Assembly (NCBI RefSeq): GCF_021390495.1
Contig: NZ_JAJEJP010000001.1
Span: 3,472,001-3,536,000 of the forward strand
Origin: Paraburkholderia sp. ZP32-5
GTDB lineage: Bacteria > Pseudomonadota > Gammaproteobacteria > Burkholderiales > Burkholderiaceae
Direction: 5' to 3'
Length of the DNA: 64,000 nt
The notes under the pieces are model-generated. The model was not told where the DNA came from. It did no database searches and saw only the letters and a list, made by a program, of their open reading frames with translations. Each line of letters opens with the position of its first letter. Position 1 is the first letter of the stretch. Position numbers and translations under genes: made by a program. This document shows, piece by piece, positions 1-64,000 of this stretch.

Positions 1-7
1 AGCCAAT

Positions 8-487
8 ATGCCTGAACTCACCCATTTCGATGCCGCCGGCCAGGCGCATATGGTGGACGTCGGCGGCAAGCAGGAGACGAAGCGCATCGCGATTGCGCGC
101 GGCTCGATTCGCATGCTGCCCGAAACGTTCGCGCTGATCCGCGACGGCAACGCCAAAAAAGGCGACGTGATCGGCATCGCGCGCATCGCGGCGATCCAGG
201 CGTCCAAGCGCACCGCCGATCTGATTCCGCTGTGCCATCCGCTCGCGCTGACGCGCGTGAAGGCCGACTTCGAACTCGACGACACGCTACCCGGCGTGCA
301 TTGCACGGTCCAGGTAGAGACGCTTGGCAGAACCGGCGTGGAGATGGAGGCGCTGACCGCGGTGCAGGTCGGGTTGCTGACGGTGTACGACATGTGTAAG
401 GCGGTCGATCGTGGGATGACTATCACCGATGTTCGCGTGCTGGAAAAGCACGGTGGGAAATCGGGAGATTGGGTCGCGCAGGGTTAA
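8..487 (+). CDS. moaC: Cyclic pyranopterin monophosphate synthase MoaC
   Basis: MoaC acts in the cytoplasm in the first stage of molybdenum cofactor synthesis, making cyclic pyranopterin monophosphate from the MoaA product. The 159-residue length is normal for the family. The signature segments LCHPL (about residues 76-80), [13 protein letters not shown] and [11 protein letters not shown] are all present and intact, and the C-terminus has the usual EKHGGKSG. The ATG is 8 bases from the window edge, so its upstream context cannot be judged. No other molybdopterin gene is in view. The identification rests on the near-complete match to family motifs. Confidence 0.96.
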
Positions 488-566
488 GCGCGGCTTTATC
501 GGCGTCGATTATCGGCGTCGACTTCCCGGCCTCGATTTCCAGACTCAGCATTATCAGGACATGCAG

Positions 567-917
567 ATGACGATCGACGCACTGCTCAAACAGCTACTCG
601 CGTTTCGCGACGCCCGCGACTGGGAGCAATTTCACACGCTTCGCAATCTGATCGTCTCCACCAGCATCGAGGCGGGGGAGCTGCTGGAAACGGTGCAGTG
701 GAAGAGCGACGCGGACATCGAAGCGCTGTTGCGCGATCCAGCGCAAATGAAGAACCTGAAGCACGAATGCGCGGATGTGCTGATGTACCTGCTATTGGTT
801 GCCCATACCGCGGGATTCGATCTCGTCGACGCGGCAGCGGAAAAGCTCAAGCTCAACGAAACGCGCTATCCGGTGGACAAGGCCAGGGGAAAGGCGACGA
901 AGTATTCCAGGCTTTGA
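567..917 (+). CDS. MazG-like nucleotide pyrophosphohydrolase
   Basis: This 116-residue all-alpha protein resembles MazG-like NTP pyrophosphatases, which hydrolyse (often non-canonical) nucleoside triphosphates to the monophosphate. The metal-binding pattern is visible as EAGELLE followed about 30 residues later by ECADVLMYLL (ExxE then ExxD). I chose the ATG at 567 because AGGA lies 7 bases upstream; an ATG at 561 is too close to that site. A longer open frame from 429 overlaps moaC and is probably not used. Substrate cannot be read from the sequence. It sits 79 bases after moaC on the same strand, perhaps co-transcribed. Confidence 0.85.
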   Translation: MTIDALLKQLLAFRDARDWEQFHTLRNLIVSTSIEAGELLETVQWKSDADIEALLRDPAQMKNLKHECADVLMYLLLVAHTAGFDLVDAAAEKLKLNETRYPVDKARGKATKYSRL

Positions 918-1035
918 TGCGGAACCGCTTGGGCAGCGAATGCAACGCATCGCATTGCTGTTCGAACGTGCATCGACCCTGCGCCGGACGATCGCTACGC
1001 TCTAACCGCCCGGGCAAGCAGGCTGCACGGCGCGC

Positions 1036-2826
1036 TCAATCGTCGTCACTATCGTCATCGTCCTGCTGATTCGCGTCGGCCGGCGGCGTGCCATAGCGCT
1101 TGACCAGTTGCTCCTTGAACCCGCCGAGCGATTTCTGCTCATCGACCAGCTGGTACAGATAGCCCAGCTGCGCAGGCCAGTCCTTTAGCTCCTGAGCAAA
1201 AATCCGCAAACGCTCGACCGTATCGAGCGCCGCCGCGGTGTCGCCGCTCAGCGCCTGCAGCACCGCATATCGGCGCAGCACCGTCTCACCCGGCAAGAGC
1301 GCGATCGCCTCGCGGTGCATCGCGAGCTTGCGTTGCAGGTTCATCGGATTCATCGGCTGCAGCGTCGCCATGCCGTACTCGCCCCACGCACCGAACAGGA
1401 AGGACGGATCCGCGCCGTATTGCTCGGCCGGCTTCGCGCCGTAGTACAGCACCTCTGCGCGCGCATAGTCGCGGTACACCGGATACAGCGCGGCGAGCCC
1501 GCCGAACACCACCACCGCGAACCCGCCGAACGACACGCCCGCAGGCACGGCGCGCAGCGGCCGCGTATCGAGCAGGCCGAACACGAACATCGCCGGCAGC
1601 AGGAAGAACATGTACTGCTGCGGATACTCGACCAGCGCATGCATCGTCAGCACGCCGATCAGCGCGACCCCGAACACGCGCGTGGCGCTCTGCGGCGCGC
1701 GCACGACCCGCACGAGCCACGCGACGAGGCCGAGCAGCACGATGCCAAGGCCGATCAGACCGGTCTTCGCAAGCAGATCGATAAAGATGTCATGCGAGTT
1801 GTTCGCAATCTCGACACCGCCAAGCTGCTTCACGAGCTCGAACTGATAGCTCGGGAATTCGCCCCAACCCACGCCGATCAGCGGATGCGCCGTGAACATC
1901 GTCCAGCCATATTTCCACAACGCGAGGCGCGGCGCGATCTGGCCGGCATCCTGAAAACGCTCGGCCGCCGACTGCCCCAACTCGAGGTGGTAGCGCACAT
2001 TGGCCCAGCGGATCAGCGCATTGACCACGAAGAACAGCACCGCGAGCGCGATCGGAATCAGCCATTCGCGATTGCCGCGGCGCAGTAGCGGCTCACTACG
2101 CATCTGCGCGAACGCCATCCAGAAACCGGCGACAACGATCACGCCCATCTGCAACCACGGCCCGCGCGACACGGTCAGCGCGAGACCGGCCGAGAAAATC
2201 GTCGACACCAGCAGCCAGATCGGCAGCGCAATACGGCGCGTCTGCACCAGATACAACGCACCCGCCATCGCGAACGCGATATAGGTGGCAAGGTGATTCG
2301 CCTGCGCCATATTGCCGAACGGCCGGCGCTCGATGGTCACGTTGTACGCGACGACGAACGGCGCGACCCGCGTCTCGAGGTGAAACAGCTGGATCACCTG
2401 GCTGAACACCGCGAACAGTCCGCCGACGATCAACGCCCCTGCCGCCCAGCGCAGCGCGGTTTCGTCGAGCTTCACACGCGCGAAGCCGTAGCCCACGTGC
2501 ACCGCCATCAACGCCGCGAGCAGGAAGCCGGCGCCGAGCCAGTTCATCGACGGCACGGCAACCGGCAGCACGAATGCCTGCACGATCAGCAGCAAGCCGA
2601 ATAGCAACGGCACCAGCGCGACCATCGGTGACGCGAACGCGACGCGCGGCCGCGCGGTCGCGACCAGCAGTACGACGGCCGCGCCGGTCAGCAGATACAG
2701 CGCGAGCGCGGTGAATTCGGCGTAGAAGGTCGGAATCGGATACGTGTGGTTGGCGACCGCATACGGCAGTATCAACGCGAGGGCCAACAGAACGAGAGAC
2801 AGGTAGCGCGCGAAAGGGGTGGGCAT
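1036..2826 (-). CDS. pglL: O-oligosaccharyltransferase, PglL/Wzy_C family (pilin glycosylation ligase)
   Basis: The protein of about 596 residues is a polytopic inner-membrane enzyme with roughly eleven or twelve hydrophobic helices and a C-terminal soluble part. The loop GNMAQANHLATYI (near residue 180) is characteristic of PglL-type ligases that transfer lipid-linked oligosaccharide to Ser/Thr of periplasmic proteins and pilins. The WGEFPSYQFE and NNSHDIFIDLLAKTG loops match the Wzy_C region. It lies directly downstream of a type IV pilin gene on the same strand, the usual Burkholderia arrangement. The tail is extremely acidic (QQDDDDSDDD). The start is uncertain: ATG at 2826 has no clear ribosome site, while a GTG at 2859 has AAGGA about 12 bases upstream. 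Confidence 0.88.
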   Translation of the reverse strand: MPTPFARYLSLVLLALALILPYAVANHTYPIPTFYAEFTALALYLLTGAAVVLLVATARPRVAFASPMVALVPLLFGLLLIVQAFVLPVAVPSMNWLGAGFLLAALMAVHVGYGFARVKLDETALRWAAGALIVGGLFAVFSQVIQLFHLETRVAPFVVAYNVTIERRPFGNMAQANHLATYIAFAMAGALYLVQTRRIALPIWLLVSTIFSAGLALTVSRGPWLQMGVIVVAGFWMAFAQMRSEPLLRRGNREWLIPIALAVLFFVVNALIRWANVRYHLELGQSAAERFQDAGQIAPRLALWKYGWTMFTAHPLIGVGWGEFPSYQFELVKQLGGVEIANNSHDIFIDLLAKTGLIGLGIVLLGLVAWLVRVVRAPQSATRVFGVALIGVLTMHALVEYPQQYMFFLLPAMFVFGLLDTRPLRAVPAGVSFGGFAVVVFGGLAALYPVYRDYARAEVLYYGAKPAEQYGADPSFLFGAWGEYGMATLQPMNPMNLQRKLAMHREAIALLPGETVLRRYAVLQALSGDTAAALDTVERLRIFAQELKDWPAQLGYLYQLVDEQKSLGGFKEQLVKRYGTPPADANQQDDDDSDDD

Positions 2827-3090
2827 CGAATCAACGGTGGGCGTCAGCAACCGGCGCACTATACAAAAAATTCCTTACGCTGTGCGTCGGCCCGGCCGAA
2901 ATAGACAGAAAATCAGCCTTTTACGTTGTGTTGCCGGCTGGTTCGTTGGCCACTCAGTCAGCTACTTAGTCGACGATCGATGCGCCCCTTGAGTCGTCCA
3001 TTCATGCGCTCATTCGTTTGCCCATTCATTCGCGTTCGCCAGCACATTCGAAAGCTCTTTCGATACTCTTTCGCCGGCTGGCCGCTCTGC

Positions 3091-3714
3091 TTAGGATCGA
3101 CACTCCGGTGGCGCCAGATTGCCCGCTAGCGTCGGCGCTTCGGTCGGCGACGGCCCGGCCCCCGGCGCCGGTAACGACGACGCTGCCTTGCCGCCCGCAA
3201 AACATTCCCATGTAAGCGCGCCGGTCTGCACCGAGTCCTTGTTCAACGCGACCCGCGTGGTCGGCGCCTCCGCGTTGTCCGGCACCGACGGCACCAGCGT
3301 CAGCGTGTTCTCGCCGGCCTGTGCGACGCGCGTCGTATAGGTGACGGTGATCTGCCCGGTGTCATCGTCGATATGAATGGACTCGACGTTGCGCGTCGCA
3401 GGCGGCGAAGCATAACCGCCGCCGAATGCATTGCCGCTCGCGGCGTTCTCGGCCACCGACAGCCGCGCGGAAGAAGCCAGCGATAAGCCCTCGCCCACCC
3501 GGCTGCGCGCCAGATAGTCCTGATACGCAGGGATCGCATAGGCGGCAATCACCCCAACGATTGCGAGCACGATCATCAGCTCGATCAGCGTGAAGCCGAC
3601 GCCGCAACGGCGGCACGCACGCGCAAACCGCGCGCGCCAGTTCGCACGCCAGCGCGCGCAGCGCGACGAAGACGTCGCTTGAGAATAAGGGGAATAGGGC
3701 AAGGTGACGGTCAT
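3091..3714 (-). CDS. pilA: Type IV major pilin-like protein (PilA) with long leader
   Basis: This is a class IV prepilin. The segment [20 protein letters not shown] carries the prepilin peptidase site (G40|F41) and Glu5 of the mature protein, followed by [12 protein letters not shown]. The mature protein is about 167 residues and ends with a Cys pair (WECFAGG and PPECRS) that should form the usual C-terminal disulfide loop. Within that loop is a Ser/Pro/Ala/Thr-rich stretch, a plausible O-glycosylation site for the neighbouring PglL. The start is set by AGGAG placed 7 bases upstream of the ATG at 3714. This gives a 40-residue, very basic leader, much longer than the usual 5-20 residues. No alternative start lies between it and the cleavage site. 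Confidence 0.9.
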
Positions 3715-3732
3715 CGGCAGACTCCTGATACG

Positions 3733-3768
3733 AAAAACGCCTGCCCCACGGATCGGGAACAGGCGTTT
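3733..3768 (-). terminator. Stem-loop with U-tract just upstream of pilA (terminator or leader attenuator)
   Basis: A perfect 9-bp stem (3735-3743 with 3760-3768) with a 16-base loop containing an extra CCC/GGG pairing is followed on the minus strand by five T residues. It has the form of a rho-independent terminator for transcripts coming from the terC gene upstream. It ends only about 7 bases before the pilA ribosome site at 3722-3726, so no promoter fits between hairpin and start. Any pilA promoter must lie upstream of it, putting the hairpin inside the pilA leader. Confidence 0.7.
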
Positions 3769-3906
3769 CCATCGTAGCGAGCCCGGCTCGCGTCTTACAG
3801 TCAGCCAGATGGCCAATGTTGCATCGGCGCGGTGAGGGCGGCGCTTAGGCCGCATGCATCGGCCCGTGCTCGCGTTGCAACCAACTCGAGACTCAAAACT
3901 GGAGAC

Positions 3907-4611
3907 TCAAAGCGCGGCGCGTCTCGCATTGCGCCGCTTCAGCAGATAACCGACGACCACGACGAACAGTGCACCCGCGATGCTCATCCCATATTCGGCG
4001 GCGGGCGTATCGAGGATCGGCCAACGGTCGCCGGCGGGGTCGTTGACCATCAGACCGCCCGCGATCCAGCCAAGCAGCGCCGCGCCGAGCAGCACGATGA
4101 CCGGGAAGCGGTCGAGCAGCTTCAGAATCAGCTGGCTGCCCCACACGATCAGCGGAATGCTCACCACGAGTCCGAAGATCACGAGCGCCAACCGATGCTC
4201 CTGCTCCGCGCCCTCGGCCGCGCCGGCAATTGCGATCACGTTGTCGAGGCTCATCACCGCGTCCGCGACGATGATCGTCTTGATCGCCGAGATCAGCTTG
4301 TCGGCGGGCTTCACGTTCTCATGCACGTCGTGCGCGGGCGCGAGCAGACGCACGCCGATCCACAGCAACAGCAAGCCGCCGGTGAACTTCAGAAGCGGCA
4401 CGTCGAGCAGCGCGACCGCGAACGCGATCAGCACGACGCGCAGCAGGATCGCGCCGGCTGTCCCCCATAGCACGCCGCGCACGCGCTGCGCGGGCGGCAG
4501 ATTGCGGCACGCCAGCGCGATCACGACCGCGTTGTCGCCACCGAGCAGGATGTCGATCACGATGATCTGGAAGACCGCGCCCCAGTTGAGCGTCGTGAAA
4601 AATTCAAGCAT
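3907..4611 (-). CDS. TerC family integral membrane protein (YjbE-type)
   Basis: The 234-residue protein is almost entirely transmembrane (about seven helices). It contains the two TerC signature acidic motifs within membrane segments: DILLGGDNAVVIALA near the N-terminus and DAVMSLDNVIAIAGAA in the middle. TerC-family proteins are linked to metal ion homeostasis, with manganese export shown for some members; the YjbE subgroup has no firm role that I can read here. The start MLEFF at 4611 is preferred because upstream residues of the longer open frame look non-coding and include the sucCD terminator. No strong ribosome site is visible. The gene runs toward pilA with a 192-base gap. Confidence 0.88.
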   Translation of the reverse strand: MLEFFTTLNWGAVFQIIVIDILLGGDNAVVIALACRNLPPAQRVRGVLWGTAGAILLRVVLIAFAVALLDVPLLKFTGGLLLLWIGVRLLAPAHDVHENVKPADKLISAIKTIIVADAVMSLDNVIAIAGAAEGAEQEHRLALVIFGLVVSIPLIVWGSQLILKLLDRFPVIVLLGAALLGWIAGGLMVNDPAGDRWPILDTPAAEYGMSIAGALFVVVVGYLLKRRNARRAAL

Positions 4612-4655
4612 GAGAAAACCGGAAGAAAGCTGACGCGTGGACACGAACGCGGACG

Positions 4656-4690
4656 AAAAAAAGCGGGGGAGTCTGCACTCCCCCGCTTTT
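4656..4690 (-). terminator. Rho-independent terminator of sucCD
   Basis: A perfect 14-bp stem (4659-4672 with 4677-4690, loop CTGC) of GC-rich core is flanked by A-runs on the left and T-runs on the right. It can therefore act on both strands. On the minus strand it lies 76 bases after the sucD stop codon and is followed by a run of T. Confidence 0.92.
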
Positions 4691-4765
4691 CGGGACCGCC
4701 CGCTCACGAAAGGACTTCGTAAGCGTATCAAAACCGCGCCGCTACGGCACGCGAATTTCTTCGAT

Positions 4766-5647
4766 TTACAGCATCGCCTTCAGAAGACGCGCCATTTCCG
4801 ACGGGTTCTTCGTGACCTTGATACCGCATGCGTCCATGATTTCCAGCTTCGCTTCAGCGGTGTCAGCACCGCCCGAGATCAGCGCGCCGGCATGGCCCAT
4901 GCGCTTGCCCGGAGGCGCCGTGACGCCAGCGATGAAGCCAACCACCGGCTTCTTCATGTTGTCCTTGATCCAGTGCGCGGCGTTCGCTTCGTCCGGACCG
5001 CCGATCTCGCCGATCATGATGACGGCGTCCGTTTCCGGATCGTCGTTGAACATCTTCATCACGTCGATGTGCTTCAGACCGTTGATCGGATCGCCACCGA
5101 TACCGACTGCCGACGACTGGCCGAGGCCGATCGCGGTCAGCTGGCCGACTGCTTCATACGTCAGCGTGCCCGAACGCGACACGACGCCGATGCGGCCCTT
5201 GCGGTGGATGTGACCCGGCATGATGCCGATCTTCAGTTCGTCCGGCGTGATCGTGCCCGGGCAGTTCGGTCCGAGCAGCAGTGTCTTGCGGTTTTCCGCG
5301 CGCATGCGAGCCTTGAGCTCGATCATGTCGCGGACGGGAATGCCTTCCGTGATACAGATCGCGAGATCCAGATCGGCTTCGACTGCTTCCCAGATCGCAG
5401 CTGCAGCACCTGCCGGCGGAACGTAAATCACCGACACGGTCGCGCCCGTCTCAGCCTTGGCTTCAGCGACGCTCGCGTAGATGGGAATGCCTTCGAAATC
5501 TTCGCCGGCCTTCTTCGGGTTCACGCCCGCGACGTACGCTTCGCGGCCGTTTGCGTATTCACGGCAAGCACGCGTGTGGAACTGACCGGTCTTGCCGGTG
5601 ATGCCCTGCGTGATGACCTTGGTGTCTTTGTTAATCAGAATCGACAT
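4766..5647 (-). CDS. sucD: Succinyl-CoA synthetase alpha subunit
   Basis: SucD forms with SucC the TCA-cycle enzyme that interconverts succinyl-CoA and succinate while making ATP or GTP. The 293-residue protein has the CoA-binding N-terminal Rossmann region (TQGITGKTGQFHT), the LLGPNCPGTI segment and the phospho-histidine loop GHAGALISGG, with the catalytic His at residue 252. Length and motifs are standard. It lies 140 bases downstream of sucC on the same strand and is closed by a strong terminator. Confidence 0.98.
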   Translation of the reverse strand: MSILINKDTKVITQGITGKTGQFHTRACREYANGREAYVAGVNPKKAGEDFEGIPIYASVAEAKAETGATVSVIYVPPAGAAAAIWEAVEADLDLAICITEGIPVRDMIELKARMRAENRKTLLLGPNCPGTITPDELKIGIMPGHIHRKGRIGVVSRSGTLTYEAVGQLTAIGLGQSSAVGIGGDPINGLKHIDVMKMFNDDPETDAVIMIGEIGGPDEANAAHWIKDNMKKPVVGFIAGVTAPPGKRMGHAGALISGGADTAEAKLEIMDACGIKVTKNPSEMARLLKAML

Positions 5648-5741
5648 GTATTGACCTCTGTTCGTTTGGCGTCGCGCGGTAGCGCCATTCGGCGCGATGT
5701 TTCACGCCTGTGTCGCTTGCGCGCCGCCACTCGTCAACTTG

Positions 5742-5777
5742 GCAAATGCGCTGGTAAATGCGCCTGTAAATCCGCTG
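5742..5777. repeat. Three 12-bp imperfect tandem repeats in the sucC-sucD spacer
   Basis: Three consecutive 12-mers (5742-5753, 5754-5765, 5766-5777) share the pattern G-Y-AAAT-S-CGC-Y-K with one to three differences each. The third begins inside the space just before the sucC stop codon. No function is evident; slippage during replication is the simplest origin. Confidence 0.7.
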
Positions 5778-5787
5778 GAGCTTTGGC

Positions 5788-6957
5788 TTACGCCTTGCCC
5801 GAAGCAGCCGCGACGACCTTCTGAGCCGCTTCTTCCATGCTGTCCGCCGAGATGATCGGCAGACCGGATTCGGCGAGCATCTTCTTGCCCAGGTCTTCGT
5901 TCGTGCCCTTCATGCGGACCACGAGCGGCACCTTCAGCGACACGGCCTTCGACGCCGCGATCACGCCTTCCGCGATCACGTCGCAGCGCATGATGCCGCC
6001 GAAGATGTTGACCAGGATCGCGGTCAGGTTCGGGTTCTTCAGCATGATCTTGAACGCTTCGGTGACCTTCTCGGTCGTAGCTCCTCCGCCGACGTCGAGG
6101 AAGTTCGCCGGTTCGCCGCCGAACAGCTTGATGGTGTCCATCGTTGCCATTGCGAGGCCAGCGCCGTTCACGAGGCAGCCGATGTTGCCGTCGAGAGAGA
6201 TGTACGCGAGATCGAACTTCGACGCTTCGATTTCAGCCGGATCTTCTTCGTCCAGATCGCGGTAAGCGACGATTTCCGGGTGACGGAACAGCGCGTTCGA
6301 GTCGAAGTTGAACTTCGCGTCGAGTGCGATGACCTTGCCGTCGCCGGTCAGGATCAGCGGGTTGATTTCGGCGAGCGACGCGTCGGTTTCCCAGAACGCC
6401 TTGTACAGACCTTGCAGGATCGCGCGAGCTTGCGGCAGCGAAGCGGCGGGCACGCCGATCTTCGTTGCAAGCTCGTCGGCTTCGGAATCCTTCAGGCCGG
6501 TCGACGGGTCGACAGCGATCTTGTGGATCAGCTCGGGCGTCTTTTCCGCGACTTCTTCGACGTCCATGCCGCCTTCGCTCGATGCCATCACGACGATCTT
6601 CTGCGACACGCGGTCGATCACCAGGCCGACATACAGTTCCTTCTTGATGTCAGCGCCTTCTTCGATCAGCAGGCGATTCACCTTCTGGCCTTCCGGGCCG
6701 GTCTGGTGCGTGACGAGTTGCATGCCGAGGATCTGGTTCGAGTATTCACGAACCTGTTCCAGCGACTTGGCAACCTTCACGCCGCCGCCCTTGCCACGGC
6801 CACCCGCGTGGATCTGAGCCTTCACGACCCAAACCGGGCCGCCGAGCTCTTCCGCGGCCTTGACCGCATCATCCACCGAGAAGACCGGCTTGCCGCGCGG
6901 TACCGCGACGCCGAATTTCCGCAGGATTTCCTTACCCTGGTACTCGTGAATCTTCAT
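5788..6957 (-). CDS. sucC: Succinyl-CoA synthetase beta subunit (ADP-forming type)
   Basis: SucC is the nucleotide- and succinate-binding partner of SucD. It begins [17 protein letters not shown], typical of the family, and carries an ATP-grasp fold ([16 protein letters not shown] near residues 46-61). The C-terminal ligase region has [11 protein letters not shown] and [16 protein letters not shown]. At 389 residues it has the standard length. It is the first gene of the sucCD operon, transcribed leftward, with the DUF2889 and recX genes upstream on the same strand. Confidence 0.98.
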
Positions 6958-7012
6958 GCGTGATTCCCTTCAGTCTGAGAGTTGGATTGAACTTCGTTTC
7001 CGTTGCCGCCGT

Positions 7013-7687
7013 TCAGGCCGACACGTTGCCGCTTTCTTCGCGGCTCGCCGCGTCGTCCGCCGCAGCCGCGCGCTCCACCGAATGCGGTGCGTGGCCATAC
7101 CAGCGCGGATAAAACTGTTTCACCGCCTCGCCGTCGAAACGCAGCGCGTGGCAGCGTCCCAACTGGAATGGCGGTTTGTCGTTGGAATGTTCGCCCGTGC
7201 CGTTCGACGATCTGTCTGCGGAACCCGCGTTCTCGCCTGGCGTGCTGTCATTGGTGTTCCATACCTCGCCGGCGAACGCCTGGATCGCGGCGGTCGGCAG
7301 GATTGCGCACAACTCGGTGAGATGCGTGCAACCGGCCGTACCGGCCAGCAAACGGGCGGCATCGCGACGGAAGTTGTGGAACAGATTGAGCCCGATGAGG
7401 GCACGGTAGGCGGGATTGCTGGCCTGGCACAACCCTGGATAGGGCACCCAGTCGGACGACGCCTCGGCGTCGACGACATTGAGCTTGCGATCGATGGTGA
7501 TGCGAAGCCAGAGTTCATGGATCGGCTGACCATTGGGCCGGACACCCGACGCAAGCGCTACATCGCGCGGCTTTTCGTCGGTGAGGCACGCTTCCACATC
7601 CCACAGGCCGTCGGCTCGCTCGTAAGCTTCCGCTCTGATTGCGCGACGATGGCGCAACTGACGGGATACTGGCGGGGAAAGCGACAT
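7013..7687 (-). CDS. DUF2889 domain-containing protein
   Basis: The protein has about 224 residues from MSLSPPVSRQ. It matches the layout of DUF2889 proteins: a basic N-terminus (RHRRAIRAEAYERADG), the conserved HELWLRITIDRKLNVVDAEA and a central CxxL region around TAGCTHLTELC. It ends in a low-complexity tail. The function of the family is not known to me. It has no signal peptide. The start at 7687 is the only Met near the onset of family similarity; the longer open frame upstream runs antisense-like through recX sequence and is rejected. It sits between recX and sucC, an arrangement common in Burkholderia. Confidence 0.8.
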   Translation of the reverse strand: MSLSPPVSRQLRHRRAIRAEAYERADGLWDVEACLTDEKPRDVALASGVRPNGQPIHELWLRITIDRKLNVVDAEASSDWVPYPGLCQASNPAYRALIGLNLFHNFRRDAARLLAGTAGCTHLTELCAILPTAAIQAFAGEVWNTNDSTPGENAGSADRSSNGTGEHSNDKPPFQLGRCHALRFDGEAVKQFYPRWYGHAPHSVERAAAADDAASREESGNVSA

Positions 7688-7824
7688 GCGGGAAGGAAAG
7701 GCCGGATTGGAAAACTTATGGATTTTAGCATAACGGGTATTCGGGATACCCCGCAATGCGCAAGGCCGGCCGCTGGCTCGGGGCGCGGGGTTGCCGCCCG
7801 CGCAGCCGCGCCGGTACCGCCGCG

Positions 7825-8619
7825 CTAATCGCCGCTGTCCATCTCGTCGATACCTTTGAGGATCTTGCCGATCGTCGCGCCGGAAAAACCGCGCGACGCG
7901 AGAAAGCGCGCCTGCTTCGCACGCTCGGCCGGCGTTTGCGGAAGCTCGCCGAACTTCTTGCGCCACACAGCCAGCGCGCGCGTGAGTTCGGTGTCGCGTA
8001 ATTGCGCGGTGGCCTCTTCGACCAGCGCCGGGTTCAGCGCGTGCTGTTTCAGTTCACCGAGGATGCGGCTCGTACCGAGCCGTGAAGCGCGCCGGTGAAT
8101 CAGACTTTCCGCGAAGCGTGAATCGGAGAGCCAGTTCTCGGCTTCCAGTGAGTCGAGCACCGTGTCGAGCGAATCGGTTTCCTCGACATAAGGTTGGAGC
8201 TTGCGCGCGAGTTCGGCGCGGCTGTATTCGCGTCGCGACAGATAACCGAGCGCGCGCCCTTTTAGCGAGCGCGCTGGACGCTGGGATTTTCTGCTGTCGT
8301 CTTCGTCGGACTGCCCCGGCTTAGCTTCGCCGGGTTGGCGGCGCGAACGGGTGTAGGTGACTTCGGCAGCAGCTTCGGAACTGGTGTCGGGAAACCCCGC
8401 GCCAGATGATGATGAGGAAGGTGATGCGGAGGATTCGGATCGTGTACGCCGCGAGCCTCGGCCCGCGGCGCGATCGTGTGCGTCGAATGATTCGAACGGA
8501 TCGAATGGATCGCCAGCGGATGAGGCATCGCGATCGGACGCTCCACCCGCTGTGTCGCGCGGGCCGTCCGGATAGCGTCCGGAGTTGGAACCAGACAGCG
8601 GCCGGCCTTTGCGTATCAC
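7825..8619 (-). CDS. recX: Regulatory protein RecX
   Basis: RecX binds RecA filaments and inhibits recombinase activity. The C-terminal 150 residues form the expected three-helix repeats: RALGYLSRREYSRAELARKL, ENWLSDSRFAESLIHRR and the final FLASRGFSGATIGKILKG. The GTG at 8619, eight bases downstream of the recA stop, is the only plausible start in frame, giving 264 residues. That leaves about 110 residues of Ser/Gly/Arg/Asp-rich, probably disordered N-terminal extension that E. coli RecX (166 residues) lacks. The tight spacing to recA suggests co-transcription from the LexA-controlled recA promoter. Confidence 0.9.
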   Translation of the reverse strand: MIRKGRPLSGSNSGRYPDGPRDTAGGASDRDASSAGDPFDPFESFDAHDRAAGRGSRRTRSESSASPSSSSSGAGFPDTSSEAAAEVTYTRSRRQPGEAKPGQSDEDDSRKSQRPARSLKGRALGYLSRREYSRAELARKLQPYVEETDSLDTVLDSLEAENWLSDSRFAESLIHRRASRLGTSRILGELKQHALNPALVEEATAQLRDTELTRALAVWRKKFGELPQTPAERAKQARFLASRGFSGATIGKILKGIDEMDSGD

Positions 8620-8626
8620 GTGATGC

Positions 8627-9706
8627 TTACTCTTCTTCGCCCGCGATTTCTTCAGCGTCTGCGCCGGCCACGGCATCTGCCATCGCGGTGACGCCCAGCG
8701 ATTCGCGGATGCGGTTTTCGATTTCACGAGCGATGTCCGGATTTTCGCGCAGGAATTCACGCGCGTTGTCCTTGCCCTGACCGATCCGCTCGCCGCTGTA
8801 GCTGTACCAGGCGCCAGCCTTGTCGACGATCTTCGCCTGCACGCCGAGATCGATGATTTCGCCCTGACGCGAAATACCCTCGCCGTACAGGATGTCGAAA
8901 ATCGCTTCGCGGAACGGCGGCGACACCTTGTTCTTGACGACCTTCACGCGCGTTTCGTTGCCGATCACTTCGTCGTTCTTCTTGATCGAACCGATGCGGC
9001 GAATATCCAGACGCACCGACGCGTAGAACTTCAGCGCATTACCGCCCGTGGTGGTTTCCGGATTGCCGAACATCACGCCGATCTTCATACGGATCTGGTT
9101 GATGAAGATCACGAGGCAGTTCGTGCGCTTGATCGTGCCAGTGAGCTTACGCAGCGCCTGCGACATCAGACGTGCCTGCAGACCCGGCAGCGAGTCGCCC
9201 ATTTCGCCTTCGATTTCGGCCTTCGGCACCAGCGCCGCGACCGAGTCGATCACGATCATGTCGATCGAGCCCGAACGCACCAGCGCGTCGGCGATTTCGA
9301 GCGCCTGTTCGCCGGTGTCCGGCTGCGAGACCAGCAGATCGGAGACGTTCACGCCGAGCTTGCCCGCGTATTGGATGTCGAGCGCGTGTTCCGCGTCGAT
9401 AAACGCCGCGGTGCCGCCGAGCTTCTGCATTTCGGCGATGACCTGCAGCGTCAGCGTGGTTTTACCGGACGATTCCGGACCGTAGATTTCGACCACGCGG
9501 CCACGCGGTAGACCGCCGACGCCCAGTGCGATGTCGAGGCCGAGCGAGCCGGTCGACACAACCTGAATGTCTTCGACTGCCTCACCTGCGCCGAGCCGCA
9601 TGACCGACCCTTTGCCGAACTGCTTTTCGATCTGCGCGAGCGCGGCGGCAAGTGCCTTGCTCTTTTCAGCAGTCAGTCCAGCCGAGCCTTTCTTGCTTTC
9701 TTCCAT
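8627..9706 (-). CDS. recA: Recombinase RecA
   Basis: RecA drives homologous recombination and activates LexA cleavage in the SOS response. The 359-residue protein begins [19 protein letters not shown] and has the Walker A loop GPESSGKTT, the catalytic region IDAEHALD, Walker [13 protein letters not shown], and the L2 loop segment [17 protein letters not shown]. The C-terminus is acidic as expected. The start at 9706 has AAAGGA seven bases upstream; residues further upstream in the open frame are leader DNA. A LexA operator overlapping the promoter lies 115-130 bases upstream. Confidence 0.99.
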
Positions 9707-9818
9707 GAATCGTCCTTTGCTATGATGAACGGCGTCTGAGGCAGGTGTGCGCCCGGGTTTCAGCCGGTTGTGGCATGTTCCCGAGGCTATTCGAGTGAAC
9801 AGCACACGAAACGCAGAC

Positions 9819-9847
9819 ACTGTATAAAAAAACAGTAGTTTTGGCAA
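9819..9847 (-). promoter_or_regulatory. recA promoter overlapped by LexA operator (SOS box)
   Basis: On the minus strand TTGCCA (9842-9847) and TACAGT (9819-9824) are separated by exactly 17 bases. The sequence CTGT-N8-ACAG at 9820-9835 matches the gammaproteobacterial LexA consensus perfectly and covers the -10 element, so LexA binding would block RNA polymerase. Position and orientation fit SOS control of recA-recX. Confidence 0.88.
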
Positions 9848-9971
9848 GCACGATTGTTATGCGAACACGCATTTTTACTGTCGCGCCGCCCAACTACCCA
9901 TAAATGATTTCGGAGACCGCTGCGCGCCCGGGGCGAACCCCACGGTGCCGGCAAAGCCAGGCTGGCGCATC

Positions 9972-10784
9972 ATGCGAATTCTGATTGCCGAAGACGACAG
10001 CATACTCGCGGACGGTCTGGTTCGATCACTCCGCCAATCGGCCTATGCGGTCGATCACGTGAAAAGCGGCGTGGAAGCCGATACCGCGTTGTCAATGCAG
10101 ACGTTCGACCTATTGATCCTCGATCTGGGCCTGCCGCGCATGTCCGGACTCGAAGTGCTGCGCCGCCTGCGCGCGCGCAATTCGAACCTGCCCGTGCTGA
10201 TCCTGACCGCCGCCGATAGCGTCGACGAACGCGTCAAGGGGCTCGACCTCGGCGCCGACGATTACATGGCCAAACCCTTCGCGCTCAACGAACTCGAAGC
10301 GCGCGTGCGCGCGCTGACCCGGCGCGGCGCGGGCGGCGGTCCGACGGTGGTGCGGCACGGCTCGCTGACGTTCGATCAGATCGGCCGGATCGCCTACGTG
10401 AACGACCAGGTGATCGATCTGTCGGCGCGCGAACTCGGCCTGCTCGAAGTGCTGCTGCAGCGGATCGGCCGGCTGGTGTCGAAGGAACAGCTCGTCGATC
10501 ACCTGTGCGAATGGGGCGAGGAAGTCAGCAACAACGCAATCGAAGTCTACGTGCACCGGCTGCGCAAGAAGATCGAGCCGAGCGGGGTGCGCATCATTAC
10601 CGTGCGCGGCCTTGGCTACTGCCTCGAAAAAGCGGCGCCGCCGGCGAATGCGAGTTCCGCGGCGAACACCGGCGCGCCCTCGCCCGGCGCCGAGCCGCCG
10701 CAGCCACCCCCGCCAACCCAACCGGCCCAACCGTCCGCCGCGCCGTCCTCCGGCACGATGCCGGCGAGCCATCACTATAAGTAG
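9972..10784 (+). CDS. OmpR-family response regulator (TctD/QseB-like)
   Basis: A receiver domain (residues 1-115, phospho-acceptor Asp51 in LLILDLGLPRMSG, conserved Lys in DDYMAKPF) is followed by a winged-helix DNA-binding domain ending SNNAIEVYVHRLRKKI and VRGLGYCLEK. An unusual Pro/Ala/Ser-rich tail of about 45 residues follows. The ATG at 9972 gives the canonical MRILIAEDD start; an upstream GTG at 9945 adds nine non-homologous residues. The gene is 9 bases ahead of a TctE-like histidine kinase and divergent from recA. The regulon is not evident from neighbours. Confidence 0.92.
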   Translation: MRILIAEDDSILADGLVRSLRQSAYAVDHVKSGVEADTALSMQTFDLLILDLGLPRMSGLEVLRRLRARNSNLPVLILTAADSVDERVKGLDLGADDYMAKPFALNELEARVRALTRRGAGGGPTVVRHGSLTFDQIGRIAYVNDQVIDLSARELGLLEVLLQRIGRLVSKEQLVDHLCEWGEEVSNNAIEVYVHRLRKKIEPSGVRIITVRGLGYCLEKAAPPANASSAANTGAPSPGAEPPQPPPPTQPAQPSAAPSSGTMPASHHYK

Positions 10785-10793
10785 AGGGCCGCG

Positions 10794-12332
10794 ATGTCCG
10801 CACGCGCTGATCGCGCCACGGCGCACGCGGCGGACCTCGACGAGGCGCGCGACGCGCGCTACGCCAATCCGTTCGCTCCGCCCGACGAGACCGAAGCCGC
10901 CGCCGAGGCGCGTCCGCGCTCGCTGTTCGGCGAAATTCTCGACTGGATGCTCGCGCCGCTGCTGCTGCTGTGGCCGATGAGTCTCGCGGTCACCTATCTG
11001 GTCGCGAAATCGATCGCGAACAGCCCGTTCGATCGCGCGCTCGAAACCGATGCCTACGTGCTCGCGCGCCAGATCCATCCGGTCAATGGCGTCGCGGAGC
11101 TGTCGCTGCCCGAATCCACGCGCGACTTCCTGCGCGCCGACAACGTCGACAGCGTGTTCTTTCAGGTGCTCGGCACGCGCGGCGAACTCGTCGCCGGCGA
11201 GCGCGACATGCCGCTGCCGCACGAGGAAGACCGTCCGCAAGCTGGCATCGTCGAATTTCGCGATGACGTGCTGCGCGGCAACGACATCCGCGTCGCCTAC
11301 ACGACCGTCGAGTTTCCGCAGACGCCGGGCGCGCAGCCGGTGCTCGTGCAGGTCGCCGAAACGCTCGACAAACGCAGCCAGCTCGCCAACGACATCATCA
11401 AGGGCGTGATCCTGCCGCAGTTCGTGATCCTGCCGCTCGCGATCCTGCTGGTGTGGTTCGGGCTGTCGCGCGGGCTCGCGCCGCTGCATGCGCTGCAGGC
11501 GCATATCCGCGCGCGCCGCCCGGATGATTTATCGCCGCTCGAAGCACAGCGCGCGCCGCCCGAAATCGAGCCGCTCGTGACCTCGTTTAACGACCTGCTC
11601 ACGCGCCTCGAACAGAATATGGAGCTGCAGAAGCGCTTTATCGCGGACGCCGCGCATCAGATGAAAACGCCGCTCGCCGGCCTGCGCACCCAGGCCGAGC
11701 TGGCGTTGCGTCAGAACGCGTCGGCGGAGGTGCATCGCTCGCTCGAACAGATCGCGACGAGTTCCGAGCAGGCGGCGCGGCTCGTCACGCAGTTGCTCGC
11801 GCTTGCGCGCGCGGAGAACCGGCGCTCCGGACAGATCTTCACGCCGGTCGAGCTCGGCGAGCTGGCACGTAGCGCGGTGCGCGAATGGGTGCAGCCAGCG
11901 CTCGCGAAGCAGATGGACCTCGGCTACGAGGCGCCCGACGAGCCGGTTGAAGTCGCCGGCAATCCGGTGATGCTGCGCGAAATGCTATCGAACCTGATCG
12001 ACAACGCGATCCGCTACACACCGGCGGGCGGGCGCATCACCGTGCGGGTCCGGCACGACGCGGCCGCGCGCCTCGTGCACCTGGAAGTCGAGGACACCGG
12101 GCTCGGCATTCCCGCGGCCGAACGCTCGCGCGTGGTCGAGCGCTTCTACCGGATTCTCGGCCGCGAGGGCGACGGCAGCGGCCTCGGACTTGCGATCGTC
12201 CGCGAGATCACCGCGATGCACGGCGGCGAGCTGACGATCGACGATAACGTCTATCAGGACTCGCCACGGCTGGCGGGAACGCTCGTGCGTGTCAGCTTGC
12301 ATCTGCTGGAACGGGGGCGGGACTTACCCTAA
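10794..12332 (+). CDS. Sensor histidine kinase, TctE-like
   Basis: The inner-membrane kinase has 512 residues. After about 45 polar residues comes TM1 (MLAPLLLLWPMSLAVTYLV), a periplasmic 2CSK_N-type domain, TM2 (LPQFVILPLAILLVWFGLS) and a HAMP-like linker. The HisKA box FIADAAHQMKTPL has the phospho-acceptor His288. The ATPase domain has the N box MLSNLIDNAIRYTP, G1 DTGLGIP and G2 GDGSGLGLAIV. It is presumably the cognate kinase of the regulator 9 bases upstream. TctE relatives sense tricarboxylates, but the stimulus of this protein cannot be inferred. An MHS transporter lies downstream. Confidence 0.93.
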   Translation: MSARADRATAHAADLDEARDARYANPFAPPDETEAAAEARPRSLFGEILDWMLAPLLLLWPMSLAVTYLVAKSIANSPFDRALETDAYVLARQIHPVNGVAELSLPESTRDFLRADNVDSVFFQVLGTRGELVAGERDMPLPHEEDRPQAGIVEFRDDVLRGNDIRVAYTTVEFPQTPGAQPVLVQVAETLDKRSQLANDIIKGVILPQFVILPLAILLVWFGLSRGLAPLHALQAHIRARRPDDLSPLEAQRAPPEIEPLVTSFNDLLTRLEQNMELQKRFIADAAHQMKTPLAGLRTQAELALRQNASAEVHRSLEQIATSSEQAARLVTQLLALARAENRRSGQIFTPVELGELARSAVREWVQPALAKQMDLGYEAPDEPVEVAGNPVMLREMLSNLIDNAIRYTPAGGRITVRVRHDAAARLVHLEVEDTGLGIPAAERSRVVERFYRILGREGDGSGLGLAIVREITAMHGGELTIDDNVYQDSPRLAGTLVRVSLHLLERGRDLP

Positions 12333-12564
12333 CGGGCGCCGAACGTCAGCCACGCCCAGCGCGTGATTTTGAGATACTTCCACGCATGTTGCGAGAAATT
12401 CCGCGCACGTTGCCCGGAATTGGATGCTGATTCACCGGCTTACCGGACTACCCTACCTCCCCTCGCCACGTCAGAACGACGTAAGTTTCCACTCCAATAA
12501 TCGGTTGCACGGAAACGCCCGAGCCGGCGATTCCGCCTGCATATCAAATATTTGGAGACGACAT

Positions 12565-14223
12565 ATGGCTACCGTTGGCGGGCACATCTCGCCCGTGCCG
12601 ATGACGCGCGATGAGAAGCGGGTGATCTTCGCATCGTCGCTGGGTACGGTGTTCGAGTGGTACGACTTTTATCTGGCCGGCTCGCTGGCGGCCTTCATCA
12701 GCAAGAGCTTCTTCTCCGGCGTCAATCCGACCGCCGGCTTCATCTTCACGCTGCTCAGCTTTGCAGCGGGCTTCGCGGTGCGGCCATTCGGCGCGATCGT
12801 GTTCGGGCGGCTCGGCGACATGGTCGGGCGCAAGTACACGTTCCTCGTCACAATCATCATCATGGGCCTGTCGACGTTCCTCGTCGGCTTCCTGCCCGGC
12901 TATGCGGCGATCGGCATTGCGTCGCCGGTGATCTTCATCGCGATGCGGCTGCTGCAAGGTCTCGCGCTCGGCGGCGAGTACGGCGGCGCCGCGACCTACG
13001 TGGCCGAACACGCGCCGGCTGGCCGCCGCGGCTTCTACACCGCGTGGATCCAGACCACCGCGACGCTCGGCCTGTTCCTGTCGCTGCTCGTGATTCTCGG
13101 CGTGCGCACGCTGATGGGCGAGGATTCGTTCGGTGCGTGGGGCTGGCGCATTCCGTTCATCGTGTCGATCCTGCTGCTTGCCGTTTCGGTGTGGATCCGT
13201 CTGCAACTGCATGAGTCGCCGGTGTTCGAGCGCATCAAGGCCGAGGGCAAGACCTCGAAGGCGCCGCTCTCCGAAGCGTTCGGCCAGTGGAAGAACCTGA
13301 AGGTCGTGATTCTGGCGCTGCTCGGCCTGACCGCCGGCCAGGCCGTCGTGTGGTACACGGGCCAGTTCTACACGCTGTTCTTCCTCACGCAGACGCTGAA
13401 GGTCGACGGCACCAGCGCGAACATCATGATCGCGCTCGCACTGCTGATCGGCACGCCGTTCTTCCTGTTCTTCGGCTCGCTGTCGGATCGTATCGGCCGC
13501 AAGCCGATCATCATGGCCGGTCTGCTGATCGCCGCGGTGACGTACTTCCCGCTCTTCAAGGCGCTCACGCATTACACGAACCCGGCGCTCGAAGCGGCGA
13601 CCGCGAAGTCGCCGATCGTCGTGATCGCCGATCCGTCGGAGTGCTCGTTCCAGTTCAACCCGGTGGGTACGGCGAAGTTCACGACCTCGTGCGACATCGC
13701 GAAGGGCGCACTGTCGCGAGCCGGTCTGAACTATGACAACGTCGCGGCGCCGGCCGGCACGATCGCGCAGATCCGGGTCGGCGACGTCGTCGTCAACACG
13801 TTCGACGGACGCGCCGCCGATGCGAAGGACCAAACCAAGGTATTCGAGAAGACGCTCGCCAGCACGCTGAAGGCCGCCGGCTATCCACCGAAGGCCGATC
13901 CGGCGCAGATCAACTGGCCGATGAGCATCGTGGTGCTGACGATCCTCGTGATCTACGTGACGATGGTCTACGGACCGATCGCCGCGATGCTGGTCGAGAT
14001 GTTCCCGACGCGGATCCGCTATACGTCGATGTCGCTGCCGTATCACATCGGCAATGGCTGGTTCGGCGGCTTCCTGCCGGCGACCGCGTTCGCGATCGTC
14101 GCGGCGAAGGGCAACATCTACTCGGGGCTGTGGTATCCGATCGTGATCGCGGTCATCACTTTCGTGATCGGCATGCTGTTCGTGCGGGAGACCAAGGACT
14201 CGGATATCTACGCGCAGGACTGA
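12565..14223 (+). CDS. MFS transporter, metabolite:H+ symporter (MHS) family
   Basis: This is a 552-residue twelve-helix transporter. The FEWYDFYLAGSLA start, GRLGDMVGRKYTF loop and GLALGGEYGGAATYVAEH motif are diagnostic of the MHS group (relatives of KgtP, ShiA and ProP). The second-half motif SDRIGRKPIIM is intact. An extra hydrophilic stretch of about 115 residues (about 331-449) with two Cys lies between late helices and is probably periplasmic. It is not present in KgtP-sized members of about 430 residues. The start is set by GGAGA eight bases upstream. The substrate is unknown; it may be under the adjacent two-component system. Confidence 0.9.
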   Translation: MATVGGHISPVPMTRDEKRVIFASSLGTVFEWYDFYLAGSLAAFISKSFFSGVNPTAGFIFTLLSFAAGFAVRPFGAIVFGRLGDMVGRKYTFLVTIIIMGLSTFLVGFLPGYAAIGIASPVIFIAMRLLQGLALGGEYGGAATYVAEHAPAGRRGFYTAWIQTTATLGLFLSLLVILGVRTLMGEDSFGAWGWRIPFIVSILLLAVSVWIRLQLHESPVFERIKAEGKTSKAPLSEAFGQWKNLKVVILALLGLTAGQAVVWYTGQFYTLFFLTQTLKVDGTSANIMIALALLIGTPFFLFFGSLSDRIGRKPIIMAGLLIAAVTYFPLFKALTHYTNPALEAATAKSPIVVIADPSECSFQFNPVGTAKFTTSCDIAKGALSRAGLNYDNVAAPAGTIAQIRVGDVVVNTFDGRAADAKDQTKVFEKTLASTLKAAGYPPKADPAQINWPMSIVVLTILVIYVTMVYGPIAAMLVEMFPTRIRYTSMSLPYHIGNGWFGGFLPATAFAIVAAKGNIYSGLWYPIVIAVITFVIGMLFVRETKDSDIYAQD

Positions 14224-14268
14224 TGTCCGGGCAAGCTGGCATACGTTGAAAAAGATGGCGGCCGGGGG

Positions 14269-14297
14269 TTGACATCCTCCGGCCCCGTCAGCATAAT
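14269..14297 (+). promoter_or_regulatory. Sigma-70 promoter of the tRNA gene
   Basis: A perfect TTGACA at 14269-14274 and CATAAT at 14292-14297 are separated by 17 bases. The predicted transcription start is a few bases before the mature tRNA 5' end at 14310. Confidence 0.85.
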
Positions 14298-14309
14298 CTC
14301 GCTTCTTTC

Positions 14310-14386
<77 letters not shown>

Positions 14387-14396
14387 GTTTCAAGGA

Positions 14397-14430
14397 AAAG
14401 CCGCTGTCCCACAAGGACAGCGGCTTTTTT
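14397..14430 (+). terminator. Rho-independent terminator after the tRNA
   Basis: A perfect 13-bp stem (14397-14409 with 14415-14427) with a 5-base loop is followed by a run of seven T. It lies 10 bases after the CCA end of the tRNA. Confidence 0.95.
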
Positions 14431-14453
14431 GCTTTGTGCGTCGGTGAGCCATC

Positions 14454-14672
14454 TTGCACAAACTGCCGCGTCTCTACTGCAACCGCCTAGGCGTCTACCT
14501 GCGCCTTATCCGCAATGGGCGGGAGATGAAACGGTCCTTACGCACAAAGGACTATCAACGGGCTAAGCGCTGGGCTCTTGCCTTCAATCTGGAACTGGCC
14601 TTGAACAAGCCCAAAGCGCCCAACCTCGCCGATTTCGATCTCTCCGAGGCCGCCCGCCAGTTTGATGTTGTG
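14454..14672 (+). pseudogene. Remnant of a tyrosine integrase (N-terminal fragment)
   Basis: About 73 residues beginning LHKLPRLYCNRLGVYLRLIR resemble the N-terminal arm-binding region of phage and island tyrosine recombinases (RNGREMKRSLRTKDYQRAKR, then ALAFNLELAL). The match stops abruptly after SEAARQFDVV and no core-binding or catalytic domain follows. The first usable codon is TTG right after an in-frame stop. The position 67 bases after the tRNA 3' end is where an island integrase is normally found, so I read it as the dead integrase of the island to the right. Family assignment is by eye and moderate. Confidence 0.6.
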
Positions 14673-14794
14673 CGTTGGCAGCCCCCAAAAAACCAAACCA
14701 GGCGGTCTTTTAACGGCGGCGCTCGCTCCGCTCGCGCAGCGCTTTCCTCATACCTATGTAAAGTGATGCAAATCCCGAACTCCAAGGGAGTCTC

Positions 14795-15457
14795 ATGCGT
14801 CGGAATTACTTGCTTCAAGGTGATAAATCGTCTGTTGGCGGCGTAGTCATAGAAGGCATAGACGGCATGTCCAACGATGGCAGATTGTTGGCGTTCATCG
14901 GGGCTGCGGTTTCGTGCCCCGCCTGCAATACAACCGGCCACATTGTCGCAGCCGGCCCACGCTGGCCGGGTAATTTGATGGGAAAAGAGGCCGCGCTCGA
15001 TGGCGATCTTTGCGCCTGTCATTGCTCGCCGCAACCGACCATGGTCGCGTCAAACGCGAGTATGGGTCAATCGTTCGAGACGGGCGAACTGGCTGCAATG
15101 GGCTGCCATCCGGACGGCTCGCTGATCGCTGTCGCCGCGGGGCTTGCGGGCGCGGGGGCGTTGGCGGCCTCCCAAGCTTCTGGCCCGTCCTCCGGCGCTG
15201 GCGTAGCCGACGCCAGCCCCCAAACACCGCTTGGGGACGCCCAGCCGTTCGAATACCACGCCAGCCAGAGCGGCAGCGCAGTCCAGACCGAAGCCGCCCG
15301 AGGAGTCAGTGAGGAAGACGAGGCCGAGTGCCACGCGCAATACGAACGAGACATGGAAGAGTGTTCGTTTTACAAAGGCGTGATGGGCGGTCAGCGCCGG
15401 ATGGACATGTGCTCCCAAAAGGCCTTTCAACGTTATCAACAGTGCAGAGGATACTAA
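14795..15457 (+). CDS. PAAR domain-containing protein (type VI secretion spike tip)
   Basis: The 220-residue protein begins with a PAAR-type region (MRRNYLLQGDKSSVGGVVIEG, then CPACNTTGHIVAAGPRW, and Cys/His residues DLCACHCSPQP). PAAR proteins cap the VgrG spike and carry effectors. Downstream of the PAAR fold comes a short Gly/Ala hydrophobic segment (LIAVAAGLAGAGALAAS). The C-terminal 45 residues are Cys-rich and charged (EDEAECHAQYERDMEECSFY, CSQKAFQRYQQCRGY). That tail recurs in some T6SS PAAR proteins as I recall, but its activity is unknown. The start has AAGGGAG 5 bases upstream. Its stop overlaps the next ATG (TAATG), implying translational coupling. Confidence 0.8.
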   Translation: MRRNYLLQGDKSSVGGVVIEGIDGMSNDGRLLAFIGAAVSCPACNTTGHIVAAGPRWPGNLMGKEAALDGDLCACHCSPQPTMVASNASMGQSFETGELAAMGCHPDGSLIAVAAGLAGAGALAASQASGPSSGAGVADASPQTPLGDAQPFEYHASQSGSAVQTEAARGVSEEDEAECHAQYERDMEECSFYKGVMGGQRRMDMCSQKAFQRYQQCRGY

Positions 15458-15774
15458 TGTCGAAAACCCAACCGAAACGAAGCCTCGTCATTCGCTGGGA
15501 CGACGAGACGCAGGCGTTCAAAATCTGCTCTGTCGAAGCAACGAAGGTTCAGGACGTGGCAGACCAGGCGTTCAACATCGAACTGCCGGTCGAAGCGTTC
15601 GGCGGCGTGGTGACCAATGAGATCGCGGGTCGAATCGGAGTCGCCATGGTGAATCAGTTGTCGATGACCAACCCGGACCTCAAAGCGCTCAACAAGACGA
15701 CCGAGTCCGGTGATGAACCGCCGCCGGATTCGGGGGAGGCGGGCGAGAAAAAGTCATTGTGGAAGCGGAAATAG
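15457..15774 (+). CDS. Small protein of unknown function coupled to the PAAR gene
   Basis: I do not recognise this 105-residue protein. It starts MSKTQPKRSLVIRWDDETQA, has a hydrophilic alpha/beta-looking middle, no signal peptide and no membrane segment, and ends in a charged tail (GEKKSLWKRK). Its ATG overlaps the PAAR stop codon by one base, so the two are made together. By position it could be an effector-specific immunity protein, a chaperone/adaptor for loading the PAAR protein, or a small cargo. The next gene is a DUF3396 protein 97 bases downstream. Confidence 0.7.
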   Translation: MSKTQPKRSLVIRWDDETQAFKICSVEATKVQDVADQAFNIELPVEAFGGVVTNEIAGRIGVAMVNQLSMTNPDLKALNKTTESGDEPPPDSGEAGEKKSLWKRK

Positions 15775-15871
15775 GTCGTGAGAGACCCTGGCATGCGTTA
15801 GCGGCTGGGGGCTTCGCGGCTTGCCGCCGCCACCTCCGCCCATTCCCGTGCCCTGAGCAAACGACACCCAA

Positions 15872-16954
15872 ATGGACAACGATTTCTTGCGGTGGGCCAA
15901 AGAGAACCAGTGGAAAGCCCTTGTCCCCAACGCGCTGTTGGAGCCGCGCCATTCGCACGAAGGCATCGGCGCGGCGCTCGTCGTTCGGGCTGTTCTGTAT
16001 TTCGAGAAAGCCTATGAGCCGTCTGTCCGCCTCGCGCTGGCTGATTGCCTCGATGAGTATCTGGCGGCCTCGGGCGACGTCTTGACCTTCGTGTGGCACA
16101 ACGGCAAAGCTTCGCAGCCGTTCAAGCGCGCCAAACCGATGCGCGAGTTCGCGGCCTCGCTCAAAGAGAACGACCGATTCGATTTCTACTTCATGAGCGG
16201 CGAGCAGGCGAGCGACGCGGGGTTTTACGGCTTCCACACTTTCGGCATGCGGGCGTGGGAGCAAAAGATGGGCACTCGCGGCGTCGACGTCGTCGAGTTC
16301 TCCTGGCCCATGCTCGCGGTCCAGGAGAACCCGGACGCGTTCGCGCGGTTGTTCTTCAACGCCGCCCAGCGGCTAAACGCGATCCACGGCCACGCCGGGC
16401 ACGGTGTCAACCTGTCGCCCACCGCGCGGCAAGAGAATGAAGCGACCGAGTATTGGATCAGCCAAATGATGCCCGGGCTCGATGTCGGGCCGGTCATCGA
16501 CAACGCCGCACGTGGCCTCAAAGGGCAAATCAAAACGGTGGGCTGGCTGACCGCGATCGAGAAGGCGATGTTCGACAAAGTGGGCGGCGTGCGCGAATTG
16601 CGCGCTGAATTGCCCCCTTCGTGGTTCAGCCTGAACGACTACGGTGCTGGCGTGATCATTCGCGCGGGAGTGGAGCCGGACTCGGGCCGCGCGGCAAGCG
16701 AGGGCGAACGGCCATCACCACCGCCCGCTTATGTTGTGCTCGATCATGCGTTGCGCCCGATCCGCACGACGAGTCTCGACGTCTTGCAACAAGGGACGAT
16801 CAATGGCGACGCGCCGGTCTACAACACGGTCGCGTCGACGAACGCGTGGCTTCGCCGTTTTGAGGTGGACGAGAACGGGCTGCTCGCAGCCAAGGCCGCT
16901 CTGCTCGACACTCCGCCGCTCACGCCCGCAAAAGCGTTGCCGAACCCGCGCTGA
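15872..16954 (+). CDS. DUF3396 (TsiV-like) type VI immunity family protein
   Basis: This 360-residue cytoplasmic-looking protein has the DUF3396 layout. The N-terminal region reads GIGAALVVRAVLYFEKAY, the middle has GFYGFHTFGMRAWEQKMG and VVEFSWPMLAVQENPDAF, and the second half has the NAAQRLNAIHGHAGHGVNLS and VGWLTAIEKAMFDKVGG segments. DUF3396 proteins are found beside T6SS effectors and include the TsiV immunity group. The matching toxin should be nearby; here only the PAAR protein and the 105-residue protein precede it. A decayed second copy follows at 17089. Family assignment is from memory of motif order. Confidence 0.7.
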   Translation: MDNDFLRWAKENQWKALVPNALLEPRHSHEGIGAALVVRAVLYFEKAYEPSVRLALADCLDEYLAASGDVLTFVWHNGKASQPFKRAKPMREFAASLKENDRFDFYFMSGEQASDAGFYGFHTFGMRAWEQKMGTRGVDVVEFSWPMLAVQENPDAFARLFFNAAQRLNAIHGHAGHGVNLSPTARQENEATEYWISQMMPGLDVGPVIDNAARGLKGQIKTVGWLTAIEKAMFDKVGGVRELRAELPPSWFSLNDYGAGVIIRAGVEPDSGRAASEGERPSPPPAYVVLDHALRPIRTTSLDVLQQGTINGDAPVYNTVASTNAWLRRFEVDENGLLAAKAALLDTPPLTPAKALPNPR

Positions 16955-17088
16955 CCGTCCTGCCTGGCAGGACGACATCCTTAGCCAAGGCAGAGCGAAC
17001 CCTTGCGTCACGAGCAGCCGGCCGTTGGAAAGAGACACGCATTTGGCCAACCCGACGATCATTGCGCGCCGCCAGGCCGGGCCAAGGC

Positions 17089-17393
17089 GTGACAGACGAA
17101 AGGTTTCTGCAGATGGCCGGAGAGAATCGATCGAAAGCCCTCATCGCCAATGCGCTGTTGGAGCCGCGCTACGCGCACGACGGGATTGGCGCAGCGGTTG
17201 CCGTTTCTCGCACGAAAACGTGAAAGCGAGTGGCGATACACAGCTTTTGCTCATCTGGAAGGCAGAAACCGGCTACTCGGAAAATGTGTCCCGCCGACTC
17301 GGGCAGTATCTGGACAAACGTGAAATCACCGACGAACGCAAGGAGTCGTTCGTCGGCGCACCGTGCTTAAAGTTCCGCATAGGACGGCAATAG
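17089..17393 (+). pseudogene. Decayed second copy of the DUF3396 gene
   Basis: From GTG 17089 a 44-codon frame reads ENRSKALIANALLEPRYAHD-GIGAAVAV, closely matching residues about 10-40 of the intact DUF3396 protein at 15872 (ENQWKALVPNALLEPRHSHE-GIGAALVV). It stops at 17221. In another frame, KASGDTQLLLIWKAETGYSE and KREITDERKESF (to 17393) line up with AASGDVLTFVWHNGKASQPF and SLKENDRFDFYF of the intact copy. About 20 residues are deleted between them and everything after is lost. The 3' end overlaps the last codons of the convergent Imm52 gene. This is a tandem duplicate in decay. Confidence 0.7.
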
Positions 17394-18092
17394 ATCCTGA
17401 TCAACCAGACGGATTTCGATACGGTTTGCGACCTCGACATGTTCCGTGTTGTCGACCGAAAACACCGCATCGGTAACGCTGACGATGATTGTGCCGGTCT
17501 GCTCCCTGCCGGGACCTGGAACCGGAATCAACGCACGCGCTTCAGGAACCTGCTGCACGGTGACGACTTTAGGCAGATACAGCATCCAGCCAACACCGGG
17601 TTTGTCGTCGAACACCCGCTTCTCAAAATATTCCGCCGGAGACACTTCCGCATAGATGGGGTTGAACTCATCTGCAACGCAGCTTGTGTATTGGGTGAAC
17701 GCATCGAAATCGATCAACGCATGTTCGCCTGTTAACGATACGGCGAGTGAATTCAATTCACCCGATGGGCCAATGTGGCAGGTCATGCTGCCGCCCATTT
17801 CTGATCCTTCGGGGTGGGCCCAGATCCCAACATACGTTTGATCGGGCGAATTTCGAAACGACTCTTTTAAAACCGCGATTGCGGCGGTTGACGCGGCATC
17901 GGCATCAAAGGCGCGATAGAGCCTGGCTTCCTTCTGCGTTTGGCCTTTTAGATACCACTCGTCTTTCCGGAGTTCGGGCTGTCGCTCGCCGATTATTTCA
18001 ATGATCTTACCCAGCCGGAACAGAACCGATTCGAAATCGATCGGCGACAATGCGGTGTCGCGAAACTGCGTGTTGATTTCCATCGTCGACAT
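17367..18092 (-). CDS. Imm52 family immunity protein
   Basis: This 241-residue protein follows the Tox-REase-5 toxin gene with a 7-base gap, the standard toxin-then-immunity order. It has no signal peptide, as expected for protection against a nuclease acting in the cytoplasm. The segments FRNSPDQTYVGIWAHPEG and the C-terminal VSPAEYFEKRVFDDKPGVGW with LPKVVTVQQVPEA resemble the Imm52 family, which accompanies Tox-REase-5 toxins. Two Met codons (18092 and 18083) could serve as start; GAGG precedes the first by only three bases. Family naming is by recall and neighbour identity. Confidence 0.75.
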   Translation of the reverse strand: MSTMEINTQFRDTALSPIDFESVLFRLGKIIEIIGERQPELRKDEWYLKGQTQKEARLYRAFDADAASTAAIAVLKESFRNSPDQTYVGIWAHPEGSEMGGSMTCHIGPSGELNSLAVSLTGEHALIDFDAFTQYTSCVADEFNPIYAEVSPAEYFEKRVFDDKPGVGWMLYLPKVVTVQQVPEARALIPVPGPGREQTGTIIVSVTDAVFSVDNTEHVEVANRIEIRLVDQDLLPSYAEL

Positions 18093-18099
18093 GTGTGCC

Positions 18100-18696
18100 T
18101 CAAGGAACGACCACAGACTGAATACCCCATTGAGTTAGAAGCCGGAGCATTTTTGCACGCGTCTTCGGCCCTTGAAAATACCATGTCAGGCCTGTCGGCG
18201 GATCGTTACGAACGGCTCTGCCATGTCTCACAATCGTGGATTCCATTCCATCAAAGCCAGAAAACGACGAAGCGGCCCAAGGCATATCAAGGAATTGATC
18301 GTAGTTACCCTTCGCCTCTTGAAGCATGCATCGCGCAGCGATGAAGCCGTCGAAATCAATTGTCTTCCACTCCCATTCCTCGCTCCATCCTTCCTTTACG
18401 CTATACGGCCACCCCGTGATGCGGCCTTGATATTCGCGCGCTGCCGCGGTCATGTGATGGATGGCCTGCTTGGCTCTCCCCGTTTCCTCAGGTGGACATT
18501 TCTTGCAACGCTCGCCCGTCTTCGGCACTGCGCGCACAGCGGGTGTTGCCTTGCTGTCGTTCTTCGCGGTATCGCCGGACAGACTAGCTGTCCCGGCTGC
18601 CGTCGCTCCGCCCAACAAGACGGCTCCCACTCGCGCCAATACGGGCCCAAGTTCCGTTGCCGCTCCCTCGATTGCCGGCACTAGCAGTCCCGCCAT
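18100..18696 (-). CDS. Tox-REase-5 restriction-endonuclease-fold toxin
   Basis: The protein has 198 residues. Residues 1-45 are hydrophobic and Ala/Gly-rich (LVPAIEGAATELGPVLARVG), then a short linker with CKKCPPEETG. The nuclease domain contains EWEWKTIDFDGFIAARCMLQ-EAKGNYDQFL. That pattern (FDG, then E-A-K) is the Tox-REase-5 active-site arrangement found in T6SS DNase effectors such as Pseudomonas TseT. The start at 18696 has a strong AGGAGG eight bases upstream; further upstream Met codons have none. No PAAR, VgrG or Rhs trafficking domain is fused, so delivery probably depends on a partner. The gene after it is its Imm52 immunity gene. Confidence 0.83.
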   Translation of the reverse strand: MAGLLVPAIEGAATELGPVLARVGAVLLGGATAAGTASLSGDTAKNDSKATPAVRAVPKTGERCKKCPPEETGRAKQAIHHMTAAAREYQGRITGWPYSVKEGWSEEWEWKTIDFDGFIAARCMLQEAKGNYDQFLDMPWAASSFSGFDGMESTIVRHGRAVRNDPPTGLTWYFQGPKTRAKMLRLLTQWGIQSVVVP

Positions 18697-18792
18697 GTGT
18701 CTATCCTCCTTTGAATTCCGGATGCTCGATGTGCCAACAGACGACACTCAGATAGTCGTGAAACCGTAAGTCGGCTGGACGGCCGAGCCCGG

Positions 18793-18897
18793 TCAGCCAG
18801 TTATGCGTCGCAAAAATGCCGCGATATTCTCATCCGTCGAAATGCTGCGCTGTTCGCCCTTAAATATTGCAAAAAACAACAGCAGGATCAACGCCAT
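18793..18897 (-). CDS. Candidate 34-residue membrane peptide overlapping the preceding gene end
   Basis: In a different frame from the upstream gene, an ATG at 18897 opens a 34-codon frame. It begins MALILLLFFAIFKGEQ (a clear hydrophobic helix) and continues SISTDENIAAFLRRITG. It overlaps the last 38 bases of the 18860-19546 gene. It may be a small membrane protein, or the real C-terminus of the upstream protein displaced by a frameshift. A weak GGAAG precedes the ATG closely. It is included as a candidate only. Confidence 0.35.
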   Translation of the reverse strand: MALILLLFFAIFKGEQRSISTDENIAAFLRRITG

Positions 18898-19546
18898 CGC
18901 TTCCAGCAAACAACCCTTTCAGAAGCTTCGTCGCAGCGCTAAACGGACGTTCCGTAAGACCCAGCAGATGCTCACCCCATAATGTCATTCCAAGGTGGCC
19001 TGCCGCGAATTCGTAATCTTTAGAGCGCCATGCCGACAACGGCGCGGCAACATGACATGACCTGCAGCGTAGAGGTGAATGGGAGTCCGGATCCTCGCAC
19101 CAGACATTCAGAGCATCATCCAGCCCTTCACTTCCCTCTGCCCCAATCTCGACAGCAACGTTGCAAGATGGGCAATTCACTCGAAAGCCGCCTTCAAAAT
19201 TCATGAACAAACCGTAATTGCGAGAGTGAGCAATCAGTTCTGGGCGACCATCTGCACCAATCTGCCAGGCGTGGCCCGTCACATCGATTTCAATAGCCTT
19301 GATACGTGTAAATTCCGGGCTATGTGAATTAACTTTTCGCTCGGGAGAACCCCAGCCTTCAAGGTCATCCAGACCTCGAAAGTCATCGCGTAACGGAAAA
19401 GCGAACCCACGCAGCGACAAATCATCACGCAGTTCGGGACGGATAACGCCGCCGTCGACAAGGCGCTCATAGAGCTTAAGTGCGCTCTTTGGGGCGTCTT
19501 CGCGAGAAACGTCCGTATCAACCAGCGAAGTATTGTAGTCACCCAT
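18860..19546 (-). CDS. Unknown protein with paired CxxC motifs in the T6SS island
   Basis: I cannot name a family for this 228-residue protein. It starts MGDYNTSLVDTDVSREDAPK, has no signal peptide, and carries NCPSCNVAVEIG and RCRSCHVAAPLSA about 40 residues apart, a zinc-ribbon-like pair. The segment GMTLWGEHLLGLTERPFS follows. Similar proteins are, as I recall, often found in T6SS effector clusters and are probably immunity or accessory proteins. GGAAGG sits 5 bases before the ATG, a good ribosome site. It lies upstream of the Tox-REase-5 gene on the same strand with a 163-base gap. The C-terminus may be altered by a frameshift (see 18793-18897). Confidence 0.7.
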   Translation of the reverse strand: MGDYNTSLVDTDVSREDAPKSALKLYERLVDGGVIRPELRDDLSLRGFAFPLRDDFRGLDDLEGWGSPERKVNSHSPEFTRIKAIEIDVTGHAWQIGADGRPELIAHSRNYGLFMNFEGGFRVNCPSCNVAVEIGAEGSEGLDDALNVWCEDPDSHSPLRCRSCHVAAPLSAWRSKDYEFAAGHLGMTLWGEHLLGLTERPFSAATKLLKGLFAGSDGVDPAVVFCNI

Positions 19547-20029
19547 GATCGCCTTCCGGAAAGTTTTGCATAGTCCTATAACCCTTCGCGTTTTACTGTG
19601 ACGGTGCTCAATTCTTTACGATAACGATCGCGCGGGAAAATATTGAAAAGAGATTCGAAATCCACCCGAGTCGACTCGGTCCCATTTCTCCCGGTTGAAT
19701 CGCACTCTAATTCGAATCAATAGATTTACGAAAAAAGTCCGAATCAATCCATTGAAAAGATCCTTGTACACATCCGCCTGCAATCACCCGGACACACTGC
19801 GCTGCTAGCGAACTCGCTTACCGTTCCATTACCCCCAACTCCCTCGCGAGCACCAACCTCTCACGCCCGAATCAGGTGCGCGCATTGACTTACATCGGTG
19901 CACACCTCCCCGCCACAGGGCAAAAACTCAAGGCTCAAGCCCAGCCACAGCACCACTTCGGCCCTGGCACACTTCCCGCTTTAAAGAGCACGCAAGGAGC
20001 CGGCGCAACACCCGGTTCAGACAATCTGT
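19547..20029. other. AT-richer intergenic region between the island and the guanidine operon
   Basis: No convincing gene is present. The left half (19550-19770) is notably AT-rich compared with flanking DNA and includes a 14-bp perfect palindrome at 19666-19679. A copy of the tRNA 3' end, which would mark the right edge of the island, was looked for and not seen. The right half should hold the promoter of the riboswitch-controlled operon; a sigma-54-like element is noted at 19965. Confidence 0.6.
19965..19980 (+). promoter_or_regulatory. Possible sigma-54 promoter of the guanidine operon
   Basis: TGGCAC followed by the GC doublet 10 bases after the GG (TGG-N10-GCT) fits the -24/-12 geometry of sigma-54 promoters. 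The -12 half is CCGC rather than TTGC, so it is two bases off consensus. It lies about 55 bases before the riboswitch. Nitrogen control by NtrC would make biological sense for an ammonia-yielding pathway, but no clear NtrC site was found. Confidence 0.35.
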
Positions 20030-20130
20030 AAATGGACGGCTAGGGTTCCGGCCTGCATCGCGCAGGCGCTGGTCCGAGAGCCGTCGACCTCTGGCGAGGT
20101 TACACGGCGGGATAAAAGCCCGGGAGAGAA
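20030..20130 (+). promoter_or_regulatory. Guanidine-I riboswitch (ykkC RNA)
   Basis: The conserved blocks of the ykkC/guanidine-I aptamer appear in order: CTAGGGTTCCG (20040-20050), TGGTCCGAGAG (20070-20080), ACACGGCGGGATAAAAGCCC (20102-20120) and CGGGAGA after it. Helices are supported by GACGGC (20035-20040) with GCCGTC (20080-20085), GCCTGC with GCAGGC (20051-20056/20062-20067), and ACCTC with GAGGT (20087-20091/20096-20100). Members of this class turn on gene expression when guanidinium binds. The next gene starts at 20186. A possible competing helix is GGGAG (20122-20126) with CTCCC (20147-20151). The expression platform was not resolved. Confidence 0.93.
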
Positions 20131-20185
20131 CGCGATGTTTGCGCTGCTCCCTGCCGTCGCTAACCGTCCCCTCCGAGGTCAACCC

Positions 20186-21256
20186 ATGTTCAAGCTCGTG
20201 CGCTGTCTTGGCATTGCCGCCGTCTCCCTCGCCACACTCGCATCAAGCCCCGCGTTCGCCGCGGGTCGCAATGATTTCAAGGTCTGCTGGACCATCTACG
20301 CCGGCTGGATGCCGTGGGGCCAGGCAAAAACCCAAGGCATCGTCTCCAAGTGGGCGAAGAAATACGGCATCAACGTCGATGTCGTGCAGTTGAACGACTA
20401 CGTCGAATCGATCAATCAATACACGGCCGGCAAGTTCGACGGCTGCGCGATGACCAATATGGATGCGCTGACGATCCCCGCCTCCGGCGGCGTCGATTCG
20501 ACCGCGCTGATCGTCAGCGACTATTCGAACGGCAACGACGGCGTGCTGATCAAGGGCAAAGGCAAACAGATCGCCGATCTGAAGGGCCAGGAAGTCAATC
20601 TCGTGCAGTTCTCCGTGTCGCACTACCTGCTCGCGCGCGCACTCGAAAGCGCGCATATGAGCGAGCGTGACCTGAAGGTCGTGAACACATCCGATGCCGA
20701 CATCTCCGGCGCCTTCGCAACGCCTACGGTGCACAACGCGGTCACGTGGAACCCGATGCTCGCGGACCTGAAAGCACAGCCGAACGTCACCGAAGTCTTC
20801 GACTCGAGCAAGATCCCCGGCGAGATCATGGACATGATGGTCGTCAACACGAAGACGCTGCAGCAGAACCCGGCACTCGGCAAGGCACTGACCGGCGCGT
20901 GGTTCGAAATGGTCGCGCTGATGCACACCAATTCCGCCGAAAGCACCTCCGCGCTGACCGCGATGGCGAAGGCCTCGGGCACCGATCTCGCGAACTTCAA
21001 GGGTCAACTGTCGACCACCGCGCTCTTCTATACACCGCAAGCCGCGCTCGATTTCGTCACCAGCCCCGACATGCCGAAGATCATGACGCGCGTCGCGAAG
21101 TTCTCGTTCGATCACGGCCTGCTCGGCCAGGACGCGAAAAGCGCGGACGCGGTCGGCATGGCATTCGACAAGGGCGTCGTGATCGGCAACAAGAACAACG
21201 TCAAGCTGCGCTTCGACCCGAGCTACGTCGCGATGGCAGCGGCGGGCAAGCTCTGA
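20186..21256 (+). CDS. ABC transporter substrate-binding protein, urea-carboxylase-linked (probable guanidine)
   Basis: The 356-residue periplasmic protein has a signal peptide (LVRCLGIAAVSLATLASSPA then FAAG). It belongs to the NMT1/SsuA-like fold, with KVCWTIYAGWMPWGQAKTQG at the start of the mature protein. This subgroup is found specifically with 'urea carboxylase' operons. The start at 20186 has GAGG 7 bases upstream; an ATG at 20135 would put extra residues inside the riboswitch leader. It is the first gene behind the guanidine-I riboswitch, so guanidine is the most likely ligand. Permease and ATPase genes follow. Confidence 0.9.
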   Translation: MFKLVRCLGIAAVSLATLASSPAFAAGRNDFKVCWTIYAGWMPWGQAKTQGIVSKWAKKYGINVDVVQLNDYVESINQYTAGKFDGCAMTNMDALTIPASGGVDSTALIVSDYSNGNDGVLIKGKGKQIADLKGQEVNLVQFSVSHYLLARALESAHMSERDLKVVNTSDADISGAFATPTVHNAVTWNPMLADLKAQPNVTEVFDSSKIPGEIMDMMVVNTKTLQQNPALGKALTGAWFEMVALMHTNSAESTSALTAMAKASGTDLANFKGQLSTTALFYTPQAALDFVTSPDMPKIMTRVAKFSFDHGLLGQDAKSADAVGMAFDKGVVIGNKNNVKLRFDPSYVAMAAAGKL

Positions 21257-21304
21257 GACCGGCATTGCGGCCTTTCTGCAAGGCTTTAAAACAAGGCGCC
21301 CACC

Positions 21305-22117
21305 ATGCGACTCATCAATCGACATCCGAGCCGGATCGGCGGCCTGATGCTGCTCCTGCTGCCGTTCGTCGTGCTTTGCGCGGTCTATTTCACCGGCTCG
21401 TCGATGCGGCTCGCGGCCAATCCCGATGACAAGCTGCTGCCGAGCGCCGCGCAAATGAGCGATGCGGTCAAGACCGTCGCGTTCACCGAAGACCGGCGCA
21501 CCGGCGAATATCTGCTGTGGGCCGATACGGTGTCCAGCTTGCGGCGCCTCGGCATCGGTCTCGTGGTGAGCGCGCTGATCGCGCTGACCGCCGCGATCGC
21601 CACCGGCTCGCTGCCGCTCGTCAGCGCGACGCTGTCGCCGTTCATCACCGTCGTGTCGATGGTGCCGCCGCTCGCGGTGCTGCCGATCCTGTTCATCGTG
21701 TTCGGGCTCGATGAGTTGTCGAAGGTCGTGCTGATCGTGTTCGGCATCACGCCGATGATCATTCGCGACCTGCATGCACGCGCTCGCGAGATTCCGGCCG
21801 AGCTGTGGGTCAAGGCGCAGACGCTCGGCGCCACCAGCTGGACGCTGATTCTGCGTCTGGTGCTGCCGCAACTGCTGCCGCGCCTGCTGGTCGCGATGCG
21901 TCTGTCGCTCGGCGCGGCATGGCTCTTTCTGATCGCCGCCGAGGCGATCGCGTCGACCGACGGCCTCGGCTATCGCATCTTCCTCGTGCGCCGCTATCTG
22001 TCGATGGATCTGATCCTGCCGTACGTCGCGTGGATCACGCTGCTCGCATGGCTCACCGACGAACTGCTGCGCCGGATCGCGCGGTGGTCCTTCCCCTGGT
22101 ATTGCGGAGGCGCGTGA
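21305..22117 (+). CDS. ABC transporter permease (probable guanidine importer)
   Basis: The 270-residue inner-membrane protein has about six helices and the BPD_transp_1 cytoplasmic EAA loop (ELWVKAQTLGATSWTLILRL), placing it in the SsuC/TauC permease group. The stop TGA overlaps the ATG of the ATPase gene (TGATG), so the two are translationally coupled. It lies 48 bases after the binding protein gene in the riboswitch operon. Substrate is inferred from operon context only. Confidence 0.93.
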   Translation: MRLINRHPSRIGGLMLLLLPFVVLCAVYFTGSSMRLAANPDDKLLPSAAQMSDAVKTVAFTEDRRTGEYLLWADTVSSLRRLGIGLVVSALIALTAAIATGSLPLVSATLSPFITVVSMVPPLAVLPILFIVFGLDELSKVVLIVFGITPMIIRDLHARAREIPAELWVKAQTLGATSWTLILRLVLPQLLPRLLVAMRLSLGAAWLFLIAAEAIASTDGLGYRIFLVRRYLSMDLILPYVAWITLLAWLTDELLRRIARWSFPWYCGGA

Positions 22118-22908
22118 TGATCGAAGTGCGCAACGTATGGAAAGAGTATGGCGACCAGGTCGTGCTCGAACGCCTGAATCTGACCGTCAAGGAAGGCGAG
22201 TTCTGTTCGATGGTCGGTGCATCGGGCTGCGGCAAGTCGACGTTTCTGCGGCTGCTGCTCGGCCAGGAGCGACCGACTCGCGGTGAGATCCTGCTCGACG
22301 GCAAGCCGTTGCCCGGTGAGCCGGACCCGCATCGCGGCGTGGTGTTTCAGCGCTACTCGGTGTTCGATCACCTGAGCGTGCTGCGCAACGTGATGCTGGG
22401 GCTCGAGCTTTCGCAAGCGAAGCTCACGGGCCGGCTCTTCGGCGCGCGGCGCCGCGCGGCTGCCGACGAAGCCGCCGCGATGCTCGAACGCGTGGGTCTG
22501 GGTGCGTCCTTGCACAAATTTCCACAGCAACTGTCGGGCGGCATGCAGCAACGTCTGGCGATCGCCCAGGCGCTGATGATGAAGCCGCGCGTGCTGCTGC
22601 TCGACGAGCCGTTCGGCGCGCTCGACCCCGGTATCCGCCGCGATATGCACGAGCTGCTATCGGACCTGTGGCGCGAAGCGAAGCTCACCATTTTCATGGT
22701 CACGCATGACCTGAAAGAGGGCTTCACGCTGGGCAGCCGCGTGCTGGTTTTCGACAAGGTGCGCGTCGATCCGCAAGCGCCCGGCGCGTATGGCGCGCGC
22801 ATCACCTACAACATTCCGCTCGACCGCAGCCGCGAATCCGCATCCGCCGTTCATCTCGCTCAGGCAGCGGTGCAAGGCGCGGCGAGTGTTGAAGCGATCT
22901 CTGACTGA
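22117..22908 (+). CDS. ABC transporter ATP-binding protein (probable guanidine importer)
   Basis: The 263-residue ATPase has Walker A GASGCGKST, Q-loop VVFQRYSVFDHLS, signature LSGGMQQRLAIAQAL, Walker B VLLLDEPFGALDP and switch His in MVTHD. It starts at 22117 by overlap with the permease stop; reading further upstream in this frame runs through the permease gene. It energises uptake with the preceding permease and binding protein. The gene is 12 bases before the first DUF1989 gene. Confidence 0.95.
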   Translation: MIEVRNVWKEYGDQVVLERLNLTVKEGEFCSMVGASGCGKSTFLRLLLGQERPTRGEILLDGKPLPGEPDPHRGVVFQRYSVFDHLSVLRNVMLGLELSQAKLTGRLFGARRRAAADEAAAMLERVGLGASLHKFPQQLSGGMQQRLAIAQALMMKPRVLLLDEPFGALDPGIRRDMHELLSDLWREAKLTIFMVTHDLKEGFTLGSRVLVFDKVRVDPQAPGAYGARITYNIPLDRSRESASAVHLAQAAVQGAASVEAISD

Positions 22909-22920
22909 AGGAATTCGAAG

Positions 22921-23625
22921 ATGAAATTGCTGCTTGAAGAACTCGTTCCCGGCGGCGGTCATACCTCGCTGATCGTCAAACGCGGCCAGTCGTTGCGCGT
23001 GACGGACCTGCGCGGTGGCGCAAACGTCAGCGTGATGATGGTCAACGCCGCGGAGAAAAGCGAACGGCTGAATCTGCCGGATTCGCTGAAGTGCCAGCAC
23101 ACGGCGAAGCTCACCGTCGGCCACTGCCTGTACTCCGACATGGGCCGCGTGCTCGCCGCGATCGTTGCGGATACCTGCGGCTGGCACGACAGCATCGGCG
23201 GCGTATCGAACGCAAGTGAAGTGCTCGAACGCTATGGCGCGGGCCGCTATCAGGAACTGCGCAACAGCTTCTATCGCAACGGCACCGACAACCTGCTCGT
23301 CGAAATGGGCAAGTGGGGCCTCTGCATCTCCGACCTGCTGATGACGCTGAATCTGTTCAGCCGTGTCGATGTCACCGACAACGGGACCTTGAAGTTCGTG
23401 CCCGGCAACTCGAAGGCCGGCGACTACGTCGACCTGTACGCGCCGATGAACACGCTCGTCGTGCTCACGGCGATTCAGCATCCGCTCGACCCCAATCCGG
23501 AATACGCGCCGAAGCCCGTGAAGCTCGAACTGAGCGACGCGCCAGCCGAGGTCGCCGAAATCTGCCGCACCGCCTGCGAAGAAAACGCACGCGGCTTCAT
23601 CAATACCGAGCGGTTCTTTCTTTGA
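22921..23625 (+). CDS. DUF1989 protein, urea-carboxylase-associated (carboxyguanidine deiminase subunit)
   Basis: The 234-residue protein belongs to the urea-carboxylase-associated DUF1989 family. [20 protein letters not shown] contains the conserved Cys and His expected for metal binding, and [15 protein letters not shown] and [20 protein letters not shown] are family segments. In guanidine-degrading bacteria two such proteins form a deiminase (CgdAB) that converts carboxyguanidine to allophanate with release of ammonia. This is the first of the pair. I cannot decide by eye which is subunit A or B, so no symbol is given. Spacing to both neighbours is 12-14 bases. Confidence 0.88.
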
Positions 23626-23639
23626 GCGGAGACCGACCC

Positions 23640-24281
23640 ATGACCAGCACGCTTACCGTCAGCGAAAAACAGCCTGAAAACGCGGCCTATCGCGAAACAC
23701 TCGCCGCGGGCGAGCCATGGCTTCACGAAGTGAAAGCCGGCCAGACACTGCGCATCGTCGACCTCGAAGGCAATCAGGCCGTCGATACGCTGTTCTACAG
23801 TCTCGCCGATCCACGCGAGCGTTTCGATCCGCAGCGCACGTTGCGCCGGCAACAAAGCCTTTATCTGGGCTCGGGCTCGGTGCTGTATTCGAACCTCGGC
23901 AATCCGATGCTGACGATCGTCGCCGACACCTGCGGCCGTCACGATACGCTCGGCGGCGCCTGCGCGCAGGAGAGCAACACGGTGCGCTATGCGCTGGAAA
24001 AGCGCTACATGCATAGCTGCCGCGACAACTTCCTGCGTGCGTGCGCGCACGACGGACGTCTGGCGAAACAGGACATCGGCGCGAACGTGAACTTCTTCAT
24101 GAACGTACCGGTGACGGCCGAAGGCGGACTCACGTTCGAAGACGGCATTTCCGCGCCGGGCAAGTACGTCGAGCTGCGCGCCGAGATGGACGTGATCGTG
24201 CTGATTTCTAACTGCCCGCAGCTGAACAATCCGTGCAACGCGTACAACCCGACGCCCGCCGAGCTGCTGATATGGAACTGA
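23640..24281 (+). CDS. DUF1989 protein, urea-carboxylase-associated (second carboxyguanidine deiminase subunit)
   Basis: This 213-residue paralogue of the preceding protein shares [39 protein letters not shown] and [20 protein letters not shown]. The last segment plus [14 protein letters not shown] is typical of the second urea-carboxylase-associated family. GGAGA lies 8 bases before the ATG at 23640. It is expected to pair with the 22921 product as the heteromeric carboxyguanidine deiminase, so the carboxylase product goes to allophanate rather than being used directly. A hairpin and a 190-base gap separate it from the carboxylase gene. Confidence 0.88.
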
Positions 24282-24376
24282 CGCGCATCCGCAACTGGCT
24301 CTTTTTCGTCATGCTGGTTCGCGCCGGGCGCTGTGTCGCCGTGACGCGCGAACAACTGCGCCGAGCCCAGCGCTGA
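24272..24376 (+). CDS. Candidate 34-residue ORF in the gap before the carboxylase
   Basis: An ATG overlapping the end of the preceding DUF1989 gene opens a frame reading [19 protein letters not shown] then [15 protein letters not shown]. It has one short hydrophobic helix and a basic tail. Overlap with the upstream stop would allow coupled translation. There is no independent ribosome site and I know of no homologue, so it may be chance. Confidence 0.25.
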
Positions 24377-24402
24377 CGCAACCGTAACTGCAACCGCGAC
24401 CG

Positions 24403-24424
24403 CGGCCGTGGACGACCACGGCCG
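24403..24424 (+). other. Perfect hairpin in the intra-operon gap
   Basis: A 9-bp perfect stem (24403-24411 with 24416-24424) closes a 4-base loop ACGA. There is no T-run, so it is unlikely to be a full terminator. It could stabilise or process the mRNA between the deiminase and carboxylase genes. Confidence 0.55.
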
Positions 24425-24471
24425 GCACCTCCCACGGCGGGACGGCCCGCCTCTGATTCAACACACCTTCC

Positions 24472-27400
24472 ATGTTCGAGAAGATTCTGATCGCCAATCG
24501 CGGCGCTATCGCGTGCCGCATTCTGAGAACGTTGCGCGAGCTCGATGTCACCGGCGTCGCGATCTATGCGGAAGCCGACCGCGCGAGCCGTCACGTCAGC
24601 GAAGCGCCTGTCGCGCATGGTCTCGGCGAGGGTCCGGCCGCGACGACCTATCTCGACACGGCGAAGATCCTCGAGATCGCGCGTCGCGAGAACGTGCAGG
24701 CGATCCATCCCGGCTATGGCTTTCTATCGGAAAACGCGGCGTTCGGCGAAGCCTGCGAAGCGGCCGGCATCGCGTTCATCGGACCGACGCCCGCGCAGTT
24801 GCGCGCGTTCGGTCTGAAGCACACAGCTCGCGAAATCGCCGCCAACGAAGGCGTGCCGATGCTGCGCGGCACCGGGCTGCTCGACGATCTGCCGGCGGCG
24901 CTCGCAGCCGCGCAGACCATCGGCTATCCGGTGATGCTGAAAAGCACCGCGGGCGGCGGCGGTATCGGCATGCGGGTGTGCTGGGATGCCGATGAACTCG
25001 GCGCCCATTTCGACGCGGTCAAACGGCTCGGCGAGAACAACTTCAGCGATGCCGGCGTGTTTCTGGAGAAGTACATCGAACGCGCGCGGCATCTGGAAGT
25101 GCAGGTATTCGGCGACGGTAAAGGCGGAGCAATCGCACTCGGCGTGCGCGATTGCTCGGTGCAGCGGCGCAATCAGAAAGTGCTGGAGGAAACGCCCGCG
25201 CCCTGTCTGCCCGAAGGCATGTCGGCCGCGTTGTGCGAGGCCGCGGTCAAGCTCGCGAAGGCGGTCGACTATCGCTCCGCCGGCACCGTCGAGTTCGTCT
25301 ACGACAGCGCCGCGCAACAGTTCTACTTTCTCGAAGTCAACACGCGTCTGCAGGTCGAGCACGGCGTCACCGAACAGGTGTGGGGCGTCGACCTCGTGCG
25401 CTGGATGATCGAACTCGCGGCCGGCACGCTCGCGCCACTACACGAACTCACGGCGAATCTGACGCCGCGCGGGCACGCGATTCAGGCCCGGCTCTATGCC
25501 GAAGACCCGGGCCGCGATTTCAAACCGAGCCCCGGTCTGCTGACCGATGTCGCGTTCCCGCCCGCGGACGGCAGCGCGCTGCGCATCGATACGTGGATCG
25601 AGGCCGGTTGCGAAGTGCCCCCGTACTTCGACCCAATGCTCGCCAAAGTGATCGCGTGGTCGCCGACCCGCGACGAAGCGCGCACCGCGCTCGACCATGC
25701 ATTGGCAAACACACGCCTCTACGGCGTCGAAACGAATCGCGACTATCTGCGCCAGATTCTGAGCGCCGCGCCGTTCGCATCGGGAGAGCCGTGGACCCGT
25801 TGCCTTGAAGGGCTCAAGTACCGGGCGACGACCGTCGAAGTGATCAGCGGCGGCACGCAAACCACGGTGCAGGACTATCCGGGCCGGCTCGGCTATTGGG
25901 CGGTCGGCATCCCGCCGTCGGGACCGATGGACGATCGCGCGATGCGGCTCGGCAATCGCCTGCTCGGCAACGCGGCCGATGCCGCCGCGCTCGAAGTGAC
26001 GATGAGCGGACCGACGCTGCGCTTCAATACCGATGCGGTGATCGCTGTAACCGGCGCGGAAATCCCCGTACTGCTCGACGACGTCGCGCAGCCGCTGAAT
26101 ACGACGATCGCTGTGCGCGCCGGTTCGACGCTGACACTCGGCACGATCCGCGGCCGAGGCGCGCGCGCTTATCTATGCGTGCGCGGCGGCTTCGATGTCG
26201 CCGACTATCTCGGCAGCCGCAGCACCTTCACGCTCGGTCAGTTCGGCGGACATGGCGGCCGCGCGATCCGCGCGGGCGACGTGCTGCACCTCTATCCGCT
26301 CGACGATACGCAGGCCGGCGCGGTGCTCGCGCATGCGCCCACGCTCGATAGCGTGCGCACCCTGCGCGTGATTTACGGCCCGCACGGCGCGCCCGAATAC
26401 TTCAGCCAGCGCTATATCGAACGGCTGCTCGACACCGAATGGGAGATTCACTTCAATTCGAGCCGCACCGGTGTGCGCCTGATCGGACCGAAGCCCGAAT
26501 GGGCGCGCGAAGACGGCGGCGAAGCGGGCCTGCATCCGTCGAACATTCACGACAATCCGTACGCGATCGGCGCGGTCGATTTCACCGGCGACATGCCCGT
26601 GATTCTCGGCCCCGATGGCCCGAGCCTCGGCGGTTTCGTGTGTCCGGTGACGATCATCGAAGCGGACCTGTGGCAGATCGGCCAGCTGAAAGCCGGCGAC
26701 AAGATCCGCTTCGTGCCGGTCGGCGTCGATGAAGCGCGCGCGGCCGCGCGCCAACGTCTGCGCGAACTGGAGAGCCTCACGATCGAGCAAAGCGCGCCGC
26801 TCAACACCGCAGGCACACTGACGTCGCCGGTGGTGCTCGATACCGGAGCGGATCACGAACGGCTCGTCGCGCGCGTGTCGGGCGACACACATCTGCTGCT
26901 CGAAATCGGACCGGCCGAACTCGACCTCGTGTCGCGCTTCCGCGGCCATGCGCTGATGCAGTCGCTGGAAGCCATGGCGCTGCCCGGCGTGATCGACCTG
27001 ACGCCTGGCATTCGCTCGCTGCAGATTCACTACCGGCCGGAGGCGTTGCCGCTTGCCGATCTGCTCGACATCGTCGCGCGCGCGTGGAGCCAGGTGCTGT
27101 TGCACAAGGACCTGCGCGTGCCGTCCCGCATCGTTCATCTGCCGCTGTCGTGGGATGACCCGGCATGCCAGCTCGCGATCGAGAAATACATGACCACGGT
27201 GCGCAAGGACGCACCGTGGTGCCCGAGCAACCTCGAATTCATTCGCCGTATCAACGATCTCGATTCGCTCGACGCGGTCAGGCAGATCGTCTTCGATGCG
27301 AGCTATCTGGTGATGGGACTCGGCGACGTGTATCTCGGCGCGCCGGTCGCGACGCCGCTCGACCCGCGCCACCGGCTGGTGACGACCAAATACAACCCGG

Positions 27401-28086
27401 CGCGCACGTGGACCGCGGAGAACTCCGTCGGTATCGGCGGCGCGTATCTGTGTGTGTATGGGATGGAAGGACCCGGCGGCTATCAGTTCGTCGGCCGCAC
27501 GTTGCAGATGTGGAATCGCTACCGCAAGACCGCGGACTTCGCCGGGCAGCATTATCTGCTGCGCTTCTTCGATCAGATCCGCTTCTACGAAGTATCGGCC
27601 GACGAGCTGTTGCGCATCCGCGCCGACTTTCCGCTGGGCCGCTATCCGCTGCGAATCGAAGAGGCCGAGCTGTCGTTGCCGGACTATCAGGCCTTCCTCG
27701 CCGACGAATCGGCTAGCATCGACGCGTTCCGTTCGCGCCAGCGCACGGCCTTCCAGGCGGAGCGTGAACGGTGGCGTGAAGCCGGCGCATCCGAGCAGAC
27801 GTTCGAGCCGCCGCTTGCGCAGGATACGGAGCTCGCGGCGCTGGAAGATGGCGAAGTCGCAGTAGACAGCGAAATCGCCGGCAGTCTGTGGCAAGTAAAA
27901 GTGAAGCCCGGCGAGACAGTCGATGCCGGCGACGTGCTGCTCGTCATCGAGTCGATGAAGATGGAAATCTCCGTGTGCGCGCCGTGCGCCGGAACCGTCG
28001 CGCAAATTCACGTGGCGCCGGGTTCGCCGGTGCGAGCCGGGCAGCGCGTGGCGGTCATCGCACGTCAGCAGAACCTCAATCAATAG
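24472..28086 (+). CDS. Biotin-dependent guanidine/urea carboxylase
   Basis: The protein has 1204 residues in four parts. Biotin carboxylase (1-450): MFEKILIANRGAIACRILRT, ATP-grasp with GGGGIGMRVC, FLEVNTRLQVEHGVTEQVWG. AHS2/KipA (about 455-760): TTVQDYPGRLGYWAVGIPPS. AHS1/KipI (about 790-1000): HYRPEALPLADL region, followed by the substrate loop RHRLVTTKYNPARTWT. Biotinyl domain (about 1130-1204): VIESMKMEI with biotinyl Lys1163. No allophanate hydrolase domain is fused, unlike the yeast enzyme. Usually annotated urea carboxylase; the riboswitch and deiminase genes make guanidine the likely substrate. Asp964 in LDPRHRL may be the position reported as Asp in guanidine and Asn in urea carboxylases, but I could not align it. 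Confidence 0.95.
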   Translation: MFEKILIANRGAIACRILRTLRELDVTGVAIYAEADRASRHVSEAPVAHGLGEGPAATTYLDTAKILEIARRENVQAIHPGYGFLSENAAFGEACEAAGIAFIGPTPAQLRAFGLKHTAREIAANEGVPMLRGTGLLDDLPAALAAAQTIGYPVMLKSTAGGGGIGMRVCWDADELGAHFDAVKRLGENNFSDAGVFLEKYIERARHLEVQVFGDGKGGAIALGVRDCSVQRRNQKVLEETPAPCLPEGMSAALCEAAVKLAKAVDYRSAGTVEFVYDSAAQQFYFLEVNTRLQVEHGVTEQVWGVDLVRWMIELAAGTLAPLHELTANLTPRGHAIQARLYAEDPGRDFKPSPGLLTDVAFPPADGSALRIDTWIEAGCEVPPYFDPMLAKVIAWSPTRDEARTALDHALANTRLYGVETNRDYLRQILSAAPFASGEPWTRCLEGLKYRATTVEVISGGTQTTVQDYPGRLGYWAVGIPPSGPMDDRAMRLGNRLLGNAADAAALEVTMSGPTLRFNTDAVIAVTGAEIPVLLDDVAQPLNTTIAVRAGSTLTLGTIRGRGARAYLCVRGGFDVADYLGSRSTFTLGQFGGHGGRAIRAGDVLHLYPLDDTQAGAVLAHAPTLDSVRTLRVIYGPHGAPEYFSQRYIERLLDTEWEIHFNSSRTGVRLIGPKPEWAREDGGEAGLHPSNIHDNPYAIGAVDFTGDMPVILGPDGPSLGGFVCPVTIIEADLWQIGQLKAGDKIRFVPVGVDEARAAARQRLRELESLTIEQSAPLNTAGTLTSPVVLDTGADHERLVARVSGDTHLLLEIGPAELDLVSRFRGHALMQSLEAMALPGVIDLTPGIRSLQIHYRPEALPLADLLDIVARAWSQVLLHKDLRVPSRIVHLPLSWDDPACQLAIEKYMTTVRKDAPWCPSNLEFIRRINDLDSLDAVRQIVFDASYLVMGLGDVYLGAPVATPLDPRHRLVTTKYNPARTWTAENSVGIGGAYLCVYGMEGPGGYQFVGRTLQMWNRYRKTADFAGQHYLLRFFDQIRFYEVSADELLRIRADFPLGRYPLRIEEAELSLPDYQAFLADESASIDAFRSRQRTAFQAERERWREAGASEQTFEPPLAQDTELAALEDGEVAVDSEIAGSLWQVKVKPGETVDAGDVLLVIESMKMEISVCAPCAGTVAQIHVAPGSPVRAGQRVAVIARQQNLNQ

Positions 28087-28100
28087 CTGGATAGATCACC

Positions 28101-29939
28101 ATGACGTCATTCGATCTGCGTCTTCCGACACTTCGCGCCGCCTACCGCGCGGGGAGTCTCACGCCGCGCGGGCTCGTCGCCGAACTGCTCGATAAAGCCG
28201 CCACGCTGAACCCCGAGTTCAATCTTTTCATCCATCTTCTGAGCGTTGAAGAAGTCGCGCCGTATCTCGACTGGCTCGACACTCAGGACATCGACAAGCT
28301 GCCGCTGTATGGCATTCCGTTCGCGATCAAGGACAACATCGATCTCGCCGGCATCCCGACGACAGCCGCCTGTCCCGCGTTCGCTTACACACCCACGGAA
28401 TCGGCGACGCTGGTCGCGCAGTTGATCGCGCTCGGCGCGATACCGCTCGGCAAGACCAATCTCGATCAGTTCGCGACCGGTCTGAACGGCACGCGTTCGC
28501 CGTACGGCAAATGCCGCAATAGCGTGCATCCGGACTATCCGTCGGGCGGCTCGAGCGCCGGTTCGTCGCTGGCGGTCGCACTCGGTGTGGCGAGCTTCGC
28601 GCTCGGTACCGACACGGCCGGTTCCGGCCGCGTGCCGGCCGCGCTGAACAATCTGATCGGACTCAAGCCGAGCAAGGGCTTGTTGTCCACCGCGGGTGTC
28701 GTGCCCGCGTGCCGCACGCTCGACTGCGTGACGTTTTTCACCGCGACCGCGCAGGAAGCCAGCGAGCTGCTGGCATTGACCGCGCGCGCCGATCCGCGCG
28801 ACGCATACAGCCGCAAGAATCCACAATGGAACAGCGCACGCGCGTTCGGCACGCCCGCCGCGTTCCGCTTCGGCGTGCCCGCGCAACTGGAATTCGCGGG
28901 TTGCACGGAGAGCCCGGCCTTATTCGCGAAAGCGCGTGCGTTGCTCGAAGAAGCCGGTGGAGAAGCAGTCGAAATCGACTTCGAGCCGTTCGTCGAAGCG
29001 GCCAGACTGCTCTATCAAGGTCCGTGGGTCGCCGAACGTTACAGCGTGGCCGGCGAATTGATGACGACGCAGCCCGACGCGGTACTGCCGGTCATCCGCG
29101 ATGTGCTGGCCAAGGCGCCGGGTGCCACCGCAGTCGAGCTATTTCGCGCGCAGTATCGTCTGCAGGAATTGAAAGCACGCTGCGATGCTTTGCTCGAATC
29201 GCTGGACTTCGTGCTGACGCCCGCGTATCCACGCGCGGTGACGCTCGACGAACTGGAGCGCGATCCGATCGGCCCGAACTCCTTACTGGGCTATTACACG
29301 AACTTCATGAATCTGCTGGACTACGCGGCCGTCGCGACGCCGACCGGTTTCATGAAGAACGGCCTGCCCTGGGGTGTCACCGTGTTCGGCCGCGCGATGA
29401 CCGACCAGTATCTGCTGGGCGTCGCCGATCTGCTGCAACGAAACAGCGCGGTGCCATGCGTCGGCGGTCAACCGCCGTTGCCTGCCGAGCCGCGCACCGC
29501 AAGCCACGACCGGATGCGGATCGTGGTCTGCGGCGCGCACATGCAAGGCTTGCCGCTCAATCGCGATCTGGTTGCGCGCGGCGCGCATCTGGTGCGCGCC
29601 ACGCATACCGCCGCGCATTACCGGTTAGCGGCGCTGCCCGCGTCGGCGGACGGCACACGACGTCCAGGCATGTGGCGCGTAGCCGGCAACATCGAAAGCG
29701 ACCCGTCGCACAATGGTGTAGGGATCGCGGTCGAAGTATGGGAGATGCCCAGTTCGGAGTTCGGTTCATTCATCGCGACCGTGCCCTCGCCTCTCGTGCT
29801 CGGCAAGGTCGAACTCGCGGACGGCTCGTGGATAACCGGCTTCCTGTGCGAACCGTATGCGATACAAGCCGCAACGGATATCTCCACGTTCGGCGGATGG
29901 CGAGCCTGGCTCGCCAGTGAGTGCAGTTCCGTTTCCTGA
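28101..29939 (+). CDS. atzF: Allophanate hydrolase
   Basis: The enzyme cleaves allophanate to two ammonia and two CO2, finishing the pathway. The N-terminal amidase domain carries the Lys-Ser-Ser triad: Lys77 in PFAIKDNIDLAG, Ser151 in SGGSSAGSS and Ser175 in TDTAGSGRVPA. After residue about 465 a C-terminal domain (MRIVVCGAHMQGLPLNRDLV to the end) matches the AtzF C-terminal domain that completes decarboxylation. The full length of 612 residues is normal. It follows the carboxylase stop by 14 bases and ends the operon. Confidence 0.95.
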   Translation: MTSFDLRLPTLRAAYRAGSLTPRGLVAELLDKAATLNPEFNLFIHLLSVEEVAPYLDWLDTQDIDKLPLYGIPFAIKDNIDLAGIPTTAACPAFAYTPTESATLVAQLIALGAIPLGKTNLDQFATGLNGTRSPYGKCRNSVHPDYPSGGSSAGSSLAVALGVASFALGTDTAGSGRVPAALNNLIGLKPSKGLLSTAGVVPACRTLDCVTFFTATAQEASELLALTARADPRDAYSRKNPQWNSARAFGTPAAFRFGVPAQLEFAGCTESPALFAKARALLEEAGGEAVEIDFEPFVEAARLLYQGPWVAERYSVAGELMTTQPDAVLPVIRDVLAKAPGATAVELFRAQYRLQELKARCDALLESLDFVLTPAYPRAVTLDELERDPIGPNSLLGYYTNFMNLLDYAAVATPTGFMKNGLPWGVTVFGRAMTDQYLLGVADLLQRNSAVPCVGGQPPLPAEPRTASHDRMRIVVCGAHMQGLPLNRDLVARGAHLVRATHTAAHYRLAALPASADGTRRPGMWRVAGNIESDPSHNGVGIAVEVWEMPSSEFGSFIATVPSPLVLGKVELADGSWITGFLCEPYAIQAATDISTFGGWRAWLASECSSVS

Positions 29940-30712
29940 CTCTGAGTGAATGGGAGCGGCCTGATGGAAGCTTCGAGGCCGCTCCATCGCATTCGATAAC
30001 AAACACCGACGTGGAAGCGATTCCAACCGGAGTACTTCCACTCAGCAATTGCTATCGCAAACGATTACTTCGCAGCTCTCGCCATTCCGGGTACTCCAAA
30101 AAATAAAACCCTCGTCCGGAGATTGGCCAGTTAATTGTCTGAAGAAAATCTGAATCAGCGCAGTGTCATTGCAATAGTGCTGCTTCAGGTTTGCACAGAC
30201 CTCACACTTCACGCGTCGTGCGTGGAGCGATCACTCCATGCCTCAACTATTGGGCATCGCTGTCGTTAACACGGACAACTACGCACAGCACCGCATCAGC
30301 GATCCGCAGGCAGCACGCGACGGTTCGATTCCGACAGGTATCGCGCGGCAGGTTCAGCACACCGTGCGCCACGTCGGAACATCACTGTCGGCCGATATCA
30401 TGAATGACCGGGTACTCCGATGCCTTCCGGCATCACTTCGTCGTGCCACGAATGGCACGCGTCGTCATCGCAAACAAGCCATCGCGCTCCGAACAGCGGG
30501 GAAAAGCGCTATTTCAACGTTTGCTCTGCCCGGTTCTTTTGCATATTCATTTAAATACGGCCGTTCGAAACCGCGCGTGAAAGTCGAGCGAGTGCATACC
30601 GGCACATCGCGTATTTCGATGCCGCGTACGAACGTGCTAATCGTCGGGCGCGCAAGCGCAAACGGATGTGAGTCGTAGATCGAACGAGTATTTTTTCAGG
30701 TGGTCGGGTCAA
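29940..30712. other. Intergenic region between atzF and the chemoreceptor gene
   Basis: No supported gene. A 10-bp perfect inverted repeat (29953-29962 with 29976-29985) lies 13 bases after the atzF stop and may end the operon, but it lacks a T-run. The remainder includes short open frames (for example 30238-30678) whose composition is not protein-like. The receptor promoter presumably lies in the AT-richer stretch 30530-30700. Confidence 0.6.
29953..29985 (+). terminator. Stem-loop after atzF (weak terminator candidate)
   Basis: Stem GGAGCGGCCT with AGGCCGCTCC, 10 perfect pairs and a 13-base loop, placed 13 bases after the stop codon of the last operon gene. The usual T-run is absent, so termination could be weak or Rho-assisted. 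Confidence 0.45.
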
Positions 30713-32401
30713 GTGAATATCAAACGTAAATTTCAGATTCTGATGCTGGTGACGGTGTGTGCGATGGGAGGCGTGCTCGCGGTCACCACGAAGGCGTTCG
30801 ACTCGATCGGCGACGCGTCGTCGATCGCGACGAGACGGCAACAGCAGATTCGCGGCATGACCGAAATCAAGGCAAGCGCGATGTCCACGATCCAGCTCGA
30901 TCCGACCACCGACGATACGAAGCAGGTCTTCACCACCGCCGAGCAGAACATCGACAAATGGACCGGCATCATCGAGCCGATCCTGACCACCCCGGAGCGG
31001 CGCGAAAAGTTCAAGACGCTGATAGAAAGCTGGAAAGCGTACGACCAGAAGTCGCGGCAAATCATCGGCACGGCCGCGCAAGACCCGAAGGCCGCGAACG
31101 ATAGCGTGAACGCGATCTATCACACGAACTTCCAGCCGTTCCAGGCACTGCTCGACCAGAACATCGCCGAAATCGCCGAACGCGCTAACGCCGCCACCAC
31201 AAGCGCGGACGAGACCCGCGAAAACATGATGTACCTCATCATCGTCGTGATGTGTGTCGGTCTCGCGTTGGTGGCCGGATGGATCTGGGCATTGTCCCGC
31301 ATGATTCTCAGAGCGCTGAATAACATCCGCGCGACGCTGCAACAGGCGAGCGAATCGCTCGACCTGAGCCATCGCGTGCCGGTCCACGCGATGGACGAAA
31401 TCGGTATGGCGGCCACCGCGTACAACGATCTGATGAGCCGTGTCGTCGACGTGTTGACGACGGTGCGCGAATCGACCGAGTCGGTGAGCGTCGCATCGAA
31501 GGAAATCGCGGCGGGCAACGTCGATCTGTCGTCGCGCACCGAAGAACAGGCCGCATCGCTCGAACAGACGGCAGCCAGCATGGAGGAACTGACCGGCACC
31601 GTGCGCCAGAACGCGGAGAATGCGCGCCAGGCGAGCACGCTCGCGGCCAACGCGTCGGGCATCGCCGAAGAAGGCAGCGGCGTGGTGCAGCGCGTGGTCT
31701 CGACGATGGATGAAATCAAGGACAGCTCGTCGAAGATCGCCGACATCATCGGCATCATCGAAGGCATCGCGTTCCAGACCAATATCCTCGCGCTGAACGC
31801 AGCGGTCGAAGCGGCTCGCGCGGGAGAACAAGGCCGCGGCTTCGCGGTCGTGGCGGGCGAAGTGCGCGCGCTCGCGCAGCGCTCGTCGACGGCGGCGAAG
31901 GAAATCAAGGCGCTGATCGATACGTCGGTATCGCGCGTGCTCACCGGCGCGGACCTCGTCGATCAGGCCGGCGCGACGATGCAGCAGATCAGCGTCGCCG
32001 TCACGCGCGTCACCGACATCATGGGCGAGATCGCGTCGGCATCCGACGAGCAGAGCAAGGGCATCGATCAGGTCGGCCAGGCCGTCACGCAAATGGACGA
32101 AGTCACGCAGCAGAATGCCGCGCTGGTTGAAGAGGCCGCGGCCGCCGCGCAGTCGCTCGACGACCAGGCCGCGAAACTGAAGGCCGCGGTCGCCACGTTC
32201 AGGCTCGGCAACGCGAATGCCGCCGCACCGGTTCTCGCGCGCGCCGCCATGCAACGCGCCGCCGTGCCGGCCAGCAGACGCGTCGCGGTGAAGGCGCGCG
32301 TCGAGCCGCGCAGCGACGTTCGCAACGAAGCGCCCGCCGCGCAGGCACCAGTTGCGGCACCAGTTGCCGCACAGGCCAGCGACGACTGGCAAACCTTCTG
32401 A
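30713..32401 (+). CDS. Methyl-accepting chemotaxis protein (Tar-like)
   Basis: The 562-residue receptor has TM1 (FQILMLVTVCAMGGVLAV), a four-helix-bundle-like periplasmic domain of about 150 residues, TM2 (MYLIIVVMCVGLALVAGWIW), a HAMP domain and the methylation/signalling helices. The highly conserved tip reads GIAFQTNILALNAAVEAARA. It ends in DDWQTF, matching the xWxxF tether that recruits CheR in Tar/Tsr-type receptors. A GTG at 30713 with AGGTGG nine bases upstream is the chosen start. Ligand is not evident. The next gene encodes a diguanylate cyclase. Confidence 0.94.
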   Translation: MNIKRKFQILMLVTVCAMGGVLAVTTKAFDSIGDASSIATRRQQQIRGMTEIKASAMSTIQLDPTTDDTKQVFTTAEQNIDKWTGIIEPILTTPERREKFKTLIESWKAYDQKSRQIIGTAAQDPKAANDSVNAIYHTNFQPFQALLDQNIAEIAERANAATTSADETRENMMYLIIVVMCVGLALVAGWIWALSRMILRALNNIRATLQQASESLDLSHRVPVHAMDEIGMAATAYNDLMSRVVDVLTTVRESTESVSVASKEIAAGNVDLSSRTEEQAASLEQTAASMEELTGTVRQNAENARQASTLAANASGIAEEGSGVVQRVVSTMDEIKDSSSKIADIIGIIEGIAFQTNILALNAAVEAARAGEQGRGFAVVAGEVRALAQRSSTAAKEIKALIDTSVSRVLTGADLVDQAGATMQQISVAVTRVTDIMGEIASASDEQSKGIDQVGQAVTQMDEVTQQNAALVEEAAAAAQSLDDQAAKLKAAVATFRLGNANAAAPVLARAAMQRAAVPASRRVAVKARVEPRSDVRNEAPAAQAPVAAPVAAQASDDWQTF

Positions 32402-32563
32402 TCACCCGGACAGCCCGTATCGATTGCACCGCGCGCCGCGACGGCGGCCGCGACCCGAAGAAGGTGTAGCGCCCGATAAAAACCAACCCCAGGGAGGGAG
32501 CCGGATTTCGGCAAGCGCACGCGAACGCGGCATGGTTCGCGGCGCGGTCGAAGGACCGGGTCA

Positions 32564-34135
32564 ATGAGCGTAACGATGGAAAGAAGTCGGATGAACTGGC
32601 TTTCGCGCGCCGCGCATATTCCCGCGAGGCTGGCGAGCCGCGCGTTGTCTCCGGTTGGTGTCGTCGTCGCCTGCGTGATGCTGACGCTTTTCATGTGGGG
32701 CGTATGCGCGCGCGATCTGATCGGCATGCGCCGCGAAGCGTACTCGCGCGCCGTCAACGACGCGCAGAATCTGATGTTCTTCATCGCGCACGACATCGAT
32801 GAAAACGTCGATCTGTTCGACCGCTCGCTACAAGCGGTCGTCGAGAATCTCGGCGACCCCGGAGTGATGCAGTTGCCGCCGCTGCTGCGCAATCAGTTGC
32901 TGTTCGCCGGCGCGACGCCGGAAAGTTACTTCGGCGCGGTCTTCGTGACCGACGCGAACGGCACGGTCGTGCTGGACTCGACCGCGCTGACCGCGCGCCC
33001 GACCCGCGACGCCGACCGTCGCTACCTGCTCGCCCAGGGCGGCAGTTGCGGCAACGATCTGTTCATCGGCGCGCCCTATCGATCGCCCTTGACGTACGAC
33101 ACCTATGTGGTCGGCTTCAGCCGTTGCCTGAGCACGCCGAGCGGCAAATTCGACGGCATCGTGGCCGGCACGCTCAGCGTCGATTATTTCCGCTCCCTGC
33201 TGGGCGGCGTCGCGCTCGGCAAGGACGGCTTCGCGGCGGTGATCCACAGCAACGGCTCGCTGGTGTCGCAGCAGCCCGACACGCCCGGCTCGGTCGGCCG
33301 GGACATGAGCCACGATCCGCTGTTTCTGCGCATGCGCGGCAAAAGCGAGGGCGCCTTTGCCGCGTTCGACGAAACAACCGGCACGCGGCGCCTGTACGTG
33401 TTCAAGCGGCTTTCCCAGGCGCCGTTGCTGCTGGTGGTCGCGCCGTCGCTCGCCGACGTCTACGCGGGCTGGCGACAGCGCGCGATCCGGGTCGGTCTGC
33501 TGACGCTGGTCTTCACGCTGTCGATGGGCCTGTGCGCGAGCGTGCTTGCCACCGAGTTGAAACGCCGCCAGCACGCCGAGGGCCGTTTGCGAATCGCGGC
33601 GGCGACCGACGCATTGACCGGACTCTCGAATCGCGGCGTATTCGACGCGGTGCTGCGGCGGCTGTGGCGGCAATCGATGCGCGACGCGAGCCCGATTTCG
33701 CTGCTGTTCGTCGACGTCGACTTCTTCAAGAAATACAACGACACCTACGGCCACTCGGCCGGCGACGAAACGCTGAAGGAAGTCGCCGAAACGATGATGG
33801 CGTGCATCGGCCGTCCGCTCGACGAAATCGCGCGCTACGGCGGCGAAGAGTTCGTCGCGTTGCTGCCGGGTACGGGCGCCGACAACGCGCGAATTGTCGC
33901 CGAAGCGCTGCGGCGCGCGGTTCACGACCTGAACATCGCGCATAAGCAGTCGCCATGGCGGCGCGTGACCGTCAGCATCGGCGTCGCGACCCGCCGCGCT
34001 ACGCATGGTGAAAAGGCTTTCGCATTGGTGAAAATGGCCGATTCCGCGCTTTACGCCGCGAAAGCCGCGGGGCGAAATCGCATTGGGGAAAACGGAATCG
34101 GCGTATCCGAGCCGCTTGAAGCAGAGGCTGAATAA
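32564..34135 (+). CDS. Membrane diguanylate cyclase with extracytoplasmic Cache-type sensor
   Basis: The protein of 523 residues has TM1 (VGVVVACVMLTLFMWGVC), a periplasmic Cache-like domain (about 60-290; GAVFVTDANGTVVLDSTA, YRSPLTYDTYVVGFSR), TM2 (VGLLTLVFTLSMGLCASVLA) and a C-terminal GGDEF domain (TDALTGLSNRGVFD, then RYGGEEFVALLPG). The active-site motif is GGEEF, and RPLD five residues before it is the RxxD inhibitory site, so feedback by c-di-GMP is expected. AAGGA lies about 8 bases before the ATG. It should make c-di-GMP in response to an external small molecule. Confidence 0.93.
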   Translation: MSVTMERSRMNWLSRAAHIPARLASRALSPVGVVVACVMLTLFMWGVCARDLIGMRREAYSRAVNDAQNLMFFIAHDIDENVDLFDRSLQAVVENLGDPGVMQLPPLLRNQLLFAGATPESYFGAVFVTDANGTVVLDSTALTARPTRDADRRYLLAQGGSCGNDLFIGAPYRSPLTYDTYVVGFSRCLSTPSGKFDGIVAGTLSVDYFRSLLGGVALGKDGFAAVIHSNGSLVSQQPDTPGSVGRDMSHDPLFLRMRGKSEGAFAAFDETTGTRRLYVFKRLSQAPLLLVVAPSLADVYAGWRQRAIRVGLLTLVFTLSMGLCASVLATELKRRQHAEGRLRIAAATDALTGLSNRGVFDAVLRRLWRQSMRDASPISLLFVDVDFFKKYNDTYGHSAGDETLKEVAETMMACIGRPLDEIARYGGEEFVALLPGTGADNARIVAEALRRAVHDLNIAHKQSPWRRVTVSIGVATRRATHGEKAFALVKMADSALYAAKAAGRNRIGENGIGVSEPLEAEAE

Positions 34136-34564
34136 GTAACGAATCGCTCGATCACCGGTTAAAGCGAATAAATCAATTTCGCGCAAACGTTTTATTGAAA
34201 AAACAGCACGTGCCGTGTGAATAACTGACGAATCGCCGCGATTTTCCCGCTGACAAATGCCCTAAAGCAATTCGCCAGAACGCCGATATAAATACTCGAA
34301 CGCAACCATGACCGCCGGAAAGTAGAGCAGCACTAGAAAGGGAAAACCAGCTCGCAGTTCGGGCAGAAGCGCAGCAGCAGTCGTCGATGGTCGTGAAAGC
34401 GCTCGATGCCGCGCCGTACCAGCAGGTCTGCGGTCGCGGCGGGCAAGCCAGCCATGCAGTGAAGTGAAGCAGAGCGCCATCGACGGGGATGGCGAACCGC
34501 CGGACAGAAGGATTCGCGCAGCGCGAGCCACACCGGCGCAGCCATCACCTACATCTGACACACC
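34136..34564. other. Intergenic region upstream of the chemosensory cluster
   Basis: No supported gene on either strand. A minus-strand frame at 34262-34561 has a hydrophobic end but no ribosome site and a composition like non-coding high-GC DNA. The notable content is a sigma-28 promoter candidate at 34263-34289, leaving a leader of roughly 270 bases before the CheY-like gene. Confidence 0.55.
34263..34289 (+). promoter_or_regulatory. FliA (sigma-28) promoter candidate for the chemosensory cluster
   Basis: TAAA at 34263-34266, exactly 15 bases, then GCCGATAT at 34282-34289 matches the FliA consensus (TAAA-N15-GCCGATAA) with one difference in the last position. It faces the CheY-like gene and cheA operon, whose class of genes is commonly FliA-dependent. 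Confidence 0.65.
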
Positions 34565-34933
34565 ATGCCAAAGACCGTAATGATCGTCGATGACTCAGCC
34601 TCCTTGCGACAGGTACTGGGCATCGCGCTGCGCGACGCGGGCTATGAAGTGATCGAAGCCTGCGACGGCTGCGATGCGCTGGAAAAACTGACGGGGCAAA
34701 AGATCCATCTGATGATCAGTGACATGAATATGCCCAATATGGACGGCATTCACTTCGTGAAAGCCGTCAAGCAACTGCCGAACTATCGCTTTACGCCGGT
34801 GGTGATGCTGACCACCGAATCGGCGGAGCACAAAAAGCGCGAGGGGCGCGCGGCCGGTGCAGGCGCGTGGATCGTCAAGCCGTTCAAGGCCGAGCAGATG
34901 GTCGGCGTGGTGCGCCGGCTGGTGCTGCCCTGA
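34565..34933 (+). CDS. CheY-like single-domain response regulator
   Basis: This 122-residue stand-alone receiver has the acidic pair in MIVDDSAS, phospho-acceptor Asp53 in MISDMNMPNMDG, Thr in MLTTES and Lys105 in WIVKPFKAEQM. There is no output domain. It is the first gene of the chemosensory cluster and should be phosphorylated by the CheA encoded at 35348. Whether it acts on the flagellar switch or on another target is not shown by the sequence. Confidence 0.94.
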   Translation: MPKTVMIVDDSASLRQVLGIALRDAGYEVIEACDGCDALEKLTGQKIHLMISDMNMPNMDGIHFVKAVKQLPNYRFTPVVMLTTESAEHKKREGRAAGAGAWIVKPFKAEQMVGVVRRLVLP

Positions 34934-34985
34934 CAGGCGGCCGCGATCCTGTCTCCGTTCAACCTCGAGTCCGGCGAACCGAACG

Positions 34986-35306
34986 ATGCCCTCCTCCGCT
35001 TCAGCCCAATCCTGCGTGCAAGTCGCCGTCGAAGGCGAATTGACGATCTATCGCGCGAATGAACTGAAACAGATTTTCCTGTCGGCGCTCGACAGCGCCG
35101 ATACGCTCGTGATCGATCTGTCGGCGGTCACCGAAATCGACAGCGCGGGCGTGCAGTTGCTGATGATGGCGAGCGCGGCGGCGCGCGAGGCCGGCTGCGA
35201 ATTGCGGCTGACCGGCCACAGCTCCGCCGTGCGGGAAGTCTTCGACCTACTCGATCTGGCCGGCTATTTCAACGACCCGCTGCTCGCGCCTTCGAGCCGC
35301 GGATAA
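34986..35306 (+). CDS. STAS domain protein (anti-anti-sigma-like)
   Basis: The 106-residue protein consists of a STAS fold: VQVAVEGELTIYRANELKQI, VIDLSAVTEIDSAGVQLLMM (the Ser in DSAG is the usual phosphorylation site of SpoIIAA-like proteins) and a final helix VREVFDLLDLAGYFN. STAS proteins appear in some chemosensory clusters between the CheY and CheA genes; their partner there is not established. No anti-sigma kinase (HATPase_c_2) is adjacent. The start at 34986 is the last Met before the fold. Confidence 0.87.
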   Translation: MPSSASAQSCVQVAVEGELTIYRANELKQIFLSALDSADTLVIDLSAVTEIDSAGVQLLMMASAAAREAGCELRLTGHSSAVREVFDLLDLAGYFNDPLLAPSSRG

Positions 35307-35347
35307 CCGTCACCCGTGGATTTCATCTCAACGCCGCCGGGCACACC

Positions 35348-37642
35348 ATGAATCTGGACCACGCGCTCACCACCTTTATCGCCGAGAGTCGCGACCTGCT
35401 GGAGAACATGGAAAGCGCGCTGCTGTCGCTCGGCGAAAATCCGCGCGACGGCGAAGCGGTCAATGCGATCTTTCGCGCCGCGCATACGATCAAGGGCTCG
35501 GCGGGTCTGTTTGGGCTCGACCATATCGTCGGGATCACGCATCTGCTCGAAAGCGTGCTCGACGAGATGCGCGGCGGCCGCGTCGCGGTCGACGCCGGCA
35601 TGATGGTGTTGCTGCTCGCCTGCGGCGACCACATCGCGTCGCTGATCACCGCGCTCGAACAGGGCCGTCACGGCAACGACACCGAATCCGTGCAACGCGC
35701 GCAGCAATTGATGGCGCAACTGCACGGCTATCTGGGCCAACGCGGCGCGCCCGCGGCCGCCACGGTCACGACCGTCACTATCGTCGACAGCACCGCCGCG
35801 GACCCGGCCGGCGACACCGCTGAAGACACTGCCGGCAACGTGCCGCGCGAGCCCGGCATCGGCCATTGGCATATTTCGCTGCGCTTCGGTGCCAGCGTGC
35901 TGCGCAACGGCCTCGACCCGCTGTCCTTGCTGCGTTACCTGGGCACGCTCGGCGAATTCGCCGCGGTCGTGACGATGTCCGACGCGATGCCGGTAGCCGC
36001 CGACATGGACCCCGAACTCTGCTATCTCGGCTTCGAAATCGCCTTTCGCTCCGACGCGGATCGCGCGACGATCGAAGGCGCGTTCGAGTTCGTCATCGAC
36101 GACTGCGAGGTGCGCATCCTCGCACCGGACAGCTCGCCGCGCGATTGCGCGCAACTGCTCAGCGAACTCGGCACCGATCCGGTGCGCGCCGGCGAGATGC
36201 TGGTTCGCTGTGGCACGCTCGACACCGCGCAGCTCGATGCGGTGCTGCGCGACGTGATGGGCGCCACGCACTCGGTGAGCGCCGCGCATCCGCTGGCGAT
36301 GGCCGCCGCGCAAACGGAACCCGCGCCGCCGTCGCCACCGCACACAGCGCCCAGAACGCAGATGGCCGCGCCACTCACGCCCACCGCCGCGCAGATGCTG
36401 CGCGCGAAGGAAGCGGCGGAGCGCCAGTCGTTGCGGGTCGACGCGCAGCGGCTCGATCAGTTGATCGATCTGCTCGGCGAACTGACGATCGCCGCCGCCG
36501 GCACCGCGCTCACGGCCCGCCGCAGTCGTAACGCGGAACTGGAGGAATGCACGGCGACGCTGACCGCGCTGGTCCGCGAAGTCCGCGACGCGGCACTGCA
36601 TTTGCGCATGGTCCGCATCGGCGCGACGTTCAACCGCTTTCAGCGCGTGGTGCACGATCTGTCGCACGAGATGGGCAAGGACATCGCGCTGGTCGTCAAC
36701 GGCGAAGATACCGAACTCGACAAGACGCTGGTCGAAAAGCTGGCCGACCCGCTGACGCACATGGTGCGCAACGCGATCGACCACGGCATCGAAATGCCGG
36801 CCGAACGGCTGCGCGCGGGCAAGCATTCGCGCGGTACGGTCACGCTCAACGCGTATCACGACTCGGGCAGCGTCGTGATCGAAGTGAGCGACGACGGCGC
36901 CGGCATGAACCGCAAAAAGATTCTCGCGAAGGCAGTCGAGCGCGGCCTCGTTTCGGCGGACGCCAAGCTGCCCGAACGGGAAGTCTTCGAGCTGATCTTC
37001 GAGCCGGGCTTTTCCACCGCCGATCACGTGACGAGCCTGTCCGGGCGCGGCGTCGGCATGGACGTCGTCAGACGCAACATCACCGCGCTGCGCGGCAGCA
37101 TCGCGATCGACAGCAAGCCGGGCATCGGCACGCGGATGACCGTGCGGCTGCCGCTCACGCTGGCGATCATCGACGGCTTCATGGTGGAAGTCGACGACGC
37201 CGCGTTCGTGATCCCGCTCGAGATGGTCGACGAATGCATCGAATTCAACGACAAGGCCGGCCGCGACTACACGAACCTGCGCGGCAACGTGCTGCCGCTA
37301 ATCCGCCTGCGCGAGTTCTTCGCCCTCGACTCCACGCCGACCCGGCGCCAGAGCGTGGTCGTGATCAAGCATGGCGAGCTGCGCGCGGGGCTCGTTGTCG
37401 ATGGTCTCGTCGGCGAATTGCAGACCGTGATCAAACCGCTGAGCCCGGTTTTTTCGCGGGTTCGCTGCATCAGTGGCTCGACGATCCTCGGCAGCGGCGA
37501 CGTCGCGCTGATCATCGACGTCCCCGCGCTCTTCAGCAGCATTTGCGGCGGCAACGTTCGAGCCGACGTCACGGGCGCCTCGCCGATCTCGTGGAAAGCA
37601 GCGCGGCAGCCGGCGCACGAGCACGCGCCCCACATTGACTGA
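35348..37642 (+). CDS. cheA: Chemotaxis histidine kinase CheA
   Basis: The cytoplasmic hub kinase has 764 residues. HPt domain 1-110 with phospho-acceptor His46 ([15 protein letters not shown]); a middle region about 170-260 ([20 protein letters not shown]); a Pro/Ala linker; a dimerisation helix from about 360 ([19 protein letters not shown]); the ATPase domain with N box [13 protein letters not shown]1 DDGAGMN and G2 [10 protein letters not shown]; and a C-terminal CheW-like domain ([15 protein letters not shown]). The middle region is not the classical CheY-binding P2 of E. coli. It is flanked by STAS and receptor genes, with CheW and CheR further on. Confidence 0.96.
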
Positions 37643-37656
37643 ATGAAGGACATTTC

Positions 37657-39357
37657 ATGCTCGGAAATCTCTCTCTGAAGGCAAAGGCGACCCTGCTGCT
37701 GGGCGTGGGCGTGCTGGCGACACTGATGGTGCTGGACATCGGGCTCGCCGGGCTGAAAACGGTCGCCGCGCATCTCGACGAGATCGGCCGCGACCATCTG
37801 CCGTCGGTCGAAGGGCTGATGATCGTCCACGAAGGGCAAACGGCGATTCGCTCCGCCGATCGCGCGGTCGATTCGCTGGCCAGTTTTCCGGACGAATTCG
37901 GCAAGATCGGCGCGCAGCTCGATCGCAAACAGGAACTGTGGGCACGCGTCGAGAAGGGCTGGAACCGCTATGAGCCGTTGCCGCAGACGCCGGAGGAGAC
38001 GGTCGTGTGGCAGCAGTTCGTGAAGGACTGGCAAGCCTGGAAGGACGCGGAAACGCGGCTGACCGACCAGCAGCTCGAAATTACGCACGCCGACCCCGGC
38101 GAGCGATCGGCGCTGTTCGTCGCGCTGCATCAATCGCTGGTCGAAAGCGATACGCAGTTCCGCGTCGCGGCGACCGATCTGTCACAACTGGTCGCCATGA
38201 ACATGCGCTACGGCAAGACCGCGACCGACGCCATCGACGCGGACGCGACCCGCACGCTCCGGCACATGTATATCGCGGCGGCCGCGCTGCTGACGCTGCT
38301 GATCGCGCTGGGCGTGGTGATCGTCGGCGCGATCATGCGCACGCTCGGCGGCGACCCGTCGTATGCGGCCGAAATCGTCCGCAAGGTGGCGGGCGGCGAT
38401 CTGCGCGTCGACGTGCAGACCCGCGCGCGTGATCGTTCGAGCATGCTGTTCGCGGTCAAGGAAATGGTCGCGCGGCTGTCGCAGGTGGTGGGCGAAGTGC
38501 ATGACGGCGCGGCCAATCTGTCGCGCGCGTCGGAGCAGTTGAACGACACCGCGCAGTCGCTATCGCAGTCGGCGAGCGAACAGGCGGCCGGCGTCGAGGA
38601 AACCAGCGCGTCGCTCGAAGAGATGACCACGTCGATCGCGCAGAACACGGAGAACGCGCGGGTCACCGACGGTATGGCGACGACGGCGGCGAGCGAGGCG
38701 AACGAAGGCGGCGACGCGGTCCGCGCGACCGTCGCGGCGATGAAACAGATTGCCGGCAAGATCGGCATCATCGACGACATCGCCTATCAGACCAACCTGC
38801 TCGCGTTGAACGCGGCGATCGAAGCCGCGCGCGCCGGCGAGCACGGCAAGGGCTTCGCGGTGGTGGCCGCCGAGGTGCGCAAGCTCGCCGAGCGCAGCCA
38901 GGTCGCGGCGCAGGAAATCAGCGAGGTCGCGGGCAGCAGTGTCGAGCTGGCCGAGCGCGCCGGCCTGCTGCTGGACTCGATGGTGCCGAATATCCGCAAG
39001 ACGTCGGAACTCGTGCAGGAGATCACGTCGGCGTCGGAAGAACAGGCCACCGGCGTGTCGCAGATCACCAGCGCGGTCATGCAACTGAACGAGGCGACCC
39101 AGCAGACCGCCGCCAGCTCCGAGGAACTCGCCGCGACCGCCGAGGAAATGAGCGGCCAGGCGCGCCAGCTTCAGCAAACGGTCGACTTTTTCAAGCTGGC
39201 GGCGACGCCGGCCGGCTCCGCGCCGTGGTCCGGCGACGGCCGGCGCCGCGCCGCCGCCGCGAGGCAGCGTGGCAAGCCGCGCGGCAGACGGCAGTCGAGC
39301 GCGCTGGAGCTGGAGTCGGCCGAGCCCTTCGACGAGTCGAGCTTCGTCAGGTACTAG
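37657..39357 (+). CDS. Methyl-accepting chemotaxis protein
   Basis: The 566-residue receptor begins with TM1 ([20 protein letters not shown]), has a periplasmic helical bundle (about 30-190), TM2 ([20 protein letters not shown]), HAMP and the signalling domain with tip [20 protein letters not shown]. The C-terminus is basic then acidic ([10 protein letters not shown] to SSFVRY) and lacks the xWxxF CheR tether found in the receptor at 30713. Encoded 14 bases after cheA, it is likely the dedicated receptor of this array. Confidence 0.94.
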
Positions 39358-39408
39358 GGGCCGCGGACATGGAGACAGCATGCAGGAAAGAGACGCAGGA
39401 AGAGACGC

Positions 39409-39993
39409 ATGGACGACACGCGCTTTGACGAACCGTCGCAGTATCTGACGTTCACGCTCGCCGACGAGGTGTTCGGCATCGATATCCTGTCGGTCAAGGA
39501 GATCATCGAATACGGCGGTGTGACCGACGTGCCGATGATGCCGCGCACCGTGCGTGGCGTGATCAATCTGCGCGGCGCGGTCGTGCCGGTGGTGGATCTG
39601 CTCGCGCGCTTCGGTCAGCCGTCGAGTCCGGTCGGGCGCCGCACCTGCATCGTGATCGTCGAGAAAATCTGCGCGGGCGAGCCGTCGCATGTGATCGGCG
39701 TGGTCGTGGACACGGTGAGCGCGGTGCTGACGATTCCGGCGAGCGCAATCGAACCGGCGCCGGGCTTCGGGATGCGTCTCGCCGCGCAATTCGTGCTCGG
39801 CATGGGCCAAGACACACGCAAACGCAGAAGCAAGGAAGCAGAACGAGACAAGGATAAGGAAAAGGGCAACGGCAACGGCGACGACAAAGGCCGCTTCGTG
39901 ATCCTGCTCAACCTCGACGAGGTGCTGAACCTCGAGCAGCTCGGCGCGATGGACGCGCTGTCCGCCGAGGTCGAGCCGGTCGAGCCCGACTAG
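39409..39993 (+). CDS. cheW: Chemotaxis coupling protein CheW
   Basis: CheW links receptors to CheA. The 194-residue protein has the expected FTLADEVFGIDILSVKEII start, GVINLRGAVVPVVDLLARFG core and VSAVLTIPASAIEPAPGFG. An insertion of about 25 highly charged residues (RKRRSKEAERDKDKEKGNGN) interrupts the last part before GRFVILLNLDEVLN. Standard CheW proteins of about 160 residues lack it. It lies between the receptor and cheR. Confidence 0.95.
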   Translation: MDDTRFDEPSQYLTFTLADEVFGIDILSVKEIIEYGGVTDVPMMPRTVRGVINLRGAVVPVVDLLARFGQPSSPVGRRTCIVIVEKICAGEPSHVIGVVVDTVSAVLTIPASAIEPAPGFGMRLAAQFVLGMGQDTRKRRSKEAERDKDKEKGNGNGDDKGRFVILLNLDEVLNLEQLGAMDALSAEVEPVEPD

Positions 39994-40057
39994 CAACGCG
40001 GCGCGCTCGCGCGGGTCGTCGCGCGCGCCGCTCCCCATTCATGCACCACGTGTTCCG

Positions 40058-40861
40058 ATGATAGCCACGATCACCGACAGGGAATTCGCGAGGGTCAGCC
40101 GCTTTATCCACGAAACGGCGGGGATCCACCTCTCCGCCGCGAAGCGGGGGCTCGTCTGCGGACGGCTCGCGAGACGGCTCCAGCACTTCCGGTGCACCAG
40201 CTTCAGCCAGTATCTCGTGCTGCTCGAAGGCGACGCGGCGGGCGATGAAGCACAGACGGCGATCAACCTGCTGACCACCAACGAGACGTTCTTCTTTCGC
40301 GAAAGCCGGCACTTCGAGATGCTGCGCCGCTTCGCCGCGCTGTGGCGCGAGCGGCGCGAGCCGCTCAACGTGTGGAGCGCCGCGTGCTCGACCGGCGAGG
40401 AGCCCTACAGCATCGCGATGGTGCTCGACCACGCGCTCGGCCCGAACCGCTGGGACGTGCTCGGCACCGATATCAGCACCCGCGTACTTGCGCACGCGCG
40501 CCGCGGACACTACACCGAGGAACGCGCGCGCCAGATTCCGCCCGCGTTGCTGCGGCAATACTGCCGCAAGGGTATCGGCGACTACGCGGGCACGCTGCTC
40601 GTCGAGCGTTCGCTGCGCGAGCGCGTGCGCTTCGCGCAGGTCAACCTGAATGCGCGCTTGCCCGATATCGACATGTTCGACTGCATCTTTCTTCGCAACG
40701 TGATGATTTATTTCGACATCGAGACGCGCCGCAAGGTGGTCGAGCGGGTGTGCGCGCAACTGCGTCCGGGCGGCATGCTGTGCGTCGGTCATTCGGAGAG
40801 CCTGCATCAGGTCAACGACGATCTGGTGCAGGTCGCGCCCTCGGTGTATCGCAAGCCATGA
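40058..40861 (+). CDS. cheR: Chemotaxis protein methyltransferase CheR
   Basis: CheR methylates receptor glutamates using S-adenosylmethionine. The 267-residue enzyme has the N-terminal helical domain, NETFFFRESRHFEMLRRF, the SAM-binding loop SAACSTGEEPYSIAMVL, LGTDIS, and FLRNVMIYFDIETRR. It lacks the TPR extension seen in some alternative chemosensory systems. No cheB follows; instead a receiver-EAL protein gene lies 50 bases downstream. Confidence 0.96.
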   Translation: MIATITDREFARVSRFIHETAGIHLSAAKRGLVCGRLARRLQHFRCTSFSQYLVLLEGDAAGDEAQTAINLLTTNETFFFRESRHFEMLRRFAALWRERREPLNVWSAACSTGEEPYSIAMVLDHALGPNRWDVLGTDISTRVLAHARRGHYTEERARQIPPALLRQYCRKGIGDYAGTLLVERSLRERVRFAQVNLNARLPDIDMFDCIFLRNVMIYFDIETRRKVVERVCAQLRPGGMLCVGHSESLHQVNDDLVQVAPSVYRKP

Positions 40862-40911
40862 AGGAGAGCCGCCATTCCGAAGCCTTCTTCATCGTTCTCC
40901 CGTAACGCAGG

Positions 40912-42216
40912 ATGCCCTCAATGAAGCCGATGCCTTGCCCAATCGAATCGGTGCTTCTGGTTGACGACAGCGCAACCGAATGCGAGGCCGTCACGCTCAT
41001 GTGCAAAGAGCTCGGCGTGCAGGACGTCGTGTGTGCGTACGACGGCGCCGAAGCGCTCGCGCTGCTGGCGGTGCCCGGGTTCACGCCCAGCCTGATGATC
41101 GTCGACCTCGAAATGCCGGTGATGGATGGCGTCGAGATGATGCAGCAGTTGCGCCAGCGCGGACTGCGCATTCCGATCATTGTGTCGTCCGGTCACGACG
41201 GCCCGCTGGTGCGGGCGGTCGAAGGCATGGCGCGCAATCTCGGTCTGCCGGTAATCGCCGGGCTATGCAAGCCGCTCACGCGCGACGCGCTCGCGCGCGC
41301 TTTCGAATGCCGCGACAACGTCGAGCAGTTGCACTGCGGCTCGCCGGCCGCGCACCTGCCCGATGTGGATATCGCCGCGCTCGCGCAGGCGATCAGCGCG
41401 GGCGAAGTCGTGCCGCACTATCAGCCGAAGGTGGATATCCAGCGCGGCCTGCTGCGCGGCGTCGAGGTGCTGGCGCGCTGGACCGACGCGCGGCTCGGGC
41501 CGGTGCCGGCCGATCGCTTCATCGCGGCCGCCGAACACAGTGGCCTGATTCTGACGCTCAGCCTGTCGGTCATCGATCAGGCGGTCGCGCAGGCGGCCAG
41601 CTGGAATACGCGCGGCCTGCGGCTGATCCTCGCGCTCAACATATCGCCGTGTCTGCTGAGCGAGCCGCACCTGGTCGAGGCGATTTCGGGGCTGCTCGAA
41701 AAGCACGGCGTGAGTCCGTCGCAGGTCGTGCTGGAGATCACCGAGAGCTCGGTGGTGAGCCCGGACGGTCCCGCGCTCGGCGCGCTCGCGCGCTTTCGTC
41801 TGCGCGGCTTCGGCCTGTCGATCGACGACTACGGTACCGGTTTGTCGTCGATGCAGCAGTTGGCGCGCATTCCGTTCACCGAACTGAAGGTGGACCGCTC
41901 GTTCGTGCATCGCGCGCATGAGCAGGAAAATCTGCGGGTGATTCTGGAGTCCGCGCTGACGATGGCGCACCGGCTGCGCCTCGTAACGGTCGCCGAAGGC
42001 GTCGAAACCGTCGAGGACTGGCGCTTGCTACAGCAGTATGGCTGTCAGATCGGGCAAGGCTATCTGCTCGCGAAACCGATGCCCGCCGAGGACCTACTGC
42101 CGTGGATCAAGGCGCATCGCAAGCGCTTGCCGCTGTTGCGCGCGCCGTCGCTGGCGCAGCCGCCGCGCCATCATCCGTTGCACGTGTCAGAGGATCAGAG
42201 CGAGACCCGGCAGTAG
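40912..42216 (+). CDS. Response regulator with EAL c-di-GMP phosphodiesterase domain
   Basis: The protein has 434 residues. The receiver domain (about 12-130) has Asp65 in MIVDLEMPVMDG. The EAL domain (about 165-410) has GVEVLARW (EVL in place of EAL), ALNIS, EITES, DDYGTG, ELKVDRSF and AEGVE, so every metal and catalytic position looks filled and the domain is likely active. It is the probable output of this chemosensory system, degrading c-di-GMP when phosphorylated. The first of two nearby Met codons (40912, 40921) is used here. Confidence 0.92.
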   Translation: MPSMKPMPCPIESVLLVDDSATECEAVTLMCKELGVQDVVCAYDGAEALALLAVPGFTPSLMIVDLEMPVMDGVEMMQQLRQRGLRIPIIVSSGHDGPLVRAVEGMARNLGLPVIAGLCKPLTRDALARAFECRDNVEQLHCGSPAAHLPDVDIAALAQAISAGEVVPHYQPKVDIQRGLLRGVEVLARWTDARLGPVPADRFIAAAEHSGLILTLSLSVIDQAVAQAASWNTRGLRLILALNISPCLLSEPHLVEAISGLLEKHGVSPSQVVLEITESSVVSPDGPALGALARFRLRGFGLSIDDYGTGLSSMQQLARIPFTELKVDRSFVHRAHEQENLRVILESALTMAHRLRLVTVAEGVETVEDWRLLQQYGCQIGQGYLLAKPMPAEDLLPWIKAHRKRLPLLRAPSLAQPPRHHPLHVSEDQSETRQ

Positions 42217-42377
42217 GCGCGGCGGCGAGCGTGGCAAACCAGCGCGCCGGACCGTGCGGGTCCTCCGGTGGTGTGGCTGAACTCGATCGGCAGGCTGGTC
42301 TCTAACGGCCTGACAGACGCCGCCGATTCCGCGTTGGGATCGGTGGCCGTCAAGCGCAACTTCGAGGAGGCTCACTG

Positions 42378-42728
42378 ATGACGTTTCGCCCCGCCGCATC
42401 CGCCGCCGTTGTTTCTGTCGCGCTGCTCGGCGCCAATGCGACGCTTCCGGTTCAGGCGCAAACCGCGGCCTCGTCCGACAGCCAATGGCGCGCGAGCCCC
42501 ACTACACTCGCGACGCTGCTGCAGGACGGCTACCGGATCGTCGCCGTCGTCAACGGCGCGCGCGGCAACGCTGGCCCGGCCGATACGATCTTCGTGCAGC
42601 GCGATCAGAGCGCGTATAAATGCATTGATCCGCAAGCGGCGGATGCAAAGACGAAAGCGGCTACGCCGCCGGCCTGTTACGAACTGGTGCCGCCGGGCGG
42701 CGGCGCGCCGGCGTCGGAAGCGAAATAG
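42378..42728 (+). CDS. Small secreted protein of unknown function
   Basis: The 116-residue protein has a signal peptide (MTFRPAASAAVVSVALLGAN with cleavage after PVQAQ) and a strong GAGGAGG ribosome site 6 bases upstream. The mature part has GYRIVAVVNGARGNAG and two Cys (YKCID and PACYELV) that may form a disulfide. I do not recognise the family. It is a single gene between the chemosensory cluster and the convergent marR-like gene. Confidence 0.8.
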   Translation: MTFRPAASAAVVSVALLGANATLPVQAQTAASSDSQWRASPTTLATLLQDGYRIVAVVNGARGNAGPADTIFVQRDQSAYKCIDPQAADAKTKAATPPACYELVPPGGGAPASEAK

Positions 42729-42824
42729 CGCTTTTCTGTACTGATTGGATGCGCCGGTCCGGCGCAAGCTCGGCGCGGGTTCGACGCACGAGCAGCGTCG
42801 ACCTCGCGCGGCCTCGTTGGCGTT

Positions 42825-43268
42825 TCAGCGATCCACGAGCCGGCTCAGATTGCCGCGTACCCGCTGCAACAACGCGATCAGCTGCGCCGCTTCTTCGGCG
42901 CTGAAACCATTGAGCGCTTCGAGCGCGACTTCATCGCCGACCTTACGCGCCTTGTCGAGCGTGCCCTCGGCTTTCGGCGTCATGCGCACCTGGCGCTCGC
43001 GGCGGTCCTGCGGGTTCGCGGCCCGCTCGATCCAGCCGCCCTCCTCCATCCGGTCGAGCAGCCGGCCCGCCGAGATCGGCGCGACCTCGAGCAGATCCGC
43101 GAGCCGCGCCTGATTGATGTCGCCGTAGTGGCCGAGATAGGCCAGCACACGGCATTGCGCGCGCGTCAGGTCGACCGACGATTTCGCGAGATCGTCGAAA
43201 CGCTTGCCTGTCAGGCGGCCGACGTCGGAAATCAGAAAGCCGAAGCGCTCTTCGAATTGGGTTTTCAT
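42825..43268 (-). CDS. MarR family transcriptional regulator
   Basis: This is a 147-residue winged-helix repressor: AQCRVLAYLGHYGDINQARL leads into the recognition region APISAGRLLDRMEEGGWIER and the wing NPQDRRERQVRMT. ATG at 43268 is preferred over an upstream Met because the family normally starts about 30 residues before the helix-turn-helix. It is divergent from an EmrB-type efflux gene, and the space between holds a 30-bp palindrome, so it most likely represses that pump and is released by its substrate. Confidence 0.93.
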   Translation of the reverse strand: MKTQFEERFGFLISDVGRLTGKRFDDLAKSSVDLTRAQCRVLAYLGHYGDINQARLADLLEVAPISAGRLLDRMEEGGWIERAANPQDRRERQVRMTPKAEGTLDKARKVGDEVALEALNGFSAEEAAQLIALLQRVRGNLSRLVDR

Positions 43269-43359
43269 GCGCGAATTATACGGAAGCCTTTTTGCCCGCA
43301 GCACGGCAACCGATGCGCTTTAGCGTCAGCACAACTCCTGATGGCGTATTCGCGCGCGA

Positions 43360-43389
43360 TCGATATAATAAGCATGCTTACGATATCGA
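43360..43389. promoter_or_regulatory. Palindromic operator overlapping the efflux gene -10 box
   Basis: Two 15-base arms (43360-43374 and 43375-43389) are complementary at 13 of 15 positions around the centre GCATGC. TATAAT occurs on the plus strand at 43364-43369 inside the left arm, so a bound MarR dimer would cover the -10 element of the pump gene 16-41 bases ahead of its ATG. No good -35 hexamer is seen. Confidence 0.75.
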
Positions 43390-43404
43390 CGACTCCCACC
43401 CTTC

Positions 43405-44943
43405 ATGTCCTCCGCCTCCTCGCCGGCGAGCGCCGCCATGCCGCTCAACCGGCCGATGATCACGATCTCGATCATGCTCGCCACGCTGATCCAGACGCTC
43501 GACAGCACGATCGCCAACGTGGCGCTGCCGCATATGCAAGGCACGCTGTCCGCGTCGCAGGACGAAATCACGTGGGTGCTGACCTCCTACATCGTCGCCG
43601 CCGCGATCGCCACGCCGCTGACCGGCTGGCTGTCGGACCGCCTGAGCGTGAAGCGGCTGCTGCTGATCGCGATCGGCGGCTTCACGGTGTCGTCCGCGCT
43701 GTGCGGGCTATCCGAAACGCTCGCGCAAATCGTGTTGTCGCGTCTGTTGCAGGGCATCTTCGGCGCGTCGCTGGTGCCGCTGTCGCAATCGATCCTGCTC
43801 GACATCAATCCGCGCGAAAAACAAGGCCAGGCGATGGCCGTATGGGGCATGGGCGTGATGGTCGGTCCGATTCTCGGACCAACGCTGGGCGGCTGGCTCA
43901 CCGATAGCTACAACTGGCGCTGGGTGTTCTTCATCAACGTGCCGATCGGCGCGTTCGCGCTGTTCGGCGTCGCGACTTTCCTGCCGACGCGCGAGCCGAA
44001 GCACGACGTGAAGTTCGACGCGTTCGGCTTCATCACGCTCGGTCTCGCGATCGGCGCGTTGCAGGCGATGCTCGATCGCGGCGAACAGCTCGACTGGTTT
44101 TCGTCGACCGAGATCGTGATCGAAGCGCTGGTCGCGGCGATCAGCTTCGCGTTCTTTCTGGTGCATACGGCAACCGTCGGCGAGCGCTCGTTTTTCAAGT
44201 ACAAGTTGCTGAAAGACCCGAACTTCGCGACCGGCACGTTCTTCATCTTCGTGATCGGCGCGGTCATGTATGCGACGCGCGCGCTGTTGCCGCCGATGCT
44301 GCAGAACCTGATGGGTTATCCGGTCGCGACTACGGGGCTCGTCACCGCGCCGAGCGGCGCGGGCACGATGGTCGCGATGCTGATCGCCGGGCGGCTGCTC
44401 CGGCGGGTCGACGCGCGGCTTTTGCTGCTCGCCGGCTTTCTGATTTCCGCGTTCGCGTTGTGGCAGATGATGCATTACACGATCGTGCTGTCGCCGTCGA
44501 ATATCGTGTGGCCCGGCGTGGTCCAGGGCTTCGGACTCGGTCTCGTGTTCGTGCCGCTGTCCGCGCTGACGTTCTCGACGCTCGCGCCGGAGTTGCGCGC
44601 GGACGGCACCGCGACCTACAGCCTGATGCGCAATATCGGCAGCAGTATCGGCATTTCGATCGTGCAGACGCTGATGACGCGCAACACGCAGATCTCGCAC
44701 GCGGACCTCGCGGCGAACGTGACCGCCTTCAATCCGGCGATCCAGCCGATGCTCGACAGCGGCTCGAACTACGACATCGCGGCGCTGAACGCGTCGATCA
44801 CGCAGCAGGCGTCGATGGTCGCGTATCTGAACGACTTCAAGCTGATGTTCGTGGCGACGCTGCTGGTGATTCCGCTGCTGCTGTTGATCCGGCCGACGCA
44901 CAAGGCGCCGGATGCATCGGCGGCGCACGCGGCGATGGATTGA
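43405..44943 (+). CDS. MFS multidrug efflux transporter, DHA2 (EmrB/QacA) type
   Basis: The 512-residue protein has about fourteen helices and hallmarks of the DHA2 family: LIQTLDSTIANVALPHMQGT, SYIVAAAIATPLTGWLSDRL and GMGVMVGPILGPTLGGWLTD (motif C of exporters). It lacks an adjacent EmrA-type membrane-fusion gene. A second Met (43438) could be the true start; neither has a clear ribosome site. The divergent MarR gene and palindrome suggest inducible expression. The drug is unknown. Confidence 0.92.
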   Translation: MSSASSPASAAMPLNRPMITISIMLATLIQTLDSTIANVALPHMQGTLSASQDEITWVLTSYIVAAAIATPLTGWLSDRLSVKRLLLIAIGGFTVSSALCGLSETLAQIVLSRLLQGIFGASLVPLSQSILLDINPREKQGQAMAVWGMGVMVGPILGPTLGGWLTDSYNWRWVFFINVPIGAFALFGVATFLPTREPKHDVKFDAFGFITLGLAIGALQAMLDRGEQLDWFSSTEIVIEALVAAISFAFFLVHTATVGERSFFKYKLLKDPNFATGTFFIFVIGAVMYATRALLPPMLQNLMGYPVATTGLVTAPSGAGTMVAMLIAGRLLRRVDARLLLLAGFLISAFALWQMMHYTIVLSPSNIVWPGVVQGFGLGLVFVPLSALTFSTLAPELRADGTATYSLMRNIGSSIGISIVQTLMTRNTQISHADLAANVTAFNPAIQPMLDSGSNYDIAALNASITQQASMVAYLNDFKLMFVATLLVIPLLLLIRPTHKAPDASAAHAAMD

Positions 44944-44968
44944 ACGGCGCCAGCCACCTGCTTACGCA

Positions 44969-45718
44969 TCACCCTTCGATCCGCTCGCGCGTCACGCCGA
45001 GCAACGATGCCATCGCTGCTTGAGCCGCGGCGGCATTGCGCGTGCTGATCGCGTCGAATACCGCCGTATGCTCGGCGAGCGATGCATTGAACACATCCGC
45101 GCGTTTCGCATTGAGCCGCAACTGTGCTTCGAGCGTGCGCTCGATCAGCGCGCCGAGCGGGATCAGCAGTTCGTTGCTGCATGCACTCAGCACGCTCAGA
45201 TGAAACTGCAGATCGGCGCGCACCCATTCGTCGACATTGCGCGCCGCCGCCATCGCCGCGTGCGCGGCGGCGAGCGCGCGCAACGTATCGCCGGTGTGCG
45301 ACGCGGCCGCGAGACCGGCCGCGTACGGCTCGATCATTTCGCGCATCTCCTGCAGCTTCAACGCGAACGCGACTGGCTCGGCGACGCGCGAGTACCAGTC
45401 GAGCAGATTGGCGTCCAGCAGATTCCACGCGGATTTCGCGCGCACCCGCGTGCCGACGCGTGGCCGTGATTCGATCAGCCCTTTCGACGTCAGCGTGCGC
45501 AGCGCCTCGCGCAGCACCGTGCGGCTCACGCCGAACGTTTCCATCAATTCGGCTTCGCGCGGCAGGATCGATTCGGGCGGGTAGTCGCCGCGCAGAATCG
45601 CGGTCGCGAGCTGTTGTGCGGTGCGCCCGTGCAGGTCGTGCTGAATGGTGTTCTCCAGGCGGCTGATGCTTTCTGTAAAGCGGCATTCCGGGGCAGCGAT
45701 GAGGCCCGGTTTCGCCAC
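44969..45718 (-). CDS. GntR/FadR family regulator (probable galactonate operon repressor)
   Basis: The protein has about 249 residues from a GTG at 45718. The winged helix (PREAELMETFGVSRTVLREA) is followed by an all-helical FCD ligand-binding domain with the metal-ligand pattern (DLQFHLSVLSACSN, SLAEHTAVFDAI). It is divergent from dgoD, whose E. coli neighbour DgoR has the same architecture, so a sugar acid is the likely effector. The frame stays open to a GTG at 45799, but that would translate through the palindrome at 45730 and reach the dgoD leader. No ribosome site is evident, so the start is uncertain. Confidence 0.88.
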   Translation of the reverse strand: MAKPGLIAAPECRFTESISRLENTIQHDLHGRTAQQLATAILRGDYPPESILPREAELMETFGVSRTVLREALRTLTSKGLIESRPRVGTRVRAKSAWNLLDANLLDWYSRVAEPVAFALKLQEMREMIEPYAAGLAAASHTGDTLRALAAAHAAMAAARNVDEWVRADLQFHLSVLSACSNELLIPLGALIERTLEAQLRLNAKRADVFNASLAEHTAVFDAISTRNAAAAQAAMASLLGVTRERIEG

Positions 45719-45729
45719 TATTTGGCGAA

Positions 45730-45749
45730 TAATACTATTAATAGTATTA
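45730..45749. promoter_or_regulatory. Perfect 20-bp palindrome between the GntR gene and dgoD
   Basis: TAATACTATT followed directly by its exact complement AATAGTATTA. It is AT-rich against a GC-rich background and sits 73 bases before the dgoD ATG. This is the expected place for the operator of the divergent GntR-family regulator. Confidence 0.8.
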
Positions 45750-45822
45750 AAAAAGGCTTTTGCGGTAGCATGTGAATCCCCGAAATTTTTTGCCGGCACC
45801 AGGCCCCAAGGAGACGCACGCC

Positions 45823-46971
45823 ATGAAAATCACCCGACTCGAAACCTTCATCGTGCCGCCGCGCTGGTGCTTCCTGAAGATCGAGACCGACGAAGGCATC
45901 GTCGGCTGGGGCGAACCGGTGGTGGAAGGCCGCGCGCATACGGTCGCGGCGGCGGTCGACGAACTCGCGGACTATCTGATCGGCAAGGACCCGCTGCTGA
46001 TCGAAGACCACTGGCAGGTGATGTACCGCTCCGGCTTCTATCGCGGCGGCCCGATCACGATGAGCGCGATCGCCGGTGTCGACCAGGCGCTGTGGGACAT
46101 CAAGGGCAAGCATCATGGCGTGCCGGTGCACGCGCTGCTCGGCGGCCAGGTGCGCGACCGGATCAAGGTGTATTCGTGGATCGGCGGCGATCGCCCGAGC
46201 GATGTCGCCAACAACGCGCGCGCGGTGGTCGAACGCGGCTTCAAGGCCGTGAAGATGAACGGCTCGGAAGAGCTGCAGATCATCGACACCTTCGACAAGG
46301 TGCAAGGCGTGATCAACAACGTCGCGGCAGTGCGTGAGGCCGTGGGCCCGAACATCGGCATCGGCGTGGACTTCCACGGCCGCGTGCACAAGCCGATGGC
46401 CAAGGTGCTCGCGAAGGAACTCGATCCGTACAAGCTGCTGTTCATCGAAGAGCCGGTGCTGTCGGAAAACGCGGAAGCGCTGCGCGACATCGTCAACCAG
46501 ACCAACACGCCGATCGCGCTCGGCGAGCGGCTGTACTCGCGCTGGGACTTCAAGCACATCCTGTCGGGCGGCTACGTCGACATCATCCAGCCGGACGCGT
46601 CGCACGCGGGCGGCATCACCGAGTGCCGCAAGATTGCGTCGATGGCCGAAGCCTACGACGTCGCACTCGCGCTGCATTGCCCGCTCGGCCCGATCGCGCT
46701 CGCCACCTGCCTGCAGATCGACGCGGTCAGCTACAACGCGTTCATCCAGGAACAGAGCCTCGGCATCCACTACAACCAGGGCAACGACCTGCTCGACTAC
46801 ATCAAGAATCCCGAGGTCTTCAAATACGAAGACGGCTTCGTGTCGATTCCGCAGGGTCCGGGCCTCGGCATCGAAGTCAATGAAGAGAAGGTGCGGGAGA
46901 TGGCGAAGGTCGGCCATCGCTGGCGCAATCCGGTGTGGCGTCATGCGGATGGCAGCGTCGCCGAATGGTGA
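45823..46971 (+). CDS. dgoD: D-galactonate dehydratase
   Basis: The enolase-superfamily enzyme converts D-galactonate to 2-keto-3-deoxy-galactonate. At 382 residues it has the same length as E. coli DgoD, and catalytic/metal residues fall on the same numbers: Asp183 and His185 ([11 protein letters not shown]), Glu209 (LLFIEEPVL) and Glu235 ([10 protein letters not shown]), with [10 protein letters not shown] carrying the later His. AAGGAG is 9 bases before the ATG. Other galactonate genes (kinase, aldolase, transporter) are not adjacent. Confidence 0.95.
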
Positions 46972-46998
46972 TGAGTTGAATCACGCGCCCGCGCCACG

Positions 46999-47157
46999 TT
47001 ACGGCAATGTGACGCGCGGGCCGTCGCAGTTACGTGACATCCCGGACCGATCCGGCTGGCAAAGACATTTCAATGCCTTCGGCGGTTCGACCCGGCTCCC
47101 CGCACCGCCCTGTGCGACGGCCTCCTGAACCGTTTGTTCGGTATCGGACATACGCAT
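46999..47157 (-). CDS. Candidate 52-residue protein with strong ribosome site
   Basis: A frame beginning MRMSDTEQTVQEAVAQGGAG and ending SRNCDGPRVTLP is preceded by a perfect AAGGAG with 6-base spacing (47164-47169). It contains a KCLCQPDRSG motif with two Cys. I know of no family. It is convergent with dgoD and divergent from the small membrane protein gene at 47209. The ribosome site is the main evidence. Confidence 0.42.
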   Translation of the reverse strand: MRMSDTEQTVQEAVAQGGAGSRVEPPKALKCLCQPDRSGMSRNCDGPRVTLP

Positions 47158-47208
47158 GGCGCACTCCTTGCTGAAATGCATGCAAACAACACATGCAGCG
47201 GGGGCACC

Positions 47209-47511
47209 ATGGGCGAATTCCTTCCTGACTATCTGATCCGCGAACAGGCAGCGGTCGGCGCGCTGGTCGCGTTCGGCGTGCTGCGCGTGATCGGCGCGAT
47301 GCTCGCCTACGAGCGCGGCTGGAATATCTCGCTGGTCGGCAAATGCTTTATCGCCGCCGCGGCGCTGTATTGCCTGCCGCAGATTTTCGATTTGCTTACG
47401 CAGATGGCCGGCTCGCGCGCGGCGGCCGCGGAACTCGAAGGCAAGGTCGCGGGTTGCGCGATCGCGCTGTTCTGCGCGCCGATACTGGGTCATCGGCTCG
47501 GCTTCGAGTGA
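47209..47511 (+). CDS. Small membrane protein of unknown function
   Basis: The protein of about 100 residues from MGEFLPDYLIREQAAVGALV has two or three predicted membrane helices (AVGALVAFGVLRVIGAML; GKCFIAAAALYCLPQIFDLL; VAGCAIALFCAPILGHRLGF). A GGGGG stretch precedes the ATG; an ATG at 47176 and an earlier frame start at 47134 are possible. No family recognised. A strong terminator follows at 47638. Confidence 0.6.
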   Translation: MGEFLPDYLIREQAAVGALVAFGVLRVIGAMLAYERGWNISLVGKCFIAAAALYCLPQIFDLLTQMAGSRAAAAELEGKVAGCAIALFCAPILGHRLGFE

Positions 47512-47637
47512 GCGGGCTTCGAGCGGGACGCGGGAGCCGTTTTTCTTGAGACGCTGAGACGGGTGCACGAGCGCGCGCTCGCGGCCCGAAGAGCAGTAAC
47601 GGATGCGATGGCCCCAAGCCACGCGACCGTGTGTATT

Positions 47638-47671
47638 GCGCCGCACGTTGCTGACAGTGCGGCGCTTTTTT
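47638..47671 (+). terminator. Rho-independent terminator
   Basis: A perfect 9-bp stem GCGCCGCAC with GTGCGGCGC (10-base loop) is followed by six T. It stands 127 bases after the stop of the small membrane protein gene, leaving an unusually long 3' tail. Confidence 0.88.
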
Positions 47672-47783
47672 ATGTGGCGGGCTGGTGCCGCTGATGTCTC
47701 AGGATTGAAGCGTAGCGGGCAAGCGTCAGAGCCAGCCTCCCGCCGCCATGCGATGCTGGGCGATGCCGGTCGACGCCGCTCGT

Positions 47784-48713
47784 TCAGCCGAGCGCCGCGA
47801 ACGCCGGCACGCTATGCGACAGGGCGGCCGCGACGACGAACACGCCGATCATCACGAGCGCTTCCAGATACAGCACGTTGACGAACGTGTGCGCATCCAT
47901 CGTCGAGGCGGTACGGCGCAGGCGCGGCAGCGCCGACACGCGGTTCAACCCGCCGAGCACGAGCGCGAGCGCGACCAGCACCAGCTTGAGCGTCAACACA
48001 TGACCCCAGGTGCTCGCCTGAATCGCTTCGAGCGAGCCGCCCGAGCCGCGCACCGCATTGAAGACCCCCGACAGCAGCACGAGCGCGACCGCGACGATCG
48101 ACACGTTCGACACCTGGGTCGCGGTACGGATCAGCATGCCGCGCGCGGTCGATGCACCGAGCGCCGGCAGCACCGCGAGCCCCGAGGCCATCGCGAGGCC
48201 GCCCCAGACGCTGGTCGCGAGCACGTGCAGCGTCTGCATCGCAATCGCCGCGGACGCGAGGCCGGCATCGGCCGCATGTCCGAGCGACGCCTTGCCGGCC
48301 GCAATGGCGAGCACCGCGAGCCACAGCAACGCGTTGCGCACGATGCCAGTGCCATGACTGAGCGCGGTGCCGAGCAGCACCAGCGCGCCAACGAACGCAA
48401 CGCTCCAGCCGTGGCCGACATGCGTTTGCGTCAGCACGGTCGGCACCATACCAAACGCCGCGGGCAGCGCGACGCCGCTCATCGACGCGCTCTGATACAA
48501 CAACCAGCCGAGATCCGCGAGCACCAGCACGATGGTGGCCGCGAGCATCGAGCGGTGCGCCCTCATCCATCCGGGCCGCGCGGGCGACACGCTTTGCCGT
48601 GCGTCGTTCGCGAGCCATGCGGCAAGCAGCGCCGAACCGACGGCGAAACCGAACGCGACATTCATGAGCGCGGCCATTGCGACCTGCCCGATCCAGAGTG
48701 CGTCGAGGTTCAT
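47784..48713 (-). CDS. copD: Copper resistance protein D family membrane protein
   Basis: The 309-residue protein has about eight transmembrane helices and the CopD/YcnJ domain: QTHVGHGWSVAFVGALVLLG, MQTLHVLATSVWGGLAM and STWGHVLTLKLVLVALALVL, each with a conserved His in or near the membrane. CopD works with periplasmic CopC in copper uptake or handling. The ATG overlaps the copC stop codon (ATGA), so the two are translationally coupled. Confidence 0.9.
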   Translation of the reverse strand: MNLDALWIGQVAMAALMNVAFGFAVGSALLAAWLANDARQSVSPARPGWMRAHRSMLAATIVLVLADLGWLLYQSASMSGVALPAAFGMVPTVLTQTHVGHGWSVAFVGALVLLGTALSHGTGIVRNALLWLAVLAIAAGKASLGHAADAGLASAAIAMQTLHVLATSVWGGLAMASGLAVLPALGASTARGMLIRTATQVSNVSIVAVALVLLSGVFNAVRGSGGSLEAIQASTWGHVLTLKLVLVALALVLGGLNRVSALPRLRRTASTMDAHTFVNVLYLEALVMIGVFVVAAALSHSVPAFAALG

Positions 48714-49087
48714 TTGACGTTGAACGCGAAGTCGCCTTGTGTGCGATGACCGTCGGCGGCCACCGCGACCCAGTGCACCGCATAGCGGCCGGCGTCCAGT
48801 TGCGGGAGGGCGACGCGCATCACACGGGCGTCCTGGCTATCAACCGTGGACGCCGCCGTCAGCGCCGACTTGCCGCTCTTGTCGACGAGCGCGATCTTGC
48901 TGAAAGCCGGTTCGAGCGGCTCGGTGAAATGGATCGTCAGTTCGGTGGGCGCGACGGCATCGGCGTTCGCGGCCGGCATGCTCGAGATCAGATGCGCATG
49001 TGCAAACACGCTCGACGACACCACCAGCGCGACGGCGCCGCACATCAACCCACGCGGCACCGGAGAGAAAAAATCGAATAGCTTCAT
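48710..49087 (-). CDS. copC: Periplasmic copper-binding protein CopC
   Basis: The 125-residue protein has a signal peptide (GLMCGAVALVVSSSVF then AHAHLISS) so the mature protein starts at or near His-Ala-His, the N-terminal His being the Cu(II) ligand in this family. ELTIHFTEPLEP, the Asp/His pair near the C-terminus (YAVHWVAVAADGHRTQG) and final FAFNVK match CopC. The start MKLFDFF at 49087 is chosen over a frame Met 15 residues upstream. It heads the copCD pair. Confidence 0.93.
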   Translation of the reverse strand: MKLFDFFSPVPRGLMCGAVALVVSSSVFAHAHLISSMPAANADAVAPTELTIHFTEPLEPAFSKIALVDKSGKSALTAASTVDSQDARVMRVALPQLDAGRYAVHWVAVAADGHRTQGDFAFNVK

Positions 49088-49445
49088 GTAAGGCCGAGAG
49101 CGGATGGGAACGAACCGGAACAAACCGGGCAAGGGCCGGGCGCGCGAGCCGCGTCGGTCGCACGGCGGCCGGCGAGCCCGGAAGTGTACGCTTCGATGGT
49201 CTTCATGCGCATCGGTTCAATCCGGCTTTGTCGAATCGAAAGGCTCGGCGGCTCTCCCCGCACCGTGCGACAGACTGTCGCACGGTGGTCACACCGGGAA
49301 CTGTCCTGAATGCGTCAAATAGTCATCATCACCCTTCGATGATAGAATGCTGCGTCGCCGCAGCGACGACTGCCGCAGCGACGGCTGTCCTTCACACCGA
49401 GCCGCTCGAAGTTCGGTCAGGTCCCCGATTCTGATGGAGTTACGC
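49088..49445. other. Divergent intergenic region between copC and the cytochrome genes
   Basis: No gene is supported. It contains a perfect 12-bp inverted repeat with 3-base loop at 49261-49287 and presumably promoters for both directions. A TAGAAT hexamer near 49342 is a possible -10 for the cytochrome genes, without a clear -35. Confidence 0.5.
49261..49287. repeat. Perfect 27-base inverted repeat (possible operator or hairpin)
   Basis: CACCGTGCGACA and its exact complement TGTCGCACGGTG are separated by GAC. There is no T-run, and it lies 174 bases upstream of copC and about 160 bases upstream of the cytochrome c4 gene. Confidence 0.7.
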
Positions 49446-50165
49446 GTGTCTTCAAGACGCCTCTTCCGCCCGTTGCTTGCCCTTCTGCTGATCGGCTCCG
49501 CGGGTGTCTACAGCGCAGCGCAAGCGCAGACTCAACCGAAGGCCCCCGACACGATGGAAGCGCGCGTGCAAGGTTGCACGGCCTGCCACGGCTCGCATGG
49601 GCAAGGTACTGACAACGATTACTTCCCGCGCCTCGCGGGCAAGCCGGCGGACTATCTGTTCAATCAGTTGCAGAACTTCCGCGACGGGCATCGCAAGTAC
49701 CCGCCCATGAACTACCTCGTCACGTATCTCTCCGACGACTACCTCCATCAGATCGCCACGTTCTTCTCGCAGCAACGTCCGCCCTATCCGCCGCCGGCCA
49801 AGCCGACGGTATCGGCCGCCACGCTCGCGCGCGGCGAACAGATCGTGCTGCACGGCGACGCAGCGAAACAGGTTCCCGCCTGCGCGGCCTGCCACGGCAA
49901 GGCGCTGACCGGTATGGAACCGGCGATCCCGGGTCTGGTCGGCCTGCACGCCGACTACATCAGCGCGCAGCTTGGCGCATGGCGCTCAGGCACGCGTCGC
50001 GCGATCGATCCCGACTGCATGCATACGGTCGCCACGCGCCTCACCGACGAAGACGTGAACGCCGTCGCGGCCTGGCTCTCCACCCAGCAGGCTCCGCAAA
50101 ACCCCGTGCCGGCTCCGGCCCGCTCCTTGAAGACTCCGCTTGCCTGCGGCAGCGAACCGCAATAA
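49446..50165 (+). CDS. Diheme cytochrome c4-type protein
   Basis: The protein has about 239 residues with a signal peptide (LFRPLLALLLIGSAGVYSAA then QAQ) and two heme-binding CxxCH motifs (GCTACHGSHGQG and ACAACHGKALTG), each followed by a Met ligand region, as in cytochrome c4. It is a periplasmic electron carrier, probably to a terminal oxidase. Two starts are possible: ATG at 49434 with poor spacing to any ribosome site, or GTG at 49446 with GGAG 6 bases upstream, which I prefer. The next gene encodes a triheme cytochrome 21 bases downstream. Confidence 0.88.
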   Translation: MSSRRLFRPLLALLLIGSAGVYSAAQAQTQPKAPDTMEARVQGCTACHGSHGQGTDNDYFPRLAGKPADYLFNQLQNFRDGHRKYPPMNYLVTYLSDDYLHQIATFFSQQRPPYPPPAKPTVSAATLARGEQIVLHGDAAKQVPACAACHGKALTGMEPAIPGLVGLHADYISAQLGAWRSGTRRAIDPDCMHTVATRLTDEDVNAVAAWLSTQQAPQNPVPAPARSLKTPLACGSEPQ

Positions 50166-50186
50166 GGCGCCGGGAGAAACTCACAA

Positions 50187-51485
50187 ATGAAACGCAAGTC
50201 ATTGTTTGCCCTCTCGGCAGTCGTCGTGGTCGCGGCCGCCGCACTCGTTCCCGTCCTGTGGTCGGGCGGTGACAACCTGCACAACGGCGCGGCCATGGCA
50301 GCCACGCCCGCCGACCAGGCCGACCTGATCAAGAAGGGCGAGTACCTCGCCCGCGCCGGCGACTGTATCGCCTGCCACACGGTGCGCGGCGGCAAGCCGT
50401 TCGCCGGTGGTCTGCCGATGGCCACGCCATTCGGCACGATGTTCACGCCGAACATCACGCCGGACGACCAGTACGGCATCGGCAAGTGGACTTCGGACGA
50501 CTTCTATCGCGCGATGCACACCGGCCGCTCGAAAGACGGCAGCCTGCTTTATCCGGGCTTCCCGTTCACGAGCTACACGAAGGTCACGCGCGCCGACTCG
50601 GACGCAATCTATGCGTACCTGCGCTCGGTCACGCCGGTCAACGTACCGAGCCGTCCGCACGAACTGAAATTCCCGTTCAACCAGCGCAACATGCTGATCG
50701 GCTGGCGCACGCTGTTCTTCCGTGAAGGCGAGTTCAAGCCGGATCCGACCAAGTCGGTCGAATGGAACCGCGGTGCGTATCTGGTCGAAGGCCTCGGTCA
50801 CTGCGGCATGTGCCACACGTCGATCAACGCAATGGGCGGCCCGGTCAGCTCGGCGGCGTTCGCGGGCGGTCTGATCCCGCTGCAGAACTGGTATGCGCCG
50901 TCGCTGACGTCGAACAAGGAAGCCGGCCTCGGCGACTGGGACCTGAAGGACATCGCCGACCTGCTGAAGAGCGGCGTGTCGAACCGTGGCGCGGTGTTCG
51001 GTCCGATGGCCGAAGTGGTGCACAACAGCCTGCAATATCTGTCGCCGGAAGACATCAACGCGATGGCGACGTACCTGAAGACGATTCCGCAAAAGAAGGA
51101 AGCGCCGGAGGCGATGCAGCTCGAGACGTCCGAAAAGTTCGGCGGCGAACTGTTGAAGCAAGGTCAGAAGATCTACGCTGACAACTGTGCGAAGTGCCAT
51201 GCGGAAAACGGTCTCGGCATGCCGCCGGCGTTCCCGCCGCTCGCGAACAACCAGTCGATCCAGATGCCGTCGGCGGTCAACCCGATCCGTATGGTGCTGA
51301 ACGGCGGTTATCCGCCGAGCACGGAAGCGAACCCGCATCCGTACGGCATGCCGCCGTTCGCGCAAGCACTGTCGAATCAGGAAGTCGCGGCGGTCGTGAC
51401 GTACATCCGTATGTCGTGGGGCAACCACGGTACGGCCGTGTCGCCGCAGCAAGTGTCCGACCTGCGTTCGGCGCCGCTCGACTAA
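50187..51485 (+). CDS. Triheme cytochrome c (alcohol/gluconate dehydrogenase cytochrome-subunit type)
   Basis: The 432-residue exported protein has an N-terminal signal/anchor (SLFALSAVVVVAAAALVPVL) and three CxxCH sites (GDCIACHTVRGG, HCGMCHTSINAM, NCAKCHAENGLG), the pattern of AdhB and gluconate dehydrogenase cytochrome subunits. ITPDDQYGIGKWTSDDFYRA and PHELKFPFNQRNMLIGWR are characteristic of that group. No catalytic dehydrogenase is encoded beside it. It may instead work with the preceding cytochrome c4 as an electron relay. A strong terminator follows. Confidence 0.9.
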   Translation: MKRKSLFALSAVVVVAAAALVPVLWSGGDNLHNGAAMAATPADQADLIKKGEYLARAGDCIACHTVRGGKPFAGGLPMATPFGTMFTPNITPDDQYGIGKWTSDDFYRAMHTGRSKDGSLLYPGFPFTSYTKVTRADSDAIYAYLRSVTPVNVPSRPHELKFPFNQRNMLIGWRTLFFREGEFKPDPTKSVEWNRGAYLVEGLGHCGMCHTSINAMGGPVSSAAFAGGLIPLQNWYAPSLTSNKEAGLGDWDLKDIADLLKSGVSNRGAVFGPMAEVVHNSLQYLSPEDINAMATYLKTIPQKKEAPEAMQLETSEKFGGELLKQGQKIYADNCAKCHAENGLGMPPAFPPLANNQSIQMPSAVNPIRMVLNGGYPPSTEANPHPYGMPPFAQALSNQEVAAVVTYIRMSWGNHGTAVSPQQVSDLRSAPLD

Positions 51486-51504
51486 GCGGCGTTCGATGCA
51501 CCCC

Positions 51505-51546
51505 GGGCGCGGCCTGCGGATATCGCAGCCGCGCCCTTCGTTTTTT
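51505..51546 (+). terminator. Rho-independent terminator of the cytochrome operon
   Basis: A GC-rich 13-pair stem with a single bulged C (51505-51518 with 51524-51536) is followed by TTCGTTTTTT. It starts 20 bases after the triheme cytochrome stop codon. Confidence 0.9.
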
Positions 51547-51617
51547 CAGGACCGGTATCATGTGGGCCCGTGAACGTTTGCGGTCACCCGTGTGAGACCG
51601 CGCAGGAGGAAAGAGCC

Positions 51618-52238
51618 GTGCCTGTCGGTGAGCGTTTGAACAGCATGACCCATCTCGTCGGCGCCGTGCTGTCGGTGGTGGGGCTGGCGACACTCGTCAC
51701 GATGGGCGCACTCGCCGGCGACGCGTACAAGGTGGTCAGCTTCAGCGTGTATGGTGCGATGCTGTTCGTGCTGTACGCGATTTCGACGCTCTATCACAGC
51801 GTCAGCCATCCGCGCCTGAAGGCGATTCTGCAGAAATGCGATCACTCGGCGATCTATCTGCTGATCGCCGGCAGCTACACGCCGTTCACGCTCGTCACAT
51901 TGCGCGGACCGTGGGGCTGGTCGCTGTTCGGCGTCAGCTGGGGGCTCGCCGCCCTCGGCATCGTGCAGGAACTCACGCTCGGGCGACGCACCCGCAGCGT
52001 GTCGATGGTGCTGTATGTGCTGATGGGATGGCTCGCGCTCGTAGCCGTCCGTCCGTTGCTGCATGCGTTACCGGCAGCGGGCACCGCCTGGCTCGTGGCC
52101 GGCGGCGTCATCTATAGCGCGGGCATCTACTTCTTCGTCAACGACGAGCGCATCCGCCACGGACATGGTATCTGGCACCTGTTCGTACTGGCGGGCAGTC
52201 TGTGTCAATTCGTCAGTGTCGCGCGCTATGTCGCGTGA
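51618..52238 (+). CDS. Hemolysin III family membrane protein (TrhA/YqfA type)
   Basis: The 206-residue protein has seven transmembrane helices of the PAQR/hemolysin III superfamily. ERLNSMTHLVGAVLSVVGLA, STLYHSVSHPRLKAILQKCD-HSAIYLLIAGSYTPF and HGHGIWHLFVLAGSLCQF carry the conserved Ser/His/Asp residues that bind zinc in relatives. GTG at 51618 has AGGAGG 8 bases upstream, which decides the start. E. coli TrhA is linked to membrane energetics; the hemolytic name is historical. Confidence 0.93.
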   Translation: MPVGERLNSMTHLVGAVLSVVGLATLVTMGALAGDAYKVVSFSVYGAMLFVLYAISTLYHSVSHPRLKAILQKCDHSAIYLLIAGSYTPFTLVTLRGPWGWSLFGVSWGLAALGIVQELTLGRRTRSVSMVLYVLMGWLALVAVRPLLHALPAAGTAWLVAGGVIYSAGIYFFVNDERIRHGHGIWHLFVLAGSLCQFVSVARYVA

Positions 52239-52463
52239 CATTCCGCGGCGGCGAAGTGCAACTTAAAGCCAGTCAACGTGTCTGCATAGCGCGTTGAAAC
52301 ATTCGGCACATGTCTGAGCGTGCCGCCGATTTCTCCGTGAACGGAACCGGGCCTCGGCCTCGAATACGCAATGTGAGCGTATCGATGCCGCTTCGGTTTT
52401 GCCGCGTTTGGGTCTGTCATGCCCGCGCGCGCCGTTCGCGAAACTGCATTGCAAAGAGCTTTT

Positions 52464-54083
52464 ATGTCTTTTGATTCTCTCGGCTTGTCCGAACCGCTGG
52501 TCCGTGCCGTGCACGAACTGGGCTACACCTCCCCGACTCCGATCCAGACGCAGGCGATTCCCGCCGTGCTCAACGGCGGCGATCTGCTCGCCGGCGCGCA
52601 AACCGGCACCGGCAAGACCGCCGGCTTCACGCTGCCGATCCTGCAGCGCCTGAACGCGATGCCGCCGGCCGCCGGTGGCAAGCGCGTGGTGCGCGCGCTG
52701 ATCCTCACGCCGACGCGTGAACTCGCGGCCCAGGTCGAAGAAAGCGTGCGCGCGTACGGCAAGTATCTGAAGCTGAAGTCGACCGTGATGTTCGGCGGCG
52801 TCGGCATCAACCCGCAGATCGATGCGTTGAAGCGCGGTGTCGATATCGTCGTCGCGACGCCGGGCCGTCTGCTCGATCACATGCAGCAGAAGACCATCGA
52901 CCTGTCGCACCTCGAGATCCTCGTGCTCGACGAAGCGGACCGCATGCTCGACATGGGCTTCATTCACGACATCAAGCGCGTGCTCGCGAAGCTGCCGCCG
53001 AAGCGTCAGAACCTGCTGTTCTCGGCGACCTTCTCCGACGAGATCAAGGCGCTCGCCGACAGCCTGCTCGACTCGCCGGCGCTGATCGAAGTCGCGCGCC
53101 GTAATACGACGGCGGAAACCGTCGCGCAGAAAATTCACCCGGTCGATCGCGACCGCAAGCGCGAACTGCTTACGCATCTGATCCGCCAGCACAACTGGTT
53201 CCAGGTGCTCGTGTTCACGCGCACGAAGCACGGCGCGAACCGTCTCGCCGAACAATTGGCGAAGGACGGCATCAGCGCGCTCGCGATTCACGGCAACAAG
53301 AGCCAGTCGGCGCGTACACGCGCGCTCGCCGAGTTCAAGGACGGTACGTTGCAGGTGCTGGTCGCGACCGACATCGCCGCGCGCGGCATCGATATCGATC
53401 AACTGCCGCACGTGGTCAACTTCGATCTGCCGAACGTGCCGGAAGACTACGTGCACCGGATCGGCCGCACGGGGCGCGCGGGGGCGACGGGCGAAGCGGT
53501 ATCGCTCGTGTGCGTCGACGAATTGCAGTTGCTGAAGGACATCGAGAAGCTGATCAAGCGTCCGGTTCCGCAGGAAGTGATCGCCGGTTTCGAGCCGGAT
53601 CCAACCGCGAAGCCGGAACCGATCCAGCGACGCAGCCAGGGTGGTGGTGGCGGACGTTCGCCGCGTCAGGGGCAGGGGCAAGGGCAAGGCGGCGGACGAC
53701 GCGATGGCGCCGGTGCGGGTGGCGCCACGGCCAAGCCGTCGCAAGGCGCGGGCCAAAACTCGGGACAACGTTCGGGGCAGCGTGCGTCGAACGGGCAGAA
53801 CGCTCAGCACGCGCCGCGGCCGCAGGCTGCCGCGAAGTCGGCCGGTAATGGCAACGGTAATGGCAATGGCAATGGCGGACAGCCGCGCCGGGACGCGCAA
53901 CGTCACGACGACCGTCCGCGTGCCGCCGCACATGAAGGTGGCCCCGCGCATCACGCGCCGCGCAAACCGCAAGGCAATCGCTCGCACAACGGCAATCCGG
54001 GCGCGTTGCTCGGTGGCGGCGCGAAGCCTCGCAACGACGCGCCGCGCGCACCGCAGTCGCGCAACGGCGAACGCAACCGTTAA
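52464..54083 (+). CDS. rhlE: DEAD-box RNA helicase, RhlE type
   Basis: The 539-residue protein has the full set of helicase motifs: Q-motif [14 protein letters not shown], motif [15 protein letters not shown], motif [17 protein letters not shown] in LFSATFSDE, and motif [12 protein letters not shown]. After about residue 380 comes a basic, Gly/Gln/Asn/Arg-rich tail with an (NG)n run encoded by hexamer repeats at 53842-53880. Such tails bind RNA. RhlE proteins act in ribosome assembly and RNA turnover, often in the cold. The start at 52464 ([13 protein letters not shown]) fits the family. Confidence 0.94.
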
Positions 54084-54157
54084 GCGTTCTGCCGTCCCGG
54101 CTTCGCCCGCTTCGAAGTCACCGCCTCGCGGCCGTTGGTTCTGTCCTGCTCGAAGAA

Positions 54158-54694
54158 CTAACGGCTCTGCGCGGCGGCGGCTTGCTTCAGACGCTCGAGC
54201 TGCTGTTCCCATCGCTCGAGCACCTTACTCCCCTCTCCTTGCAGTTCGAACGTGATGCCGCCTGTCAGGCGCGCATAGCGCACGCTCTGCGATTCTCCCG
54301 CGTCGATCGAAGCGAGCAGATAGACGAGCCCGCTGTCATCGCCGGCCGCTGACGGCATCGGCACGACGCGCAACTGCACCTGATAGAACGCTTCATCGCA
54401 CACGAAGCTCAGCGCCGCGCGGCCATTCTGCGCGATCGCGCGCGTCGCGCGCGCCTGCGGCCATAACGCGATGCACAGCGTGCGTGAATCGGGCGCGTAG
54501 AGTTCGCCGAGGCTCAGCAACGACGTGCGCACGTGGCCGTTCGCATCGACGGTGAGCAGCGATGCGGTAAAGCCCGGTTTGTCCGCCAGCGACGAGCCGT
54601 CGAACAGCGCGCGCACATTGGCCGGCCATTCGTCGAAGATGTTCTGTTCAAGTGGACGCGCTGGGGCGGGCGAGGAGGCGGAGGAATCGCTCAT
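54158..54694 (-). CDS. Pyridoxamine 5'-phosphate oxidase-like (split-barrel flavin-binding) protein
   Basis: The 178-residue soluble protein has a split-barrel pattern: FTASLLTVDANGHVRTSLLS, LCIALWPQARATRAIAQNGR and AALSFVCDEAFYQVQLRV. This fits small PNPOx-like proteins that bind FMN, F420 or heme. Substrate cannot be assigned, and residues typical of true PdxH are not obvious. The start at 54694 removes twelve residues of an upstream frame. It lies downstream of a terminator for the next minus-strand gene. Confidence 0.7.
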   Translation of the reverse strand: MSDSSASSPAPARPLEQNIFDEWPANVRALFDGSSLADKPGFTASLLTVDANGHVRTSLLSLGELYAPDSRTLCIALWPQARATRAIAQNGRAALSFVCDEAFYQVQLRVVPMPSAAGDDSGLVYLLASIDAGESQSVRYARLTGGITFELQGEGSKVLERWEQQLERLKQAAAAQSR

Positions 54695-54747
54695 ACGGTA
54701 GATCCGGTTGATGAAGTAGGCAAAGCTCAATCATGCCTCGAAAACAG

Positions 54748-54771
54748 CAAGGCCCGCATCGGCGGGCCTTG
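54748..54771 (-). terminator. Rho-independent terminator of the ferritin-like gene
   Basis: A perfect 10-bp stem (54748-54757 with 54762-54771, loop ATCG) is followed on the minus strand by GCTGTTTT. It stands 91 bases after the stop of the 54863-55690 gene. Confidence 0.75.
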
Positions 54772-54862
54772 GCTATCGTCATGTTGTTGCGTGGTCGTTG
54801 CGCGGTCGTTATGCAAACGCGCGGCGGTCTTATCACCAGTTCATCGCCAATCGATCGCCGGT

Positions 54863-55690
54863 TCAGCGAAAGAACACATGCTGCGTGATCTTCGCGAGCG
54901 GGTAATGCACGCCCGACTGAATCCGCGCCGGAATGTCCAATGGCTTGAGCAGCATCTTCACGCACATGTCGGCGGACAGATTGCGCCGCACCAGCGTATT
55001 GATGCGCGCCGCGCGCGTGCGGTTATAGGCGGAGTCATGCACGCGCTCCGGATAGCGGATCGCAAACACATGCCGCAACGCGATCTCCGAATCCTCGTTT
55101 TTGATCTCGATCACGCGACGCATCAGCGCGCCGAGCACCGCGAGCCGGCCATTGCCCTCGATCCGGTTGTACTTCTTGAAGTACTTGAAAAAGTGCTTGT
55201 AGTGACGGACTTCGTCGGTGCGGATGTTGTCGGTGATTTCCTTCAGTACCGGTTCGTCCGAACATTCGCCGATCGCGCGATACAGCGTCGCCGTGCCAGT
55301 TTCGACCACGCAGCGCGCCACCATTTCGAGCGCGCGGGTCTTCTCGAAGTCCTCGACCGAGCAGGTCAGCGAATACTCGGCCATGAAATTGCGAAACGCG
55401 GTGTCCCAGTCGAACTCGGGCCACACGTAAGCGACATAGGTCCTAAGCGCGCGGCCATGCTGCATTTCCTCGGGCTCCCACTCGCAGTTGAGCCACGCCG
55501 ACACTTCCGGATCGCCGTTGAAAAAGGTGCTGAGGTTGCTGGTGTAGAGATCGGTGCCGCTTTCGATAAACGAAGCCGCGCACAGCAACAGCAGCAGGTC
55601 TTCGTTCGCGGCGGCCTTCTGCCGATCAATGCGGGTGAGGTCGATATCCTCGATCCGCCAGGGCATGACATGGTTCTGCTCTGTGTGCAT
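54863..55690 (-). CDS. Ferritin-like diiron protein
   Basis: The 275-residue soluble helical protein has carboxylate-bridged diiron motifs: SFIESGTDLYTSNLSTFFNG, then EWEPEEMQHGRAL (ExxH), and after about 60 residues CVVETGTATLYRAIGECSDE and TDEVRHYKHFFKYFKKY (ExxH). This pattern resembles ferritin-like oxidases and acyl-ACP desaturase-like proteins. The reaction is not known. ATG at 55690 is used; five codons upstream is a TTG. It is transcribed alone with its own terminator. Confidence 0.82.
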   Translation of the reverse strand: MHTEQNHVMPWRIEDIDLTRIDRQKAAANEDLLLLLCAASFIESGTDLYTSNLSTFFNGDPEVSAWLNCEWEPEEMQHGRALRTYVAYVWPEFDWDTAFRNFMAEYSLTCSVEDFEKTRALEMVARCVVETGTATLYRAIGECSDEPVLKEITDNIRTDEVRHYKHFFKYFKKYNRIEGNGRLAVLGALMRRVIEIKNEDSEIALRHVFAIRYPERVHDSAYNRTRAARINTLVRRNLSADMCVKMLLKPLDIPARIQSGVHYPLAKITQHVFFR

Positions 55691-55927
55691 CGTGTCTTGC
55701 TCCAATGCTGTACCGACTGGCGCAACCTGTTCGCAACCGCCCCCGCGCCGTGGTGTTTTGCCGTGCCGGATACAACGCTGTGAATTAGAGTTGGGACCTC
55801 GTACTCTGCATGTTAGCCGGAGTTATCCGGTCATGCAGAGCACTCAGCACAGACCGTGCCGAACCGTCCCAGTTCCAGTTCGAGGATAGCCAAAATCTTT
55901 CGGCGGATTAAAGCGGCGCGCGAGTAT

Positions 55928-55956
55928 AAAAAAAGCCAGCTCGATGAGCTGGCTTT
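55928..55956 (-). terminator. Rho-independent terminator of the MHS transporter gene
   Basis: A perfect 11-bp stem (55932-55942 with 55946-55956, loop GAT) is preceded on the plus strand by A-runs, giving a T-run on the minus strand. It lies about 110 bases after the transporter stop. Confidence 0.88.
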
Positions 55957-56065
55957 CGGTCCGGGCGGCAAGCCCGTCGAGGCTGACGGCGGTACTCCGG
56001 ATCAGGCATGGCGACCACTGTGAGCCCGCCACGGCGGACTCGCAAACGCGGCGGGCGCCGCGCGT

Positions 56066-57442
56066 TCAGGCGGCCTGCGCACTGCCTTGCGTGATACGCA
56101 CGCGGCGCATGCGCACCGCAACGATGACGAGCGAGATGCCCGACAACACCGCTGCAAGCAGCACGTAATAACTCGGCGCGAGCTTGTCGCCGGTCAGATG
56201 GATGAAAGTTTCGACGATGGTCGGCGCAAAGCCGCCAAACAGCGTCACGCCGATGCTGTAGCCGATCGAAAGACCGGTCGAGCGCACCTGGGTCGGGAAG
56301 ATTTCCGACATCAGCGCCGGCATCGGCCCCGAGTAGGCCGCCTTGAACAGGCCGGCGATGCCTTGCAACAGCAGCAGCCAGCCGATCGTCGGATGCGTTT
56401 GCAGCCACGCGAACATCGGATAGATCAGCACGCCCATCAGGATCGACGTCGTCAGCATGATGCGAATACGGCCGATGCGATCGGACAGCGCGCCCATGAT
56501 CGGCGAGAAGATGAACTGCATGCCGCCGTTGAGCACCACCACGCCGAACGACGCGGCGGCGGCCATATGCAACTGCTTGACCGCGTAGAGCGGCATGTAG
56601 AGCTGCAGCACGTACACGCCGACCGTCGACTGCGCGACGATACCGATCGCGAGCACCAGGTTGACCCACTGATTCGAGAACGACGCATCCTTCGATTCGT
56701 CCACGGCCCTGTGCTCGCCGGCCGCCTCGCGGGCCGCGCGTTCCTCGCGCATCGCGAGGAATTCCGGAGTTTCGTCCAGATGCGAACGGATGTAATAGCC
56801 GACCGGGCCGACCAGCAGACCGAACACGAACGGCACGCGCCAGCCCCAGCTATTCAGGTGCTCGGCGGGCAGCCAGGCGGTCAGCAGCGAACCGAAGGCC
56901 GCCGCGGTGATCGCCGCGAGACCCTGGCTCGCAAACTGCCAGCTCGCGTAATAGCCGCGACGCGACGCGCTGTGTTCGACCATGAACGCGGTCGCGCTGC
57001 CAAATTCGCCGCCCACCGCGAAGCCCTGAATCAGCCGTGCAACCAGCACCAGCAGCGGCGCCGCGAGGCCGATCGACGAAAACGGCGGCATCACCGCCAT
57101 CGTGAAGGTGCCGATCATCATCAGCGCGATCGCGAGCGTCAGCGCGGCTTTGCGGCCCTTGCGGTCGCCGTAGATGCCCAGCACGATCGCGCCGAGCGGG
57201 CGCATCAGGAACGAGATGCCGAAGGTGGCGATGGCGAGCAGCGTCGACAGCCACTCGTCGTGCATCGGGAAGAACTGTTTCGCGATGATCGTTGCGAAGT
57301 AGCCGTAGACCAGAAAGTCGAACCACTCGAGCGCGTTACCGACCGACGACGAAAAAACAATCCGCCGCACCACCGCTTTGGAAAGCGGCGCGGGCGAGAT
57401 ATGAGGGGAAGCACTCGTCGATGTCGACGCGGGATTTTGCAT
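56066..57442 (-). CDS. MFS transporter, metabolite:H+ symporter (MHS) family
   Basis: The 458-residue, twelve-helix transporter has ALEWFDFLVYGYFATIIAKQ at the start, GIYGDRKGRKAALTLAIALM, GFAVGGEFGSATAFMVEHS (MHS signature) and SDRIGRIRIMLT in the second half. Relatives include citrate, alpha-ketoglutarate and proline/betaine carriers. The substrate is unknown. The divergent or adjacent genes are a ferritin-like protein and, upstream on the same strand, a gamma-glutamyltransferase, so transport of a glutamyl or amino acid compound is possible but unproven. Confidence 0.92.
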   Translation of the reverse strand: MQNPASTSTSASPHISPAPLSKAVVRRIVFSSSVGNALEWFDFLVYGYFATIIAKQFFPMHDEWLSTLLAIATFGISFLMRPLGAIVLGIYGDRKGRKAALTLAIALMMIGTFTMAVMPPFSSIGLAAPLLVLVARLIQGFAVGGEFGSATAFMVEHSASRRGYYASWQFASQGLAAITAAAFGSLLTAWLPAEHLNSWGWRVPFVFGLLVGPVGYYIRSHLDETPEFLAMREERAAREAAGEHRAVDESKDASFSNQWVNLVLAIGIVAQSTVGVYVLQLYMPLYAVKQLHMAAAASFGVVVLNGGMQFIFSPIMGALSDRIGRIRIMLTTSILMGVLIYPMFAWLQTHPTIGWLLLLQGIAGLFKAAYSGPMPALMSEIFPTQVRSTGLSIGYSIGVTLFGGFAPTIVETFIHLTGDKLAPSYYVLLAAVLSGISLVIVAVRMRRVRITQGSAQAA

Positions 57443-57644
57443 GTTGGTCTCCTGCCTTTCTAATACTTAATGCGAGAAACGGGTAGCTGTTATTCGTGGA
57501 GCGCCGCGCGCGATGCGAACGAGGCGACGCTTGCGGACCATGCCGGCTCAACGCAGCGTTGACCCGGCATGATCTGGCGCGGCGTGCGAGGCGCCGCGCA
57601 TCACGTTGGAATGATGAGTGTGGATCCGGGCCTGATGCCGCCGC

Positions 57645-59282
57645 TCAGAAGCCGGCGGCAAGACCATCGCGGCGGCTGTCGCTCGCCGCGACGTAGCCAC
57701 GCTCCGGCTCGTTGCGATCGAGCTTCCAGATGAACTGGCCGGAGCCGAAGTCCATGTACGGATCGTCGACCGACTTGATCGTGTGGCCGAGCTTTTTCAG
57801 GCCCTCGGTGGTCTGCGGATCGAGCGTCGACTCGATATCGACGGTGAAGTCGCGATTGACCTTCCAGCGCGGCGCATCGCACGCGGCTTGCGGCTGCTGG
57901 CCGTAATCGAGCATCCGCACCACCGTTTGCAGATGGCCCTGCGGCTGCATGTCGCCGCCCATCACGCCGAAGCTCATCACCGCTTCCTGCTGGCCATTCA
58001 CCTGCTGCGTGAGGAACGCCGGGATGATCGTGTGGAACGGCCGCTTGCCGCCTTCCACGACGTTCGGCGACTTCGGATCCATCGAGAAGCCGCAGCCGCG
58101 GTTCTGCAGCGAGATGCCGCTGTCCGGCACCACGATGCCCGAGCCGAAGCCCATGTAGTTCGACTGGATGAAGCTCACCATCATGCCGTTCTCGTCGGCC
58201 GCCGACATGTAGATCGTGCCGCCCGCCTTCGGCATGCCGAAGTCGAAATGCGTCGCGCGCTTCGGATCGATCAGCTTCGCGCGCGATGTCAGATACGCGT
58301 CGTCGAGCATCTGCTCGGGCGTGACCTCCATCGAACGCGGATCCGCGACGTAGCGATACAGATCGGCAAACGCGAGTTTCATCGCTTCGATCTGCAGATG
58401 CTGCGACTCGACGCTATCGACCTTCAACGACTGCACGTCGAATTTTTCGAGGATGCCCAGCGCCGCCAGCGCCGCGATGCCCTGGCCGTTCGGCGGAATC
58501 TCATGCACGGTGTAGCCGCGATAGTCCTTGCCGATAGGCTCGACCCAGTCCGCGCGATAGTTGCGCAGATCGTCGGCGGTCATCGCGCCGCCGCCTTCAC
58601 GCGCGAACGCGGCGATCCGCTCGGCGATTTCGCCTTCGTAAAAGGCGCGCGGGCCTTGCTCGGCGAGCTTGCGCAACGTCTTTGCGTGACCGGGGAAACG
58701 CACCAGTTCGCTTACTTCCGGCGCGCGGCCGTGCGGCATGAAGGTCTGCGCGAAGCCCGGCTGATCCTTCAGTTCGGGGATCGCGGCCGCCCACTTGTAA
58801 GCGACGATGCTCGCCACCGCGTGACCGCGCTCGGCGATCTCGATGGCCGGCTCCATCAGGTCGGCGAACGGCAGCTTGCCGAACTTCTGATGCAGCGCTT
58901 CCCAGCCGGCGATCACGCCCGGCACCGTGACCGCATCCCAGCCGCGCTTGGGCTGTTTAGCGAGGCCGTTTTCCTCGCCGTATTTGCGCTTGAAGTAATC
59001 GACGTTCCACGCGGCCGGCGACACGCCCGACGCGTTCAGGCCATGCAGCTTCTTGCCGTCCCATACGAGCGCGAACGCATCGCCGCCAAGACCGCACGAC
59101 ACCGGCTCGACGACCGTGATCGCAGCGGCCGCCGCGATCGCCGCATCGACGGCATTGCCGCCTTTCCACAGCATGCGCAGCCCGGCCTGCGCGGCGAGCG
59201 GATGCGACGTCGAAACGATGTTGCGTGCGAATACGGGCAGACGCTGTGTCGGATAGGGGTTTTGCCAGTTGAAGCGAGTCAT
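57645..59282 (-). CDS. ggt: Gamma-glutamyltransferase family protein
   Basis: The 545-residue Ntn-hydrolase precursor has the large-subunit segments SHPLAAQAGLRMLWKGGNAV-DAAIAAAAAITVVEP and CGLGGDAFALVWDG. The self-cleavage site is expected at Thr356 in KAGGTIYMSAADENG, followed by SNYMGFGSGIVVPDSGISLQ and GKRPFHTIIPAF of the small subunit. There is no signal peptide, so it is probably cytoplasmic, unlike E. coli GGT. A GGMQPQGHLQ-like element (GGDMQPQGHLQ) completes the family pattern. ATG at 59282 is favoured over a GTG three codons upstream. The true acceptor and donor are unknown. Confidence 0.93.
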   Translation of the reverse strand: MTRFNWQNPYPTQRLPVFARNIVSTSHPLAAQAGLRMLWKGGNAVDAAIAAAAAITVVEPVSCGLGGDAFALVWDGKKLHGLNASGVSPAAWNVDYFKRKYGEENGLAKQPKRGWDAVTVPGVIAGWEALHQKFGKLPFADLMEPAIEIAERGHAVASIVAYKWAAAIPELKDQPGFAQTFMPHGRAPEVSELVRFPGHAKTLRKLAEQGPRAFYEGEIAERIAAFAREGGGAMTADDLRNYRADWVEPIGKDYRGYTVHEIPPNGQGIAALAALGILEKFDVQSLKVDSVESQHLQIEAMKLAFADLYRYVADPRSMEVTPEQMLDDAYLTSRAKLIDPKRATHFDFGMPKAGGTIYMSAADENGMMVSFIQSNYMGFGSGIVVPDSGISLQNRGCGFSMDPKSPNVVEGGKRPFHTIIPAFLTQQVNGQQEAVMSFGVMGGDMQPQGHLQTVVRMLDYGQQPQAACDAPRWKVNRDFTVDIESTLDPQTTEGLKKLGHTIKSVDDPYMDFGSGQFIWKLDRNEPERGYVAASDSRRDGLAAGF

Positions 59283-59686
59283 GTCGAACACTCTCGAAAG
59301 CGCGGGCCGGCACGGAAAAGTCGCCGGACATCATGGGAAAAGTTGTAAAACAGGTAAAGCGCGGAACCCCGGATTGCAGCGCGAACCAAGCTAAAAAACA
59401 AATTCATTTATCAAATGAATAAATGCGTAATTCGCCTGAATAGGTGGTCGAAGCTTCGGCGGCTGCCTCGCGGATCGCGCGAGTTGGCGGACAAAAGGCA
59501 CGCTGGTCTTACAATAGCCACCAGCCGTCCGAGCCGGCGCTTGCATGATCGTATCCGGCTTGCGCTCAATTTGCGCCCGGCTTGCGCTCTGTTTGCACCT
59601 GCTGATTCGCCCCGGTTTGCGCGCGCTGCCCACGCGACGACCGCGCAGCGGAGCTGCACCGCCATCACATCCACGATACGAGACCG
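59283..59686. other. Divergent intergenic region between ggt and glpR
   Basis: No gene is supported. It holds an AT-rich palindrome at 59402-59420 (arms ATTCATTT and AAATGAAT, spacer ATC), 120 bases upstream of the ggt ATG. That is a plausible operator for regulation of ggt. The rest is GC-rich leader in front of glpR. Confidence 0.55.
59402..59420. promoter_or_regulatory. AT-rich palindrome upstream of ggt (operator candidate)
   Basis: Exact 8-base inverted arms separated by 3 bases in an A/T-rich patch. The regulator is not known; no regulator gene adjoins except glpR, whose sites look different. Confidence 0.45.
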
Positions 59687-60466
59687 ATGACACGAGACCC
59701 CCGCCTGACTCTCAACGCCCGGCAACAGGAATTGCTGGAGTGGGTGCAACGCGACGGCTTCGTGACCGTGGACGACCTCGCGAGCCACTTCGACGTGACG
59801 CCGCAGACGATCCGCCGCGACGTCAACTGGCTCTCCGACATGAACCTGCTGCGCCGCTATCACGGCGGCGCGAGCCTCCCGACCAGTTCCGAGAACGTCT
59901 CTTATACCGCGCGCCAGCGAATGTTCCATGACGAGAAGCGGCGTATCGCGGCGTTAGTGGCCACTCACATTCCCGATCAGGCATCGCTCTTCATCAATCT
60001 CGGCACGACGACCGAGGAAGTCGCCCGCGCGCTGAACCGCCATCGCGGATTGCGCGTGATCACCAACAATCTGAACGTCGCGAGCATGATGAGCGGCTAC
60101 CCGGATTGCGAGGTGCTGGTGACGGGCGGCATCGTGCGGCCGTGGGACAAGGGGATCGTCGGCGAACTTGCGATCGATTTCATCCGCCAGTTCAAGGTCG
60201 ATTTCGCGATCATCGGTACGTCGAGCATCGAACCCGACGGCACGCTGCGCGATTTCGACACCCGCGAAGTACGCGTGGCCGAAGCGATCATCGAGCACGC
60301 GCGCACCGTGTTTCTCGCCGCCGATAGCTCCAAATTCGGCCGACCGGCGCTGGTTCGCCAGGGGCATCTGGAACAGATCGACGCGCTTTTCACCGACGCC
60401 GCGCCGCCGGCTGACATGACCGAGGCGCTCACTGCCGCGAACTGCCAGGTCTATATCGCCACCTGA
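59687..60466 (+). CDS. glpR: DeoR-family repressor GlpR
   Basis: The 259-residue regulator has an N-terminal DeoR helix-turn-helix (RQQELLEWVQRDGFVTVDDL, then FDVTPQTIRRDVNWL and the LLRRYHGGASLP hinge) and a sugar-phosphate-binding isomerase-like domain (INLGTTTEEVARAL, VRPWDKGIVGE, IIGTSSIEPDGTL). The glycerol-3-phosphate genes glpD and glpK lie 1.3-3 kb downstream, and GlpR-like sites precede glpD. It should repress them until glycerol 3-phosphate binds. Confidence 0.92.
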   Translation: MTRDPRLTLNARQQELLEWVQRDGFVTVDDLASHFDVTPQTIRRDVNWLSDMNLLRRYHGGASLPTSSENVSYTARQRMFHDEKRRIAALVATHIPDQASLFINLGTTTEEVARALNRHRGLRVITNNLNVASMMSGYPDCEVLVTGGIVRPWDKGIVGELAIDFIRQFKVDFAIIGTSSIEPDGTLRDFDTREVRVAEAIIEHARTVFLAADSSKFGRPALVRQGHLEQIDALFTDAAPPADMTEALTAANCQVYIAT

Positions 60467-60808
60467 TCCGGCGGATATCCGCGGGATCTTCACCGACGGC
60501 GCCAGACGTTCTCCGCCATGCTGCGGTGCACGCAAAACCTCGAGTGAAATCAAGGATTTGCCCGCCGCACCGGACCGCCGCTCGGGTGCTCAATTGTCAA
60601 AGGGAAAATTTACGGGGTCCGGGTTGGCGTTTCATTGGTGGTCGCCTACACTCCAGTTCCCCGGCGTTGCGTTGCGCATTTTGCGCACTGCCGGCTGCGT
60701 GAATCTTTCGTATAAGCCGTACTTCCCGCCCTGATCCGTTAGCGGACCCAAACCGGCTTGGCCGGTTGCCCACGAGGCTGTCCGCGATTGCCTGACATGG
60801 AGAGAACG
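60467..60808. other. Intergenic region between glpR and a small gene
   Basis: No gene is supported. It contains a good sigma-70 promoter at 60624-60652 that should drive the 65-residue protein gene at 60809 with a leader of about 150 bases. Nothing else was recognised. Confidence 0.6.
60624..60652 (+). promoter_or_regulatory. Sigma-70 promoter candidate
   Basis: TTGGCG (60624-60629) and TACACT (60647-60652) with 17-base spacing, upstream of the small gene at 60809. Confidence 0.6.
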
Positions 60809-61006
60809 ATGCTGAGTCCGCATGAATTCGCCACGTTGTTGCTCGTCAAGGACGCCCCCAATCAGGTCGATATGGACCGCGAAGAACTCGATGCATTGCT
60901 CGAACGCCAGTTGGTGCAACTCGAACGCCTCGCATCGGGCAATGAACAATGGCGTGTGACGGAAAGCGGCGACGACGCGTTGCGGGCCATCAAACGTTTT
61001 TCCTGA
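60809..61006 (+). CDS. Small conserved-looking cytoplasmic protein
   Basis: The 65-residue protein begins MLSPHEFATLLLVKDAPNQV and has a leucine-rich helix (DREELDALLERQLVQLERLA) and a winged-helix-like end (WRVTESGDDALRAIKRF), which looks like the last half of a small winged helix. GGAG 6 bases before ATG 60809 supports this start over ATG 60797. The function is unknown. Confidence 0.75.
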   Translation: MLSPHEFATLLLVKDAPNQVDMDREELDALLERQLVQLERLASGNEQWRVTESGDDALRAIKRFS

Positions 61007-61038
61007 CGCTTTTCCGAGTTTTCCAACCGCGCAGCAGC

Positions 61039-61056
61039 GGGCCGCTTTCGCGGCCC
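61039..61056 (+). terminator. Hairpin after the small gene (weak terminator)
   Basis: GGGCCGC and GCGGCCC with loop TTTC, followed by TTCG rather than a T-run, 33 bases after the stop. Confidence 0.45.
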
Positions 61057-61186
61057 TTCGTCATGCGCAAGTGATTTATCCAGCACGTTCGCGCGGCGGA
61101 TATCCCGCTCGCGTGCATACCCGGTACCCAACGCGCCCCATCCGGAGCAGATCCCGCCACCTCACGGCCGGGTCATCGCACGACAC

Positions 61187-61561
61187 TCAACCAGCACGCA
61201 AAGTAGGGTCGACCGCCGAGCGCCAGCTGATCGCCTGAGCACGCTGCTGCGTGAAGAACTCGACCCACTGGTTGCGCACCTTCGGATCGCTGCTGGTCGC
61301 CTCGCTGGCGTGGCGTTGCGCGATCGACGCCTGGAACGCGCAGAAATCTTCCTTCGACAGCCGGCCGCGCCGGTTGGCCACGTAGGCGTCGAAAAACGTC
61401 GCATAGACGGACTGCGCGTCGGGGCCGTAGTCGACCGTCTGCGGCGAACACATCTTCTGCAACGCGTCGAACGACGGCGCTCCCATCGTCCCCTCCAGGC
61501 TCGGCGAGCTCACGCATCCGGCCAACACCGCCGCGGCGGCGATCATCAAAAGTCCACGCAT
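61187..61561 (-). CDS. Small lipoprotein of unknown function
   Basis: The 124-residue protein begins MRGLLMIAAAAVLAGC, a clear lipoprotein signal with lipobox LAGC and lipidated Cys16; residue +2 is Val, compatible with outer-membrane sorting. The mature part has two more Cys (MCSPQ, DFCAF) and SVYATFFDAYVANRRG. GAGGTG lies just before the ATG. No family recognised. It is divergent from glpD and convergent with the 60809 gene. Confidence 0.82.
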   Translation of the reverse strand: MRGLLMIAAAAVLAGCVSSPSLEGTMGAPSFDALQKMCSPQTVDYGPDAQSVYATFFDAYVANRRGRLSKEDFCAFQASIAQRHASEATSSDPKVRNQWVEFFTQQRAQAISWRSAVDPTLRAG

Positions 61562-61664
61562 TCTTCACCTCGAAATGGCTGGTGCCGAGAGTATCGTCCG
61601 TGCCCGCGCGTTGCGCCACTCCCCTCGCCATCCGGCCAGGTCCGCATCGAATCAAGTGAACTTT

Positions 61665-61722
61665 ACTTTTTCGAATATGTTCATTAAAGTTTCGAAAACG
61701 AACATTCTTTGTTCGATTGGCG
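61665..61722 (+). promoter_or_regulatory. GlpR-like operator cluster upstream of glpD
   Basis: AGTTTCGAAAACGAACATT (61688-61706) closely fits the E. coli GlpR consensus (WATKTTCGW-type dyad). Flanking partial sites TTTTCGAATATGTTCATT (61667-61684) and TTTGTTCGATTGG (61708-61720) suggest two or three adjacent operators. They lie 95-150 bases before the glpD ATG and match repression by the GlpR encoded at 59687. Confidence 0.7.
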
Positions 61723-61816
61723 TTCCAATACCAAGACACTCGTCATTCGATGCGGTGCGGTCCGTGTGGCCAGCACGCTTTCCCTTTCAGATTCGACGCA
61801 GAGGACCCAGCAGGTG

Positions 61817-63361
61817 ATGCAAGGCTCGAAATACGATTTGCTCGTTATCGGCGGTGGGATCAACGGCGCCGGCATCGCTCGCGACGCCGCCGGCCGCGGC
61901 CTGTCGGTGCTGCTGTGCGAGCAGGACGATCTGGCGGCGCATACGTCGTCGGCGAGCACCAAGCTGATCCACGGCGGACTGCGCTACCTCGAATACAACG
62001 AGTTCGGGCTCGTGCGCAAAGCACTGCGGGAGCGCGAAACGCTGCTGCGCGCCGCCCCGCACATCATCCGGCCGCTGCGCTTCGTGATGCCGCACATGCC
62101 CGATCTGCGTCCCGCCTGGATGATCCGCGCCGGCCTGTTCCTCTACGACCATCTGGCGCGCCGCGAACTGCTGCCGGGTTCGCGCGGCATCGTGATGAGG
62201 CAGCACGCGGCCGGCGCGCCGCTCGTCGATTCGATCAAGCGTGGCTTCGTCTATTCGGACGGCTGGGTCGACGACGCGCGCCTCGTCGTGTTGAACGCGC
62301 TCGACGCGCAAGAGCATGGCGCCACGATCCTCACGCGCACGAAGCTCGTCAACGCGGTACGCGCCAGCGGCGAATGGCGTGCGCAATTGCGCCGCGCGGA
62401 CGGCTCGACGCTCGACGTGCGTGCCGCGGCCATCGCGAACGCGGCGGGCCCATGGGTCGGCGAACTGCTGAAGGGCGCGCTCGGCCGGCCGGCGTCGCAC
62501 AGCGTGCGGCTCGTCAAGGGCAGCCACATCGTCACGCGGCGCCTGTTCGAGCACGACCACGCATATATCTTTCAGAACCCGGACAAGCGGATCATCTTCG
62601 CGATCCCGTACGAGCACGATTACACGCTGATCGGCACGACCGATCTCGAATACGGCGGCGACCCGTCGCAGGTCGCGATCGACGCAAGCGAAACGCAGTA
62701 TCTGTGCGATTCGATCAACCGCTACTTCAAGCAGAAAATCTCGCCGGCCGACGTGCGCTGGACCTACTCCGGCGTGCGCCCGCTGCTGGAGGACGAGAAC
62801 GCGGACAATCCGTCGGCGCTCACGCGCGACTACTCGCTCGAACTCGACGCGCCGGCCGGCGAAGCGCCGCTGCTGTCGGTGTTCGGCGGCAAGATCACGA
62901 CGTTTCGCAAGCTCGCCGAGCAGGCGGTCGATACGCTCGCCGAAGCGCTGCAACGCAACGCGCCCGTGTGGACTGTCGGCGCGCCGTTGCCCGGCGGCGA
63001 TATCGCGCACGCGAACTTCGAGCGCTTCCTCGCTGAATTCCACCGGCAGCATGCGTGGCTGCCAGCCGCGCTCGCGCATCGGCTGGCTCGGGCGTACGGC
63101 ACGCGCGCGCATCGCGTGATCGGCAATGCACGCTCGCTCGCCGAGCTTGGCCGCGAGTTCGCGCCAGGCCTTTACGAAGCCGAGCTGAGCTATCTGTGCA
63201 ATACCGAATGGGCGCGCTCCGCGCAGGACGTGCTGTGGCGACGGTCGAAACTCGGGCTGCATGTCGAGCCAGGCACGCTCGAACAGGTCGCGCGCGACAT
63301 CGATATATGGATTGCGCACGCCTCTGCGCGCGACAAGGCCCGTAACGAAGTCGCGAACTAG
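61817..63361 (+). CDS. glpD: Glycerol-3-phosphate dehydrogenase (aerobic, FAD-dependent)
   Basis: The 514-residue membrane-associated flavoenzyme oxidises glycerol 3-phosphate to dihydroxyacetone phosphate and passes electrons to the quinone pool. It has the FAD dinucleotide-binding start LLVIGGGINGAGIARDAAGR, SSASTKLIHGGLRYLEYNEF, NAAGPWVG and GVRPLLEDE. The C-terminal helical DAO_C domain (YLCNTEWARSAQDVLWRRSK) is complete. ATG 61817 is the start; the open frame further upstream runs through the operator region. glpK follows about 200 bases downstream. Confidence 0.96.
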   Translation: MQGSKYDLLVIGGGINGAGIARDAAGRGLSVLLCEQDDLAAHTSSASTKLIHGGLRYLEYNEFGLVRKALRERETLLRAAPHIIRPLRFVMPHMPDLRPAWMIRAGLFLYDHLARRELLPGSRGIVMRQHAAGAPLVDSIKRGFVYSDGWVDDARLVVLNALDAQEHGATILTRTKLVNAVRASGEWRAQLRRADGSTLDVRAAAIANAAGPWVGELLKGALGRPASHSVRLVKGSHIVTRRLFEHDHAYIFQNPDKRIIFAIPYEHDYTLIGTTDLEYGGDPSQVAIDASETQYLCDSINRYFKQKISPADVRWTYSGVRPLLEDENADNPSALTRDYSLELDAPAGEAPLLSVFGGKITTFRKLAEQAVDTLAEALQRNAPVWTVGAPLPGGDIAHANFERFLAEFHRQHAWLPAALAHRLARAYGTRAHRVIGNARSLAELGREFAPGLYEAELSYLCNTEWARSAQDVLWRRSKLGLHVEPGTLEQVARDIDIWIAHASARDKARNEVAN

Positions 63362-63564
63362 ACTGGAAGCCATACGAAGCGAAACGGCAATCCGGCGACG
63401 GAACGTAAAACCGCGCCGCGTGCACGCACCGCGCGCGTCCGGCTCCGCTGAAGAAAGCGGCACACCCGGCCGGACACGATCACACCGCACGAGAACCCGC
63501 TAGAACAACAGCCCCAACGTCGGCAAACCGTGCGGCAATTCATAAAACAGACGGAGAAGAGACA

Positions 63565-64000
63565 ATGCAGAAGCAGTACATCCTCGCGCTCGACCAGGGC
63601 ACCACCAGCTCGCGCGCGATGCTGTTCGACCGGCTCGGCAACGTCGTGTCGACCGCGCAAAAAGAATTCCGGCAGATTTATCCGCAGCCCGGCTGGGTCG
63701 AGCACGATCCGCGCGAGATCTGGTCCACCCAGGCCGGCGTCGCCGCGGAGGCCGTCACGCGCGCGGGCATGAACGGCGCGTCGATCGCCGCGATCGGTAT
63801 CACCAATCAACGCGAAACCACGATCGTGTGGGATCGCGAGACCGGCCTGCCGATCTACAACGCGATCGTCTGGCAGGATCGCCGCACCGCCGACTTCTGC
63901 GACGAGCTCAAGGCGCAAGGACTCGAAGCCAAAGTGCGCGCGAAAACCGGCCTGCCGATCGATTCGTATTTCTCCGCGACCAAGATCCGCTGGATTCTCG
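63565..64000 (+). CDS. glpK: Glycerol kinase (5' part, cut by the window end)
   Basis: The first 145 residues are visible: [19 protein letters not shown] (phosphate-1 motif), [36 protein letters not shown] and [17 protein letters not shown]. All are diagnostic of glycerol kinase, which makes glycerol 3-phosphate for GlpD. ACGGAGAAGAG precedes the ATG. The gene continues beyond the window, so domain completeness cannot be judged. Confidence 0.95.

Follow-up and report, generated by a model that had tools for sequence, protein, structure and literature searches.

We analysed a 64,000-nt stretch of the Paraburkholderia sp. ZP32-5 genome (the window). Within it, seven genes, all on the + strand, encode a three-part ABC importer, CgdA, CgdB, a biotin carboxylase and the allophanate hydrolase AtzF, with one guanidine riboswitch at the head of the operon and a second inside it (Table 1). 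The intergenic gaps are shorter than 50 nt, except for the 190 nt ahead of the carboxylase gene.

Table 1. Features of the operon, with positions in the window (SD, Shine-Dalgarno sequence)
Feature	Position	Strand	Evidence
Guanidine-I riboswitch aptamer (RF00442)	20029..20128	+	cmscan 94.2 bits, gathering 63
Aptamer hairpin P2	20086..20101	+	sequence, folds, comparative tests
P2 5′ strand, GACCUC	20086-20091	+	complement of the importer-gene SD
GAGGUC, holds the importer-gene SD; proposed P2 partner (6 bp)	20175..20180	+	sequence comparison
Periplasmic substrate-binding protein, putative guanidine importer	20186..21256	+	TIGR03427 544.9 bits (cut-off 333.9); NCBIfam name 'urea'
ABC permease	21305..22117	+	PF00528; nearest NCBIfam relatives taurine/nitrate-type permeases, below cut-off
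ABC ATP-binding protein	22117..22908	+	PF00005
CgdA-type carboxyguanidine deiminase subunit (DUF1989, UAAP1)	22921..23625	+	TIGR03425 320.6 bits (cut-off 205.95); PF09347
CgdB-type carboxyguanidine deiminase subunit (DUF1989, UAAP2)	23631..24281	+	TIGR03424 336.3 bits (cut-off 284.7); PF09347
Guanidine-II (mini-ykkC) riboswitch (RF01068), operon-internal	24404..24450	+	41.8 bits, gathering 32
Probable guanidine carboxylase, named urea carboxylase, 1204 aa	24472..28086	+	TIGR02712 1831.9 bits (cut-off 1303.85)
Allophanate hydrolase AtzF	28101..29939	+	TIGR02713 750.9 bits (equivalog cut-off 511.05); PF01425 amidase and PF21986 C-terminal (AH_C)

The binding protein scored well within its importer family, and the two neighbouring DUF1989 genes matched both known clades by family scores. 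AtzF carries the amidase and AH_C domains together, and its closest solved structure was 4gyr. When the binding protein was compared with solved chains, sulfonate, taurine and nitrate binders came out best, all with weak scores, so guanidine transport is assigned from context. Sequence conservation places the most likely start of the importer gene at 20186, which gives 356 aa. A start yielding 354-358 aa was found in all 24 Burkholderiaceae relatives compared, whereas the ATG at 20135 was absent or entered another frame in part of them and was set aside for that reason.

The database names of these families point to urea: NCBIfam lists TIGR02712 as 'urea carboxylase', TIGR03427 as 'putative urea ABC transporter' and TIGR03424/03425 as 'urea amidolyase associated', so that by name the locus would be a true urea amidolyase operon in which urea carboxylase and allophanate hydrolase degrade urea. 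The urea amidolyase of K. lactis is a eukaryotic fusion enzyme that is not known to belong to such an operon. Its carboxylase part (PDB 5i8i, 3va7) aligned over the full length with the carboxylase of the window, which agrees with a urea-degrading role; however, Asp703 of the window protein replaces Asn1330 of the K. lactis enzyme, and Asp952 aligns with K. lactis position 1584. According to the rule described in PMC11410670, a guanidine carboxylase has Asp at position 1584 together with Asp, not Asn, at 1330, and both residues were found here within a TIGR02712 protein. This protein alone in the genome exceeded the urea carboxylase cut-off, and a separate urease is encoded. The CgdAB-type genes in the operon also argue against urea, and we rejected a true urea operon, which is extremely improbable, because the enzyme has Asp703, guanidine riboswitches occur twice in the operon and urease is encoded separately. 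Judged from sequence, the carboxylase would prefer guanidine, the importer would carry it and the operon would respond to it.

The sequence-only reading had placed a guanidine-I (G-I, ykkC) aptamer ahead of the importer, DUF1989, carboxylase and AtzF genes, and had proposed a covariance-model search for it. All of these genes were found, and cmscan matched RF00442 at the head of the operon well above threshold, over the full length of the model (1-107/107, E 8.7e-16); the 9.09-Mb genome gave no further match at E <= 0.001. The guanidine-II (G-II) riboswitch, which that reading had overlooked, matched RF01068 over 1-48/48 with a score above gathering; it contains two ACGR-loop hairpins and sits in the 190-nt gap, 21 nt upstream of the carboxylase gene. 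This second riboswitch strengthens the guanidine interpretation, as does a SugE-type SMR gene that follows another G-II of the genome.

The DNA itself shows the two aptamers, the genes and the pair of signature residues, and the operon labelled as urea degradation is very probably a guanidine assimilation operon under two guanidine riboswitches. The ABC importer would bring guanidinium into the cell, the biotin carboxylase would convert it into carboxyguanidine at the expense of ATP, CgdAB would convert carboxyguanidine into allophanate with release of one NH3, and AtzF would split allophanate into CO2 and two NH3; these substrates, and the yield of three NH3, are taken from published family members. 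Guanidine would turn the operon on through the G-I at its head and the G-II before the carboxylase gene. Alternatively, the operon could serve mainly for detoxification of guanidine, or for a substituted guanidine such as methylguanidine, rather than as a nitrogen source. Toxic effects of guanidine are described (PMC12186494), the SugE-type SMR gene behind the other G-II would encode an exporter, and the G-II of Vreelandella boliviensis bound methylguanidine as well as guanidine (PMC12508155). However, a periplasmic binding protein is the mark of an importer and would make little sense for detoxification, and mgdH and mgdL, which V. boliviensis has between gca (the carboxylase gene) and atzF (PMC12508155), are absent from that place here, because just 14 nt separate the two genes. 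We consider such a role very unlikely. On family scores, a guanidinase route in the genome was also set aside: the lone arginase-family match exceeded the agmatinase cut-off (211.7 vs 174.3) and lies outside the operon.

The same arrangement is described for other bacteria. V. boliviensis shares the head G-I, the ABC transporter with a periplasmic subunit, cgdA/B, the G-II between cgdB and gca, gca and atzF (PMC12508155), and Raoultella terrigena, Erwinia rhapontici and Klebsiella michiganensis share importer and deaminase genes behind G-I and carboxylase and AtzF genes behind G-II (PMC12186494). The former is known by binding and growth data and the three enterobacteria were obtained with guanidine as the only source of nitrogen, whereas the present operon is known from its sequence. 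The earlier proposal of a guanidine operon under misleading urea names is supported by the riboswitches, Asp703/Asp952 and the separate urease, but it concerns an established kind of system; the novelty implied by calling it 'hidden' falls, because both the re-annotation and the dual-riboswitch operon have been published (PMC12186494, PMC12508155).

Of at least 573 confirmed relatives, 80 were kept as the sample, in which riboswitches were scored as pattern matches and not by model scores. The Asp/Asp signature of the carboxylase was present in 80/80. Two GGACGRCC loops lay within 110 nt upstream of the carboxylase gene in 79/80 (one relative, L131, has a single loop), and the G-I pattern was found upstream in 78/80, whereas in the other two the upstream DNA ends after 139 and 1805 bases. 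A G-I is borne by 26 of the 120 genomes in a family sample, and 18 of these 26 have a same-strand G-II 1.6-4.4 kb downstream, a count from which two genomes (G026, G045) with G-II below the gathering score were excluded.

G-I control is usually described as transcriptional (PMC12186494, PMC12508155). A U-run rule scan of the G-I leader revealed no terminator-like site on the + strand, a result that concerns intrinsic terminators and is compatible with Rho-dependent termination; over the region, the scan returned 3 sites against a shuffle mean of 9.2. The leader showed no excess stability over shuffles (z -0.83, 39/200 at least as stable). Complementarity between the first gene's SD and P2, in both its 5′ strand and its loop, suggests that the G-I is a translational ON switch. 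Without guanidine, the P2 strand would pair with the importer SD and block translation; guanidine would close P2 and free the SD. The competing explanation is transcriptional control through a terminator, with the P2-SD complementarity arising as a by-product: P2 contains CCUC, which resembles any anti-SD and can pair with the majority of SDs. Also in favour of this explanation is the free fold of the leader, in which a GGGAG/CUCCC hairpin competes with the aptamer, whereas the lack of a terminator-like site by the U-run rule weighs against it.

The comparative results argued against a by-product. Importer starts were fixed by protein motif and spacing, and by motif and start rule 103 of 177 G-I sites were importer-type and 74 were not. 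A complement to GACCUC of at least 6 bp (G-U allowed) preceded the importer start at 25/25 Burkholderiaceae loci and the starts of the six other operon genes in 0/148 cases; some of these control starts are approximate, since a start was shifted to the closest start codon whenever the match began off one. The best P2 complement began at the importer SD in 98/102 related leaders. When SDs were swapped among all 80 distinct pairs, with one importer-type site of the 103 left out for its lack of a GACC start, the observed helix length was reached in 0/1000 swaps; for the non-GACCUCCA leaders, among them the group to which the window belongs, the test was weak (5.81 vs 5.59, reached in 9/1000). Swaps were also exceeded at 68 sites outside the importer type (4.84 vs 4.06, 0/500), a set that still contains importer-type sites missed by the motif. 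Loop and SD co-vary, mainly in pseudomonads: at the loop position outside CCUC, U faces an A of the SD in 25/25 CCAGUU sites and A faces a U in 8/8 CCAGUA sites, and the two types stand on separate branches of a carboxylase tree that carries no support values. The loops of two leaders (L108, L133) do not extend the P2-SD pairing.

When the window leader was folded freely, P2 was paired with the SD at a probability of 0.99-1.0; in the free fold of one other leader (L162), the P2-SD helix did not form. With the aptamer pairs enforced, the SD became clearly more accessible in 8/34 Burkholderiaceae leaders, compared with 48/68 others, and in the window leader its accessibility rose from 0.00 to 0.25, but only to 0.04 in a slightly longer transcript. 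These sequence and folding data give the proposed P2-SD block moderate support, and transcriptional control with P2-SD complementarity as a by-product is possible but somewhat doubtful.

Guanidine-II is described as an exclusively translational class, and in Pseudomonas aeruginosa, where two near-identical hairpins likewise precede the start codon, a flanking P0 helix has been put forward as the element that sequesters the SD (PMC9561414). In contrast, the carboxylase gene here shows no SD: GAGG, AGGA or GGAG occurred within 22 nt upstream of gca at 0/25 Burkholderiaceae loci, where the mean anti-SD energy was about 0 kcal/mol. SD unmasking does not fit this G-II, because the gene downstream has no visible SD that it might release. 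The G-II leader fold exceeded its shuffles in stability by only a small margin (z -1.51, 17/200), and both hairpins formed without ligand in the fold model, so no switching model is offered. From sequence comparison, the chances are about even that the G-I of beta- and gammaproteobacterial importer operons is a translational ON switch with an anti-SD built into the aptamer and with loop and SD co-evolving, and that the Burkholderiaceae G-II acts without SD unmasking. The consulted portions of PMC12186494, PMC12508155, PMC11410670, PMC7736828 and PMC7266159, and those of PMC6031431, PMC10043782, PMC9561414, PMC9788540 and PMC7011215, contained no account of a G-I platform that acts on translation, a result that does not amount to proof of novelty.

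The operon is a further clear case in which the default names 'urea carboxylase' and 'urea transporter' conceal guanidine metabolism. If the P2-SD model is true, a riboswitch class usually called transcriptional would control translation in assimilation operons, and guanidine-II, described as exclusively translational (PMC9561414), here precedes a gene without an SD.

Gene calls and profile searches placed seven genes on one strand downstream of a guanidine-I aptamer, encoding in order a substrate-binding protein, a permease, an ATP-binding protein, two DUF1989 proteins (CgdA, CgdB), a biotin carboxylase (1204 aa) and an allophanate hydrolase (AtzF). The sequence-only reading had proposed this gene set and the aptamer, and both were recovered, the latter by a covariance-model search in which it was the sole RF00442 match in the genome with E ≤ 0.001. 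A guanidine-II riboswitch (RF01068), absent from that reading, sits in the operon's single long gap, 21 nt upstream of the carboxylase start. The available text of PMC12186494 reports operons in enterobacteria where a guanidine-I riboswitch precedes the importer and deaminase genes and a guanidine-II riboswitch those for carboxylase and allophanate hydrolase, and passages of PMC12508155 give the same order of elements in V. boliviensis, whose guanidine-I riboswitch is guanidine-specific (apparent KD 44 μM) and whose guanidine-II riboswitch binds guanidine and methylguanidine alike. The window operon shares the order described there and belongs to this known kind. The earlier interpretation as guanidine degradation, which yields three ammonia per guanidine (available text of PMC11410670), was right, and is ordinary by now.

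Features located in the window
Feature	Position	Strand	Evidence
tRNA gene	14310-14383	+	Rfam, 67.4 bits
Guanidine-I aptamer	20029-20128	+	RF00442, 94.2 bits (gathering 63)
P2 hairpin GACCUC-UGGC-GAGGUU	20086-20101	+	aptamer sequence
GAGGUC holding the importer Shine-Dalgarno (SD)	20175-20180	+	exact complement of P2 5' strand
Guanidine-II riboswitch	24404-24450	+	RF01068, 41.8 bits (gathering 32)

The NCBIfam names refer to urea: 'urea carboxylase' for the carboxylase, 'putative urea ABC transporter' for the binding protein and 'urea amidolyase associated' for the DUF1989 pair. Passages of PMC11410670 distinguish guanidine from urea carboxylases by Asp at K. lactis position 1584 together with Asp at 1330; the available text of the review PMC12186494 assigns aspartate to guanidine and asparagine to urea carboxylases. 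Alignment to the K. lactis enzyme placed Asp703 of the window carboxylase with Asn1330 and Asp952 with Asp1584, and Asp occupied both positions in 80/80 relatives (the best 80 of at least 573 confirmed; mostly Paraburkholderia, Caballeronia and Pseudomonas). The closest named carboxylase among the matches listed was from Paraburkholderia tuberum (90% identity). A urease alpha subunit passed its profile cut-off elsewhere in the genome, and the window protein alone passed that of TIGR02712, weaker partial matches being other biotin enzymes or pieces. Given the signature, the separate urease and the single TIGR02712 protein, this operon's urea names are very probably mistaken, as had been claimed, with guanidine the predicted substrate. 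At C2:2634445-2637903 (-) of the same genome, three separate pieces matched parts of the urea carboxylase model, with their order reversed and with scores below cut-off (518, 296 and 166 bits); they are probably the gene set of a different carboxylase or of a 5-oxoprolinase-type enzyme. A second guanidine-II riboswitch (C1:1348219-1348265, +) precedes an SMR gene (106 aa) that barely passed the SugE cut-off (129 vs 126 bits), which makes a guanidine-linked exporter a candidate in this genome as well. Adjoining the operon at 17367-18747 (-), genes for a Tox-REase-5 domain protein and then an Imm52 protein are likely a toxin-immunity pair.

Among the same best 80 of at least 573 relatives, with riboswitches read as pattern matches and not covariance-model scores, two GGACGRCC loops lay ≤110 nt upstream of the carboxylase in 79 (one loop in L131) and a guanidine-I pattern further upstream in 78; in the other two (L116, L130) the sequence available upstream was just 139 and 1805 bases long. 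Six loci (L110, L114, L119, L121, L128, L137) carried two guanidine-I patterns in tandem, the second ~1.4-1.5 kb further upstream than the one that heads the operon. In 120 sampled family genomes, guanidine-I occurred in 26 and guanidine-II in 51 (49 above gathering score). In 18 of the 26, a guanidine-II riboswitch followed guanidine-I at 1.6-4.4 kb on the same strand, divergent guanidine-I pairs within 4 kb occurred in seven (0.5-0.6 kb apart in G118, G011, G032, G049, G102 and G106; 3.1 kb in G034), and G075 had neither. The divergent layout was read gene by gene at locus L152 (G118:C18:70000-89000), where an importer-type binding protein lies on one side and cgdA, cgdB, carboxylase and AtzF on the other; the guanidine-II search found no match on its contig.

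Passages of PMC9561414 describe guanidine-II riboswitches as acting on translation only, and a P0 helix is proposed there to mask the SD. In the window and 24 Burkholderiaceae relatives (25/25 loci), GAGG, AGGA and GGAG were all absent from the 22 nt preceding the carboxylase start codon, and mean anti-SD energy there was ~0 kcal/mol, vs means of -4.8 to -9.6 at the other six genes. An upstream start was rejected as a rescue in the window, because the carboxylase frame has no start codon before 24472.

Guanidine-I is described as transcriptional in the available text of PMC12186494 and PMC12508155. A terminator scan found no terminator-like site on the + strand of the window's guanidine-I leader. 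We considered a model in which the 5' strand of the aptamer hairpin P2 would mask the importer SD until guanidine binds. In the computed free fold of 20029-20215, P2-SD pairing had a probability of 0.99-1.0 and P2's own hairpin ~0; in growing transcripts the hairpin formed first (0.97-0.98 up to 20158) and was displaced by 20178, the SD being by then transcribed. At 20122-20137, the aptamer end GGGAG resembles an SD, and the ATG that would follow it, at 20135, shares the importer's reading frame; only some relatives keep this ATG, and it sometimes opens another frame.

A GACCUC complement of ≥6 bp (G-U allowed) preceded the importer start at all 25 Burkholderiaceae loci and 0/148 starts of the other six genes (some control starts approximate). 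Sought from the aptamer core to 90 nt inside the gene, a region of which the SD window is ~11%, the best Watson-Crick P2 complement began at the SD in 98 of 102 distinct importer-type leaders and was unique in 92. When the SDs of 80 distinct P2/SD pairs were exchanged, a procedure that leaves relatedness of leaders in place, the mean helix was 5.93 vs 7.24 observed (0/1000 reached it); the values were 7.91 vs 8.82 (0/1000) for the 38 pairs of the GACCUCCA type, most of them from pseudomonads, and 5.59 vs 5.81 (9/1000) in the remaining 42, where Burkholderiaceae hardly vary. CCAGUU loops stood opposite AACUGGAG in 25/25 sites and CCAGUA loops opposite UACUGGAG in 8/8. On a 42-carboxylase tree, read without support values, the two types sat on separate branches, and of the eight CCAGUA rows L149 was placed away from the rest, which by parsimony suggests that the paired loop/SD change occurred at least twice. 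Further pairs were CCAU with AUGG (L114, L137) and CUCUG with CAGAG (L162). In four divergent-type leaders (L059, L061, L062, L066), CCGGUCUC, lying immediately before the next gene's SD, complements the P2 region GAGACCGG perfectly over 8 bp, possibly a variant of the same logic.

Against the model, CCUC can pair with many SDs, in L108 and L133 the loop adds nothing to the P2-SD helix, and the L162 free fold lacks that helix. The window leader showed no excess stability over shuffles (z -0.83). With aptamer pairs enforced in computed folds, the SD was clearly freer in 48/68 non-Burkholderiaceae leaders and only 8/34 Burkholderiaceae ones; in the window its accessibility rose from 0.00 to 0.25, and to only 0.04 in a slightly longer transcript. 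P2-SD pairing as the guanidine-I expression platform has about an even chance of being correct. This regulatory proposal, unproven and testable, is the new part: guanidine binding would free the importer SD.
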